From assembly GCF_000835495.1 (NCBI RefSeq), contig NW_015622543.1, forward strand, positions 5,754,619 through 5,818,618: DNA of 64,000 nt. Reading direction: 5' to 3'. This stretch comes from Cladophialophora immunda (lineage: Eukaryota; Ascomycota; Eurotiomycetes; Chaetothyriales; Herpotrichiellaceae). Below are positions 1 through 64,000 of the stretch, in pieces. The translations under genes and the position numbers were made by a program. Numbering within the stretch: position 1 is the stretch's first letter; every line of letters begins with the position of its first letter. The notes below the pieces were generated by a model. That model was not told where the DNA came from and did not search any database. It worked only from the letters and a program-made list of their open reading frames with translations.

Positions 1-762
1 GAGGAGCTTTTGAAAGAAGCTGAATAAATATCCAGTCAGAATGTCAAGAGCCACTTTTTCCCTTGTCTGTTGTTAGATGGTGCAAGTGTAGTGGCCGGTT
101 GGCAAGGAAATACGTACTCGTTTTGTCAAGCCAATTCTTCACCAGCATATAGTTGACATCCTTATCCAACTTTTCGTTGGCTCCCTGAAGCAGAAGACGA
201 CATGCCATTTTTGTGTAGGATTCCCTCAGCACATTCGAATCTGCAGTACCTAGCTAGAAGATCGCGTTATATTTTTCTCCTTTTTTTGCATTCATGGGCT
301 GCTTTCACAATTTCACCGCCGCCCTTGTCTAAAATGGTGCTGTAGGGTAGGGTAAAACCTCCCTGAGGCAACCTGTTGAGTCAATACATTGAGCTGTCTC
401 CTTATTGCCTCGCTTGGGCTTAAAGTCTTCCTTAGGCTTGAGTTGGCGACAGCTGGAGTAGGTTTTGTGTGGGTATTCGATTGAGGATTAGGTCGATCAG
501 AAGGTAGAGGAGGTATTCCCGGACACTTGAACGGATCAGGTGGCGCGCCACTTGCGCGCATTTTGGTCAAAGAGATGTAAGCGAAATAATGAATGAGGCA
601 GTTGGCATTTAAACGAGAGCTATTCAAGGAGACAGAATAGGACGAGATCTCAATGGTAAAACAATCGGCGATTGCGCGTGTGGTGTTGTTGTGGTGGTGG
701 TGGCGGTGGCGCAGTGAGTGCCAATGTGGAAAGCGCTAAATTTGAGTCTACTACGTGATTGG
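1..762. other. Left edge, no supported gene
   Basis: Two short minus-strand open frames (44-232 and 313-627) lie here. Neither resembles a family I know and I could not join them by a convincing intron. A short GT-rich stretch at about 680-710 is low-complexity. Confidence 0.4.
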
Positions 763-1337
763 TCAGATGCATGACTCCACGTGACCGTAACAGGAATTGG
801 CCAATCGGATGAGTTTATCTACCCAGCCAATCAAATATGCGGCTTTTTGGAAACTTTTGCCCCGTATACCTGTTTCGCTTCGCTCAACAGGATAATTCTC
901 TTCTTTGAGAGTTTCGGCGTACTTCTGAAACAGTTCGAGCTGCTCTTTATACTTGTCGAGGATACCAATTATTCTGTGCGCGCAGATTCGGATTCTGCCC
1001 AGTACTAGACCCATCGAATAGTTAGCTTCCACACTAAGGCCCGTTCTCACATCTACAAGTACGGAGTAGTTCTCGTGCACTAGTTCCTACTGACCTTTAC
1101 GGCGAGATAGGCCCCTCCTGATACAAGACCGAGGGCAATTGAACGAGCAGGTAGTGCCGCCGTGAACAGATACAATATCTTCTGCAGAATGTCGAAGAAT
1201 GAGCTGATCTGAAGGAGCATTCCTCGCAGCTTGCCCTGGGCAGAGTGTTGCAGCCTCTTTCTTAAGTCGTCATCCGAGGCCACTCGTCGAGCCTTTCGAC
1301 GAGTGGCCTCCAAATACTTTTTAAATCCGAAAAGCAT
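763..1337 (-). pseudogene. Remnant of an NLR/STAND-type N-terminal domain
   Basis: Two minus-strand frames meet at about 1080-1083. The first ends in a TAG just after the residues KVSRN, and the second opens one base out of register and runs on as a helical, Leu-rich sequence to 763. Read together (about 190 residues) they resemble the helical N-terminal region found ahead of NACHT or ankyrin modules in fungal NLR-like proteins (DUF7708-like). That family match is from memory and weak. No nucleotide-binding domain follows. The joint is a one-base slip; GTCAG...TAG there is far too short for an intron. The region contains a perfect 15-bp inverted repeat (1276-1310). Most likely a broken fragment. 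Confidence 0.35.
1276..1310. repeat. Perfect 15-bp inverted repeat, 5-nt loop
   Basis: The arm at 1276-1290 (GAGGCCACTCGTCGA) is exactly reverse-complemented at 1296-1310, separated by GCCTT. It lies inside the NLR-like remnant and encodes a symmetric Arg-rich stretch on the minus strand. The stem is GC-rich and would fold as a stable hairpin in RNA or extrude in DNA. Confidence 0.9.
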
Positions 1338-1356
1338 TGATCGGATAAGAAAGGGC

Positions 1357-2040
1357 TCACTTCACAATACGACACCGATACTTGCGGTGCAGCAGTTGCG
1401 GCTCATCGATTATGTTGAGGATTTTCTTGATCAAAGGGGTCCTCCATCAAATGTTATATCTGAATCATGTCAGGGGTCAGGCCATTCGAGACGGGCTGTC
1501 GATTTCTGTGCATACCGTCTGTGAAATTTTCAGCATGGAATTAGAGAGTTAGGCAGTACGACTTACTGTGGGCACCACGAAGGGGGAGGTCAAAGTGCAA
1601 GGGGTCGTTGACATCGATGACCTCTCCAACATTGATCGGAGGGCCGTTCCTCCTGAACTGTGTAAGTGAGTGGACCGCTTCAAAGGAAAGCATCGGGCCA
1701 GTTACCCGACAGTCGAAGCATATAACTCTCTCGACATTCAGAGCCTGCTTCAGAAACTGCTCCGTCTCTAATTGATAACGTACAACCTCTGAATGTGTGA
1801 GCTGGTCCTCCTTGGGAGGGAAGTAAAGTTGTATCGGAAGCTCTCGAAGCCATACTGAGCAAGGCTCACGTCTTTTAACAGTTGAATATCATGGATAACG
1901 GTGCTTTTCAGCACCCAATCCAGAGTATGCAAAGTTCTGTCAACCTTTAGGCCTGGAGATATATTGACAGCAAAAGGCCGTTCCGTGAGGAATCTAGGAT
2001 CATCGACAATATACTCGATGTGTATCTCAATAGGTTCCAT
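1357..2040 (-). pseudogene. CmcJ/NvfI-like non-heme oxidoreductase remnant, two frameshifts
   Basis: The ATG is at 2040. The first about 75 residues match the style of CmcJ/NvfI-family proteins: an N-terminal strand, then DIQ...YGFESF. At about 1814-1816 the frame breaks; one more base there would continue into a helix and a strand reading VERVICFDC. A plausible intron (1460-1566, GTAAGT...CAG) leads into a segment with His, Asp and a GG turn, where the family keeps its metal-binding His-x-Asp. At about 1433-1435 a second one-base slip creates a TGA. After that the frame reads only to a stop at 1357, well short of the family's usual 280-350 residues. I infer a pseudogene truncated next to the NLR-like remnant. 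The family assignment is by pattern recall, not by alignment. Confidence 0.45.
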
Positions 2041-2294
2041 TTTGCCTCGACATCGAAAAACTCAAACTTGAAGAAAATTGACAAAGATCTAAAGCAATCA
2101 GAAGGCTAAATGGGGTCAGGGATTCGATCAGTGCTATCAACCTGATGTAGAACGTGTCACCACACCTCGAGTTGGGCAACGTGATTAGCTTCACGTTTGA
2201 ATGACCAACGGGTGAGGTGAGGTCGGAATGGCACACGTGCAGGTCTTGGAGAGGCTGCCTTTTTGTCACAACAGGCATAGGCACTGCAGCCACC

Positions 2295-2327
2295 GTCTCT
2301 TGCCGTTTCTTGCCGTCTCTTGCCGTC
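2295..2327. repeat. Three-copy 10-bp tandem repeat
   Basis: CGTYTCTTGC is repeated three times in direct orientation (the middle copy has T for C), followed by CGTC. It lies between the CmcJ-like remnant and the amidase, in a region with no supported gene. Confidence 0.8.
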
Positions 2328-2630
2328 AAAGGGAGTTAATGCTTGGACCTGGGCTCTGTGACCTGTCACTCCCTTTGTGGTACAGTTATCTCACCCAGGA
2401 AATACTCCCCGGAGACGTGACATGCAATAGACCCACTGGAGCAGTCCAGCTTTCTGCCCTTACAATCGAGCCTTACAAACAAGAACCGCAATCAAATCAA
2501 CGCTGCCCCTTCTTATACCCAGGTCGGCCTTCTTCCTGGCCGAAAACTCCCGAAGTCTACGACGCCCTACCTCTTCCCTGTTGACGGAGGCAGAGACCTA
2601 GACTAACAACCAAAGAAAGAAAATACGAAG

Positions 2631-4505
2631 ATGGCAACTAAGAGTATACCACTGGGAGTTCAAGGATACAGGACAAAGGAGCTGATCTATGCACAGTCGA
2701 TTTGCTGACTCTCAGCGCGGCCGATCTACGAGGACTCCTTAGTCGGGGCGTTGTTTCCAGCGTGGAAATCACGAGCAGGTACCTCGACCAGATTGAAAAG
2801 CACAATCATGCGGGATTGAATCTTAATGCCGTCATCTCAACACCTCCCCGAGACAAAGTCCTGGCCCTCGCTCAAGAGTTAGACAACGAACGACAGCGCG
2901 GAGTCATTCGCAGCCCTCTTCATGGAATTCCCATTCTTCTCAAGGTATCACATCTGACGGCTCCTGCTCTTCGTCGCCAAACTGACAGATGCAGGATGCT
3001 TACTGCACCCCAACCTTGGATATGCCCACAACTTGTGGTAACTTTGCACTGGCAGAAGCAAAAGCCAAGTCAAATGCCAAGGTCGTGGACAAATTGCTCG
3101 TTGCAGGGTTGATTGTCATTGGAAAGGCCAATCTATCGGTAAGTACATTCCCCTGGATTGACTCTTACAACACCTTGAACGCTAAGTCTCTGTTAGGAAC
3201 TAGGTAGTCTAAAGGGAGCCTGGTTAATGGCGGGATGGTCTGCTGTGGGCGGTCAGGTAAGGTACTATGACATTGGTGGTAGAAATTGGCCAACAGCGAC
3301 TTCTAGACGCAGAATCCATACGTCAAAGGAGGGGTTGTCCCGGACTCACCATGGCTGGGACAGACGGTAAGACCGACCACTTCTCTCGCCTCAGCTTCTT
3401 ATCTGTCTATAGACACCCGCCGGTTCATCATCTGGTAGTGCTGCCGGCGTTGCGGCTGGTTTCGCGCCTTTGTCACTCGGAACTGAATCAGATGGCTCAA
3501 TCATTATGCCTGCTGCCCGTGCAGGTCTCTATGCCCTGAAGATCACGAATGGGGCGGTCGACAACACAGGAGTCCAGCCTGCATCACCACAGTTTGATTG
3601 CCTTGGCGGGTTTTCAAGGAACGCTATTGACCAAGCTCATCTCGTTGCTATAATGCAAGGGCATCACCCAGAAAAATATCTACCCTTGAATTCGTCCTGG
3701 ACCGGTCTCAAAATTGGGTTCTCAGACCCAACAAAGTGGCGGTCATATCCTTCAGCAATGGAGACCGTCGAAAGCTTCTGGCAACAAACCGACAACGCCA
3801 TGTATGCGGCTGCGGAGAAAATTCGATCCCTCGGCGGCAAAGTCGTTCACTCAGTTCCGGTGCCATCCTGGGATGAGATCACTCAGGCCATGCCTGACAT
3901 GGAGGAAATGGAAGACTTGAGTGGTACCAAGTACTCCTACAACTACAACCTTGTCAGAAACTAACCATCCACACTAGCATACGCATTCCGCCATTGCTTC
4001 AACGATTTTCTAGCAAACTTCGAAGGTGCACCACAGTCCATTGCAGAGCTCGTTGACTTCAACAAGAAACATGCGAGTAAAGAGTTCACATCTCGTGAGT
4101 TTCTTCCTTGCACTATATCTTGAATATTCGCTAAAGTCTTTAGGTAATGACAATCAGAAGTTCTTGGAGACTGCAAAAGACGACAATACCACCAAAGAAG
4201 TCTTTGACAGAAATCTGAAAGCACTCCGAGACTTCGCTTCCGGCAAAATGAAGAGCCTCCTAAAGGAATACGACCTAGATGTCATCTTGGGCCCCTGTGA
4301 CTCCCGCACAGGCAGTGTTGGGTCGGCTGCGGGTTTCCCTGTCGGTAACCTTCCGTTGGGGTTTGCGGACTTCAACGGGCGAGGTTTCTCGCTCCACATG
4401 CTGGCGCCGGAGAACGAAGAGGCGAAGATGCTCCAGATCATGGCAGCGTGGGAGGCTACGTTTCCTGAGGGTGTCCGTCCACCGCCTCTCCTGGTCGAGA
4501 AGTAA
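2631..4505 (+). CDS. Amidase-signature family hydrolase
   Basis: An amidase-signature enzyme, hydrolysing C-N amide bonds with a Ser-Ser-Lys triad. Exons by eye: 2631-2643, 2697-2944, 2995-3138, 3197-3256, 3307-3366, 3413-3923, 3978-4094 and 4144-4505, all GT-AG and phase-consistent. Seen in sequence: HGIPILLK with the catalytic Lys, PTTCGNFAL, the Gly/Ser motif AGSSSGSAAGVAAG with the cis-Ser, and GTESDGSI with the nucleophile Ser, then the usual C-terminal region ending PPPLLVEK. The 5' end is uncertain. The short first exon requires a 53-nt intron (2644-2696); otherwise the segment is coding and the gene carries a one-base frameshift near 2695. It sits among decayed genes and beside an alpha/beta hydrolase. 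The substrate cannot be told. Confidence 0.8.
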
Positions 4506-4971
4506 GCCAACCGTCTTCTTGTTCATACCTGTGCTCTTTGCTCTACAGGAACGGGCAATAATGAAGGTCTGTTGGACTCAGTGATTTTGGACCCTCTCTA
4601 TGACATTATTGCCGATGGGTCACCGTGGTTGCTTGAGTGGCCCGGCTCGCGGGCTTTGATACAACGGTGGTGGCATGGAACCGGGCTGACATGACGTTCA
4701 CTTAGACGCCTTTCCTCTCATGGCAGTCATATCAGCATCCAAGTTTTATTTTTGCTTCTTCTAGCGCTGTTTGCGTACTTATGGAAGCGACCGAGAAAGC
4801 CACCTTGGAATGGATCGTCTCCATAGAGCCCTTGGCCTGTGTGCCAATCGTCTAAAACTATGCACACTGCACATGGCAATTTTGCGTGACCAGCTTGACT
4901 GTGACTTGAGAGCTTGAGGCCAATGTCTCGGCTTCTGGCGCAGTACTGCATCTACATACGAACCCGACGAC
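4506..4971. other. Convergent 3' intergenic region
   Basis: This lies between the 3' ends of the amidase and the alpha/beta hydrolase. No gene, repeat or RNA feature seen. Confidence 0.5.
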
Positions 4972-5878
4972 TCATTTCGAAGCACATTTTTCTCCCAATC
5001 CCACGATCCAATCGATAGTAGCTTGCTTGTATGTCCAGTTCGGAACATGATCAGCCTGGATCCTCGTCACGTCCACCTTCCTCCCGCTCTCCTTCTCAAT
5101 CAAGTCAATCCCAGCGCGTTGAACGCTTGCGGGGATGCACAAGTCCTGTTCACAGAGCAGATACGAGCAGGGAATGTCTTTGTAATCAGCGTAAGTCAGC
5201 GGATTCTCAAAGCTCACAGCAGAGTGCTTTGGGAATTTCTTGACCCAGGCTGTCCCTTCTTCCAACGGCAGGGATGAGAAGCAGATTGCCGCGGTGGATT
5301 CGGGTCGGTAGTGCTCCATCCATCCATCCTCCTATCATTTCAGTTAGTCCATGTGGACCTGAACACAACCAGGAGTACTTCATGCATCAGGTTTGAAGGA
5401 GCAAAATGGAGAACAAGGGCGCAACTGTTTGCTGGGGACATACGTGGACTTTCATGTCGACTTTGTGCTCATCCGGAGCTTCGGCTAGTATGCTCCTCGC
5501 ATTTGCACCCAACGCAGGCACCAAGCATGTCAGGTATGCGAGATTGACCAGACCGCCGGGCTCCCCCTGCTTTCGCCTCTCCTCTTTCCCCAGTCCTTTC
5601 GTGCACTGAGACACCGGAATTCCCGAATACGAGTGTGCAATGAGAATCACATCTTTCCCTTCATCTGCAAGCGCCTTGACCTCCTTTGCTATAAAGTCGG
5701 CATCATCGTACATTGTGGGTGGCTTCCCTGGTCGACCTTCGAGAGTCCTCAGGCCCACACTGGGAATGTGGAGGCCTTTGATGTCGTAGCCTTTTGCGCG
5801 CACGGCGTCAAATACTGGGTCGTAGTACTCAGGCAGTACGAAGGAGCCAGGTACTAGAAGAATTGACGGCTTGGACAT
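4972..5878 (-). CDS. Alpha/beta hydrolase (AB hydrolase-1 type)
   Basis: A predicted 264-residue soluble alpha/beta hydrolase. Two exons, 5444-5878 and 4972-5331, are joined by a 112-nt GTATGT...TAG intron in phase 0. The protein opens with a strand and an oxyanion-loop segment, SILLVPGSFVLPEYYDP. The nucleophile elbow is AHSYSG, with Ser flanked by His and Tyr. The C-terminal part has CEQD and QADHVPNW, the likely acid and catalytic His. A start 12 nt upstream (5890) is also in frame. Small hydrolases of this kind are common in fungal secondary-metabolite and xenobiotic loci. It looks intact, unlike several neighbours. Substrate unknown. Confidence 0.8.
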
Positions 5879-6513
5879 GTTTGAGATCATGAAATCATCC
5901 AGAAATGTGTAAAATTTTTTCTGGTCGTCGGTGATTCTTGAACCCCTTTTGTAGAAGATGTTGTGTCAACCAACAGCTTGCTTCCCCATCGGACTATTTG
6001 GAGGTTATGAACTCTTCTTAAGAGCGTCGAAGACCCCAAAACATCTGCGCATAACTCGCCAAGGAACAGGCTGCTGACCAAAAGCCCACAGGTACGCGTG
6101 GTACTGCGTGGTCAGAAGGTGGAGAGAATAGGATGTGTATTCAACCGAAACCACGCTTTTGACCTTGCAGGGCTCTGTAGTAGCTTCTGGGCGGGAACGT
6201 TTTTCGTCCGTCAGTTTCGGCCGTCGTTTCAAGCGTTATTTCGGTGATCGGACGGTACACGATCCCCATTAGGTGGTGGAGGTGGCCAGGACCAGGTCAT
6301 CTGTAGTTTCCGTATTTGTCTCTGCGATTTGGCTCGCTCGGATTGAGATGATCAGCCGTGGCAAGGTTCAAAGGCTGGAAGGCACCTTTCACGAGAATCA
6401 TCTTAGTGGGTTAACAATAACAGCGCTCTTAATTTAACCAGACAGGAGTCGAAAATTCCTCTCGTGATACTGGATTCTTCGCATTTCTCCCAATTAGTCG
6501 GTAGGTTACCAAA
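5879..6513. other. Intergenic, no supported gene
   Basis: This is the upstream side of the hydrolase and downstream side of the bZIP remnant. A minus-strand frame at 6005-6232 has no recognisable features. Confidence 0.4.
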
Positions 6514-7315
6514 TCAATGAAAAAGAAAACCCCATCTCTCCTCAAAGCTCTTCGTCATGGCCCACGCGTTCGGATCCCAGCTCGCGGCCCCCGGTTTAAT
6601 TACGAAGCTCTCCTTGGTGAAGATATCAGCAAAGAACTCCTCCTCATTGAAGCCTTGACAGCTGAGGCGAATGGCGTGTCTCTCATTGTCGGGAATGGAA
6701 AGCGATCAATCCAGGGAACATGGAGAACCTTCATTTGGAGCTCGGTGGGGTGGAGGCTTAAGGGAACCTGCTCAGTACAAGGAGGCAACAGGATAGGTAT
6801 CTGAATGCCGCAGCGAAGCCCTAGAGCCATCCCGTTATCGAAGAGTGCGGCAAGAACCGACGACACGCGGTTGGATAAGTGGTCCGGGTCTGTCTCAGCG
6901 CCTGGAGGGCTGGGCCCTGACAACGGTGGGGACGATGAAGAGGTAGCCAGCGACGGTGGGCAAGTATGGTTCGATGTTTGGTCCACGATGAACGTTCCTT
7001 CTTGGTCGATCGAAGCTGTTGGTCCATGTAGAACAATGCGATCCCCGCGCTGGACATCTGCAGAAGAGGATTCTTGGCCTCCAGCACCACACCCGGAGTT
7101 CGCCACACGTTTCCCTATTTTACAAACACGTCAGGCGACTTGCATTTGCAGTTTGGGATCATGCGAGTGCCCTTACTCCTCGCTCGCTGAGCCAGGCGGT
7201 CCTCGATCCGCTTCCGTTGGTTCTTGTCCTGCACATTGCACCAGGCCTCTGATTCAATCTGGATGTTAGTGGTCATTATTCCCCCGTAGGGCGTCAATTC
7301 ACCGGCCTCAAGCAT
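6514..7315 (-). pseudogene. bZIP transcription factor with DUF3425, frameshifted
   Basis: Exon 1 (7177-7315) carries the start of a basic region. A 62-nt intron (7115-7176, GTAAGG...TAG) completes it to RLAQRARRKR, the usual fungal DUF3425-bZIP basic motif. Exon 2 runs through a Ser/Pro linker into the DUF3425 core, where LHVPWIDRFPFPTMRD is clear. At about 6670-6677 the frame slips by one base and soon stops. In the other frame the domain's conserved tail continues (GFNEEEFFADIF, then a GAASWDPNAW segment) to a stop at 6514. So the whole domain is there but split. If real, the regulator would lose its last about 50 residues. The start could also be an internal ATG at about 7276. As a cluster-embedded bZIP it may once have controlled the surrounding genes. 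Confidence 0.7.
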
Positions 7316-7991
7316 GGCTCTCGTGGTGTGTGTTCATTCGTACTATGCATGGAGAGGAGAAGATGGGAAGTCTAGGTAAGCTTTCGAGACCGATGCAGGC
7401 GAGTTTCGTGTCATGGGCCGTACTATTTCCCAGAAGAGGTTAAAAGGCATTTCTGACCCTGCATAAGGTTGTCGACAGTATAGAGTTTCTGACCTTGCAG
7501 CTCAGCAGACTCCTCAGCCTCGGAACTTTCCTTTCCTGGATGATGCACCAGTGGAGCCTCTCCTTTCGTCTGGCAATGCCTCACAGCTGGAATCTCTCCA
7601 GAATGAATCAGCAGCCTCTTCTGTAGCCTTCCACGAACATAATGACATGCATACGACGACTTCTCCGTACTTTTTAATGCATGCATGGGCACTTGTAGAC
7701 GACTAAGGACATAAGCGAAAACTGTGTTGAGGGTTGCTCTCTGGCTCTGGATTTCGCTAATTCATTGTTCTCAATGGGTAATTTCAAGGCACTATAGACA
7801 CGTGGCTCCCTTCTGCTCCGAGTAACCTCTCAGCCTCGGCCGTTGCCAATTAGACGCAAAAGTACTTAGAACCCAATCGTGAACTATTTTTGAGCGGAGT
7901 ATCCCTCAAGAGCTTTTCTCAGAGCCGCAGTAAGAGACATCTACTACTTTGCAGCATTGTTCTGTGCTCGGCTTACGTTTCATATCTCACA
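7316..7991. other. Divergent promoter region, bZIP remnant / monooxygenase
   Basis: This separates the divergent bZIP and flavin monooxygenase genes. Two CCTCGG hexamers occur (about 7518 and 7834). A minus-strand frame at 7423-7692 is not recognisable as a protein family. Confidence 0.4.
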
Positions 7992-9839
7992 ATGGCTTAC
8001 ACAAATGGTGTCACGAATGGTGTTTCGCAACCTGATCACACAGCCATCGTCATCAGAGCGGGTATAAGTGGTGTGCGAATGCTGTATGAGCTTCGCAAGC
8101 GTGGCATTGACGGCAAATGCTTTGAAGCTGGCTCAGGGGTCGGCGGGGTATGTGTCTGAACCTTTTCAACGTTCGAGTAAACACTGACTCCAAGCTTTAC
8201 TCGACGTCAGACGTGGTTTTGGAATCGCTATCCCGGAGCGAGAGCCGACAGTGAAGTCTGGATATACATAATCTCGTTCCTCGAGGATATTGGGATGCAA
8301 ACAAAGTGGAAAGAACGGTTCCCCACTCAGCGAGACCTGGAGGCGTATTTGAACCAGGTGGTTGACTTCCTCGATCTCCGGAGGAATATCGAATTCAATA
8401 CTCGGGTCGCCTCAGCTCATTATGATGAAGCACGAAACTTTTGGAAGGTGACTACCGCCCATGGTAAATCCTATACCTGTACTTACCTCGTGACCGCCAC
8501 CGGTCCGCTGTCAGCACCAATCAAGCCGCCCTTCCCGGGGCTCGATACATTCAAAGGGGAATGATACCACACAGGTCTTTGGCCGGACAGAAAAGTCGAC
8601 TTCACAAATAAACGGATCGGCATCTTTGGGACCGGTGCTACCGGTGTTCAGATTATTCCGATTGTGGCACACGCTGCTCAGAGACTTACGGTCTTTCAGC
8701 GAACGCCCAACTATGTTCTTCCGGGTCGTAATTTTCTTTTCACCGAGGACCAAGAATGTGAGATCAAAAACGACTTTCGAGGAATCGCGGAACGCGCCCG
8801 GGCACAACCATTCGGGGCCGATATACCTGTTGTTAATCGCAGCTCTCTTGACATTGAGGACGATGAGACCCTCCGGCAAATTCTTGACTATGGTTGGGAA
8901 AGAGGAGGCTTTCGATACGTTTTCGAAACCGTCGACGATATGATGACGAATGCGGATTGCAACAAGAAAGCGAGCGAGTTTCTATGCCAGAAAATACGGG
9001 CCATTGTGCAAGATCCAGCTACCGCGGAGACACTGTGCCCTTACTATCCCCTCATGTGTAAGCGGCCACCGTTGGGACATTTTTATTACGAAACATTCAA
9101 TAGAGCGAATGTTGAGCTCGTGGACCTCAAGAAAGATCCAGTTCAGGAAATCACTCCCACCGGCGCCCGAACTCTCAGTAAAGAGTTTGAGCTGGACAGT
9201 ATCATTTTTGCAATTGGTGAGTTCGATGGCTTTTAGGCGGTTTCGGTTCCCCCCGCCCCCTTTCCAACTATCCATTTCCTCCTCTTCCTAAAAATTTGTC
9301 CTTCCTTTCCGTTTTTGCCATTTTTTCAGACTGAGCTTATAGTGAATGCAGGTTTCGATGCCGTTACCGGTCCGCTTGACGCCATTGACATTCGGGGCAC
9401 GGATGGGCAGTATCTCAAAGACTATAGGAAAACGAACCTGGAGACTGCCTACGGGATTACCCATGCTGGATTTCCCAACCTCTTCATGATATTGGGACCG
9501 CAATCCGCATGGGCCAATCTCCCGACCATAGTCGACCACACTGCAGATTGGATAGGGAGAACGATCCAGCACATGCGCGTCAACGGACTGAATCGGATCG
9601 AGACCAAGAAGGAGGTTGCTCGCGCATGGGCTGAAAAGGTCGACCGAGCATTTTCCTCCACGCTGATGGAAGAGGGCGCGAAACAGACAGGGGCGTGGCA
9701 CGTGGGCGGGAATGTGGAAGACAAGACGGTGCGTTGCTACTACTACTACTTTGGGGGCGTTCCTCAGTATATTGCGCAGTGTGAGGATGAGATATCATCG
9801 GGCTATCCGGGTTATACGTTTTCGAACGCTTCGATGTGA
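7992..9839 (+). pseudogene. Baeyer-Villiger-type flavin monooxygenase with internal stop
   Basis: Three exons (7992-8147, 8211-9216 and 9352-9839) give 550 codons, the normal length for fungal BVMOs. Recognisable parts are the N-terminal FAD Rossmann loop, the NRYPGARADSE segment, the BVMO fingerprint around 8550-8590, the NADPH Rossmann motif GTGATGVQ, an ATG-like FAIGFDAVTG and a C-terminal YYYYFGGVPQY. Two lesions sit at essential points. The codon for the Trp expected in the fingerprint (FKGE-x-YHTGLWP) is TGA at 8562-8564, and the first Gly of the FAD motif is Arg (AGA, 8055-8057; RAGISG instead of GAGISG). Both differ from the expected codon by one G-to-A change. Everything downstream of the stop is well conserved, so the loss looks recent, or the stop is recoded. 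Confidence 0.85.
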
Positions 9840-10074
9840 GCACATCAGGTTGTCGCCGATGGAAGAGCTCTCTAGACCTGAAATGTTGACGATCCTCCTC
9901 CCAATATTGTGACTCTATTACCCAAACTCTCTCAACGAGAATAGCGAGGGTAGCAAGCATCTCAAGGGATAAAATTTCGAAGTTCAAATGGTACCGACGA
10001 TGACAAGTCTATTGATACTATTGACAGTCTTTACACACTGTGGTTACCGGGGAATATAGAGACGTTGTCAACCT
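9840..10074. other. Short intergenic segment
   Basis: No gene or repeat seen. Confidence 0.4.
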
Positions 10075-10580
10075 TCAGATCTCCATGGCTAACGCCGCCA
10101 GCATGCAGGATTTCAAGCCCAGCAGCAATTTGATCGGCCTGTCCGAGTTTGTCACGGGGCCAGACTTTTGTCCTCCAACAGATGGTGTGACATGTTGCCG
10201 TGAGTACAAGTCCAGGTACAGGATGGAGAGGCTTAGACTAGCTTCCGCAGCCAGGCGGGTCCACGAGAGCCCGATGAGGTCGACAATGGTGGGATGTCTG
10301 TGCCGGTCGTGCTGGAGAGCGTGCTGGATAGTGACGCGGCCTTCTCCTTCGTAAGCCTCAGCGGTGTCCAGAGCGGTGGCTTTCATCGAATGCTCTAGAC
10401 GTAGGATTCCTGGTCGGTGAAGTCAATCTTAGGCTCCATGTACACTGGAACAGACTCGTAGAGGAGGTCGGCGGGGAACTCCAAGCCGTATTGTCCTCGG
10501 CAGAAGTGTTGCATGCGAGGAAAGAGGAGCTGTTCCTCGTTAGTGTAGTCTGGGACCGGATGGAACTCAATCATCGACAC
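10075..10580 (-). pseudogene. Unrecognised enzyme-like fragment with a frameshift
   Basis: A minus-strand frame from 10580 reads about 60 residues (motif FPADLLYESVPVYMEP) and stops at a TAG near 10395. One base out of register, the adjoining frame continues as RLEHSMKATALDTAEAY and then DRHRHPTIVDLIGLSWTRL to about 10240, after which coding character fades. The two halves look like one protein interrupted by a one-base slip. I do not recognise the family and no start-to-end gene can be built. Confidence 0.3.
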
Positions 10581-11300
10581 GCATTCAGTGCATGGCCTCT
10601 CTTTTTCGTGGTTGCAATTGGGATTCTCCAGACGCCACGTTCTTTGTGACCAAATTGTATCTTTCTGCGCGGACCATGTATAGCATCACACATCATCCAA
10701 AGAGGCCTCTCCGAGGGAACGGAACGTAGCCGCATACCTAAATAAACCCTCCACAAGGATTTCCTAGATTTTTGGCGAAAGGCCCCATCCTATCCGCAAA
10801 ATCAAGGTCGAAGAAGGCCACCTGCAGGGCGCTATCACGTAATAACCTGCAGGGGGCTACTGCGTTAGGAGCTATGGGACGAATTTGGGGGCCGGTTTCT
10901 AACGAGCCTGCCATAATGAGTAGAAGCCTTCTGATTGTCAAACTTGCAACCTTGCCACTTACTAAGAGCTCATAGTGTACCCCGCGAGCCCGCATTCATC
11001 AAAGCAGACCCATATTGTGCCCCTCTGACCGAGTTTCGACACAGGATGTTGTTGCTACACGAGTTATAGCAGGGATAACTAAAATCTTACCAATGCATCA
11101 TTTACCGGGAAGCAACCGCTGGGAAGCAACCGACGGGCCGCTTTCTTCACCTCTTATATCCGAACCCTTCATGTCCAGGGAATAGCACAAGAATTGAAGG
11201 CTTGTTTTCGATCACGATACGCATCCTGGGTATTCAAGGCCTGTGTTTCTCCCAAGGTTACCTTCGTAAGAGGCCTTCGAGCGGCTCTCATTCTTCGAAA
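10581..11300. other. Intergenic before the STAND gene
   Basis: A short direct repeat of about 14 bp (GGGAAGCAACCG-type) lies near 11108-11133. CCTGCAGGG-type repeats occur near 10822-10855. No supported gene. Confidence 0.4.
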
Positions 11301-14300
11301 ATGACGGAAACTTCTCTAGCAGCACTCTGGGAGAATGCTATCTGCGAATATGAGAAGAGTATTGGCCAGCCTTTGTTCAATTCTGACTTGCAATGTGCTC
11401 CCGTAAACTTCCAAGACACCAATGGACGAAGCCTTCAAGCGTTTCTCGAAGCCCTTCACGTAAATCAAGACCAGTTCACGGCTCACCGAAATGAAAAGCG
11501 CAGAGTTGTTTCAGCCTTCCGCAAATGTATCCTCCCGCTGCACTTCATCCTGGATATTGCAGATCGAGGCCTTCAAGCAACACCCGCGGCACCGCTCAGT
11601 GCGCTTTTCTTTGCAGTCAAACATATCTTGAATACATGTGAAAGGGTTAGTAACGCATACGATGCTGTGGAAGAGTTGTTCCAACGAGTAGCCGCTGTTA
11701 CGTGCTCCCTCGACGGTTACAAGGACAGCTCTCTGATCGGCACACATCAGACAGTCGTTGTTGAGGTGTTGTCATGTCTTCTGAAAATCGTCGGAGTAGC
11801 ACAGTCCAGACTGGTCAAACCGTCAAGACTACGCCAATTTGGAAGGTCACTGTTTCAGAACGATGAAAGCATCAATGAAGCCCTTGCAGAGCTGGAGAGA
11901 CGGGTGCACGATGAGCTGGGCTATGTCGTTCGCCTGAATTTTGGGATGACGCAGCGAATGAGCGAAACGACCCTCAGCATACATAAACAAGTCCTCGAAA
12001 TCAGGCAGGAGATTCTGAGATCTAGAGCAAATGGAGAATTTTTGGATGCCAGGACAGATCTTGTCGAAAAACTCAAGAATGAGTCGTGGGAAGAATTGCG
12101 AAATCATCATCGAAAAAGTGCCGATGCCATTGCCGCCACCACGGGGATGTGGATCCAGAATGATTCGATGTTTGCAACGTGGGAGAACGGCAATGGTTCA
12201 CTGCTTTGGATTTTTGGTCGCCCGGGAGTTGGCAAAACGGTTCTTGCTGCTGCCACGGTCGAAACTCTCAAGAACAAATATTCAAGGCACGCTGATAATG
12301 GTTCAGTGAGGCCTACAGGCTACATGTATTTCAAGGAGGGCCAACCCAAACTCCAGAATCTGAGCGATATGTTGCTGGCTGTTGCACTGCAAATTGCGAA
12401 GCAAGATCAGCGGTTTTATGACCATCTGGTGGAGACCGTCAGAACTTATCCTGACATTCTTGGGAAGGCAGCGTCAGCGGAGTCTTTATGGGATCGCCTG
12501 TTCCTATCCTATGACCCTCTCTTGGAAGATCATGAAGAGGCTGGTGGACTGATCTACATAATCATTGATGGGCTTGACGAGGCCAACGACGAAGCAAAGC
12601 ATTCCTTGTTGACTTGCTTGAGAAGGCTTCTTGCCTCCCAGCCCAATCATGAAAGAATATCCATCCAGGTGGCCGTCTTTGCACGGCCAGAAATTCGAAA
12701 TCTCCTTGACAATACTGATGCCGCCTTCCAAGGAAAGGAAAAGATCATCGACATCACCGAAGACCAGACGAAGCAGGATATTCGTGTCTACGTACGGCAC
12801 CACACAAAGGCCATCGCCGCTGTCAGAATGATCCGGAAGATGGAACCGGAGCAATCTCAAGCCTTCGAGGCCTTCATCGAAAACAGCATAGTGACACGTT
12901 CGCAGGGAATGTTCTTATGGGCCAAATTAGTCATTGACCAGATTCGAGACAGCCCTTCTGCGGAAGCGGTTGAAGAAGCCCTCAATGATGCCCCTTCCGG
13001 GTTGATGGACATGATTCATTTGGTATTTCTCAGGTTGAACCACGAAAGCGACTTCAGGACCCAGTACCTGATGCACTTACTCGCCTGGGTCCTTTGTTGT
13101 CGCCGTCCGCTGACAATTGCCGAGCTTCATGTCTGCCTTCATGAAACACTTGGCCAGCATTTCATAACTATCTCTGATGACCTGACAAAAAGGTACTCCA
13201 GTCTTTTCGACGTCATACGGCAGTCAAATGGTGACGATGCTTCGAAAACGATAAAGTCAACGTCTTCCTCCAACAGAGAAGAATCCGAAGACGATTTAGA
13301 CTCTGTCGAAAGTGACGATGGCGAACTAGCGACCGGCTACACGCCATCAAGGCCTTCATTTAAGCAGTTTAGTTTCAAAAGAATCAGCGTCCATGCAAAT
13401 AATGGAATATTTGACGAATGGCACCGCAGCACGGTCACCTTTGCTCATGCAAGAATTCGCGACTATCTTGTCCAAGAAGGCAACCCCTTGACCAAGAAAT
13501 GGAATGATTGTCGAGTGGTTCCGGGACAGATTGATCATTTCAAGATGCAAATGGTGCAGGCTCTGCTTGACCTCGCCATGAAGCCCACTGCCCAAAAATA
13601 CGGCGTACATCTTCTCAGACAGTATGCGGCAGATAATTGCGTGTCTCATCTGGTGGAGATTGACCTTGGTGCAATGCCAGAAGACCTTTGTGGTCAAGTT
13701 GGTGCCAAACTAGCCTCGCTATGTTTTGACGGCAAGATGTTCTACGATATACAGAATGGTCTATGGCAAACTACGATTGATTCTTGGCTATTGGACCGAA
13801 AGAAACCCGATATCGTCCGTGCATTGATCGCAAAGGGAATCCACTGCCTCAGCACCGAAAATCCTGAGATTCGCCCGTGGGCAATGCAGGCGGTCGACTC
13901 CGCCAGAGTTCTCCTACAGCCTTTGATCAAAGAATGTGCCCGTATCTGGCTGGCGAAAAGGTCGTGGGATGACTTGGATTGGTTCAACAAGTGCGACGGA
14001 GAAACATGGGTATTGCTTGCGTATGAATTTTTGGTAAGCAAAGTGGTCTGTCGCCACACCGGCCGTTGCTGACGTTTAGTAGACTCCAAAAGGAGACAAT
14101 ATTGGCCCTGTCAGCATACTTAAAGGAACACGACGAGTCGGACGCATTACCCTGGATCTGATTGAGCAAATCGCCAGAAGTCAGAACTTAGAAGAAGACG
14201 AATATTGGTGTACCGGTGTTGCCTGGACGATGATGGATGGAGGAGATCCTAGGCACACCCGAAGAGCCATCGAATATTTCCAAAAGGCAATCACTCTAGC

Positions 14301-15804
14301 AGAAGCTCGTACGCGAGAGCTATATGGCGTCGAAAAGCCCACAGCTTGGGTCGCGTACGAAGGCCTCAGTCGGTGCTACGGCGATAATCTTGGACAACCT
14401 TTGCCAGCTCTAGAAGCAATTCAGAAAGCTATCGAAGCCTTACCACCGATCCTTCTTAACTTCGGTGTTGATTTTTATTTCAGAGCACGGGCAGCTTATT
14501 GGCAACTCCAAACCGGCGGAAATCACGAGGATGCCACTCGTGTCGGCAGGGAGGCGTACGAACGATGCCAGATGTATACTTTCGGCACAAATTCCCCCTC
14601 GGACTATATCATCATGGATAGCTGCAAGCTTTACATTGAGATTCTGAGTCGGACCCAAGATTATGGCTCAATATCAGCAGTCTTGCGCCACCTTGCAACA
14701 TGTGAGACACTCTTGCCCGGGTGTTCACTGCTTCACTGTCTTTTGAGACACAAGTTTACCGAACGAGAGTTCAAGCGGCTGACCGGTATCATCGCTATGG
14801 TTTTGTATAAAAGGCCAGACCCCGATCTGCAGAACCTGTTACAAGACAATTTCAAGCGTGTCGCATACATTGATCTTTCAGGCAGGCCCAAGTGGAATGA
14901 TCTGCGACTGGCGGTACGCTCTGCAAACTTCTTGCTACGACATTTCAAAGACGTCGCTGGCGCGACCAAGATCTTCACAAGCATCCTGTCTGTGATTGAC
15001 TCGAACGATGAGTCTTACCGTCAACGTTTGAAGCCGATTCGAAACCAAGCGGCCGCATTCGTTAGCTTTCGTCGTTTCACCGAGGCGGTGGAAGCTAGGC
15101 TGTCAAAACAATCACGTTATTCCCAGCCCGCGGAGAAACTGAGGAGTCTTGCCTTGGAAGACAAACGGCGCTATCGCGCCTCTTATTCGGCCCTTCTGTA
15201 TGGTGTCTGGCTTCGAGATCATCGATCAAAGTCTCCGAAGGTGTGGAGGCCGATTTTCGAACCATCTATCGCTGAGGCAATCTATAAACTACACGACGAC
15301 GATCCCTGGAACGACGATGATGCCTACAATCAACTTGGAGAGGCGTTAATGATGGGCAACGATCTCGAAAACGCTGCAACTGCCTTCGGAATTACCATGA
15401 TGCTAACAGATGAACTAGCCACACAGCCTGAAGTACCTGATGAAGGAACCGACTCTGATCATAAGCTGGGAGAGAGCACCGGTGGGGCGGTATACAAGTA
15501 CGCCAGCTCCAGGAAAATTCGCCACTGCGACGGGATTTGCGATCCGACCAAGGACGACTTTGCAGAACTCTGGTGCTGTTGCCTATGTGAGAAGACGTGG
15601 CTTTGCGGAGATTGCCTTGTTCTGCTCAGGAAACAGGACCCAGAGGCAGACTCGTACGTGATATGCTCGTCAGATCATAGCCACCTCCGAGTCTACCCTG
15701 TGTCTGATCGCGCCAGAGATATCGTCAGCGGCCTTCGACGGAACAACTTCGACAAGCATCGCCAGTGGTTACGAGAAGTGCAGGCGGCCTGGAGCACGGA
15801 GTAG
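11301..15804 (+). CDS. STAND/NACHT NTPase, TPR-like repeats and zinc-ligand C-terminus
   Basis: A predicted 1484-residue fungal NLR-like protein. Exon 1 is 11301-14033 and exon 2 is 14083-15804, with a 49-nt GTAAGC...TAG intron in phase 0. The ATG at 11301 is preferred because it starts just before a Goodbye-like N-terminal domain (LWENAICEYEKSIGQPL). Helical segments follow, then a NACHT NTPase with P-loop GRPGVGKT at about residue 305 and Walker B IYIIIDGLDEAND at about 418. The middle is helical, with an acidic Ser-rich insert near residue 660. The C-terminal half has TPR-like helical pairs. The end has paired Cys motifs (CDGIC, WCCCLC, WLCGDC) and a closing His-x-His (SDHSHL), a ZZ-like zinc arrangement. 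Such proteins act in non-self recognition and programmed cell death; that role is inferred from the family. Confidence 0.85.
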
Positions 15805-16497
15805 GGAACTGCGCATCGTGTCTCCGGCAATCGCTCTGATCGGGTTATGTCTGCGATACCAGCGGGAACGCATGCGACGACGCTCGTGAACCACAGCCTG
15901 GTCAAGTTTGTAGCTGTTCTCATCGTCCTCGGTGCCTGACAGAATGCCAGGCGCCTCGTCTAGCATCGCACCCAGGGCTGATTTTCTCTATCGTGGGATT
16001 GTCTATCATCCCAATCGAGTAGGCCCTGTTCGTTCACGAGGGGTTTCGGGTTTCGTGGAATGTCTATGAGACTGTGCCTCAAGCATTCAGACCCCCGGAA
16101 TTATGAATTGTTTGTGTTGTAAACGAAGTGCAAGGGGAGGGGCTAGTCATGGTGGGAGCAAGGGACCAGTACGGAGTACTCGGCGCTTGATAGATCCCGA
16201 GCATACTCGATAGTTACAGGCGAGCAGGGGTAGGGAGAAAGAGTTGTCAGACAACTTTCCATCACGGTAATGAACGCCAAGACGCTAATGGCTTAGCGGC
16301 ACTAACGGGGTTGTTGACGCGTGTCGGCGCGCCGAGAACATTTGTCCCCACTATTTGGTACCGACCGCGATCAGGCACTCAGGTCCTCCATCGTCATGCT
16401 CGATTGTCTTCGCGAATAATCACAGTTCGCGGGGTTGGCCTCGCATATACATTGTCGTGACAGACCCTCGAGGCCTCAATGGTCCCCAACCATCATC
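15805..16497. other. Intergenic before Ame1
   Basis: It contains one AGTACGGAGTACT palindrome (about 16168-16180). No gene seen. Confidence 0.5.
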
Positions 16498-18517
16498 ATG
16501 GCTTCTCACAGTCGGCAAGATCGCGCGCTGATGCGGCAGCGTGGTGCTGGGTATGTTGACTCTGCGTAAACAGAGTGAATGAAGCTGACGCTGACAATCT
16601 TAGATCGCGCGCCGTCGCAACCGCTGATTTTGGCATCAATTTTGGTATGGGGGACAGTAGGCTGGAGCGTCAACAAATGCGACAGAGGGGCGCTGGGTAC
16701 GCGATCTCTCCCACTGAATTCAACATCTCTGACGTCCCTTGCTTAGGTCTCGCAAGATTGACAATGTGGACTTTGGCATTTCCTTTCCGACCCCAGCGCA
16801 GCGCTCCCGCAGCAAGACACCACAGTCTCGAAGGTCTAATTCGCGCCAGCCGTCAAATACACCAGCCAGGCGAAGCCGAGAACCGACGTCCGCACGATCG
16901 GCCGGACGAAATTCCAGCGCACTGAAGTCGGCTCAACCTCCAGCGCCTGCATCTGAAGTAGAGTCGCTACAACCGAACGACGGGCACACACCAGCAAGTA
17001 CTCGATCTAGCAAAAGAAGGAAAATATCTCCAAGTATTGTTACGCCAACTCCACAACCACCAGCAGATACAACTAGAGCAATCCCCACAAGCCGAGCTTC
17101 GCTGAGGAGAAATTCGACCCGGATGTTCGCAATTGCCGAAGACGATGATGCCGGAGCGCATCCCTCCCTCAGTCATGCCGGAGAACCCTCTCACACATCT
17201 CCCTTGTTCATCCCGCAGGGGGAGCAGGAGAAGGAGAATGAGACGCCCAACACCATAGGATCAAAGACAAACCCCGTGGAGTCGGATTTACAGACTACAA
17301 AGAGCGGACGAATTCTGCTTGCACCACTTGTCTTGGATGAAGATGTCTCTGAATCTGCTTTAGAAGCCCCCGAAATAGAGGGTGAAGGGACGCTTCAACG
17401 GATGATAATGAACGATACATTACCAGATTCAGATGTGCCCAGTTCTTCTAAACAGCGAAAGCGGAGAAAACGAAGATCCCTCACCTTCGAGCGCAGAAAA
17501 CGTCATTCGTCGAATCAGAGTCAGCCTTTGAACGCCTCAAAGGAGGACTCGCCAGCTGCCGTTCCTTCTCGAGTCCCGTCCGAGGAACTCCCATCACCCG
17601 CGGCTAAGCCTTTAGCAAACCGAATCGCCAAGTACAGCAAACTTGCGAAAACAAGGAATATGAGAGCAATTACTCCTGTCTCCGACCGAGAGCAAACCCC
17701 TAATCAAGGAGAGGAGGAAGATGACTCGTACGTTGAACAGAGCTCTCCTGAAGTGCAGACGCCGGCTGCAAATAGGAAGGGCAAGAGAAAGACTCGCCAA
17801 CAAACTTTCCGAGATGGGTCGGCCGAAGTTTCGAAGAGCAACAAGGGCAGACCTACCTTCCCTATTCTCACTCACCGACTGGCAAGTGTCTCGACATTGC
17901 CGACCATCCACGAAGATAGTGAAGCCCAAATGGCGGATGTACTCCCTGATATTACAACCGACCGAGCTCAGCCCAACGTGGTGGACGTGCTAGCCCAGAT
18001 CTGTCGCGAAACCATCACAAACGCGATTGACCGCATCGCCGACACTCTACAGTCCAAGAAACGAACATCAGTCAATAACAAACGGAACGCCCTCGAAGCA
18101 TTCGGCCAAGACCTCGATGAGGAGTTATTCGCGATGTCTGAGGCTGTGGAGAACCGCATCAACCTGGAAGCCCGTGTTCGGAAGACTAAGCGGGAGAAAG
18201 CAGCTCTGCAAACGGAATATATCGAGTTAAGGAAGGAACGTGAACAGGTTGCACTGAAGTGTGACGCGCTCAGACGCCGTCATTGGCAGTGCGAAGAGTC
18301 TACGAGAGAGAAATGGGCGCTCAGTGAGGCGGCTCGGCGCGTGGAGCAGGAGATGGACCGAAATTCAGGCGCCGATGACGAAAGTATCGAGTTCCTTATA
18401 CGGAGCGTGACGCCGGCGGTCAGCAGTGCATCGGGACACGGTATCTTGGACAAAGTCAGGTCATTCAATGCTCAGTTGGAAAACATGGCATTGATTTTGG
18501 AAGGAGGCAATGCTTGA
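16498..18517 (+). CDS. AME1: Inner kinetochore subunit Ame1/CENP-U
   Basis: A predicted 638-residue protein from exons 16498-16550, 16604-16696 and 16747-18517 (introns 53 and 50 nt). The N-terminus carries the Ame1 signature RxRGxxSR followed by an Asp/Phe-rich patch, here RQRGAGSRKIDNVDFGISF. In budding yeast this motif docks the Mtw1/Mis12 complex. A long disordered Ser/Pro/Arg-rich region follows. The C-terminal about 200 residues are coiled coil (DVLAQICRETITNAIDRIAD, then LEARVRKTKREKAALQTEY) ending in a short ILDKVRSFNAQLENMA helix, as in Ame1/Mis17. It acts in the nucleus in the COMA complex. Unusual: the N-terminal motif is present twice, once across exons 1-2 and once across exons 2-3, with both introns at the same codon and phase. 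Confidence 0.8.
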
Positions 18518-19206
18518 TGTTTGTTGTTCTATGGATGATTCACGAGGTTCAAAATCTGAGACGATTGATGGCTCTTCAGGGTTATGCTTCTGGCAGATAT
18601 GTGGTTTGATACCCGGCTAGTAACTGGAGCTCATGCTCGTGAGGGCAATGAGTTGGATATACAAAGCCCTTATGAGATGTTGAAAGGATGGCAACAGAGT
18701 CCTCCACGAAACTAAAGAATAAATCTACACTGCCTCCTTGGTCCTCATCCACTAATATTGGGGCGGCGGAGGAAGTGATGCGAGAAGGACGTTGCGACTA
18801 TCGGCTTGCGGAGGCACCCTCTGAGGGAGTCATCTACATGTACTTTGATATGTCAGAGAGAGCCTTTACGTGGACCGGCATGTACTGTCAGTTCGGGAGC
18901 TATGTAGACGCCCTCCAGCGGAAGGTGCAAAGAAAACGAGTCCATTCTCTAGAACATGGTAAAGTGATAGGGTGCGCGTCTCGTGGCTTTCACAGCCGAT
19001 GCTAGGTCACCCACGCAGTGGATGTTCCTTGCGCGGTCAAAAGGCTTCGAGCAGAATGTTGTCTCATGGCAAGGCTGAGGTTGATCCGATAGCGGAGACG
19101 GGGGGGTTCAGCCTTGCGCCCAAGCTTCTCCAACTGGGGGATTATTTTCTTCTCCGCCTCGCGCAGCAACATAGTCCTCTTCTTTCATTGAAGTTGTGTT
19201 GTAGAT
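18518..19206. other. Intergenic, Ame1 to LYS12
   Basis: A 105-codon plus frame (18688-19005) starts with an ATG but has no recognisable domain. I do not call it a gene. Confidence 0.4.
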
Positions 19207-20587
19207 ATGGCAGGCCGAACGTTGCGGATAGGTAGGACCTCCTACCAGAACTGCTGGATCTTCACACTGACATGCGCACCAACAAACAGGTCTCATCCCC
19301 GGCGACGGGATCGGTCGCGAAGTCATTCCGGTACGAGTCGCGCTGTCTCCCACCTCGCCCATTGCCCGCTCCATCCAAGCTATGTGCGTGTCTAATACAC
19401 TGTGCTCCAGGCCGGCAAGCGCATTCTTGAGTCGCTCCCCTCGTCGCTAGGTTTGAAATTCTCCTTTGTCGACCTCGATGCGGGCTTCGATTGCTTCAAG
19501 CGCACGGGAACTGCGCTGCCAGATAAAACGGTGGAGATGCTGCAGAAAGAATGCGACGGCGCCTTGTTTGGGGCTGTGAGGTGAGCCATATATCAGCATT
19601 GCGTGTGATTGTGTCCTGCACTCCATCTGTTGCGCTGGGAAGGGGGAATTACCGCACCCCCTTTGCGCGCACGTTCCTGACTTCAAACCCATTCGACTAA
19701 CCATTTTCCCTCTCCTCCTCCGCCTAAACAGCTCCCCCACAACCAAAGTCCAAGGGTACACGTCCCCGATCGTGGCTCTGCGCAAAAAGCTCTCCCTCTA
19801 CGCCAATGTCCGCCCTTGTAAAACCACTCTCTCCCCGGCCTTCCAGTCGCCCGTCCCGCACCCCATCGACATGGTCATCGTGCGCGAAAACACCGAGGAC
19901 CTCTACGTGAAGGAGGAGAAGACCTACAGCGACGGCGAGGGAGGCGAGATTGCCGAGGCGATCAAGAGGATATCGAGCAAGGCCAGCTGGCGGATCGCGA
20001 ACATTGCAGGCGAGATCGCCTTGCGACGGCAGCGCATGCGGGAACAACAGGGATCGTCGGAGAAGAAACAGGGCATGGTCACCATCACGCACAAATCCAA
20101 CGTGCTCTCTCAAACGGACGGCCTCTTCCGCTCCACCGCCCGGGAGTGTCTGGCCCAGCCCCAGTTCTCCTCGTTGAAAATCGAGGAGCAGATCGTCGAC
20201 AGCATGGTGTACAAGCTGTTCCTCCAGCCGCAGTACTACGACGTCATCGTCGCGCCGAACTTGTACGGGGACCTACTCAGTGACGGAGCCGCCGCGCTGG
20301 TCGGCTCGCTGGGCCTCGTGCCCAGCGCCAACGTGGGCGAGGGCATCATCATCGGCGAACCCTGTCACGGATCCGCCCCGGACATAGAGGGCAAGGGCAT
20401 CGCCAACCCGATCGCGACCATCAGGAGTGTGGGCGTCATGCTGGAGTTCTTGGATCTGCCCGAGGCCGCGCAGGCGGTGTACAATGCAGTGGACGCATCC
20501 TTGGGAGAGGGCAAATTCGTCTCCCCGGATCTGGGCGGGACGGCGACGACGAAGGAGGTGGTGGACGATATCATCAAGAGGCTCTAG
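19207..20587 (+). CDS. LYS12: Homoisocitrate dehydrogenase (lysine biosynthesis)
   Basis: It oxidatively decarboxylates homoisocitrate to 2-oxoadipate with NAD in the mitochondrial alpha-aminoadipate lysine pathway. Exons: 19207-19231, 19290-19330, 19411-19580 and 19732-20587, giving 363 residues, normal for the family. Seen: [17 protein letters not shown] at the N-terminus, [26 protein letters not shown], the substrate and metal region [15 protein letters not shown], the catalytic Tyr in that segment, [11 protein letters not shown] and the NAD-binding [15 protein letters not shown]. The Glu/Tyr version of the substrate loop favours homoisocitrate over isopropylmalate or isocitrate. The last exon is GC-rich with strong third-position C/G bias, which fits high expression. 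Confidence 0.92.
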
Positions 20588-21297
20588 ATTCGTGGAATGA
20601 AGAGGCGCTATAGAAGTCAGCCTGGAAAGAGCGGCTCGAAATTGAAGGCTGCGAGAGACCCGTGACCGGGGGCTTGTGCCCTTTTTTCCCTTTTGCTTGG
20701 AGGGACTTTCGCATTGGTGCCCTTTTTGGAGGCCGGGTCAAAGAACAGGGTCAAAATCAAAAAGTTGAAGTACACATAGACACCACTTCGTAGGAGAGTT
20801 TTCCTCGTATCGCTGGCAGATGGCTGTCTCCAACCTTTATGCGAGGTCGGGCGTCAAAGGTGTTGAAGGCTGCCTTAGACAGCCTCTCCGGCTCGAGCTA
20901 TTTGCGTCAAACTGGTAGTCTCTACATAGGGAGCCTCCTGCGTCGTCTCTATTAGTGTTGCCGCCCACTTTGGAAACGAAGGGGCTTGGAGAGCTACCGG
21001 ACCGCATACCAGCAGCGATAAAAGAAGACCCAGCCATCATACGGAATCGGTTCTGCGCGCGGCTTATCATAAACAGGTATGACATTAATAGCTATACATT
21101 CCCGCCGGGTTATGATCCTCGGCCAACCCATCCCCAGAGCTTCAAATATAGAACCGCACATTGTCGAGATCACCCATTCGATCTGACATGCGCTGCCGTC
21201 TCAGTCACAAAGGTAAACATCCTTCGCAGGACCACGTAAGTCGAAGCCGAGTGCTCTATCCGTATGCGTCAACGTTCAAATCCAATAATTCGATCTC
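20588..21297. other. Convergent intergenic region, LYS12 / BIG1
   Basis: No gene or strong repeat seen; several weak open frames only. Confidence 0.5.
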
Positions 21298-22373
21298 TCA
21301 TTGTTTCTTCGTCGCGAGCTGTCCTTGCTCCTTGTCGAACGCCGCGTACGTGACTTGCAGACTGGCGACGCCGGAAATGGCAACGTACAAAATCGATAGG
21401 AGAAGGAAACCGACGAGGAAGCCCATGAAGATCCCTGCACGACAACGTCAGTGTCCGGTGAAGCCAAACTCCAGCAGCGAAGCAACGTGGATAGAAAGGA
21501 GAAAAGGAGAATACACACCAGGAGTGAAAAACTGGTACTTATCGAACAACGGCCCGTCGATCATGGTCTGATTATTCCCAGTTATGCTGGCCGCCCCCTG
21601 CACACCGAGATCTCGCTTCAGATCGAGATGCATGCTCTCTTGTATTTGGGAGTCCATATCATATCCCGCAGCTTCTTCATCATCCGCTCCTTGCGCGACG
21701 AACATCCCGTCTTGTAAGCGGCCTGTGGTGTACAAAACAGTGTAGTTCTGCGTTGGGAGCAGGTCTATCACAGAGGCCAGGAATGCGTCGTTCGAAGAGA
21801 GGTCTTGCACTCTGTTTGAGCCAGCAGATGGCGCCGGGAGGACAAGTTCGAGCAGACGCGGCGACGGGGTTAACTCCTTCGTCGGAATACCTCCTCCTTC
21901 CCTCGAGGCATCGATTGACACCACCGAGACGCCGCATCTCGTTTTCAAGACTTCAACCCACGTAGAGCTGTCTAGGCGACCGAAAACATCCGGAACAGTC
22001 AAGCTGCTCCGAACCGCCGATCCTTTGGACTGAGAAGGCGATAATGCTCTTGCAAGGAAAGGTGTAGTTCTCTTGGAATTGGAGTAGTCTTTGGTGGACA
22101 CTCCTGGTTGCGAGACCAGTATGTAGTAGTCTGAAGGGCACGAGGAGAGAGCCAATGCCACGTCGGAGGTCAGCAGGGGTGCCGATTGAACGTGGGAGGT
22201 CGTTGCTAAAAGTCTAGATGTACAGGGGACAATGGTCAGTCGAGATATGCCTGAACTTGACGCAGGGTACAAACGTACTCGGAGGTTGAGAACATGAAGA
22301 AGGGCGTTGTATCAAGGTAGCCATGGGCGCATTCAGCGGCCAGCGCTAAAGCGCACAGCCGAAAGAGACGCAT
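21298..22373 (-). CDS. BIG1: BIG1-like ER membrane protein (VOA1/Ac45-type C-terminus)
   Basis: A predicted 308-residue type I ER membrane protein required in yeast for normal beta-1,6-glucan. It has a C-terminal transmembrane segment of the V-ATPase S1/VOA1 type. Exons: 22279-22373, 21519-22213 and 21298-21434 (introns 65 and 84 nt). There is an N-terminal signal peptide (MRLFRLCALALAAECAHGYL), then the lumenal PFFMFSTSE start typical of the family. A lumenal domain with an NYT site and an NQT glycosylation sequon follows. Then DKYQFFTPGIFMGFLVGFLL leads into the single TM helix and a short Lys-rich cytosolic tail ending LATKKQ, a KKxx-like ER retrieval form. Neighbour UBA4 is on the same strand and unrelated in function. 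Confidence 0.85.
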
Positions 22374-23100
22374 GGCGCTGGAGTTGGCTGAGGATTGTCG
22401 TCGTTCAACACTCAACGGAGGCAGGTCTTGAAGCTTTGATATGATGCATGGGAGCGCAACCTGCATCTGCAGTTCTCCCGCTTCATCGTATACCCAGGGC
22501 ACAGCTAGACAGCCAATCGGAGAAGCATATATCTTGGCAAATTTGGGGTGTTTACACTGCTCGATAAGGCTGGACATTGAGATAAATTTTCCTTGCGAGC
22601 TCGGTCTGCATCCTCTGCTTTCATTCTACGGCTTCATCGCTCTTTTCTAGAACCTATGGGCCTCCGTCACGACCGCATAAATGACAGTGACGTGAATATC
22701 TCGATTCCAATCATTCATTCCGTGGCCCCAGTGAATCCCGAGTGGTTGATACCCTTTCAAGACTTTATCATTTCTGCCTCTAGGAGATTCCGTTTCCTTC
22801 AACTCGTGTCAAGGTACGTATAAGCTCTGGCTTCAGTGTTTCCTCTCTATTCGAAAAGCACTCAAGAAAAACAATCGTATGATGATACAACTTCTAGCTG
22901 ATTCACTAATTATGGTCGAGACCATTAATGGGTCAATGCGAAAAACTCTTTCTTTCCCCTTCTGATGTTCCTTCCCTCTTGATACATACCGAGCACCGAT
23001 GTCGTTGGTCCAACCTTGCTGACTCTTTTCGGATGGTAGAGGCTGTGCAATAGCGATTGTTTAAAAGATTAAACCCATCATCGAATCTCCGAGCATTAAC
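22374..23100. other. Intergenic, BIG1 promoter and UBA4 3' side
   Basis: AT-richer than neighbouring genes. No gene recognised. Confidence 0.5.
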
Positions 23101-24849
23101 TCATGTACTTGTTCTTGCATGTCGCTCCATGGCGAGAAAGCCACCCTTAACATCTCCGATCCATCTCCACTTCTTTTTCCGCACAGCTGCTTGTTCTGCT
23201 GCCGCTTCAGCTTCAGTTCTTTCTATCAATTTCTGTGCTGCAATTTGACTATCGTTTCCCCGCTGGCAAACGAAGTATATTGATGGGAGTTGTTGTTCTC
23301 CGTCTGGTGTCTCCCTTGCTGGGCTTGGGGGGATTTGATCGGACTGGCCACTTGGCTTCGTGGGGAAGCTGTCGTGCCTTCTAGCCACGGGGATATGCGA
23401 CTCCTGATCAATCAACCCTCCATCTGGTCCCATCTCAGGAGGCGGGCTAGCATTCGCTGCAAACCCAAGAACACCAAATGCTTCGCTTCCGTGCCTCAGA
23501 ATCTGCGAGATTGGGATGTTCAAACTGTTCCGAACCTTCGGACCGAGTTCATACTCATGCTCTTCACGCACGTCGACCACAATAGGCTTGCTTTTCCTTT
23601 TTCCACTTCTGTCAGGAAGTGCTTCCGCCTCAGCATGCTCCCTTAGAAAGTCCTTTGCGTGAATTCTGTTATTCTCGCCGAGCAGTTTGACATCTTCGAA
23701 AACGCCACAAAACGCCTGATAGTCCAGTCTGCCGTTTGAGATCACTTCTGCCGTGACCTTGCTTAGACCTCTTGTTGCCAGAGCTTCGTCATCGCCGCAT
23801 GCGACGCAATCCTTCCGCCGACCCCGCAAGCCAATTGTGCGGAACATACTTCGTGGATCAGCGGCGTAGGTGTTGTACAGGAGCATTGTATGTTGTGGCT
23901 TCTGTCTCAGCGTTTCCGTGGAAGCTCTCGTGCTGTCCGCCCGCCGTTCTGCTTCGGTTTGACGAGAGAAATGTCCGCCGCTCGTGATTATCTTGATAGC
24001 CTCTCCAGCCATCAAAGTCCCTATCACTCCAACAACCGGGCCTAGAATTCCTATCTCGCTGCACCCTCGTACTGTTTCCGGGGCCGGCGGGCGAGGAAAC
24101 ACACAGCGATAGCAAGGGCCCTTTTCGTCGCCTTCAAACGAAGTGGGCGGGGAATTGAGGACGATGAGCATACCCTCACCTCTCTGTGCAGCACCACTAA
24201 CCAGCACTTTCTCCATTGCCACGCACGCATCCGAGATCAAATAGCGCGTCGCGGGATTATCTGTGCAGTCGAGGACAAGATCATACTGTGACACGACATC
24301 CAGAATATTGCTCGCGCTGGCGGATTCTTCATGGCAGATGTAAGCGATCTCGGGGTTCAGCTCTCGACATCTCGTGGCCGCGGACTGGACTTTACTCTGC
24401 CCCGAGCGTGCAGCAGATGCGGTGTGGACAATTTGACGGTGGAGATTGCTGATTTCCACATTGTCGCCGTCCATAAGACCCAATGTACCTATTCCCGCGC
24501 CGGCTAGGTACAGCGCCGCGGGTGAACCGAGCCCGCCCAGTCCAATAATGAGGACTTTGGAGGCTAGCAGAGATTCTTGACCGCGCAGTCGGACTTGAGG
24601 AACTAGCATTTGGCGGTTGTATCTGCCGGAAGCGAGAGATGGAGCAGGCAGAAGAGGAGAGGGAGATGATTGGATTTCCAGTTGGGAGGTCAGAGAGGTG
24701 GATCGTGCTTCATAATGTCCTTCTTCTGAACCTGACTGGGGACGCGCTTTGGGACCCGACATGTCCACGTCCTGTGTTTCTGATATGTCTGATATTTTGG
24801 CGGCTTGGGCGTCAATCGGAATCGGCGGATTGGCCTTGGGTGAGGGCAT
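23101..24849 (-). CDS. UBA4: Adenylyltransferase/sulfurtransferase Uba4 (MOCS3/CnxF)
   Basis: A single-exon, 582-residue E1-like protein fused to a rhodanese domain. It activates the C-terminal Gly of Urm1 (tRNA thiolation, urmylation) and, in moulds that make molybdenum cofactor, the small molybdopterin-synthase subunit. After a disordered N-terminus comes the ThiF/MoeB domain: YNRQMLVPQVRLRGQ, the nucleotide loop GLGGLGS, then DNVEISNLHRQIVHT. CYRCVFP and CVAC supply the structural zinc Cys pairs. RGCSEIGILGPVVGV contains the E1-type Cys. The rhodanese part has VDVREEHEYELGPKV, an Asp/Ser/Pro-rich insert, and the persulfide loop CQRGNDSQ with the catalytic Cys. It ends WIGDVKGGFLAM as usual. 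Cytosolic. Confidence 0.93.
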   Translation of the reverse strand: MPSPKANPPIPIDAQAAKISDISETQDVDMSGPKARPQSGSEEGHYEARSTSLTSQLEIQSSPSPLLPAPSLASGRYNRQMLVPQVRLRGQESLLASKVLIIGLGGLGSPAALYLAGAGIGTLGLMDGDNVEISNLHRQIVHTASAARSGQSKVQSAATRCRELNPEIAYICHEESASASNILDVVSQYDLVLDCTDNPATRYLISDACVAMEKVLVSGAAQRGEGMLIVLNSPPTSFEGDEKGPCYRCVFPRPPAPETVRGCSEIGILGPVVGVIGTLMAGEAIKIITSGGHFSRQTEAERRADSTRASTETLRQKPQHTMLLYNTYAADPRSMFRTIGLRGRRKDCVACGDDEALATRGLSKVTAEVISNGRLDYQAFCGVFEDVKLLGENNRIHAKDFLREHAEAEALPDRSGKRKSKPIVVDVREEHEYELGPKVRNSLNIPISQILRHGSEAFGVLGFAANASPPPEMGPDGGLIDQESHIPVARRHDSFPTKPSGQSDQIPPSPARETPDGEQQLPSIYFVCQRGNDSQIAAQKLIERTEAEAAAEQAAVRKKKWRWIGDVKGGFLAMERHARTST

Positions 24850-25224
24850 AGACCTATCTATACCTCAGTCAACGATCCGCTGAAACGAAAGAACAGAAGA
24901 CCGAATACAAAATCAAACAAGAGTGTTCATTTATCAAGTCTCTGGTCTGGTTCCCAGCAGCGTTTGATCATCTTATCACCTGACACCTAGGCGATTGTCT
25001 TCCTGCAGGGGAGCATTCGTCTGTCCCTGAGGTGGCTATATTCATACATAGACCAATAGATCATACCATTCAACCCATCCATTGCTGTCGCTGGGTATCA
25101 TGTCATACTTGTAACGCAACACCAAGATTCTCCGGTGTTCCCAGACAAAGTTCTGCCAGCTTCGGCAAAACAAATTTCCCGGCCACGCAGAGAGAAACAC
25201 ATGCAGAAACAATGGCGTCGGAAC
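24850..25224. other. Intergenic, UBA4 promoter
   Basis: This is the UBA4 upstream region and the GPD 3' side. No other feature seen. Confidence 0.5.
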
Positions 25225-26562
25225 TTACTCGTCTTCTGGTTCGATCAGATCAGGAAGATGCTCGGCCTTCTCCTTGCCTTCCAGGACGTTGTATACAGCA
25301 GTAAGAAGAGGGAAGTCCTTCTCCATTCCCTTGTACCGGAGGAATTTATTGACTTCATGGGCAGTCAATGCTCCTTGAAGCTTCTGCCCATTAAGCTCCC
25401 TTTCCTGAATCTCCTCGATCGATTTGCCCTCCTGGATGCTCATTTTGGCGCACCGAAAGTTGCGGCCGCCAGAACACGAGGTGATCAAATCTGCAACCCC
25501 TGCCGACTCGACCGTGAATGTGTCAGACTGAATCGTATGAGGGAAGAATCTGTTTCCGAACTCTCTCATCTCCAGCAGACCAATTCGCATAACTGCTGCC
25601 TTGGCATTGTCGCCCCAGCCCAAACCGTCAACCCAGCCAGCAGCAACGGCGACGACGTTCTTCAAAGCACCACCCAGAGATACACCAGCTACGTCAGAGA
25701 CTACTCGCACGTGAAAGTAGCGCCGGTGAAACAGTTTCTTCAACGTATCATGGTCGATTGAGTGATATTCGGCAGGGAGCGGCTTGAGCTGGACCTTGGA
25801 TGGATTGCCGGAGACGTCCTTGTGTACCAATTTTGTCAAATCAACATGGCTTGAAGCTGGGCTGGGGCCTTGTGATGTGGCAGGTGTAGGTGATTGTGAA
25901 TCCATCAATGGCGGGTCGTATGCAACTGTAGTTTCACTGAATTTCTCTTGGGCCACTTCACTGGCAATATTTGCTCCAGACAAGGCACCACAGTATATCC
26001 CCAGTTCCGCTCCAATAGTCTCGGAAAATAAGCTGATGGAGGATTCGTGGACGTTGACACCTTTGATGCACGAGATGCCTCGAGCGAAGGGTAGGATATG
26101 GCCACGGAGCTGTTTGCATAGGTTGAGAATAAATTGGTGAGGGAGATTGAAGATCAGAATAGTAGAGTTCTTGACTGAGTCGACCAGGCTCGGATTGGCA
26201 ACGACGTTGGGAGGTAGAGCAATTCCAGGGAGGTATTTAACGTTCTCGTGGAAGGCGTTGATGAGCGTCGACAGCTTTTGTTTTCCTTTGCTAAATTCGG
26301 AGGACTCGTCATAGTGTTTTGATTTCTTGTCCAGTTCAACCTCCTCTTCATAAACCCACATCTGCACCTCCCGTTCGAAGAGCTCAGGGTGTTCTAGTGT
26401 GTTTTCTCCCACAAGTTTGGCAATAGTCGATCCCCTGTCTGCGTCAGTGAAGATCTCGTGGAGAGGGTCTAGTCATTACCAGTTTCCAGAACCGATCACG
26501 GTGACCTTGTGCTTCTTTGCATAAGGTGTTAGAGCAGACATCCTCACTCGAAGCCCGTCCAT
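25225..26562 (-). CDS. GPD1: NAD-dependent glycerol-3-phosphate dehydrogenase
   Basis: It reduces dihydroxyacetone phosphate to glycerol-3-phosphate, feeding glycerol (osmolyte) and lipid synthesis. Exons 26480-26562 and 25225-26434 are joined by a 45-nt intron that splits the NAD-binding GSGNWGST loop, a conserved position. The protein has 430 residues. Seen: [26 protein letters not shown], the catalytic Lys in [20 protein letters not shown], and the substrate loop [11 protein letters not shown] Ser/Pro-rich insert of about 45 residues after [10 protein letters not shown] is known from related moulds. A longer in-frame start reaches 26742, but the ATG at 26562 gives the usual N-terminus. It ends EPEDE at a TAA that lies inside a GTAAGT, so a further 3' exon cannot be excluded. 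Confidence 0.9.
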
Positions 26563-27491
26563 GGTGACGGGACTGCTGTGTCTTGGGACGGCCGAGAGCA
26601 AATGCGTGGGAACAAGAAGTCTAGAGAAACGAAGAAATAAAGGCGGGCGAGAAGGCAACAGCATCCAGCGCAGGATGGTTGCGAGCAACGGGAACCAGAA
26701 GCACTTCTCGTCGTGAAATTTGGTGAGTGGTGGGCTGGACACGAAAGGATTCGGCCAAAATGTTGGTCAACTCAACATCTCGCGTGACGCAGGAACATGT
26801 CATAATGGGAAAGGCTCATTGAAGTTAATGAGACCAGCTGATCTTTTCCTGCCCGCTAGTGGGGGGAGAATAGAGCTCCACCAGGCCAACGATTTCTCCT
26901 TCCGAGGCTGAGGGTGCCTAGCTTAGTGCCTACAAGTCAGAGAGTTAGGCTCCAAAGGGTCCCGGATGGGCACTGAAGGCACCCCGCGCTTGCTTATCGA
27001 TAAGGGAAACCGCCTGCGCTAAAGTCACGATGATGAGAACCAACACTGCTCGGTCGCCGCACCCCTGCCATCGTGCAGGAAGCATCTACATGGTTCTAAT
27101 GACACACTACCCTTTTGACCGTGAAGGCCGTGCGTGCTCGCAAGATAAATGTTCGCTGCACTGCTCTCGACAGCCTCTAATTACTCGAAGCCATAGGAGA
27201 CACGATCGGCATATCGGGCGGCTCGACGATGGAAAGCCACCATAACAAGACGCACCTTGGGGGACAACTCCCCTCCTGCGGCATATCCAAGACTGGCGAA
27301 GACGCTGAGCATGGTTAGGCACCCAACATTGACGTGGGACGATGGCAGCGCAAGAAATACGAGGTTTCTCCTTAGTTCCCTGCATGGACCGCCAGACGCC
27401 TTTCCCTCGATCCGAACCCATTTGCGGTTCCTAGAGATTCAGCTGCTGTGATCATCAATAAACTTCGATAGAAGAGGCGGTTTGGTGGCCA
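26563..27491. other. Divergent intergenic region, GPD1 / HET gene
   Basis: Over 900 bp between two divergent starts. No gene recognised. This is a likely stress-regulated promoter for GPD1, but I did not identify specific operators. Confidence 0.5.
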
Positions 27492-29291
27492 ATGTCTCAA
27501 TCAGCCGCTGCTGCTCAGCCCCTTTATCTACCGCTTCTCGAAGGCGAGGTGATAAGGCTGGTAGATCTGCAACCAGGAATCGGGGAGGATCCTGTCTCGC
27601 TACGACTTTTGATCGCCGAATTAGGCCATCATCCTGACTACGAGGCCATCTCATATGTCTGGGGTGACCCAGGCCAAACCGTTCCGGTCCTTTGCAACGG
27701 AAGACCTCTCGCTATCACCGTCAGTCTCAATGCAGTCTTCAAGAGAGTTAGATACCCAGACCGATCCCGTCTCCTTTGGGCCGACGCTTTATGCATCAAC
27801 CAATGGCACGACGATGAACGAAGCCATCACGTGGCCTTTATGGGGAAAGTGTACCGGTGGGCGAAAAGAGTGCTTGTGCATTTTGGGGACGATCTAAATG
27901 GAGACGCAGTAAACGTCTCTTCTCTTGTGAAAGAATATGCTACTTTGATCTCGAGATACAAGTCGGTACATGACATGCCAATTCTGTTAGCTGAGGATCC
28001 TGCTCTTGATGATCCAAGGTGGAAAACACTATCGAGATTTCACCACTTACCATGGTGGACCAGAGCATGGGTTGTTCAGGAGGTCGGGCTTGCTCGAGAA
28101 CCGATCTGTTTATACGGGACTGAAGAGTTTGATTATCGTGATCTAATGAGGCTCGCTGTTTGGACAACAAGATGTGCGCCACACCTGGAATTCCGACATG
28201 ACGTTTCTTTCGCTACAGTCCATACGGACTGGCTCGATTGGTCGCCCAATTGGCAAGAAACCTCTCCGGATCCCAGCCAGACTTTCCTAGGACTGATGAA
28301 CCACTCGCGGTGGCTATCATGTCGGTTGAAGAAGGACCACATCTATGCCCTTCTGGGACATCCATTGGCTCATGTTGAGTCGAGCGAGGAGTTGATTGTT
28401 CAGCCAGCCTACAACAAGACTGACGAAGACGTTTACCTTGAGCTCGGGAAGACCTTGATAAGAGACCATGGCCTTCGTGTCCTATCTCCGGTAGACCACA
28501 CAGAAGAAACCTGCAAGAGCCCTTTGGTTCCTTCCTGGCTGCCCTTTTACCACAATGTTGAGCTCACCGCATGCAATTTTGGCGTATTCCCAGATTTCTG
28601 GTACAAGGCGTCGGGGGAGTCTGAGAGAGAAGTCGTCATTGGTGCCGACGACTTGCATGTTCGAGGCTTGCTCGTTGACATTGTGCGGCATTCAACTCAG
28701 TTTACTGAGCGGGACTTGGAAGATCTTGGAAGGCTTTCGAAGGAGAGCCCTGCTGTGGACCATCAGGATGGACTGCTGGACCACATCATGGCCGAAGCCC
28801 TTGCTGAGGCAAGTGGCCAGGCCTACGATGCGGACGACAAAATCACGGCCCTAAGCTTGACACTTTGTGCTGGGTTGTCGAGGTACCGATGCGCGGAAGA
28901 TGATCTTGATCAGCACTGCAAGGACTTTGCTGCCTACTACAAGGTTCGGAAAGGGCTACAAAACGAGGCTGATTGCCCTCCGTGGATGCTACGCGATCAA
29001 GCCACTGGAGACTATGAGAAGTACTTGACCGACATGAAGCTGGTATGTGAAGGAAGAAGCTTCATCTTGACCGAGAAGGGTCGTTTTGGTTTGGGGCCAC
29101 TGATCGCGTCGCCCGGAGACATCTGCTGCATTCTTTTTGGCGCTACTATACCTTTCATCCTGCGGAGGACGGAGTCCGAAGGGTATTTCAAGCTTGTAGG
29201 CGAGGCCTATCTGCAGGGGCTGATGCGTGGAGAGGCGCTCGGCCAGAGCCCAGCAAGTAGCTGTGAAGAGCAGACCTTCATCATCTGCTAG
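27492..29291 (+). CDS. HET-domain protein
   Basis: A single-exon, 599-residue protein with an N-terminal heterokaryon-incompatibility (HET) domain: IRLVDLQPG, YEAISYVWGD, then SRLLWADALCINQ and AFMGKVYRWAKRVLVHFGD. The HET domain is TIR-like, and its activation causes cell death after fusion of unlike hyphae. The C-terminal 400 residues are of the usual variable type, with WTRAWVVQEV and LGHP...VQPAYNKT followed by the late GDICCILFGATIPFILR strand pair. No ankyrin or NACHT partner is fused. The STAND gene lies 12 kb to the left; both belong to recognition-type families, but proximity alone does not link them. Confidence 0.9.
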   Translation: MSQSAAAAQPLYLPLLEGEVIRLVDLQPGIGEDPVSLRLLIAELGHHPDYEAISYVWGDPGQTVPVLCNGRPLAITVSLNAVFKRVRYPDRSRLLWADALCINQWHDDERSHHVAFMGKVYRWAKRVLVHFGDDLNGDAVNVSSLVKEYATLISRYKSVHDMPILLAEDPALDDPRWKTLSRFHHLPWWTRAWVVQEVGLAREPICLYGTEEFDYRDLMRLAVWTTRCAPHLEFRHDVSFATVHTDWLDWSPNWQETSPDPSQTFLGLMNHSRWLSCRLKKDHIYALLGHPLAHVESSEELIVQPAYNKTDEDVYLELGKTLIRDHGLRVLSPVDHTEETCKSPLVPSWLPFYHNVELTACNFGVFPDFWYKASGESEREVVIGADDLHVRGLLVDIVRHSTQFTERDLEDLGRLSKESPAVDHQDGLLDHIMAEALAEASGQAYDADDKITALSLTLCAGLSRYRCAEDDLDQHCKDFAAYYKVRKGLQNEADCPPWMLRDQATGDYEKYLTDMKLVCEGRSFILTEKGRFGLGPLIASPGDICCILFGATIPFILRRTESEGYFKLVGEAYLQGLMRGEALGQSPASSCEEQTFIIC

Positions 29292-29950
29292 GATGCAAGT
29301 GGGTAGTTTTCCCAGCTGTTCTTGGATTGTTCGTCGCACCACCATCGGAATTCGCCAGGTGATGCGCCGGCCAAAGCTTTATCTCTCGTTTCAGATCCAG
29401 TTCTCTATTTGACAATTCCTAGTGGCAGAAGAGTGAGAAGGTCTTCTCTCTGCGAAGTCACGGACGAGGCTGGCGTAGAAGCGTTGAAAAAGGGGCTGCC
29501 AAGCCTGGAGAGACCGCTTGTCACATACCGCATCGGATCCCAGTATGGATCCCCAGTACGGGGTACTCAGTCGCTCGACCAAGAGGGTCATTGCGAAATG
29601 GAATAGAAGTCCAAGTTGGAAGACGGAAACGAGCGCAGTCGTAGTAAGAACATGGATTCATATCTCTGTATGGCTCCAACACAGCCTCTGATCTGCGACA
29701 CTACTCTCAAGCTAACGTGTGGTGTGATTTCTTCAACCTTGTGGTCCTCTGTGCCGTGTCCAACGAGCATTTGCTCTTGTTTCCGTCCCTCTGTCGACTT
29801 TGGTTTGGCAACATGCCTTCTGCAAGTGTGCAGGCACAATAAGCAAGCAGCTCCTGTCCATTCTCCTTGTCAACAATAAACTCAACCTTCCACTTTCATC
29901 ATCTCGCAAAGAATTGGCCCATCGAGCCTGGTGTTTGTCTCCACAAATCT
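29292..29950. other. Convergent intergenic region after the HET gene
   Basis: It contains an AGTACGGGGTACT near-palindrome (about 29555-29567). No gene recognised. Confidence 0.5.
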
Positions 29951-30916
29951 TTACCACAATGGAATTGCCTCCACGGCGTGACCGCGGTTGGTGGTGTCTG
30001 GAAACTTCCATGTCTCTGTTCTTGTCGGGATGTCGCGAAGTCTCATGTCTCCCGTCAATCGGATGTACGAACTGTGGGCCAAGGGGCATTCGTCGTTGAA
30101 GCACAGCGTGGGATTCGCGGCGTTGGGCTTGGGGCACAGGACGTCGTCGCCTTTGTTGAGATCGACCTTGAACCAACAGTCATCGGCCACCACAACGACT
30201 TGCCGACGGAAGAGGTTTGGATGCGCGCCCTGCCACATGACTGCTCTTGCTGGCTCGATCTCAGATGTGTGTGTGCTGCCATCTTCGAAAAGCCAACGCA
30301 TGTCCGCTCTAATGTCCAGCAGTGAGTATGGGCTACCAGTGACGACTTTGTGACTTACAGTGTTGTTTCTGGATGTGTGAAGACGATGACGCGCATCCCT
30401 TCGTCTCCAAGCATGCAGATCGGCCTATAACTGCGCGTTAGCTGAGAAACGGGCTGGGAGGGGACGACAGACATGACGAGGTTGACGTATGACTGGTCAC
30501 GATCAACTTTCAGGCTGATCCCACACCTACAACCAGTGTCAGCATCGTCTGACGGACAAGTCAACTTGCTGGCCAGGAGAACTTACACTGGACGGTGATC
30601 TACTTCATAAGCTTGTCTCATCTCGTTGACATTGACTGCTCGTGGAAGCTCGGACGTGGACGAGAGGCACTGCTTCTTATGGCGGCTGGGGCCATCTGCA
30701 GGGCCTATGCCATCAGGGCGTGATCAAAGGTATTTTTATATATAACTTACTTTCGATCTTGCAAGATGGACGCTTCTTCGACTCTTTATCAGAAAAATCC
30801 GACTCGCTAAAGTGTTCCGCCTGTTTCCGTGTGAGCAGTGACTTCCGGCGCGACAGGGATCTCAATACCATGGTTTCAGATGAATGGCGCGACTTGATCA
30901 CGATCTTCCGGCACAT
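29951..30916 (-). CDS. Conserved-looking hypothetical protein, four exons
   Basis: I do not recognise the family. Four exons fit in phase: 30751-30916, 30587-30704, 30359-30526 and 29951-30308, all with GTAAGT donors, giving 269 residues. The N-terminus is basic (LRSLSRRKSLLTRKQ). The middle reads ADMRWLFEDGSTHTSEIEP and VVVADDCWFKVDLNKGDD, beta-rich and compact. A CFNDECPLAHSSY segment follows, with two Cys and a His close together. No signal peptide or membrane span. The splice signals are strong enough that I believe the gene. Function unknown. Confidence 0.6.
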
Positions 30917-31320
30917 TCTAGATGTCGCGCTAGTGTCAATGATCAGTTTGATGAGATTGGCGCGGTGATAGAGATGGGAAAAGAGAACAAAGTGAAAGAA
31001 GGCGCGACACTGAGGAGAGAATGAAGAGAAGGCAAATCTGTGCCACGCGCAGGAGAAGGAAAAAGAACGTAAACAGACAGACGGTTTTGTCTGCCGGACC
31101 GTGAATCACTTGTGAAAATTCATTGCTCGTGCCGCACGTCAGCTTGGACTGCAGTTTGAGTGAGTTATCCCTAAGGCAAAGGCATGGGCATTACTATCAC
31201 AAGTCCGTTGTTTTCACCTACAGCTCACTTTCAATTCGGAGTACCCTAGGGCTCACGATCCAGGTACACTCTCATCACTACCCACCGGTCCGCGAGAGAC
31301 TGGAGCATACAAGGCCGTGG
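30917..31320. other. Intergenic, hypothetical-gene promoter
   Basis: This is the upstream region of the four-exon gene and 3' side of the acyl-CoA dehydrogenase. Purine-rich runs near 30970-31060. No other feature. Confidence 0.5.
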
Positions 31321-33050
31321 TCACAGCATTGCCTTGGGCATGTACTTCATCGCCTGCCGCACACCAAGATCCGCCAAAATCTCCTCCGTCCCTCCAAGAA
31401 TGGCATCGAACTTGTACGTGCGATGGAACATCTCGACATTCCTGCCCATGCCAGTGGTTGTGATACCCCGTCCCCCGAAGATATTGACGGCGTCGTCGGC
31501 GATCTCGTGGGCTGCGCGGGTGGCAAACATCTTGAAGAGCCCGATGGGGCCAGCCAAATGTCGGTTTTGCTCCTCCTGGGTCATGTTGCACATTTGGTAG
31601 GTGATGTTCTCGAGGTAGTTTTGGATGGCTTCGGCGTAAGCGATCATTCTGGCAAGTCTGGAAACACACACACAACGCATGTTAGCAAGGGTGGGAAGCA
31701 AAGAAAGAGAGGGAATAGATTCATACTTTTGTCTGATCACTGGTTCCTCGATCAATCTCTTCCCAAATACCCTCCGCTGGTTTGCCCACTTGATGCAATC
31801 CTCTACGATCATCCGGCTCGATCGAACGCTGAAGGTCGTGATCATCCACCGTTCGTGGTTGAAGTTCGTCATTATCACCCTGAATCCTTGATTCTCCACG
31901 CCGAGAAGATTCTCGACGGGCACTTTCACATTGTCGAACTTGATGAACGCGGTCCCGGCGGTTGTGGAATAGCTCGTCTTGATCTGGGTGGTCTCGACCC
32001 CTTCCTGTCTTTCGATGAGCAGCACAGAGAAACCCTTTTCGGTCTTGACGCCTGTGACGAAATAATCACAGAAGACTCCGTTGGTAATCCATTTTTTGGT
32101 GCCTGACACAAAGTATTAGAAGGAGGACGCAGACAGACGATCAAATGCGCATCTGGGGCTTACCATTGACAACGTAGTGCGTTCCGTCAGGGCTCTTGAC
32201 GGCAGTGGTCTTCATACCAGCCACATCCGACCCGGCAAATGCCTCGGAGATGGCTAGACAGATCTTCTTCTTGCCTGACAAGCATTCTTCGGCCACTCGC
32301 TTTCGAACATGGGGCTTTGCATGGTATAGGACAGCTGGTAAGCTGATGATCATGCCGCCCAGGTTGCCGTCGTTGAAGGACCGAGTACCAGTTCGACAGA
32401 GCTCCTGGGTGATGATCATCTCGTGGAAGTAATCGAATTCTTCCGGCGTCACAGCGCCATTCATCAAGTTGAGTCCTTTGAGGTGAGGCCCGGGTCCCAT
32501 GCGCATTGCATTCATTCCAAGGCGTCTGGATAATAATACATTGTTAGCTCATGCTGGAAGCGAGGACCCGAGATGTACGGAGTACATACCCCATCTCCTC
32601 GATAGTTGCGTCAGAAATCCTCTTTCCGCTGGTCTCCTTTTCCTGGGCTTCAGGAGTTAGAACCGTATCGACCCATACTCGCATTGCCCGCTGCAGCCGC
32701 CGATGGCTCTCCTTGAAGTAGGGGCTCTTGAATTGTGGTGTCAACCAGGTAGGCTCTCCATAAGGCACCAGACTGAGATCCCCGGGCTTTGGATATATGA
32801 CCTGGGGCTTCTCGCCCTTGACCGTGCCAATGCATAACGACTTCTCATACTTCTGCAGGACTTCCAATCGGTGCAGATTGAAGAAGTCGACTGTTGCGTC
32901 AAGCCCTCCCACTTGCTCCAGCACCGTCGAGCCCCCGGGATGGGCATCGGCAAAGTCGGTCAAGTCGTAGACCTTGGAGTCGATGATACACCATAGGCTG
33001 TCGGCGGTGTTATTCTGCGACACCTCGTCCCTGGAGATTTCTCGGCTCAT
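31321..33050 (-). CDS. Cytochrome b5-fused acyl-CoA dehydrogenase
   Basis: A predicted 511-residue flavoenzyme. Exons: 32590-33050, 32164-32525, 31727-32102 and 31321-31657. The first about 80 residues form a cytochrome b5 heme domain (VYDLTDFADAHPGGSTVLEQ, with the HPGG heme ligand, and the second ligand in the LHRLEVLQKY helix). The rest is acyl-CoA dehydrogenase: ITQELCRTGTRSFND, CLAISEAFAGSDVAGM (FAD/substrate loop), KKWITNG, RWMITTFSVRSSRM, then the C-terminal helices with NIFGGRGITTTGMGRNVE and the catalytic-region ILGGTEEIL. Fused b5-ACAD proteins are known in fungi; I infer that the b5 domain takes electrons from the flavin. The C-terminus KAML is only a weak PTS1. It is divergent from the nitronate monooxygenase across a 575-bp promoter. 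Confidence 0.9.
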
Positions 33051-33625
33051 GGTGGGAGATTGATCTCTACCGCAATCTCTCGAACAAGGCTCGCGAGTTC
33101 TCAGAGACTGGAATGCATGATTTTCTGGGAAAAAAGAGGCCCAGCCTGGGGGCTTACATAGGGGATCCGCCTCGGCTGACGCTGGGATCTGGATTTATAT
33201 ATTAGTGATACGCTTGTCGCGGAAGAGGTCTAGTCTTTGCGGACGCCAACCTGACCTCTCCCTGCTTTCCATTTAATAATCTCGAAGAAGGACTGTCTCG
33301 ACCACGGTCCGCGCGACTCGACACGATGGCGTCCTGCTCGTCTTGTGGGGAGAGGATTTGTGATGTTCTTACGCACGAATGCCTACTACCGCATCACATG
33401 TTGACACTCAGACGCCATGATCAGATACAAGGTAACTGACAATGTACCTCGGACGCGCTCAGAGTGGGTTGGCCGGGCCTGCTGGCTGATTACTACACCT
33501 GATTCGTGATTGTGATTCTGGATATGAAGCCCGGCAGAGGGCCGAGTGACTTCCTGCTCTCTGCACGGCCTATTCCCACCAACTCTCCAGAACATCCTCT
33601 TGTGTCCTCTCTCTAGACCTAGATC
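33051..33625. promoter_or_regulatory. Divergent promoter, ACAD / nitronate monooxygenase
   Basis: 575 bp separates the two divergent starts. Two CCTCGG hexamers (33170-33175 and about 33447) match the core bound by FarA/FarB, the fatty-acid-responsive Zn2Cys6 regulators of peroxisomal genes in Aspergillus. Whether they function here is inference. Confidence 0.5.
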
Positions 33626-34699
33626 ATGGCTTTCGATACACCCCTGACGCGCAAGTTGGGCATCAGGGTCCCCGTTGTCCAGGGCGGCCTCCAGTGGGTT
33701 GCATATGCCGAGCTCGCCGCCGCCGTCAGCAATGCTGGCGGTCTTGGAATCATCAACGCCTTGACGCAGCCAGACCCAGAGCACCTGCGACAAGAAATCA
33801 GAAAGACGCGGTCGTTGACGTCGAACCCCTTTGGCGTCAATATCACCTTGCTACCGGCCCTCAACCCTCCGGACTATCCTGCATTCACTCAGACAATCAT
33901 CGATGAGGGTGTCAAGATCGTCGAGACCGCCGGCAACAGCCCAGGCCCCGTCATCAGGAAGTTGAAGGAGGCCGGCATCATTGTGATCCACAAAGCCACC
34001 ACGATCAGACATGCGAAAGCGGCCATCAGACTGGGAGTGGATATCTTGTCGATCGACGGGTTCGAATGTGCCGGCCACGTGGGCGAATCCGACATTGCCT
34101 CCCTGATCTTGAACAGTCGCGCCCGTCAGGAACTAGGCAACACCCCTTTTATCGCGTCTGGCGGGTTTGCCGATGGCTATGGCTTGATGGCAGCGCTCAG
34201 TCTGGGCGCGGCGGGCATCAACATGGGCACTCGGTTCATGTGCACGGTCGAGGCCCCCATCCACCTGAATGTCAAGCAGGCCATTGTGAAAGGGGACGAG
34301 CATCAGACGACGCTCATCCTGAGGCGGTGGAAGAACACCAGCCGCATGTTCAGCAACCAGATGACGGCCAAGACCATCGAAATCGAATCCACCAGCAAGA
34401 CTGGCGAGTTTGCTGAGGTTGCTCCGGTGGTGAGCGGTGCCCGAGGCAGGGAAGTTCTTACTGGGGGCGACATTCAACACGGGGTAAGTCGTCACCACGC
34501 ATTGCAGCTTCTAAGAGTTATGTTGTTTGCTAATCCGTTGTCACAGGTGTGGTACGCTGGGCAAGTCATGGGCTTGATCTACGACATTCCAACTTGTGCA
34601 GGACTCATTGCCCGCATTGAGCGCGAGGCGGGAGAGGTCTTGTCCAACCTTTCGAGTTCGATCCCGAGTCCGCTGCAAGCTTCCAGGAGCAAGTTATAG
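33626..34699 (+). CDS. Nitronate monooxygenase, PTS1 (SKL)
   Basis: An FMN enzyme (2-nitropropane dioxygenase family) oxidising alkyl nitronates to carbonyl compounds and nitrite. Exons 33626-34483 and 34547-34699 give 336 residues. Seen: PVVQGGLQWVAYAELAAAVS, the phosphate-binding FGVNITLL, the conserved GFECAGHVGES with the catalytic His, PFIASGGFADGYGLMAALSL, GINMGTRFM and a C-terminal WYAGQVMGLI. The last residues are ASRSKL, a canonical peroxisomal PTS1. The intron is 63 nt, a multiple of three, with no in-frame stop, so a retained form would be 21 residues longer with the same tail. It shares a divergent promoter with the acyl-CoA dehydrogenase. Confidence 0.92.
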   Translation: MAFDTPLTRKLGIRVPVVQGGLQWVAYAELAAAVSNAGGLGIINALTQPDPEHLRQEIRKTRSLTSNPFGVNITLLPALNPPDYPAFTQTIIDEGVKIVETAGNSPGPVIRKLKEAGIIVIHKATTIRHAKAAIRLGVDILSIDGFECAGHVGESDIASLILNSRARQELGNTPFIASGGFADGYGLMAALSLGAAGINMGTRFMCTVEAPIHLNVKQAIVKGDEHQTTLILRRWKNTSRMFSNQMTAKTIEIESTSKTGEFAEVAPVVSGARGREVLTGGDIQHGVSRHHALQLLRVMLFANPLSQVWYAGQVMGLIYDIPTCAGLIARIEREAGEVLSNLSSSIPSPLQASRSKL

Positions 34700-35457
34700 T
34701 TGTAACCAGTGCGTGCTGTGATTGATGGACATTTTGTAAGAGAAAGGGCTGGAAACTGAGCCTCATCGACCGGCGATTAGATCTGCCTTGCGCAGCAGGC
34801 GCCTAGACTGAATAGATCTGTCTTCTTCGGATCCAAGTATCAAGCTTGTCATTCTGTATATACTCTGTACAAGGCTGTTTGGCCAACCCTTGTAGGCAAC
34901 TCAATGCCTTTTTCCCGCCTGATGAACTTCTCTGCCTCCCTCCTCCTCCTCCTCCTCCTCAGACCCTGGGCCGCCATATCGCTCCATCCCAGACCTCGGA
35001 CTATGTGATAGATTCTCATCGACACCGTAGCCAGCTTCTCTACGTACGAAAGACCCCTACCAATATCTAACATGTGCCGCTTATTACTATTCCATCCACT
35101 GAACTAATAAGGGGCACACTACACACTGTATGGCCCCACGGGGCAACACGGCGTTTGGTCGCATACCGAGGCTCGTCCCGCCGTGGTCAGGGCTGGATTA
35201 CTGATTCTTGAGAATGACGCGATTTTGATCACCTTCTAAATAACAACATGCTTCAATATCAATTTGTACTTTGACTTGATTCAGCTTCCATCTAATCCAG
35301 TTTGCCGGCCCTTTCTCGGCCTCGACATCGACACATAACAGTGACAAACCCGCTTAGTGTTGTGAGAACATTGAAACAAAAAAAGGCAGAGCAATACCTA
35401 CCGTCCACCAGTCCCAAACAACACTGCTCCGGCAGCCGACCATCTCTCAACCCGACC
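34700..35457. promoter_or_regulatory. SDR upstream region
   Basis: A CCTCGG at 34994-34999 and an inverted copy CCGAGG at 35166-35171. A CTC-type microsatellite at about 34936-34960. No gene. Confidence 0.4.
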
Positions 35458-36246
35458 ATGTCTCTGAACTCGCAAAAGAAGCCCGTCATCGCCGTGGTGG
35501 GCGCTGGACCGGGCATTGGCGAAGCCGTGGCCCGCCGCTTCGTGGCCGAGGGCTTCTGCGTGGCGCTCCTGGCGCGCACCGAGGACAAGCTGCGCAAGAT
35601 GGCGCAGGGCATCGACGCCGACTACGGCGCGGGCGCGGCGCACTACTACATCACGGACCTGCGGCAGGAGGAGTCGGTGGTGACGAGCTTCCAGTGCATC
35701 CGGGCGGAGCTGGGCCCCGTGGGCGTGCTGGTGTACAACGCCGGGGCGCGGCGGGTCAACGGGCGGTCGATCCTGGACACGACGTCGGAGGAGTTTGAGA
35801 ACTTCACCAAGATCAACCTGTTCGGGGCCTTCTGGGCGACCAAGTGCGTGCTGCCGGACATGCTGGCGGCGGGCCGGGGCACGATCCTGCTGACGGGCGC
35901 GACGGGGGCCCTGCGCGGCAACCCAGGCCTGGCCTCGTTCTCGCCGGGCAAGTTCGGCCTGCGCTCGCTGGGCCAGATCATCACGCGCGAGTACCAGGCC
36001 CAGGGCATCCACGCCGCGCATATCATCGTCGACAGCCCCGTCGACGGCAAGCTGATCGGCGAGTGGTCCCGCCGCCAGTGGCAACGCACGGGTCAGGCCG
36101 ACAAGCTCGACGACGTCTCCGGCCACCTCGTCGCCCCCGCTGACCTGGCCCAGACCTACTGGTTCTTGCACACCCAGCCGCGCAGCGCCTGGACGCACGA
36201 GTTGGACGCCCGCCCGCAGAAGGAGAATATGTTTTCCAAGTTGTGA
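35458..36246 (+). CDS. Atypical short-chain dehydrogenase/reductase, PTS1 (SKL)
   Basis: A single-exon, 262-residue Rossmann protein. The cofactor loop is GAGPGIGEAVARRF, and Arg in LLARTEDKL suggests NADPH. The NAG motif is present (VYNAGARRV), as is the Ser strand (LLTGATGALRG). At the active site the usual YxxxK reads FSPGK, so the Lys is kept but the Tyr is replaced by Phe. The protein ends ENMFSKL, a canonical PTS1. An SDR subfamily with GIHAAHIIVD and no Tyr is known; its chemistry is unclear to me. The coding sequence is markedly GC-rich, with nearly all third positions G or C, unlike its cluster neighbours. Upstream in-frame codons exist, but the first ATG is 35458. Confidence 0.9.
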   Translation: MSLNSQKKPVIAVVGAGPGIGEAVARRFVAEGFCVALLARTEDKLRKMAQGIDADYGAGAAHYYITDLRQEESVVTSFQCIRAELGPVGVLVYNAGARRVNGRSILDTTSEEFENFTKINLFGAFWATKCVLPDMLAAGRGTILLTGATGALRGNPGLASFSPGKFGLRSLGQIITREYQAQGIHAAHIIVDSPVDGKLIGEWSRRQWQRTGQADKLDDVSGHLVAPADLAQTYWFLHTQPRSAWTHELDARPQKENMFSKL

Positions 36247-36521
36247 AGGAAAGGGAAGGCCTCGGGTCCGGCTACATAGGGACGTTTGGTTCGTTAATCA
36301 GGAGTAATTTTGCCTCAGAGTCAAAAATCCCCGGCATTCTGACATAGGTGTTTTTGGGATGAATGGATCAAGCTTTTTACAATCAGATACAATCTTCGCA
36401 TGTTGGCCCATGTTCATGTGTCCTGCTTTCGCAGCTAGGGCCCATCGGGCTCGATCCACGGTACCCAAATGATGATAAGTTGTTCCAAGTTCTGTCGATA
36501 CCAGGTACATAATCTACCAAA
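36247..36521. other. Convergent 3' region, SDR / CoA ligase
   Basis: Short convergent spacer. One CCTCGG near 36258. No gene. Confidence 0.5.
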
Positions 36522-38326
36522 TCACAGCCGTGCCATCTCCTTCTTGGCCTGCTCGGCCAGGACCCGGCGGAGCACCTTGCCAGCGTTGCTCTTCGGGATT
36601 GCATCGACAAACCTGATCCCGCCTCTCAACCGCTTGTGCGGCGCCACCTTCTGGTGCAACCAGTCGCAGATGTCCTTCTCCAGCGCCGGGCCACTCGCGT
36701 ATCCCTTGGCCGCCACGACGTACGCTCTGGGGAGCTCGGTCGCACGCTCCGGACTGTAGACGCCGATGACAGCGACGTCGTTGACAGCCGGGTGCGCCAA
36801 CAGCAAGCCTTCTAGCTGGGCGGGCGCCACCTGGAACCCGTTGTACTTGATGAGCTCCTTGACGCGGTCGGTGATGTAGAGGTTGTGGTCCTTGTCGATG
36901 TATCCGATATCGCCGGTGCGGTACCAGCCGTCGAGAGTGATAGAATCCGCAGTGGCCTTCGGGTTATTGTAGTATCCCTTGCAGATGTTGGGCCCCTTGA
37001 TCCAGATCTCCCCGGTCTCACCCAGAGCCACTTCCTTGCCGTCATCCATGCATTTGAGCGAGATGGAGGGGAGGAGGGTTCCGGCGGAACCCACTGTCTT
37101 GTTCCATTGTTCCCACGACTGGAGGTGATGAGTTAGGCGTTAGAGTCAACAAGGAGGAACTGCTCTTCACATACCTGCGAAGCCACGCCCGGGGACGCCT
37201 CTGACAAGCCATATCCTTGTTTGATGGGCACTTTCAGCCGCTTGTAAACCATCTCCACCAGATCATTCGTCAAGGGGGCCGCGGAGGAGTGCATCATCCG
37301 TAACGAGCTCAGATTGTATTTTGCAATGAGCGGGTGTTTGGCGAGCAGCAGGACCACCGGTGGGACGACGTAGGCGATTGTGATGTGTTCCTGTTGGATG
37401 ATGCGACAGAACGGCTCCAGCTCGAATCGTTGCATGATGTAGACCGTGATCCCTCGATACACCGGGCTGAGAAGAAGCACCGCGAGACCTAAAGGGGAGG
37501 CATTTAGCAGGTTTCAACCTCATATGGGTCGCGCGTGGACTAACCATAGATGTGATATAGGGGAAGGAAACCAATCGTTCTGTCCCTGCTCCAATGCGTC
37601 CGCTGCGCATCCATCACAATTCCTTGCAGGAGATTCGTCACAATGTTCTCGTGTGTCAACATGACGCCTTTCGGCAGTCCGGTGGTGCCTGAAGAATACA
37701 CCAAGAAAGCGAGATCTTCCTTTGGATCGATCGAGACCTTCTCTACGACAGTCGAAGAGCCTTGTAGGTCCGAGAAGTGTTGAAATCGACCTTTGGGATC
37801 TCGTGGGCCGACCAGAATGATCCGATCCAGAGGCAAGCCGGCCAGCAACGCAGCCTCGCGAGCGGTTTCGAGACATGCGACATGGGTCGTCAATGCCTTG
37901 GCTTGGGACGACTTGAGCTGTGACACGAGTTCGCCGACAGTGTAGAGGTTGTTGAAGGGGCATGCGATGCCACCAGCCCAAAGAGTGCCGAAGGTAACAG
38001 GTGCGATCTCGGCGCTGTTGGGGGTAAAGACAGCCATCACGTCGCCCTTCCGCCAATTCCATTGACTCTGAACGCCTTGTCCAAAGCGACGGGCAGCGTC
38101 CCGAACATCTCGCAGCGTGTGCTGCTGCTGTGCCGCAACATCGACATATACGACTGTCAGGGTTGTGAGCAGGCTGCTGGGAAAGGCATTGGGGCAAGGA
38201 CTGTGCCCATGCCCGGGGTCACTTACCATGATCCTCAGGATACTCCCGATCAGTGCGATCAAAAAGAAATGTCCAGACGTCCACTGCAGGGATAGAGATG
38301 GGTGGATGGGCGGATTCGATAGGCAT
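36522..38326 (-). CDS. 4-coumarate:CoA ligase-like acyl-CoA synthetase, PTS1 (ARL)
   Basis: An ANL-superfamily ligase that activates a carboxylic acid as acyl-AMP and then thioester. Exons: 38227-38326, 37545-38153, 37175-37488 and 36522-37118, all phase-consistent, giving 539 residues. Seen: the P-loop-like YSSGTTGLPKGVMLTH, the FLPLYHIYG motif, SSAAPLTNDL, the GYGLSE segment, GEIWIKGPNICKGYYNNP, GWYRTGDIG, the hinge DRVKELIKYNGFQVAPAQLE, and the C-terminal catalytic Lys in IPKSNAGKVLRR. The tail MARL gives the PTS1 variant ARL. Similarity to plant 4CL and fungal peroxisomal ligases points to an aryl or medium-chain acid; exact substrate unknown. It is divergent from the kappa-class GST. Confidence 0.92.
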
Positions 38327-38935
38327 TGCGAACACAGGCCGTTAATGGCAAACTTCAGATCTCGCGTGTTGCTTCAGCGGCCGTACTTGGATGGGATATG
38401 TAGTGCTCGAGGGTGAGCTGCCCCTGGGGGTGTCGACCCCGGGAAGAGCAAGGCCATCATTGGACGTAGAGCAAAGGCGGCCATTACTGTCAGATGCCGT
38501 CGTCAAAAGATTACAAAGGCCTTGCGTGCGTAGGAACGAGACCGAACCTGAGCAAAGTCCCACGATGGAGAGGCTGAAGGTGGGAACAAGAGGAAATTGT
38601 ATATTTATGATTAGTCGTTGGCGATACGCCGTGGGGCCTCGGCTGTCCCGGTCTTGCAGATCTGTGCTTCTGACCCCGATCTCTCTGCACCTCTCTGCTT
38701 AAATCAACCCATTGACTCTGCTCGGTGGCATGGATTGATCATAAATAATCATCACGGCACAGGAGGGACTGAGCACAAGTCTGCAGCGGCGCCATCAAGG
38801 AACCCCTTTCCACGAACCAACCAGCACGGAGGCACCACGAGTCCCGCAACTTCTGGGGAAGCCTGGATTGAGATCTCTCCACTGGGGACTCTGGTCTCAG
38901 CGTGCTGCTAGATTTCCGAGAGAAAGCTTAGGAAG
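38327..38935. promoter_or_regulatory. Divergent promoter, CoA ligase / GST kappa
   Basis: 609 bp between two divergent starts. One CCTCGG box at 38637-38642, in the same GCCTCGGCTG context as the box at 33169 in the other divergent promoter. Confidence 0.5.
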
Positions 38936-39719
38936 ATGCGTCCAGAAGGAGGAAAGCTGACCATCTATGTGGATTGTGGTATGTGTACCATACACCCACT
39001 CGCCATTTGTGCGAAGCTCACCTGCCGTCGCCAGTATCCCCGTACTCGTGGTTTGGCTTCACCAACATAATCCGCCACCGGCCACTCCTGAATGCATACG
39101 GTGTATCTGTGGACATAATCCCTTTCTTCTTGGGTGCCGCCCGTGATGGCGTGGGCAACCCTTTCACGCCAACACCCAAAGCCAAGGAGGCCTTTGCAAA
39201 GCAAGACTCGGAAATGACTGGGGAGCTGCTTGGGCTGAAGGTCGTCCGGCCCAAGGAATTTCCCATCCTGTCTCTTTTTGTGAGTTCCCCCGGTCTCAAA
39301 TATGGACCCGCGATTAACGGCATGGGTAGGCGGTCCGCGTGGCGACATGGATCAAAGACCACTATCCGCCAGAGAAGTTTGAAGCTGCCTTTCCAGCTTT
39401 CAGCACGGCGTATTGGAGTAATGGCATCAATATCTCCAAGCCCGAAGGAATCATCAAAGCTCTGGAAGGCATCTTCCCCGAAGAGGAAATCAAGGAGATC
39501 ATGAAGAAGGCAGTGACACCCGAGAACAAGCAACGGGTCATTGACCTGACCATGGGAGCCGGTGCATTTGGGGCGCCATGGATCGTGGCCGTGAACTCAG
39601 AAGGGCAACGGAGGGACTGGTTTGGAAATGATCGATGGGATCAGGTGTTTTATCATCTGGCAGTCCCGTTCACCCCAGTGAAGATCGTTCCACCCGAGGA
39701 AGCAAAGGCGAAGTTGTGA
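38936..39719 (+). CDS. Kappa-class glutathione transferase / DsbA-like, PTS1 (AKL)
   Basis: A predicted 225-residue thioredoxin-fold protein. Exons: 38936-38978, 39035-39279 and 39330-39719. The start gives LTIYVDCVSPYSWFGF, the GSTK/HCCA-isomerase N-terminal strand with the Ser that activates glutathione. Next come LLNAYGVSVDIIPFFLG, a variable helical insert, and the closing AGAFGAPWIVAV (cis-Pro loop) with WFGNDRWDQVFYHL, all typical. The tail EAKAKL reads as a PTS1 variant (AKL). Human GSTK1 is also peroxisomal, which is established. With the ligase, nitronate monooxygenase and SDR it fits a detoxifying or isomerising role inside peroxisomes; that link is inference. Confidence 0.88.
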
Positions 39720-40257
39720 AATACAGGCTCAGAGATAGGAATGTGACAATATCGACCAGTTGGTAGGCTTGCGATCAAGGAAACCCGACTGGTTGACTAT
39801 CCATACAGAATCCATTCTATGCTGCACGTATCTTGCCAGGATAATAGTTCGATCACTCGCTTCAAACCTTCCCCGTCTTGTTCAGTATCGATACCTGAAT
39901 GCTTCTCGGCTATTCTAAGATCAGTAAAATGCATGTAAATACGAGCCAGCCTTGGCAGGGGCGTATCTTTCGCAAAAATTGTACTAACTAACCGTCAATA
40001 TAGCAAAACAACATATGGCGCATCCTACCCTCGTTCCGACCACAGCACGATCAACGAGTTGCTGGATCAGTCCTTGAAATCGCAAGGAAGATTTTGGCCT
40101 TAATCCAAGGTTGCTATGCCCATCTCCGTTTGGACTCACAGCATTGGTCGGACAGTGAAGCTATATGATATGTACCTCGTACACCAACCAAATGGTTCCG
40201 CCAAAGTGCTCAATCTCTGCCGTGTGACCATCTTCGTCGCCTATGCGGACCATTCAT
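39720..40257. other. Intergenic after the peroxisomal cluster
   Basis: No gene seen. Coding character starts only at about 40260-40320. Confidence 0.5.
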
Positions 40258-40680
40258 GATGAGGCTATCGTTTTACCTCTGCGTCCCATGTCAAGAGCGT
40301 CGAGAACCACTTCCAGCTGACCAAGACGAGTTATATTCCCCTTCCGCTCTAGAGGCCGGGGGGGAGTGAGTGACAACGCCTCCATCACACCCACTACCAC
40401 GACCCTGACCAACGTCTACACGAATCGCTACCAGGCCCAGCAGCCCATGACCCTCCTTATCACCAGAACCAAGGAGCTTCTCGAGGACGCTGTCGACCAA
40501 TCCTCCTCCGCACGTGATTGGGCGTCTCGCCTCATCACTCATGCTGACTCACCTCCTGAGATATTCCCGTTTTCCAAATCCGCCCAGGAACTGCGCAAGT
40601 CCCATCTTTATCTTTTGCAATATCGCATATTTCTCCAGCAATTCAGGAAGCCTGAAGGACCCCCTTCCAGTCTCTGGTAG
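40258..40680 (+). CDS. Small protein of unknown function, stop inside the tRNA gene
   Basis: Codons from about 40366 to 40680 show strong C-ending bias, as in real genes here (for example TNVYTNRYQAQQPMTLL and LRKSHLYLLQYRIFLQQF). The reading frame has no ATG of its own. An ATG-led frame (40258) meets it at a run of seven G (40358-40364) and would be continuous only if that run had one more G, so either a homopolymer error, a frameshift or an unseen upstream exon is involved. The protein would be 105-141 residues, mostly helical after a Thr-rich start, with no domain I recognise. Its TAG stop (40678-40680) is nucleotides 8-10 of the tRNA-Asp gene that follows. Confidence 0.35.
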
Positions 40681-40802
40681 TTCAGTGGTAGAATACCGGC
40701 TTGTCACGCCGGTGGCCGAGGTTGTAAGTTGCTCTGTTGCAAAATATCAATTCACGCGAAGATGAGAGCTGATTATCTGTATAGCAATTCCTCGCCAGAG
40801 AG
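40671..40802 (+). tRNA. tRNA-Asp(GTC) interrupted in the T-loop by a spliceosomal-type intron
   Basis: The 5' part (40671-40723) has acceptor strand TCTCTGG, a D-arm with A box TAGTTCAGTGG, and anticodon stem CCGGC/GCCGG around loop TTGTCAC (anticodon GTC, 40703-40705). It then has the T-stem strand CGAGG and the first two T-loop bases TT. A 61-nt insert follows (40724-40784), beginning GTAAGT, with CTGAT 12 nt before its 3' end, and ending ATAG. The 3' part (40785-40801) supplies CAATT, CCTCG and acceptor CCAGAGA, with G at the discriminator position (40802), the eukaryotic tRNA-Asp identity base. With the insert removed every stem pairs perfectly, and the B box GGTTCAATTCC is restored. Canonical nuclear tRNA introns lie after position 37; this one is near 55/56. 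The junction cannot be shifted by even one base. Confidence 0.85.
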
Positions 40803-40812
40803 TCTATCTTCC

Positions 40813-40819
40813 TTTTTTT
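40813..40819 (+). terminator. RNA polymerase III terminator (T7)
   Basis: A run of seven T starts 10 nt after the tRNA discriminator base, the usual distance and form for a Pol III terminator. It supports the tRNA as a former or present Pol III gene. Confidence 0.7.
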
Positions 40820-41031
40820 GACTCGCGGCCTAGTTGCAGGGTTCAAAGCGGCCACACCCCCCTACGTGATTTTTAGTGCATTCTTTGGTCTGGATTATCG
40901 TTCATGGGTTCTCTGTGGCCATCTCAGTTGTGCGCCTAGGGCCTGATCTCATAAGCGTGACATTTCCCATTCTCTATTCTCGTCAGCCTGACGACAGCAC
41001 CCCAGCCTGGCACTGAATGAGCTGAGCAAGG

Positions 41032-42621
41032 CTACCACCCGCTCACTTCGTCCTCGCCCTCCAGAGTTTGCCGTTGCAGTCTCTTTGCAACGGCCTCGAC
41101 AGTCTTCCACACCCTAATGAGGTTCCCTCCAGCTGCCTTCGCGGCATCTGAATCACTGACGCCCAGCCTCAACAGCTCCGCAATCAGATCAGGATATTTA
41201 TCCACCCCTTCCAACCCCTTGGGGGTCAGCTCACCCATCCCGTCAAAGTCACTGCCCAAACCGACATAATCATATCCAATCTTCTCGCCCACATACATGA
41301 CGTGTCTCGCCACCTGATGCAGGGTGTTGTTCTTCTCGTAAAACTCCGGCAACACGCTCTCGCTTGCGGGAGGCAAGCATGAGATGAACCCGGGACTAAA
41401 ATTGATCATCACCAAGGATTTCGTCTCCTTGACCAGGTCCAGAATATCGTCGTGGACATTTCTAGGGTGTGGACATAACGCAAATGCCGAGGAGTGGGAG
41501 TATATGACGGGCGCCGCCGAGGTCTTGTTGCTCAACACGGCTTTCTGGGTCCAGTACGAGGTATGCGAGATGTCGACGAGCATCCCAAGTCGGTTCATCT
41601 CGCGGATCACGTCGCGACCAGCCGAGGTCAACCCGCCGCGATGGTAAGGAGCCACTACGGTGCCATTCCGCGATGAAATCAAGGCAGCGTCGGCAAACGC
41701 ATTGTGACAATTCCAGGTCAGTGTCGCTGCGCGCACGCCCAACGCATGGTACAGCCGCAGTGTGGACAAGGGCGCAGACTGCGGGATCTGGTGCAGGCCT
41801 TCGATACTGATCGGCGAGATCAGACGCCGCGAGCTGTGGAAATTCGACAACGCCACCTCGAGCGGCGAAGTCGCGGATGTGAAGTTGCCGGTATACTCCC
41901 CCTGCAAGCGACGGATCAAGTCGATCTGGGATAATGTGTGCGACACGGCCGTGGCGTACTGCTCGTCCGAAAAGTCCTCGCTGGCATTCTCGGGACACAC
42001 CACGAAGGCGCTCCAAAACGCGCCGCCCACTCGCCCTTTCCGCAGCCGGGGCAAATCGACGTTCAGCTCCATATCTCCATTCTCAAACTTGTCCCGAAAC
42101 TCCTTGGTGTGCAGTTTGTTCTTGTACGCGCCGCGGATGAAGATCGCCAGGTCGTTGTGGCCGTCGATCAAGGGCGTGTGGTGGAGGATGGCCAGCGCTC
42201 GCTCCTCGATCGTTTGGCCGGGTTTCGGGACGGGCACGGGTCTCGGGGTAGGAATGGGGTCGCTGCCACCCACGTCGGGACTCAGGAAGGCGATCACGAG
42301 GCCGAAAAAGACGACGACGAAGAAAATGGACGCAATCTTGTTCAAGGCGGATTTGGTGGATTCAAACGACAGGGACCGGGCGTCGTCCTCTTCTGCGCCA
42401 TCTCCGTACCCCTCCTCGGGCTGGATCCCTTCATTCCATTGCCTGGGAGACTCCTTATAGTCTGCTGCAGGTTGTATGCCTTCGTAGCCCCTGTATTTGG
42501 AGAAGCCATAGCCTTGTATCTCGGGCGCCGGTTCGTTCTGGGGTAGCAGAGGGTCAAGCTCGGATTTGGAAGACATTGGGCGGTAGGGGAGAGAAGGACC
42601 TGCTCTATGTAAGTTGGACAA
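41032..42621 (-). CDS. Membrane dipeptidase (M19, renal dipeptidase family)
   Basis: A single-exon, 529-residue zinc dipeptidase with a single N-terminal membrane anchor. The disordered acidic N-terminal tail precedes one hydrophobic helix (IASIFFVVVFFGLVIAFL), then a Pro-rich stalk and the catalytic domain, so it is probably type II with the enzyme in the lumen or outside. Metal and active-site elements: LIDGHNDLA (His-x-Asp), the bridging Glu in SIEGLHQI, VDISHTS, VIYSHSSAFALCPHPRN and GLGSDFDGM. Several NxS/T sequons (NFT, NGT, NKT, NNT) support secretion-pathway exposure. An in-frame ATG 45 nt downstream (MSSKSELD) is an alternative start. Confidence 0.92.
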   Translation of the reverse strand: MSNLHRAGPSLPYRPMSSKSELDPLLPQNEPAPEIQGYGFSKYRGYEGIQPAADYKESPRQWNEGIQPEEGYGDGAEEDDARSLSFESTKSALNKIASIFFVVVFFGLVIAFLSPDVGGSDPIPTPRPVPVPKPGQTIEERALAILHHTPLIDGHNDLAIFIRGAYKNKLHTKEFRDKFENGDMELNVDLPRLRKGRVGGAFWSAFVVCPENASEDFSDEQYATAVSHTLSQIDLIRRLQGEYTGNFTSATSPLEVALSNFHSSRRLISPISIEGLHQIPQSAPLSTLRLYHALGVRAATLTWNCHNAFADAALISSRNGTVVAPYHRGGLTSAGRDVIREMNRLGMLVDISHTSYWTQKAVLSNKTSAAPVIYSHSSAFALCPHPRNVHDDILDLVKETKSLVMINFSPGFISCLPPASESVLPEFYEKNNTLHQVARHVMYVGEKIGYDYVGLGSDFDGMGELTPKGLEGVDKYPDLIAELLRLGVSDSDAAKAAGGNLIRVWKTVEAVAKRLQRQTLEGEDEVSGW

Positions 42622-42960
42622 GGGAAATGCAGGGACTGCTCAGAAAAATCTGCAGGGCCTTTCTTTCATCTACATCTCTACCTCGAACTAAGAATGGATC
42701 TCGGTGTCCCATGATAGAGATAATCAGCTGCGACGGCTCCTCTTGATACACGGAGGACGGAGTATCTTTCTTCTCCGCAGCGTGAATGACGATAACGATA
42801 TCGGGAATGCAATAAGATTTATCCGACATCGAGCCGGAGGAGCCGGACTGGCCGGGAGAGCTTCCACTTGGTACAATGTACTTGGAATGATATAGAGCAG
42901 TCCAGCATCATACCAGACCTCAGTCAATGATCCTCGGGCTGGCACTGCACATGTCCAAGT

Positions 42961-44289
42961 CTATTTCTGCCTCAGCCCAGCCATATCCAGCAGCCTGTAG
43001 TCATAAACCGGTGTCTGCCAGTCGTCCTGCAAAAGGCCATACGTCTCGGTAGCATCACTCTTCGGCTTGCGAGGGTTGATTGCCCAGTATGCAAAATCTG
43101 CGTCACACTCTCTCAAATACTTCATGATATTCCTCCAGTAATGGTAATCTCGTCTCGATGGCGAATTTGGAGCCCCTATCTCACCAACCCAAACAGGAGC
43201 CGTATCGGTTTGTCGGAGGTACTCCCAGTTCTTGTCCATGTCATCAGCGAAAGACTTGTATGTTCGGTACCAATACGGCACCAGAGAGCCCCATCCCGAC
43301 CATCCATATACATGTGACGAATATACCAACTTGTTTCGCTGCTTCAGGCGAACAGGCCGATCCAGGGCACCCCTAATATCGTTGGCGGACTGAACACCCT
43401 CCACGATCATCAACCATCCGGGTTCAAGTCGGTGTAGCCGTTCTGACGCATGTTCGGCGGCCGTTGCCCATGAATCCCACATGAATCTGCCCGCAAAGCC
43501 ACGAACCTCGTTACGCAGGTCCACGCCAACGACCAACGGATCGTTGATGTGCGGTTCCATCACTATTATGAGATCTTGAATCCAATCTTCCTCACTCTGC
43601 CGGACAGGACATAAGGGTCCGAGGTCGCTATTTGACCATCCCATGTCACAGGGATAGCCATCACAGCACCATCTCGCTTGGGTGATATGATTGTTGATGA
43701 TGACCGCCAGCCCTGTTTCGGTCAGGGTGCGAACGACCGCAGCGTAGACATCCAACGCGCGGGACCCAATGAGGTCTTCATTGGCGCTCAGAAGCTCGGG
43801 TTCGATGATGGGATTCTTGCGAACAACCTCGTCGGCATATGGTAGTCGGACGCTGTTGAATCCAAGCTGACGAATGATACGGGCAATCTTGGTTCGATTC
43901 TGGACGTCCAAGCCACCGGGTACCATATATATGTCACTGGCCCCGTACCAGTTCACCGAGACGAGCTTGACACGCTTGCCATCCTTGTCGATGATGTCGC
44001 GGCCTCGGGTGCTCAGTGGAGGGCTGAAGAGGCGATCGTGGGGATCATAGGGCACAGTGACATTGCCTCTGATCATTTCGGCGTCAGGATATAGCGACAA
44101 ACTGGCAGGGATACTTCCTCTTCGCCAAAGAATCCGCACCATGAGCCAGAGGCCGACCAAGGTGACTAGGATCAAGATCAGTGGCGTTCTGAAAAGTTTC
44201 CACAGACTGCGCCTGCGTCTACCCCCGCTGGCTAGCAGGGTGTAGCTCGGCGCATGATGCATCGCCCAAGTTGACCAGACCATTTCCAA
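42961..44289 (-). CDS. Membrane-anchored GH5 glycoside hydrolase
   Basis: A 442-residue protein with a basic N-terminus and one transmembrane helix (TPLILILVTLVGLWLMVRIL), then a (beta/alpha)8 cellulase-fold domain. Seen: VNWYGASDIY, GFNSVRLPYADEVV (conserved Arg), INNHITQARWCCD, the acid/base Glu in VDLRNEVRG, SSHVYGWSGWG, and the nucleophile Glu in VWVGEIGAPN, followed by FAYWAINP. All GH5 catalytic residues are present. The anchor suggests action at the plasma membrane, cell wall or secretory pathway rather than free secretion. Endo-glucanase, mannanase and glycosylceramidase-like activities all remain possible. The neighbour dipeptidase is also type II anchored and on the same strand. Confidence 0.88.
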   Translation of the reverse strand: MEMVWSTWAMHHAPSYTLLASGGRRRRSLWKLFRTPLILILVTLVGLWLMVRILWRRGSIPASLSLYPDAEMIRGNVTVPYDPHDRLFSPPLSTRGRDIIDKDGKRVKLVSVNWYGASDIYMVPGGLDVQNRTKIARIIRQLGFNSVRLPYADEVVRKNPIIEPELLSANEDLIGSRALDVYAAVVRTLTETGLAVIINNHITQARWCCDGYPCDMGWSNSDLGPLCPVRQSEEDWIQDLIIVMEPHINDPLVVGVDLRNEVRGFAGRFMWDSWATAAEHASERLHRLEPGWLMIVEGVQSANDIRGALDRPVRLKQRNKLVYSSHVYGWSGWGSLVPYWYRTYKSFADDMDKNWEYLRQTDTAPVWVGEIGAPNSPSRRDYHYWRNIMKYLRECDADFAYWAINPRKPKSDATETYGLLQDDWQTPVYDYRLLDMAGLRQK

Positions 44290-45330
44290 CGCCGTCCAAG
44301 GTATATCTCAGGTCCCCCAGGATTGGGATCTCGAACAACTGCGGCTGGCTGCTGGCTGCTGGCTGCTGGCTGATCGCACATTTTCCACGGCCCATTTGTG
44401 AAAGCCAGGCACAACGAGCCGCGCTGTTCCGGCCATTTGGTTGCAACCATTGGCTGCCTGCGCCCGTCCCCCAGCATCCGCTGACTGTTGCATTATCAAA
44501 AGCAATCTGGGGCGATATGCCTATATTTGAATGCTTTGTGCCTTGGATGACTTTTCCACCTCTTCTTGACTCCTTGCAACCCAACTTTGACACTAGAACC
44601 CCAAGATGCTGCAAATCCCTGAAATGCCCGAATTCACCTTCTCTTCATGCGGAAAATTGCTTGAGCCTGGAGGGACCGGCCAAAGATGCACGTGGAGGAC
44701 GATTGACATTCGACAAAGCGTTGATTGGTGGAACCAAAACCGTACACATGCAAAAGGTTCAGATGACTGGTTAGGTAAGTTTGACGGTAAGCCCACGAGC
44801 CTTGTTGTTTGGTATACACGCCACCAGGACATTTTCGTCGTCCTTGCTACCCTCCCAGATGCGGATCACCTGGACTCGTCGTTGCCAGCGCTAACATGAT
44901 AACAATGGCCAAATGGGCAAATGGACGAAACGCCGGCGGTGAAAGGTGAGCTGGCGGTGTCTGCCCTCGCGTCCAGTGGTGATTGATTGCGAGAATGGTC
45001 ATGCTGGCAGTCAGGGTGTCCTTTGCAGGGGGAGAAAAGCGTGTGACAAGACAGCGAGAAGGAGCCATCAATGGTGGTAGGAAGGGGGGCCAAGGTGAAG
45101 AGAGAGAAAAAGAGTGCACATCGGGTGGATTGAGGCTTGGGATGTGCCAGGGCTTTTCCTAGCCCTAACACTTTGTCCAGCAATTTGTCCTCAGCTTAAT
45201 TCTTAAGAGTGGTATCGGACGTTGCCTCGCTGTCACCTGCTGCACCCTCTCTCCTCCCACCGTCCTGTTCCTCCTCACCACAGCACGCTCAAGACGACCA
45301 CTGCAGATTACCCCAACAGGAACCACGAGC
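44290..45330. other. Divergent intergenic region, GH5 / GT2
   Basis: Over 1 kb between divergent starts. A 97-codon plus frame (44606-44899) has no recognisable domain. C/T-rich DNA lies just before the GT2 ATG. Confidence 0.5.
44344..44372. repeat. Four-copy 7-bp tandem repeat
   Basis: GCTGGCT is repeated four times in tandem, about 55 bp upstream of the GH5 start codon; likely length-variable between strains. Confidence 0.8.
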
Positions 45331-47326
45331 ATGGGCATTCTCAAGTGGTCGTTGCGTTGCATTCCTGGCTTGTCGGTCTTTGGCCTGCTGATCCTGCTCG
45401 AGTCGGCCTTGAAGATTGTCGAGACAGAGTGGCTGAGCTTTTTCTACCCTCCATTTCTCAAACATATTGCGAGTCCTGTCGTGGCTCAGACTATTTTCAT
45501 CTCCTACTCGGTCTTTCTGCATGTCCTCGCCCTCCTGTTCCCTCTGAGACTCTGCGTCTCCGCATACTCTGCAACTCGGGAAATCCACGCCACTCATCGA
45601 CGGTCGAAGCTCACCCGTGGCGACACTGTTCAATGCGACGGTTTTCGAGACGAGCCCCATGGATTTGGAACACAGCAAGATACAGCGAAGCGATCAGGGG
45701 CTGTGACCATGGCAGTGGTCTTGCCCAGCTACAAGGAGGATATTGAGATACTCGAGACCTCTCTGAGGGTTCTCGCCAGCCACACCCTGGCCAGATCATC
45801 ATATGATGTAGGGCAGAATCTCGCAAAAGACTGGCGGCTAAACAATTGACAGAGATACAGGTCTTCTTGGCCATGGAGGAGCGAGATCCGAACGGGGTCA
45901 ACGTGGCTCAGAACTTGATCCAGCTATTCGCCGGAAAGTTTCGAGAGATGCAGTACACTGTCCACCCTGCTGGCCTGCCTGGAGAAGCCCCCGGAAAGAG
46001 TAGCAATGTGAGTTGGGCAGCAAGGCAGATAGAGCAAAAATACCTCAACGACCTGAACTGGTCAAGTGTGCTCGTAACGGTAATGGACAGTAAGTGATTC
46101 AGCAGAGAAAAAATTCATGACGGAAACATACTGACACCGATTCAGGTGACACTCATCTCCTCAGCCAGTATTTTGAGACCGTTCTCATCCACCACCTCCG
46201 CAACCGCAAAGATCAAGGATTGACCGATATGACCCTGTATATGCCGCCCATTGTTTTTGATCGCAATGCCCATTTGGTGCCTCAGATGGTGCGCATCGCC
46301 GACCTGATGTGGTGCGGAGCCGGGCTCTCTTGTTTCACCAGCAAACCCACCAGATCCACAATCGCAATCCCTACCGCAGTTTATACTCTCCCACTTCCTC
46401 TTGTTTGCCTGGCAGGTGGTTGGGACACTGGGTCGGAAGCCATCGGCGAGGACATGCACATGATGTTGAAGTGCTATTTTGCCACAAACGGCCGCATGCA
46501 GATAAGATCAATCCCGAGCCCGGCAAGTCAGTGCAATGTCACGACTGGAAAAGCTGGCATCCGCGGCTGGCTGGCAAACCATTCTGCCCGGTACGCGCAA
46601 GGTCTCCGACATATGTGGGGATGTCTCGACACTGGATATGCTGTTCGCCAATGGTGCAAGATTGGCCCGGAATCTCTTTCTCAGAGTCCCGCTACTCCAT
46701 CAAGCGAAGGGAGCTCTTTGGATGCTGACCGACCAAATCGACCTCGCCATGTTGAGATCTGCCTGAAACTCAGCCAACATGCACTTCACGGACCCAATCT
46801 TCGAAGATTTACCTTGCGAAATCTGATCTTATTCAGCCGACTTTTCGAAGCACACTTCCTACCGATCCATCTGTTCCTCGTGCTGCTTGCATCGGCCATC
46901 TACACTGCGCTCCCATATCCGATTACCTCTTGTCGACTTTTGACAGCTGCAATGGATTTCACCTCGGTTCTGAGGGGCATGAGTTTTGCGTTGATGACGA
47001 TATACTTCGTTATTTTCTACGAAGGATACCATCGGGCTTGCATTGAAGCCAGGGAGAGGGAGATGAAGAGAGTCGGCCTGTATGAGGAGATGGCCGATGA
47101 GTTTTCTTACCGCAAAAGATTCTCGCTCATCACCATGGCTGACTACGTGCTATTCCCGATTGCGGGCACAGCGTTTGGAAGCGTACCTCTCCTCCAGGCG
47201 ATAGTGTCGCATTTTTGGACAGAGAAGCTTGTTTATCTGGTCAGCGCAAAGCCTGTCAAGACGACTACCAAGAACCTCGTCAGCGTCACGGTCTCTGAGC
47301 AAGCGACAGAGGTCATAGATGTCTGA
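45331..47326 (+). CDS. GT2-family glycosyltransferase, membrane-embedded
   Basis: Three exons (45331-45807, 45861-46089 and 46146-47326) give 628 residues. Two N-terminal membrane helices (GLSVFGLLILLESALKIV and a second near residue 60) are followed by a GT-A domain. Seen: MAVVLPSYKEDIEILE, VTVMDSDTHL with the DxD-type metal site (the intron falls inside it), SEAIGEDMHMMLK with the Glu-Asp acceptor motif, and RYAQGLRHMW, corresponding to QxxRW with His for Trp. At least four C-terminal membrane helices follow. The layout resembles processive polysaccharide synthases (chitin or hyaluronan synthase-like), but it is shorter than chitin synthases. The product is unknown; a cell-wall or capsule glycan is likely. 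Confidence 0.85.
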
Positions 47327-48061
47327 ATATATGCTCGGGGTGGAATGTGTCCATTCGTTGAACATAGCACAGCACGAGACATGGAGGTCTCTCGGCGTTG
47401 TGGGAGAAATAGATTTGACAGAGTACTGGGATGCCAGATAGCTACAAAGCTCCCTAGATAGATAATGTTAATATCAATACTCCGTACCAGTCACAGCTAG
47501 TGGTGATTGACGGCCAAACAGTGACGCGAGCAGAGGTGTCCATCACGTGTACCTCGCCCGATGCTGATTCCATTCCGCGGTTGCTGCAGCTCGTATTCAA
47601 GGGGGGGAAACTTGACGCACGTCGTGGTGATTTTTCCCGTCCAAACCGCGCCTTTATTTTAATTCGCACTTACTCCCACGATATCACATTCCCACCAGAA
47701 CCAGCAGAATCGATTGGGCACTTGGTAAACCCGTTGTGTGAGTAGTCTCCCAGTTCCTGACCCTTCGGAGTCCATTATTTCTGCATCAACGCCTGAGCAT
47801 CAGCGTGCCGGGGCTACCGCGTTACATGTGAGGCGAAACGCGTCTCGGGTGATGGCCTAGCATTGAGAGGAGAACCGAGCCCAAACAGCCCCTGTCCAAA
47901 AAACCCCGGATCCACCTGTGTCTTGCTCACCACTGTTATTTGCTCCATGCAACCGCCTTACATTTCTGTCCGGGTTTGGAGATTTCCTCTGTTGATTGAG
48001 TCGCTCTTCCCTTCTTCAAACTTGAGGTCTGCCGCCTTGGGGCTCACCTGCTAATTCGGTG
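47327..48061. other. Intergenic before the disordered protein
   Basis: It contains one ATACTCCGTAC motif (about 47478-47487). No gene. Confidence 0.5.
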
Positions 48062-49666
48062 ATGGAATCTACAGCCATGTCGACGAACTCTGGAAACAGC
48101 GGAGTCAAGAACCTTCGGGCAATGTTCGAGAACAAAGCCAGTGATCAATCCACATCTCCCCCCAGTCGAGGCCGATCTCCAAACCCCTCCGAAATATCCA
48201 ACAACAGCAGACCAGTCAGCAAGGTCCGTGCAAGCTTCGTTGCCGTGGAGAGACCCAGCGAGAACGGAGGCGCACCCTTGATCGGTCTTAGAAGGGCCAG
48301 TGAAGTGAGCAGCATGGGCGAGATTAAAGAGAACGTTGTTGAGGACACGGGGAGTACGGAGAAGTCGCCAGGGCCAGCCGTCACTACGAAGAAGGGCGAT
48401 GCAACATCAGTCCCGCAAACTGCGCACTCTGCAAACGACGGGACGGATGAAGGCGGATTGGGTACCATCCTGAAAGGATCTGCTTTTGTCGAGCACACCC
48501 CTTCCAAGCTGTCTCCGGAAGCAAAAAATCTCACCGAGGCAATTTTATCTGGTCGAATACAAGAGAAAATCCCTCGCTCGCTATCAAAACCAGAGGATGA
48601 GTCAAATGCGTCAGAAATGGTCAAGAAAATGCAGGCAACAGAGGGCACCAGGCCGGGACCACCCCCGACCGTTGCCCTCCAGACGACTAAGGATGCACAA
48701 CCAGTCAAGCCGCCACCTACGAGACAGCAGATCAATATCAAGCCGATTCCTAAATCCCCCACGGTGACGCGACCCTCTCCTCGAACCCCAACCTCGCCAA
48801 AGCTCAACATCAGAGGAGGACCGGCGAAAATCAAGGGTGTGATAGAATCGGCGAAAGAAGCACAAAAGGCTAGAGAAGCAGCGAGATTAAATGCTGAGAA
48901 GACAGAAAAGACACAGCCGTCCGCGCCGAAGATTGACACAAGCGCAAAACCGAAAGCGGCGCCAGAGAGCGTCAAAAAGGAACAGACGCCTGTAACGCCG
49001 AAAGCTGTCAGGTCGCCCAGCACAGTCAAACCGAAACCCCCCACAATACCCGGGAAACTTCCCGCTGCGGCTACAGCCACTACAGCTTCAACGGCTGCCA
49101 AGCACGATGCGCAGCATTCACCAACTGAACCTGATCGCAAGTCGGTAGCGAAAAAGCCGTCCGCGCCATCGACACGACAACCTCGGGCTAGTAGCTCAGC
49201 CAGCACGTTTTCATTGGCAAAGAAGGCATCTCGCACATCGCTAACCAACGGCCACGATAGACCGAGGTCCCGAGTTAGCACAGCCAGACCAGACGAAAGT
49301 TTCCTGGCTAGAATGATGAGACCCACTGCGAGCAGTGCACAAAAGGTCCACGAGAAGGTGCAAGTCAGCAGCCCACCTAGACACAAAACGGTAGCTCCAA
49401 ACAAGGTCAGGCAGCCTGTAAAAGAGACGACACAGCCGAAAACACATGTTGAATCACCTACCACGGCCGAAGAGAACAAGGAGAATTACGCCGACCTTGA
49501 TGCGAGTTCTCTACCCGATGTAGCACACCCTTCACCACTGGAGGTTGTCAAGGAGGACCCAATGAATGGCCATACTGAAACGGAGCCGCCTGCTCCTGAG
49601 CCAATTACTCCTGAGCCAATGGAGCCGGCACAGCAGATCAGTGGTGAAGCTGGCGAGCTGGATTAA
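48062..49666 (+). CDS. Disordered Ser/Pro/Lys-rich protein with conserved N-terminus
   Basis: A single-exon, 534-residue protein, nearly all low-complexity (Pro, Ser, Thr, Lys, Ala). The only compact motif is near the start, GVKNLRAMFENKA, followed by SPPSRGRSP and SKVRASFVAVE. I recall this arrangement in uncharacterised mould proteins often labelled mucin-like only for composition. There is no signal peptide, so a secreted mucin is unlikely. Many SP/TP sites suggest a phosphorylated cytoskeletal or polarity-associated protein; that is inference. ATG choice between 48062 and 48077 is open. A long opposite-strand frame exists but has no domain. Confidence 0.75.
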   Translation: MESTAMSTNSGNSGVKNLRAMFENKASDQSTSPPSRGRSPNPSEISNNSRPVSKVRASFVAVERPSENGGAPLIGLRRASEVSSMGEIKENVVEDTGSTEKSPGPAVTTKKGDATSVPQTAHSANDGTDEGGLGTILKGSAFVEHTPSKLSPEAKNLTEAILSGRIQEKIPRSLSKPEDESNASEMVKKMQATEGTRPGPPPTVALQTTKDAQPVKPPPTRQQINIKPIPKSPTVTRPSPRTPTSPKLNIRGGPAKIKGVIESAKEAQKAREAARLNAEKTEKTQPSAPKIDTSAKPKAAPESVKKEQTPVTPKAVRSPSTVKPKPPTIPGKLPAAATATTASTAAKHDAQHSPTEPDRKSVAKKPSAPSTRQPRASSSASTFSLAKKASRTSLTNGHDRPRSRVSTARPDESFLARMMRPTASSAQKVHEKVQVSSPPRHKTVAPNKVRQPVKETTQPKTHVESPTTAEENKENYADLDASSLPDVAHPSPLEVVKEDPMNGHTETEPPAPEPITPEPMEPAQQISGEAGELD

Positions 49667-50577
49667 AAGGGAACAGTCCATTCCGGTCGAATTCATTTCC
49701 AAATACCCCCGGTTTCATTTGTGATACTTCACCTATCAGCGATTTAGCGATTTCTGGTATTGACAGCAATTTATTTCTGCTGGCATTCGAATGTCATTGA
49801 TATTGTGTCTCATCTTCCACTTAAAAGCCTTTCTATTTCTTTGAGATTTACATTTCAGACTCACAAGCCGCGACGACACCCATATCTGCACTGGAGCTGA
49901 TATCAAGCTGGAGGTCAAGTATGTTTTCTCTTCTCGGTTCCCCTGCTTCGGCTGGTCCAGTCTGCCTCCGAGCGAAAGAGATAGAGTGGAGCAGTCCAGA
50001 TATACAAGCAGCAGTATCTTATCGGTGTGCGCTATCAGAAATTCATGGTACGGCCTGCGATAACAAGTTTCCAAGCTGATAGCGAGCGAAGTTCGAAGTG
50101 TCCACACCAACAGCCTTGCGAGGCTGGCCACCGGCCGAAAAGGGTAAAGCGCCACAGCCGTTATTGATATACACATCCGGCCTCACAACCGCCCGTTTTG
50201 TCCTATTCATGTCAACTTCGGGTCTAGCCGACCTGCTTGCTCTCTATTCAAGCCGAGATCGAGTCTAGCTTGCGTTTGGCACCACAGGCTTCTTTGCGTT
50301 GCGCCTTTGATGGGCGTACGCTTTTGTGCTTCCTATTCATCCCTCTTTGCGGCCTACCTTTGGTGCGATTCCTTTCTCTTGCACGATGTACCTCCTCCAG
50401 CCACCCTACTCCAGTGTGTCCAATATCTACTGTTCTTTATCTTGGGTTCCTCAAAGAACTGTTTTGCACCACTTGGGGGGCATTAAAAGGTGCAGGTATC
50501 AGTTTTGCGGTTGGTTCCATGTTGCATACAGATCACAACCCCCTAAAACTCTGAAAACAGTACCAAACTATATTGAC
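49667..50577. other. Intergenic before the secreted protein
   Basis: No gene seen. The segment just upstream of 50578 has an open frame but no suitable start, and is probably 5' UTR. Confidence 0.5.
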
Positions 50578-51282
50578 ATGAAGTTCACATCAGCTACAGC
50601 GGCAGCCATCCTGGCCTTCACTTTGGCCCAGGTTGGCGCTCTCCCATCCCCTCAAGCCAACGATGGATCCGTCGCTGGAAGCCAAGCCGCCCCTGCCGAT
50701 GTTCCCATTTACTATGCCGACGAATCAGACGTGGAGAAGCGCGACTCACAACCCCAGCATCAGGGCCAGCACGGCCAACACGGCCAACACGGCGGTCAAG
50801 GCCATGGCGAGCACAAATGGAAAGGCATGGGTCAAGGGAAGGGCAAGGGCCAACACGGACCCATGCCAGATGACGATGACTCGCTCGACCTAACCCCCTT
50901 GCTCGATCACCCCGACCCAGAAGTCCAGCAACTCACTCGCCGTGCTCTTCAAGCCACGAAATTTCACTGGTGGCAGCAACAAGGCAACAATGACAAGTTC
51001 ATGAAGATCGTGGTGGGAAATCCCAACGTCCGTCCGATCGCAAACGTCTGGGAGCAAGACGGGCTACCCAAGGAGTTTAAGAAGCGCGATCCTGACGCGC
51101 CTGGCGATGCTGGTGGCGATGCTGGCTCTCAGCACGCAAAAGGCAAGTGGATGGGCCAGGAGCACGATGGCGGGCAAGGCGAACATCCTCAGGGCGATGG
51201 AGGAAATGGCCAATGGAAGCAATGGAGACAAAATCGTGGCCACGGACCTATGTCTGATGATGATGACTACGATGAGGAATAG
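50578..51282 (+). CDS. Secreted His/Gly/Gln-rich protein with Kex2 sites
   Basis: A 234-residue predicted secreted protein. A clear signal peptide (MKFTSATAAAILAFTLAQVG, cut near ALPSP) is followed by a short acidic pro-region ending VEKR, a Kex2 site. Downstream are a second dibasic site (LTRR) and a third (FKKR). Between and after them lie two related Gly/His/Gln/Lys/Trp-rich segments, each ending in an Asp run: GQHGPMPDDDD and RGHGPMSDDDD. The first also contains a (QHG)n repeat. The central part (HWWQQQGNNDKFMKIVVGNP) is less repetitive and may be folded. Layout resembles Kex2-processed repeat proteins or effectors; the His and Asp content suggests metal binding. No homolog is recognised. 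Confidence 0.75.
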   Translation: MKFTSATAAAILAFTLAQVGALPSPQANDGSVAGSQAAPADVPIYYADESDVEKRDSQPQHQGQHGQHGQHGGQGHGEHKWKGMGQGKGKGQHGPMPDDDDSLDLTPLLDHPDPEVQQLTRRALQATKFHWWQQQGNNDKFMKIVVGNPNVRPIANVWEQDGLPKEFKKRDPDAPGDAGGDAGSQHAKGKWMGQEHDGGQGEHPQGDGGNGQWKQWRQNRGHGPMSDDDDYDEE

Positions 51283-52971
51283 AGGCATCGAGTCCTCGGC
51301 GGCACAGAAGTGAAAGCTGCTGTCGATTGACTCGATCCGCAACCTCCTTCACGCTAGCAACGAGGACAACGACCCTGTCGACTATTTGAGGAGTGTGGAC
51401 GCTGGCGTTCTCTCCCAGGTCGACATTTATCCGGACAGTCTTTCATTCACGCTTCACACCTCTATCAACAACAAGCATGTTTCATCAATGGCCGCAATTC
51501 ACTTCACTTTCTCACAGTCCTTTCGAACCCCAGTACCCGAGGGTCTTCTTCCAGAAGACGGCTTTCTCCATAACACAGCCTCTCAATTTTCAAGCATTGA
51601 TATTCGAGGCTCCTCTTTTAATCCGATCCCGACATGGGCCTCACGGTCCTTTCACTTCTTCCCGGAGCAGCTCCAACACATCACTGTCTGCACCACATGC
51701 TGTGTCGTTTTGTCAGCAGCCTAGCAGGGCGAGACAATGGAACATCCACTCATTTGCTGCGCCGGTATGCGATCGTCTCCCTCTACGCTCCCCCTGCCTC
51801 AGAGGTTGACGACGATGCTCTTTGGATCGCAATGGCGTCTTTTCACAGTCGTCTGTCTCGCTTCGAGTCCCACTGACACCCGCGTCTTCCGGAGTGCAAA
51901 ACTCGAAAGAGACGGCGCAAATGGCGCGCGAGAGCTCTCTCTTGGCTGTTCTTTCGTCGTGAACGAGACCTACCCGAGAGCTCCCAGCTTAATACACCCC
52001 CGAACGACATGTCCCCCTGCCTTTTGCTCTGCACATTTCTGTCGACACCCTCTGTAAAACTCCCCCAATTATTTCTGTACATGCCCAGGACGAGTACTCT
52101 GGTGTCGCGATTCTCTTCTCCACCACATCAACGCTCCGAGATGGAGCGCCCGTTTGACAATCGAAGGAGCACGCCGCGTGGAGGTCTATCCAACTTGGAC
52201 GTCCCTCTGGCGATGCTTGTTGGAAACCGTGCGTCTGACTTGACTGCACGATACACATCTCCTTGGTACTCTTCGTTCCCCTTCTGTTGCCTTGGTTTTA
52301 CATCTAACTTTGTGCGGACGGGGACGGAGCTTAGATACCCGGATAGAAATAACGGTACCGCTTTCAGGTCGATTGACGGATTGATCCACCCTCTCCTTCT
52401 CAATAAAGAAGCAGAAGATTGCGATTGTTCCTATATCCCTTTTCCATTGGCCCTACTAATGCACCGCTGTTCGCCAGGATGAACGCACTAAGAAAGAATA
52501 TTGCACAGACTTTTCCCCCCTTTCGTTCCCCAGTCGTTTCCATGTACAAGAAATCTACCAAAGCAAGCAAGCAAGGAAGCAAGTGGCGGTGGTATCTAAG
52601 TATGCGTTCCGTCTCGCAATCCGTCCCATAAGATTCGTCCGTCCGAGTAGTCATGCATCTCCCATCCCTGCGTGCGTGGTACTACTCCCTAGAAAGAAAC
52701 CACTCCTCCCCGTTCCCTGTGCTCTTTGCTTTTCCAAAAGCATCCAAAAAAGGCGCAATGGGTCTCGCGGCAGGCAGAGTGTCCATGTTCTGTTCTGTAC
52801 GGAACAGGTTCTCGCGCCGAGAGGACGTCGCCTCCTCCTGCTGCTGCTGCTGCCGTCGTCTCCCTGTTCCTCGTCCATCTGCAGTGTCCGTAATTTCCTC
52901 GCAATCTGGGGGACGTCTGGCCACAGGCTCCTCCTCCCTTCCGGACGGTCGGGATCGTACTGTGCCCTCTC
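51283..52971. other. Long gene-poor interval, 1.7 kb
   Basis: Several open frames of 70-160 codons overlap on both strands without domain, codon bias or splice structure. I see no gene; part is the 3' UTR of the secreted-protein gene. Confidence 0.5.
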
Positions 52972-54460
<1,489 letters not shown>

Positions 54461-55056
54461 AGTTTTGCAAGTGAGCGTAATAGATTGGTAGAAGAGCTGT
54501 AGAGATCGACGGGGTTCTGTTGACCAGAAAGCCGGAGAGCTGGTCCAAGTCAGTAGGATGGGTGGTGGAATGAAAAGAAGCAAACTGCGGAGGCGGTCTA
54601 AAAAAAAAGTTGTCGTGGAGAGATCGAGGGGCCATTCGGAGTCTCGAACTTTTTCTGTGCCTTGCATGACGCATGTCAAGTCCCCGATAGGTCCATCTCC
54701 ATCTCACGCCACGAGGCTCTCGCCTCCCACGGAGCCCAGCCTCGCCGCCGTTAAGATACAACACAGTTACTGGTCAAGTGTATTGGACTTGCTGTCGTGT
54801 AATGGGATGTACTATTTTTGAGCTCAGCAAAGAGCCGTTCATGGCTAACGTTCGTTCTCCTGTCTGTGTGTCTTGACCTTCTAACAATATAAATTCGTTT
54901 ACCTGTCGCGCTCTAGGTTTCTTGCGTCGCGCATTCTCGGGGTCCTAAGTGTTACCCTTTTATGATGTCTCCGGGTGGGACACCGTGTACCAGCTCTGTC
55001 CCCTCTTCCATCCATTCAATTACCCAAAACTTCCTCTTTGCCATTGGTGTTCTCCA
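54461..55056. other. Intergenic, DAHP synthase promoter / GDB1 3' side
   Basis: No gene. Upstream codons in frame with older minus-strand starts are not supported by the splice structure. Confidence 0.5.
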
Positions 55057-58000
55057 TCAAAATCCATTGGTTGCCGGTTCCAGGGACGACGCATCGCGGA
55101 ACAGATCGATCAAGCATCCTGCTGACCATGCCTGAGTGGGCGACTAGAATCCAAAATATCAGCATATTGCTCTCATCGAGGACCTCTCACTGCGTGGAAA
55201 CTTACCGAATCCGCACAGAATGATCCATTCTTGTTCGTCAATTCCGTCAACCCCTTCCAGGGGCTATCCTTGATCGCTTGCTTGCATCCTTCGAGGCGTC
55301 TCGTGACCTGCTGGAAAGATTCCATCCTACCTGCAGCGTCTGTCCGTCGCTTCAGGTCAAAGTAAAGTAGTGCGCGTAAGAAAAAGCCTGTGGGCCATAG
55401 CCATTCGGGGCCCTGATGATAATTTCTGCCTTTGGACGTTGCAAAGTCCGTCGAATCTTCCGAATTATTGTAGTATGGCCGGTAGTTCAGGTCAGATGGA
55501 TCCAGTGTTGCCATTCCCGTGGGGCCACGAAGCACGTCATCCGCCACTTTCAACGCGTGTAGTGCTCGCTCTGGGGTAAAGAGATCCGGCGCGACCACCA
55601 TCGCAATCGAGAAGTTCGGTCGCAGCTGATAATCCTCGTACTCCTTTCCAGACTTGTACAGATCTTTGTAGATTCCCCTCCGATTGATAATCTTGGGATC
55701 CACGTCGTCGTCAATGTCATCCTTGGGATCCACTGGAATCCAGTAGCACTTTTCGAAATTGGTTTTGATCCGTTCAGCCCATTCCATGAAGGAGATCTTC
55801 TCGCCGCCGTCAGTTTCGACGCCTGACCACTGATAGTTCCCGGTCTTGTGGAGTTGGGCAACCCATCTGAGTGCGCTGTACAGAAGCCCTGTGATCTCAA
55901 CGGCAGCCCCGTCCCGAGGTGTACCAGGAACTCCTTTGCTGCCAGCTCGTTCACTTTCACCCATTTTGTCCATCCACGTTCCGCAGTTCCACTGGCTACC
56001 TCCAAAAATGATGCCGGTTTTCCAGTCGACATGGACGTCAATCTGAAAACCTTCAGGTCTCATTTGCATGTCCAGCTGAGGCCCGGCATTGTGTTCTCGG
56101 AAAGACAAGCTGGACGCATGCCGTTGCAGGATTTCTTGAATGATCTCCTGGATAGTGGATTCTTTCGAATATGCTCGCGGATCGTCCCAAGGAAACCATG
56201 TGTCATCGTAGGGCAAGAAGCGACGAGGAACTTTCTCCTGTAGGATGGACAGGCCATCGGGTGCAATCTTGGTATAATCTTGAATGTTCTGCAGAAAGAA
56301 CCATGGCGAGTCTCGAGAGTTGTACCTTGGGGCGGCGCCGCTGCTCAACAGGTTGGGTATCATGCCATGTTTCAAGACGCTTCCAAATGCCTTGATATGC
56401 TCCTTGGCTTCTGCGAACCGACCGGTACACAAAAATAGACCTCGCAGAGAGATGAAAACGTCTCGCCCCCAGCATCTGGCCCATGATACCGAAAAGTGAG
56501 GCAATCCAGCAGCGAGTGAAGGCACACTCTTGTCGGGCCACAATGATGCAGACTTGACATATCCTGTCTGTTGAATGCTGACCATGGCTAGGCTCTGTAA
56601 GAAGTTTTGACCATGTTGGATGTTTGGACTCATCAGCTCAACGGCTCTCTTAAACGCGGCGTCATACGCTGTCTGGAGGATGAGGGCAAAATAACGAGGC
56701 AGAAGAAAGCTCGGGATGATCCGTACTGCGTCAAATCGTTCTTTGAGCCATCGTGCAGGTTTTTCCAGTCGAGTATAGTCTTCCTTCTTGGCTATTCTTT
56801 CCATCCGCCCAACCAGGAAATCCAGAGCCCATTGCCCTTGCCGGAGATGATTGCATAGAGGGTGGCCCAGATCATTCCGACGAACAATGGGCTCCATCAC
56901 GCTCCACCAGCCTTGAAGGCCTGCATAGACCAATGGACCATAGTTGGGAATATTGTAAACCCCGTCTTGGCCATCGCTGATATCCCGTTCCTCAGCCTCG
57001 CATCGATAGAGAACAAAATTTAGATCGATGAGATCGAGCTCGCCGAATGCTTCATCCGTGCCGCTGGAGATGAAGGCTCCAAGACCGAGAGAGTGCTCGG
57101 CAGAAGGGACCCAGGTCTCAAAAAGGGCAATCGAACCGGGCGGGAAGTAGTCTGCGATCATAATAGTGGTGTCGCCATTTTCAGTGTGAATTGTGCTGCC
57201 TTTGATATTTCTCACACGGGATGGTAGACCGACGAGATATTCTTTGTCGCCCTGCGCCTCCCTTTTTGCTTGCTCGCTTTGGTCAACATCCAGCACCCAT
57301 GCACCGATCGGGCGGACTTTGGTTCCAGCAAGGTGTACAGGACTCAGGCCGCCGTTTCCGTTACCGAAGCCCGGGAAAGCAGTATGAGCAATTAGGAAAT
57401 ACCCTTTTCGCGAATCGGGATGTACTCTGTGGAGGGTGATGAGCTCGCCCTCATGATGAAGGAAGGTCTCGTCGTAGCCATCCTTACCCATCATGGTATG
57501 GATATGGTTCATCAGCTTCTTGACGCCAGCGATCCCTCCCTCGCCGGCACCGGTATGAACTTCGCCCTCAGAGCTGATTGATGCGTATTTGCGATCCTCG
57601 TTTACAAGATCGACAAGCTTCGGGTAGATCTCGTCGAAACCCATGACGCTGCCTGTTGCACAGCCACACATATTCACAAGCGCAGCCGTGGGTAATGTAT
57701 CCCTCGCATCTCTCTTTTGGGCGGGCATCTCGTTATCATGAGTGCAATCCATAAATAGTGCATGTACCGGCGATTCTCTGATATGCTTGACAAGCTCTCG
57801 GGTCTGGGGACCATCGCCATTGACAACCCCATTCTCAGACTTGTTTCCTAGTCTTGATGGAACATTGAGTTCGAAACTGCCAATCGGTCTGCCGCAGTGC
57901 CGATGCACGATTCGGCTCAGTTCTTGCGTGCTCCAAGCCTGCATGGCTTCGCGAATCAAGGCGCTCAGTCCCAACCGCTTGACAAACACGTAATCCATTT

Positions 58001-59804
58001 GTTCATTGCCAGTAAACAGCTCAGCAAACACTGCCAAATTCGGCTGCACTTTTCGCGCCTCGTCCAAAAGGTATTCGGCGACATGAATTGGGGTGGAATG
58101 GCAGTTATCGATTCGGAAAGCTGTAAAGTATTTGGCCATCAACCGAACATACTTTGTCATGTGCTCCCACAGATAAGGGTTGTCTTCAGGGCCTTTGCCG
58201 TATCTCAGCTTGACACAGTCACTCCATGGAATGAGTTCCCGCCTTAAATATGGTCTCCAATCAGGACCAGCATTGTCTTTCATGGCGTCGGCAGCCCAAA
58301 TCCACCCATTGACGGCTAGTGACAGTGCCTTTGGGTCGTGTTTGGCCGTCGTCTCGTTCTGTGGTAGCCGAGCGAAATATGTCTCGATGAGAGGATTGTC
58401 CTTGGTGATGGGGCCTAGTCTTGGGCCATGCGAGTCCATTCTCGTGTATTGCAGTCTCCCTCTTGTCTGGTCTAGGATGGCACCGCAGTCGGCATCAAAC
58501 TCTTTGTAGAATGGAAGGTTGAGCTCGTTTATGATTGCCTTGATCTCTTCCTCTGCGGGTTGTGTGTCCGCTCCGTCTTGATACCGTCCGAACAGAGTCG
58601 TGATAATGGCAGCTCCAACGCCAGGGTCAACTTTGCGCGAATATCGCCCGTCAATCCGGAGACGCGAATACTGCCCATCAACGCGCAGACTATTTAGCAT
58701 ACCTTTGTCAAGGATGAACGCTGCTTTCTGAGGGAGAGACCACGATTTGAAGGAGTCAAGTCCTCCGCCAATAGCTTTCTCAAACCCTTCAGGAGGTAAT
58801 TTGACAGCACCTTTCTTCCATGCGTTTATCACCGCCTGACTGTCTGATTTGACGTCGCAAACGAAGTATTCCCAGAGCCGGATCTTGTGGATCACATGCT
58901 CTTTGATGCCCGCGACGACCGTTTCGAGTTCGCCGGGGTTGTTGAAGACAGTTGGGAGACCAAAAGACTCGAGGTTGTCGCTATACTCAAGTAGAGCATT
59001 GTCAACGTCGAGCGCAGACTCCAACCAGGGAGCAGTTTCCACACTGTACCCTGCTTCGGGATGTTCCTCGAGCCATTTGCTATTGTTGGCGGTATGATTG
59101 AAGACAACATCCGTCAGACCCAATAGTTCGTGTTCCTCTTCCATGGATTTGACCATTCGTGCTAGATCCTTTTCACCGCCGGGAAAGAGTTCCCTGTCAA
59201 ACGCCAGCTGGTCATACAGGCTGTACGGGGAGTTGGACTCTCCCCTTTGTTGCAGTGGTGTAAAGTGGACCATGTTGTAGCCTCTTGCACTAATCCCTCT
59301 CAGATGCTTGTTCCAGTCCTCAGGATATCTGCCCATGAATTTGGAAACGACCGAGAAGATGCCCAGAGCATCGAGGGGCAAGCAGCTGCCACCAAGGCGC
59401 AGGCTCGGCTCGATATCGACATAGTAGGTCGGGGTGCGGGTAGGCTTGGGAGGCTCGACATCGCAGGTAGAAAACTCCGGCAAAGGGCTATAGGTGGTAT
59501 AAAACGAGAATGCGCCAGCGGAAGTGATGGGAATGTCGATCTCGAGCGTGCGATTGAAATCCGGGTGCAGCTTGAACTCATGATATCGGTTACGGTCGAA
59601 CGGTTGACCTTTTAGGGGAAAGTTGACCCAGAGACTTCCCTCCCGGCATATTGAGCTGGTTCCTTCAATAGCAAATCTCAGGTAGTACGCAGGCTCGGTC
59701 GGCGCAGGCAGGTAAATGTACTCATTGGGAACATCCGGAGCTCCTGCATCGGTGAGTGGCAGGAGATAGACTTGCCGGGTGCTCTGATGGGTTTTGGGAG
59801 GCAT
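55057..59804 (-). CDS. GDB1: Glycogen debranching enzyme
   Basis: A bifunctional 4-alpha-glucanotransferase and amylo-1,6-glucosidase, cytosolic. Exons 55206-59804 and 55057-55143 (57-nt spacer with GTAAGT...CTAG) give 1561 residues, the normal length. Transferase half: GYNMVHFTPLQQRGESNSPY, LTDVVFNHTANNS, FRIDNCHSTPIHVAEYLLDE with the nucleophile Asp, VFAELFTGNEQMDYVFVKRL with the acid/base Glu, and DCTHDNEMPAQKRDA. Glucosidase half (GH133): FSVSWARCWGRDVFISLRGL, PRYNSRDSPWFFLQ, EGFQIDVHVDWKTGIIFGGS and GRNYHQGPEWLWPTGFFLRA. The small last exon adds SPTQAWSAGCLIDLF, the conserved end of the family; without it the protein would stop short. All recognised active-site residues are present. Confidence 0.95.
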
Positions 59805-62060
59805 GTTGCCAGCTCGATGGAGGACTGAAGAGAACTTCAGGATAGGTGGGTGCCCTTGTGTGGCTCTTCTATGTCATTGTCTGATGACTACTCCTCGACC
59901 CGCGAAGCTGAATGTTGCACGAACTGGAGGTCCAGGCTAGTAATAATCCTGGTGGAAAGATAGGTACTCGGTGGACCAAAGGTTTGTAACAATGCAAGGT
60001 AAGAGGACGAGAAGCCGTGAAGGGAATGATCGCTCACCGAAGCACGGGTGAGGAGGAAGAACTATTGCGACGGTGGTGTGTAAACCTCATTATTATTCCA
60101 CGTTGAGGACAGTGCTAAGCAGAAAGCGGGAGCAACAGCAGCAGCCACTCGACCCCCGCCCGCCACGGCAGCCACGTTTGTTTTGTGTTGGCGGAGGCAG
60201 ACCAACTATCTTGATGGGCTCTGCTGAGTGGTGGGCAGGTGGTGAATGGATGATTTGAGATGGAAAAGTTCAATTCTCAGGCCCGTTCCTGCATCCCACT
60301 TCCCAGACTCGATGGAGAAGATGCCAGCGTCCCGGGCGAATGGTGGGGGAGCAAAGCAGGATTTCTAGGTGGGACTACGCCTAAACGACGCCTAGCAGCG
60401 GGTGCTTATCGTTAAGTAGGAGGGCCGCCTCGGGCGCGAGACTAATTCGGTTGTATCATTGCTCAGGCCAGTGGCGTAAGTGGCTGAACTCGGAGTGCCA
60501 AAGATGTGGAACGCGGCATGAGGCTGGAGAAGACACTTGCATTCATGATTCACAGATCTCTTGCGCCCTCAGTTCAAGGCCGGGTACGGACTCCAAGTAG
60601 ATCAACCGAGCGGAGTCGGTCAACCCAATTCTTGACCGCCTCGACCAGATGATATGATTCTGTTGTCCGGACTGGACTACTGATGGCTTTGCCTCTGGGG
60701 CAAGGTAGATGCCCAATACACAGAACTCAGAGCAAGTTGCACATCCACAGCATCATTCGTCCTATACCTGTCTTCGAGGAAAGGATAATCTTGCCTCCCA
60801 TCGAAAGCAGCCTCGCAGCGTGAGAGGAACAAGACAGCATGGTGCGTGTGGTTTCAACAGTGGTGCCGTCCTCGGTGCCCGCCGTCCTGGCAAGAATATC
60901 AGGCGATGTTTGCGGCCAATGGCCAAGACGTTTGGCTGAGACTGGAACTTGCGGTAAGAATTCCTTGTTAGTCCAGAAAATTTCAACATTTTGCCCCCTT
61001 GATGGTCATGTGTGGCAACGGTGGATCGTTCCAAGTCAGAATCAATGCATCCTGCACTGTGGGCCCAGCCGGTGAACTGGGGTCGACGAAAGTCCTCCTC
61101 TTTGCCTGCATTCCTGGGGAAAATTGTTCTCTCACTTGGCCCGAACTGATGGGCGACCTGACAGATGATGGACGCCACAGTCGATGCAGGAGAGATATTG
61201 CCGCTTGAAGGAGACCTTCCCTGTTCCTTCGCTAGCTGCGAAGCCAGGCGCGGAGTTGTGGGATTTTGGAGCAGCGGGAATCGACATCATCGCTTGCAGA
61301 TCGATGGCAATCTGGGGAACGCGGTGACGGCGTGTTGTCGTTGCCTCGATTTGGCTCGAGGTTGAATTTCCCGCCGCCTTGGAAGAATCTTCGTTGGAAA
61401 TTTGGAGCCCAAAACGGGTGTGCATGCACACATGGGTTTTGGAGCAGCGGTATTGAGCAAAAGGTCGACAGTCTCAAACGAGCCGAAAGCCGAAGACTGG
61501 AAGCTCTCAAGGCGCGAGGGAGGACAAGAGGAATGCCTCAACGCCCAGCCTTCTTAGCCTCCGCTTTTATTCAATGAGGCTGTTTCTATTACGTCTAGTT
61601 TTGGTCCTCCTCCTTACTTCAGTCAGGTTTCAACAGTCCTGGTGGTCCTACTTAAGAGGCTTCTTTTTTTTCTCTCCGCACGTGTGTCGCCAGAGGATTC
61701 TTGGTCAAATTCAGAGCCGTGATGATGCAAGCCTCGGGTCTCGCGAGGATGCTACTTATTTCGATGTAAATTGTAGAAGCCGGGAAGGAAGAGTGACTGC
61801 TCGTAGTTTTCTTCACTTCTCAACCCTCCGCCTCAATTTTCGCCAACTCAATCAATACCCTTAATTCTCAGACTCATTTTCGCTTTCCACCCTGTGTTTC
61901 TCCTCTTAAATATCCTTTCTGCCTTTTGACTGGGCTTCCTAGTAGTCCCGCTGTCCCCCATCTGACTCTACGCACAAACTACCTCCGGAGGGAATACTGC
62001 GCGTCTTCCCCGAAAGACACGATATTCTCGGCTTACATTTTGCTGTAACGCAAAGACAGC
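59805..62060. other. Long divergent intergenic region, GDB1 / Par32-like
   Basis: 2.25 kb with only short frames lacking domains. A pyrimidine-rich tract (about 61860-61970) precedes the Par32-like start, a usual promoter feature in moulds. Confidence 0.5.
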
Positions 62061-62604
62061 ATGACCAACCCGACTGTCACCTATGGCCGTGGTGGCGCTG
62101 GTCAGTACCATGCTCCAGCAATTAGCAGTGGGATTTTGCGAGCCAATCTCCTCTGACATGTGCATCAGGCAACGTCACCACCAAAAATAGCCAGTCGCCT
62201 GCTCTCGAGCCTCAGACCACTCCTTCGTTGAAATCTAAGACGTATACCACCGGGCGAGGCGGAACTGGCAACATGGCCAAGAACGACTTTGACCACCCAG
62301 AGGAAGCCCGCCGTGCTCAGGATGTCGATGTTCCCGCAATTACAATTCCAGAGGGTGTCCACCACACCGGCAGAGGTATGCGCGACCAAAGTTAAAACAC
62401 TGAATGGAACTGTGGAAAGCTGAAATCTGATCTACAGGTGGTGCAGCCAACCTATACAAGCCCACCGAAAATGAACAGCGTGAGGCTCGAGCACACAATG
62501 AGAAAGTGCGGTCCGAATCCTTCAACAAAGAACGAAGCACCATCCGTTCACTAGCGGACAAGACAAAGGAGACCCTAACCGGCAAGCATCACGCCGACAA
62601 GTGA
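62061..62604 (+). CDS. Par32/DUF3602-like protein with GRGG repeats
   Basis: A 137-residue protein from exons 62061-62100, 62169-62375 and 62438-62604. It carries three GRGGxxN-type motifs: YGRGGAGN near the start, TGRGGTGN in the middle and TGRGGAAN in the last third, the hallmark of DUF3602. The yeast member Par32 is phosphorylated on TOR inhibition and inhibits the ammonium permeases Mep1/Mep3, apparently through these motifs. Each intron cuts inside a repeat motif (first and third). The C-terminal part is a charged helix ending GKHHADK. No membrane span or signal. By family I infer a nitrogen- or TOR-linked regulatory protein. Confidence 0.85.
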
Positions 62605-64000
62605 ACAAAGAGGAACGAGAAGCCCCAACATTGCGCCCCGTTGAGATAAGAATTTTAGTTCATTAATTACAGCATCCGGACGGATTCGTTGTGCTCTGGC
62701 CTGGTGGGCATGGACGGTCATTCGGAACCGCTTTGCTGGCTGTGATGAGCAGTTTGAGGATGTGTCCTTGGACTTCCCCGTCCACTGGGTCCGTACTCGG
62801 TATGCAGATAGACGAAGCCAGGGCTACGCCACGAAGCGGAAGGTTGAATTCCGCACCAATATTGATCGATTCAAACTTCGGTAATGGTCCTGTAAGGGCG
62901 TGTGCAAGGAGAACGAACTCTGGAAGGCATTCGCCACTGGAGAAGCAGGTCTCAACTTAAGCGTCCCTCGGCGCCTTACTACTCCTTAGCTGTTCAACGA
63001 GGAAAAGTTGGGAGGGGGGTGTTGGTGGGTGCAGAGTGGAGTGTCAGTAGACGAAGATAGCGGCGAGCTGCACATGCCAACGAGGGCAATGGAATAGCGC
63101 GCACGAATTCTTTGGTTACACAGCGCCAAATGTCGGAGCAGCCATGTCAATCTCGTGGCCCTTTTTCCTGCACGGCACTCTGACGCTTGATCCAGGCCGC
63201 ACAACAGGCGACCCGAAAAACGCAGAGTGACGTGTCACACAGCCCATCAGCCACTGACCTCATACCAAGCAAGAATTGGGGCAACATATTAGGACAAGAG
63301 CAATGTTGCGAACAACATCTAGAAAAGGTATGGAAGCGTTGTTGACAGTGGCTCGCATTGGCAGCAAGCCACGGCTGGCGGTGGTGGAGCTAGGGATTTT
63401 TGGTTTTTCTTGTCGTTTTCTCCATCCTGTCAAGTTTTCCCTCTGGACTTTTGTGTAAGAAGCAAATACGGGGCTGTAGCTTTGAGGGGGATGAATTAGT
63501 AGGTAGGGACTAAAGTGCGGCAGATGCGCAGGATCGACGACTTGGTGCTTTTGCCGCGAGCCCCGAAGGTCAAAGCAACTGAAGAGGGGGGGAGCGGAGG
63601 GGGGAGCTGGTGCTGGAGGGGTGCTTGAGACTTCAGAACAGAGGGCAAGCTGTCAGAGAGCAAGGTGCATACCAGCTTGGGACTATACGACCCAGTACTC
63701 GGACCTTAGGTACCTACTGTATCTACCCAGGGTCCCAGGTACCTAGAGGAATTCAGGCAAGAATACGAGAAGGGCGCCACAGCTACCGACAACCCCCAGC
63801 GAGCTCTCCCCCCCTCCAGCAGCACCACCCCGAAAAAGGAAGCAGGGTTCCGGTGCTCGTAGCGGGCGGTAGATCATGCCAGGGGCGGTGGATAACCCCT
63901 ACTCCCTGCCTAGGGGCCAGCTACTGTAGCTACCTGCAGCCAGCTGCTAGGTTAGACCTGTCGGATGCGCACCCGCCTGCTTTGTTGGGAGGCCCCAGGC
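62605..64000. other. Right edge, no supported gene
   Basis: Only short frames without domains. A G-rich tract at about 63584-63621 can form a G-quadruplex, and TAGGTACCTA palindromes lie near 63700-63745. Confidence 0.4.

Follow-up and report, generated by a model that had tools for sequence, protein, structure and literature searches.

Textbook nuclear tRNA introns occupy position 37/38, where a dedicated endonuclease cuts them out. Meanwhile, spliceosomal introns are widespread in the rDNA of ascomycetes, and rRNA genes are multi-copy genes transcribed by RNA polymerase (Pol) I. For instance, excerpts of PMC11782384 name spliceosomal introns in the rDNA of Mycoarachis inversa and an mRNA intron in the 18S rDNA of a deuteromycete, the latter from a 1993 Curr Genet paper. 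In addition, the references of PMC10484740 include Tani and Ohshima (1989) on an mRNA-type intron within the fission-yeast U6 snRNA gene. Furthermore, ectopic and multiple tRNA introns are known from archaea, Cyanidioschyzon merolae, and the Guillardia nucleomorph, and according to excerpts of PMC3978253, they are mostly cut by the endonuclease via a bulge-helix-bulge (BHB) fold.

The tRNA-Asp gene described here was found in a 64-kb window (the whole stretch of DNA that was analysed, C3:5754619-5818618) of an assembly of 42.2 Mb in 39 contigs. It shares with fission-yeast U6 what appears to be a spliceosomal intron in a non-coding RNA gene of the Pol III type. However, U6 is one RNA, itself spliceosomal, for which reverse splicing is easily pictured, whereas many tRNAs are concerned in the present fungus; the one U6 match found in its genome is full length and intronless. 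The rDNA introns are likewise spliceosomal and interrupt fungal genes for structural RNAs, but they reside in a multi-copy Pol I gene, whereas for the tRNA isoacceptors of the present fungus mostly one gene each was found. As in archaea, Cyanidioschyzon, and Guillardia, many tRNA positions are used and a gene may have several introns, but the introns of the present fungus have GT-AG borders and a branch motif, and BHB folds occur among them at chance level. Canonical 37/38 introns co-occur in 15/16 of the split genes, but position and grammar differ. Finally, introners also have GT-AG borders and look newly gained, whereas the present introns form no family of alike copies.

We propose that U2-type spliceosomal introns, at least 19 in at least 16 genes, reside in Pol III tRNA genes of this fungus and are removed by the spliceosome; judged from the sequence, we consider this very probable. 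In the open-licence full-text literature (titles and abstract starts of the papers listed), we found no published report of spliceosomal introns in tRNA genes.

Structure of the tRNA-Asp gene in the window

The tRNA-Asp(GUC) gene occupies window positions 40671-40802 on the forward strand, on which all of its features given below are located. The original prediction stated that its cloverleaf is complete only without 40724-40784 and that the junction cannot be shifted by one base, and both statements held. After removal of the insert, the acceptor stem pairs at 7/7, the D stem at 4/4 (one G-U), the anticodon stem at 5/5, and the T stem at 5/5 positions, that is, all 21 pairs are intact in the joined sequence. 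In a scan of any start with a removed length of 61 ± 8 nt, a single top-scoring junction was obtained, the GT-AG at 40724/40784. The joined tRNA has the anticodon GUC, the T-loop TTCAATT, and the discriminator G. The minimum free energy (MFE) of the joined 71-mer is -29.5 kcal/mol (z -3.8; equalled by 0/200 shuffles), and its MFE fold deviates from the cloverleaf near the D arm; for the unjoined 132-mer, z is -1.4 and 18/200 shuffles were equal. As a chance control, 12,954 GT-AG excisions were scored over the window (both strands, acceptor-like ends, one excision, 37/38 intron disallowed), and the tRNA-Asp locus alone reached 38 or more, with a score of 56.

Exon 1 (40671-40723) holds nucleotides 1-55, namely the 5′ strand of the acceptor stem, the D arm, the anticodon arm, the 5′ strand of the T stem, and T54 and T55. 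Exon 2 (40785-40802) holds nucleotides 56-73, with the remainder of the T-loop, the 3′ strands of the T and acceptor stems, and the discriminator G. The 61-nt intron between them (40724-40784) divides the T-loop at 55/56. It starts with the 5′ splice site GTAAGT (40724-40729) and ends with the 3′ splice site TAG (40782-40784); the branch-point-like CTGAT was found at 40769-40773 just as originally described, with 12 nt after its A (40772) to the intron end. A search of the window with Rfam (gathering score) gave no group I or group II intron, and the insert is merely 61 nt. Unlike the 15 other split genes described below, the window gene has no 37/38 intron.

Within these exons, the A-box region (40678-40688) is intact, and the B box is parted by the intron into GGTT (40720-40723) and CAATTCC (40785-40791). 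A T7 run of the Pol III terminator type follows at 40813-40819, and a weak TATA-like stretch, CATATTT (40626-40632), lies about 40 nt upstream; it fails the TATA rule used in the census. ARAGORN and Rfam (gathering score) detected no tRNA over the window, as would be expected from the split T-arm of this gene.

The gene sits between a same-strand DSBA-like gene, whose last frame ends at 39719, and a convergent gene for a membrane dipeptidase (peptidase M19; 41032-42621, reverse strand). The product of the latter shares 88-90% identity with proteins from Fonsecaea erecta, F. pedrosoi, F. multimorphosa, and Cladophialophora bantiana. Judged by this one gene, the organism is probably a black fungus of the Chaetothyriales, whose family would be the Herpotrichiellaceae.

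Census of tRNA genes and grammar of their introns

At least 42 tRNA genes were found in the genome, 26 without and 16 with GT-AG introns outside 37/38, and the 16 split genes contain 19 such introns. These numbers are lower bounds, with 63 of 935 first-look candidates scored and one pattern search giving first places only. Searching the genome for tRNAs with Rfam yielded 26 matches (24 above the cut-off), ARAGORN on fetched loci added one tRNA gene, and D-arm and T-arm patterns supplied further loci for parsing. The Pro-AGG, Leu-UAA, Gln, and Gly genes and the second Asn intron were initially spotted by eye, and their folds were confirmed by scoring. Canonical 37/38 introns are present in 15/16 split genes and in 20/26 of the others, with 6/26 of the others having none.

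The positions of the GT-AG introns vary (numbering is approximate wherever the D-loop varies). Besides the window gene, the D arm is interrupted in Asp L057 (3′ strand of the D stem) and, in the D-loop, in Glu-CUC (L053), Leu-UAG (L067), and Ile-AAU (L079). Three genes have two GT-AG introns each: Pro-AGG (L065) at 3/4 and 32/33, Asn (L060) in the 3′ strand of the D stem and at 42/43, and Leu-CAG (L062) at 9/10 and 29/30. The remaining introns are located at 7/8 in Ala-AGC (L077), 8/9 in Pro-CGG (L063), 43/44 in Glu-UUC (L053), 52/53 in Leu-UAA (L068), 53/54 in Pro-UGG (L055), 57/58 in Gln-CUG (L071), and 59/60 in Gly-UCC (L075), and in the variable region in Arg-UCU (L050). None of the 19 is at 37/38.

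These introns are 49-69 nt long (median 55), and all end with AG. They start with GTRNG, the exceptions being GTAAAT and GTTAGT, and 19/19 contain YTRAY, its A lying 10-15 nt before the intron end. The motif is CTAAC in 14/19, where 2000 shuffled sets gave a mean of 0.98 and a maximum of 5; the window intron has CTGAT instead. By comparison, the 35 canonical 37/38 introns are 8-57 nt long (median 20), and neither GT..AG borders (0/35) nor CTAAC (0/35) were found among them. Thus, the original prediction of a spliceosomal intron in a tRNA gene is now strongly supported by the insert together with 18 alike introns in 15 other genes; its anatomy stood, but the gene is no single odd case, the 15 further split genes being spread genome-wide.

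It should be noted that the parsers sought GT-AG, and this selection accounts in part for how common it is among odd inserts; one parsing round also demanded the branch motif, and two others did not. For 10/19 introns, a single product is fixed by the fold alone, and 10/10 of these are compatible with GT-AG. For the other 9/19, alternative placements fold equally or better. They fold equally in Arg, Glu-UUC, Glu-CUC, Leu-UAG, Ile, and Gly. The GT-AG fold scores 48 against a best of 52 in Ala L077 (one mismatch remains), 55 against 56 for the second Asn intron, and 50 against 51 in Asp L057, where the junction is fixed by the paralogue L058.

Three mRNA introns of an acyl-CoA dehydrogenase gene in the window (reverse strand) have splice sites like those of the tRNA-gene introns. 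They comprise a 64-nt intron with GTATGT...GCTAAC...CAG (32526-32589), a 61-nt intron with GTAAGC...CTAAT...CAG (32103-32163), and a 69-nt intron with GTATGA...CAG (31658-31726), in which CTAAC has its A 24 nt from the end; exactly the 23 codons of 31658-31726 are absent from homologues. All three were located by homologue alignment, and their precise borders were picked using splice motifs. The distance from the branch A to the intron end is 13-24 nt in these mRNA introns versus 10-15 nt in the tRNA-gene introns. Other mRNA introns, collected by joining open reading frames, were mostly doubtful, and only the three homologue-placed ones were kept. The gene itself extends from about 31324 to 32942, and its opening portion matches N-terminal sequence of a longer homologue from fungi (by eye, like cytochrome b5).

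The original prediction also called for other tRNA-Asp genes to be counted, and at least two others (L057 and L058) exist. Their mature bases are identical at 72/72 positions, and a 53-nt GT-AG intron is present in L057 and absent from L058. In addition, their 37/38 introns differ (15 and 21 nt), and no similarity was detected in their flanks beyond the T run. Constraint on the mature tRNA appears to be the best explanation of this identity; it is possible that gene conversion keeps the two genes alike instead. A second comparison is offered by tRNA-Ile, in which L079 and L037 agree at 68/74 positions and only L079 has the intron.

Moreover, the genes found for Pro (AGG, UGG, and CGG), Glu (two), and Asn (one) are all split. 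When the joined Pro, Glu, Asn, Gln-CUG, and both Asp sequences were used in a DNA search, 9 candidate stretches were obtained and all scored; their 17 pieces all lay in known genes, and for Pro, Glu, Asn, and Gln no copy without the split was seen. The sensitivity of this search was limited, for it missed the 18-nt exon 2 of the window gene. In the D-arm pattern list, Pro and Glu were represented by a single gene each, and each of these is split; the further pattern matches L115-L117 (one with GGG at the anticodon place) were not tRNA genes on parsing. Were the split genes dead, codons for proline and glutamate would be unreadable as far as the census reaches. Removal of the GT-AG introns is probably essential for at least the proline and glutamate tRNAs. 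A Pro or Glu gene that is unsplit but unusual in sequence could exist, because genes that must exist went unfound in the census. Indeed, every census search came up without a gene for Lys, Phe, Tyr, Trp, His, Val(AAC), Gln(UUG), or Ser(GCU). These missing isoacceptor genes may be split in ways that the patterns miss. Nine yeast tRNAs used as genome queries for them gave no match, an empty answer that is uninformative.

Transcription, removal, and origin of the introns

Whatever the other genes are, the tRNA-Asp of the window could be a dead copy struck by an intron-like insertion, as the original prediction had allowed. Other tRNA-Asp genes exist, of which L058, lacking a GT-AG intron, could serve alone, and the window gene has a divided B box and a weak TATA-like stretch. 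However, neither its stems nor its terminator show decay: the 21 stem pairs and the T7 run are retained, and the B box is disrupted by the intron alone. The Asp identity elements (anticodon GUC, discriminator G, G10-U25, and C38) are all there, and the insert shows the complete intron grammar. Furthermore, the body agrees with the other tRNA-Asp at 48/72 aligned positions, so it has diverged while its pairing was preserved. We therefore regard a dead copy as unlikely, and likewise for the split class as a whole; it keeps some probability for the window gene, because another Asp gene without a GT-AG intron exists. Since other tRNA-Asp genes are present, the activity of the window gene is something that we infer, less surely than that of the split class.

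The spliceosome normally acts on Pol II transcripts, and the A or B box is interrupted by GT-AG introns in several split genes. In addition, tRNA-Leu(UAA) (L068) has a T6 run within the intron at 37/38, a sequence expected to halt Pol III unless it is read through. It is therefore conceivable that Pol II transcribes the split genes, alone or within longer transcripts, and that splicing and then trimming yield the tRNA. This is close to the reading through Pol II that was originally suggested, and the transcription signals speak against it. A T5 or longer run within 60 nt downstream is present in 16/16 split and 26/26 other genes (3.9% of random places), it begins at most 16 nt downstream in all 16 split genes, and no T5 run is found inside any GT-AG intron (longest 4). 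The terminator counts are partly biased because TTTTT was demanded in the search that found some of the genes; nine split genes, the window gene among them, were found without this demand, and 9/9 have the run. Meanwhile, a TATA-like box 15-90 nt upstream occurs in 11/16 split genes and 15/26 others (4.5% of random places). The upstream frame at 40366-40680 (104 aa), the sole frame tested over the locus, gave neither a homologue (E ≤ 10) nor a match in Pfam. According to excerpts of PMC3978253, yeast tRNA genes that bear a TATA box can be transcribed in vitro without TFIIIC. Finally, fission-yeast U6 provides a case of splicing of a Pol III transcript. Taken with these points, Pol II transcription of the split genes seems decidedly unlikely.

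The combination of Pol III and the spliceosome is favoured over Pol II because it is simpler and has the U6 precedent. In this scheme, Pol III would transcribe the split genes and terminate at the T run, and an upstream TATA-like box may compensate where the A or B box is interrupted. From the Pol III transcripts, the spliceosome would then excise the GT-AG introns with no switch to Pol II, and the tRNA splicing endonuclease would take out the separate 37/38 introns of 15/16 split genes. As for their origin, the introns were probably gained singly, for example via reverse splicing. The DNA itself shows the anatomy, grammar, and number of the introns and the identical mature sequence of the pair L057 and L058, whereas we infer Pol III transcription, spliceosomal removal, and the manner of intron gain.

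Many apparently new introns in unusual places of one genome might also be copies of a mobile family, as the original prediction had considered. This did not hold up: the 61-nt window insert, the only one searched genome-wide, matched itself alone (E ≤ 10), and pairwise comparison of the 19 introns gave a top score of 24, within the range of 50 shuffled sets (mean of maxima 20.3, highest 26), which makes a mobile family very improbable. Least credible are ectopic tRNA introns cut by the endonuclease at a BHB, as known from other lineages in excerpts of PMC3978253 (archaea and Cyanidioschyzon), since a strict 4-bp central helix is possible in 1/19 introns (Arg-UCU) and in 6/19 with offsets of up to one base, near the chance level of randomly re-paired exons (means 0.5 and 4.1; 298/2000 sets reach 6), the window gene has 1/4 strict pairs, and the uniformity of GT-AG, the branch motif, and the narrow length range would be left without explanation.

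With Pol III and the spliceosome as the preferred reading, it is rather likely that in this fungal lineage all Pro, Glu, and Asn tRNAs depend on the spliceosome as an essential enzyme of their maturation, mostly beside the tRNA endonuclease, and that split boxes are tolerated via TATA. If all of these tRNAs need the spliceosome, translation capacity would be tied directly to splicing capacity. The spliceosome would work on short Pol III transcripts at a large scale, and two RNA splicing systems would be linked, 16 of the 42 tRNA genes found being split by up to two such introns each. In addition, these genes would offer a natural set for the study of intron gain in structured RNAs, including an exact pair with and without the intron. 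Such genes are overlooked by tRNA finders, as the escape of the window gene from ARAGORN illustrates. Excerpts of published accounts give tRNA counts of 30 for F. erecta and 37 for F. monophora by ARAGORN, and of 51 for R. similis and 64 for E. dermatitidis by tRNAscan-SE. The variation among these relatives may reflect overlooked split genes.

Rejected loci and other observations

The loci L056, L059, L061, L064, L072-L074, L078, L081-L096, and L115-L134 were not accepted as tRNA genes and were excluded from the counts. When all of them but L056 were parsed again, they scored at most 31, versus 45-56 in the 16 split genes. Two of them, L083 and L089, have a T-arm-like sequence with T runs downstream, and a D-arm was not found; they are perhaps unusually split tRNA genes and perhaps chance. 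For tRNA-Asp, a pattern based on the anticodon arm matched 43 times, versus 37 times in the reversed control, and was useless beyond the window gene.

A repeat that mimics a tRNA D-arm (TAGTTTAAGGGTAC...) is present at 8 places on C1, C2, and C3, some of them close to contig ends; the one copy that was read, L118, is not a tRNA gene. At L080 (G000:C7:3602000-3604000), tRNA-Glu genes with UUC and CUC anticodons lie about 0.7 kb apart, and their GT-AG introns differ from each other, as do the intron positions. Elsewhere in the window, 11202-14072 and 27492-29291 hold a gene for a fungal STAND protein (Goodbye and nephrocystin-3/NACHT-like domain) and a HET-domain gene, both of kinds typical of non-self recognition.
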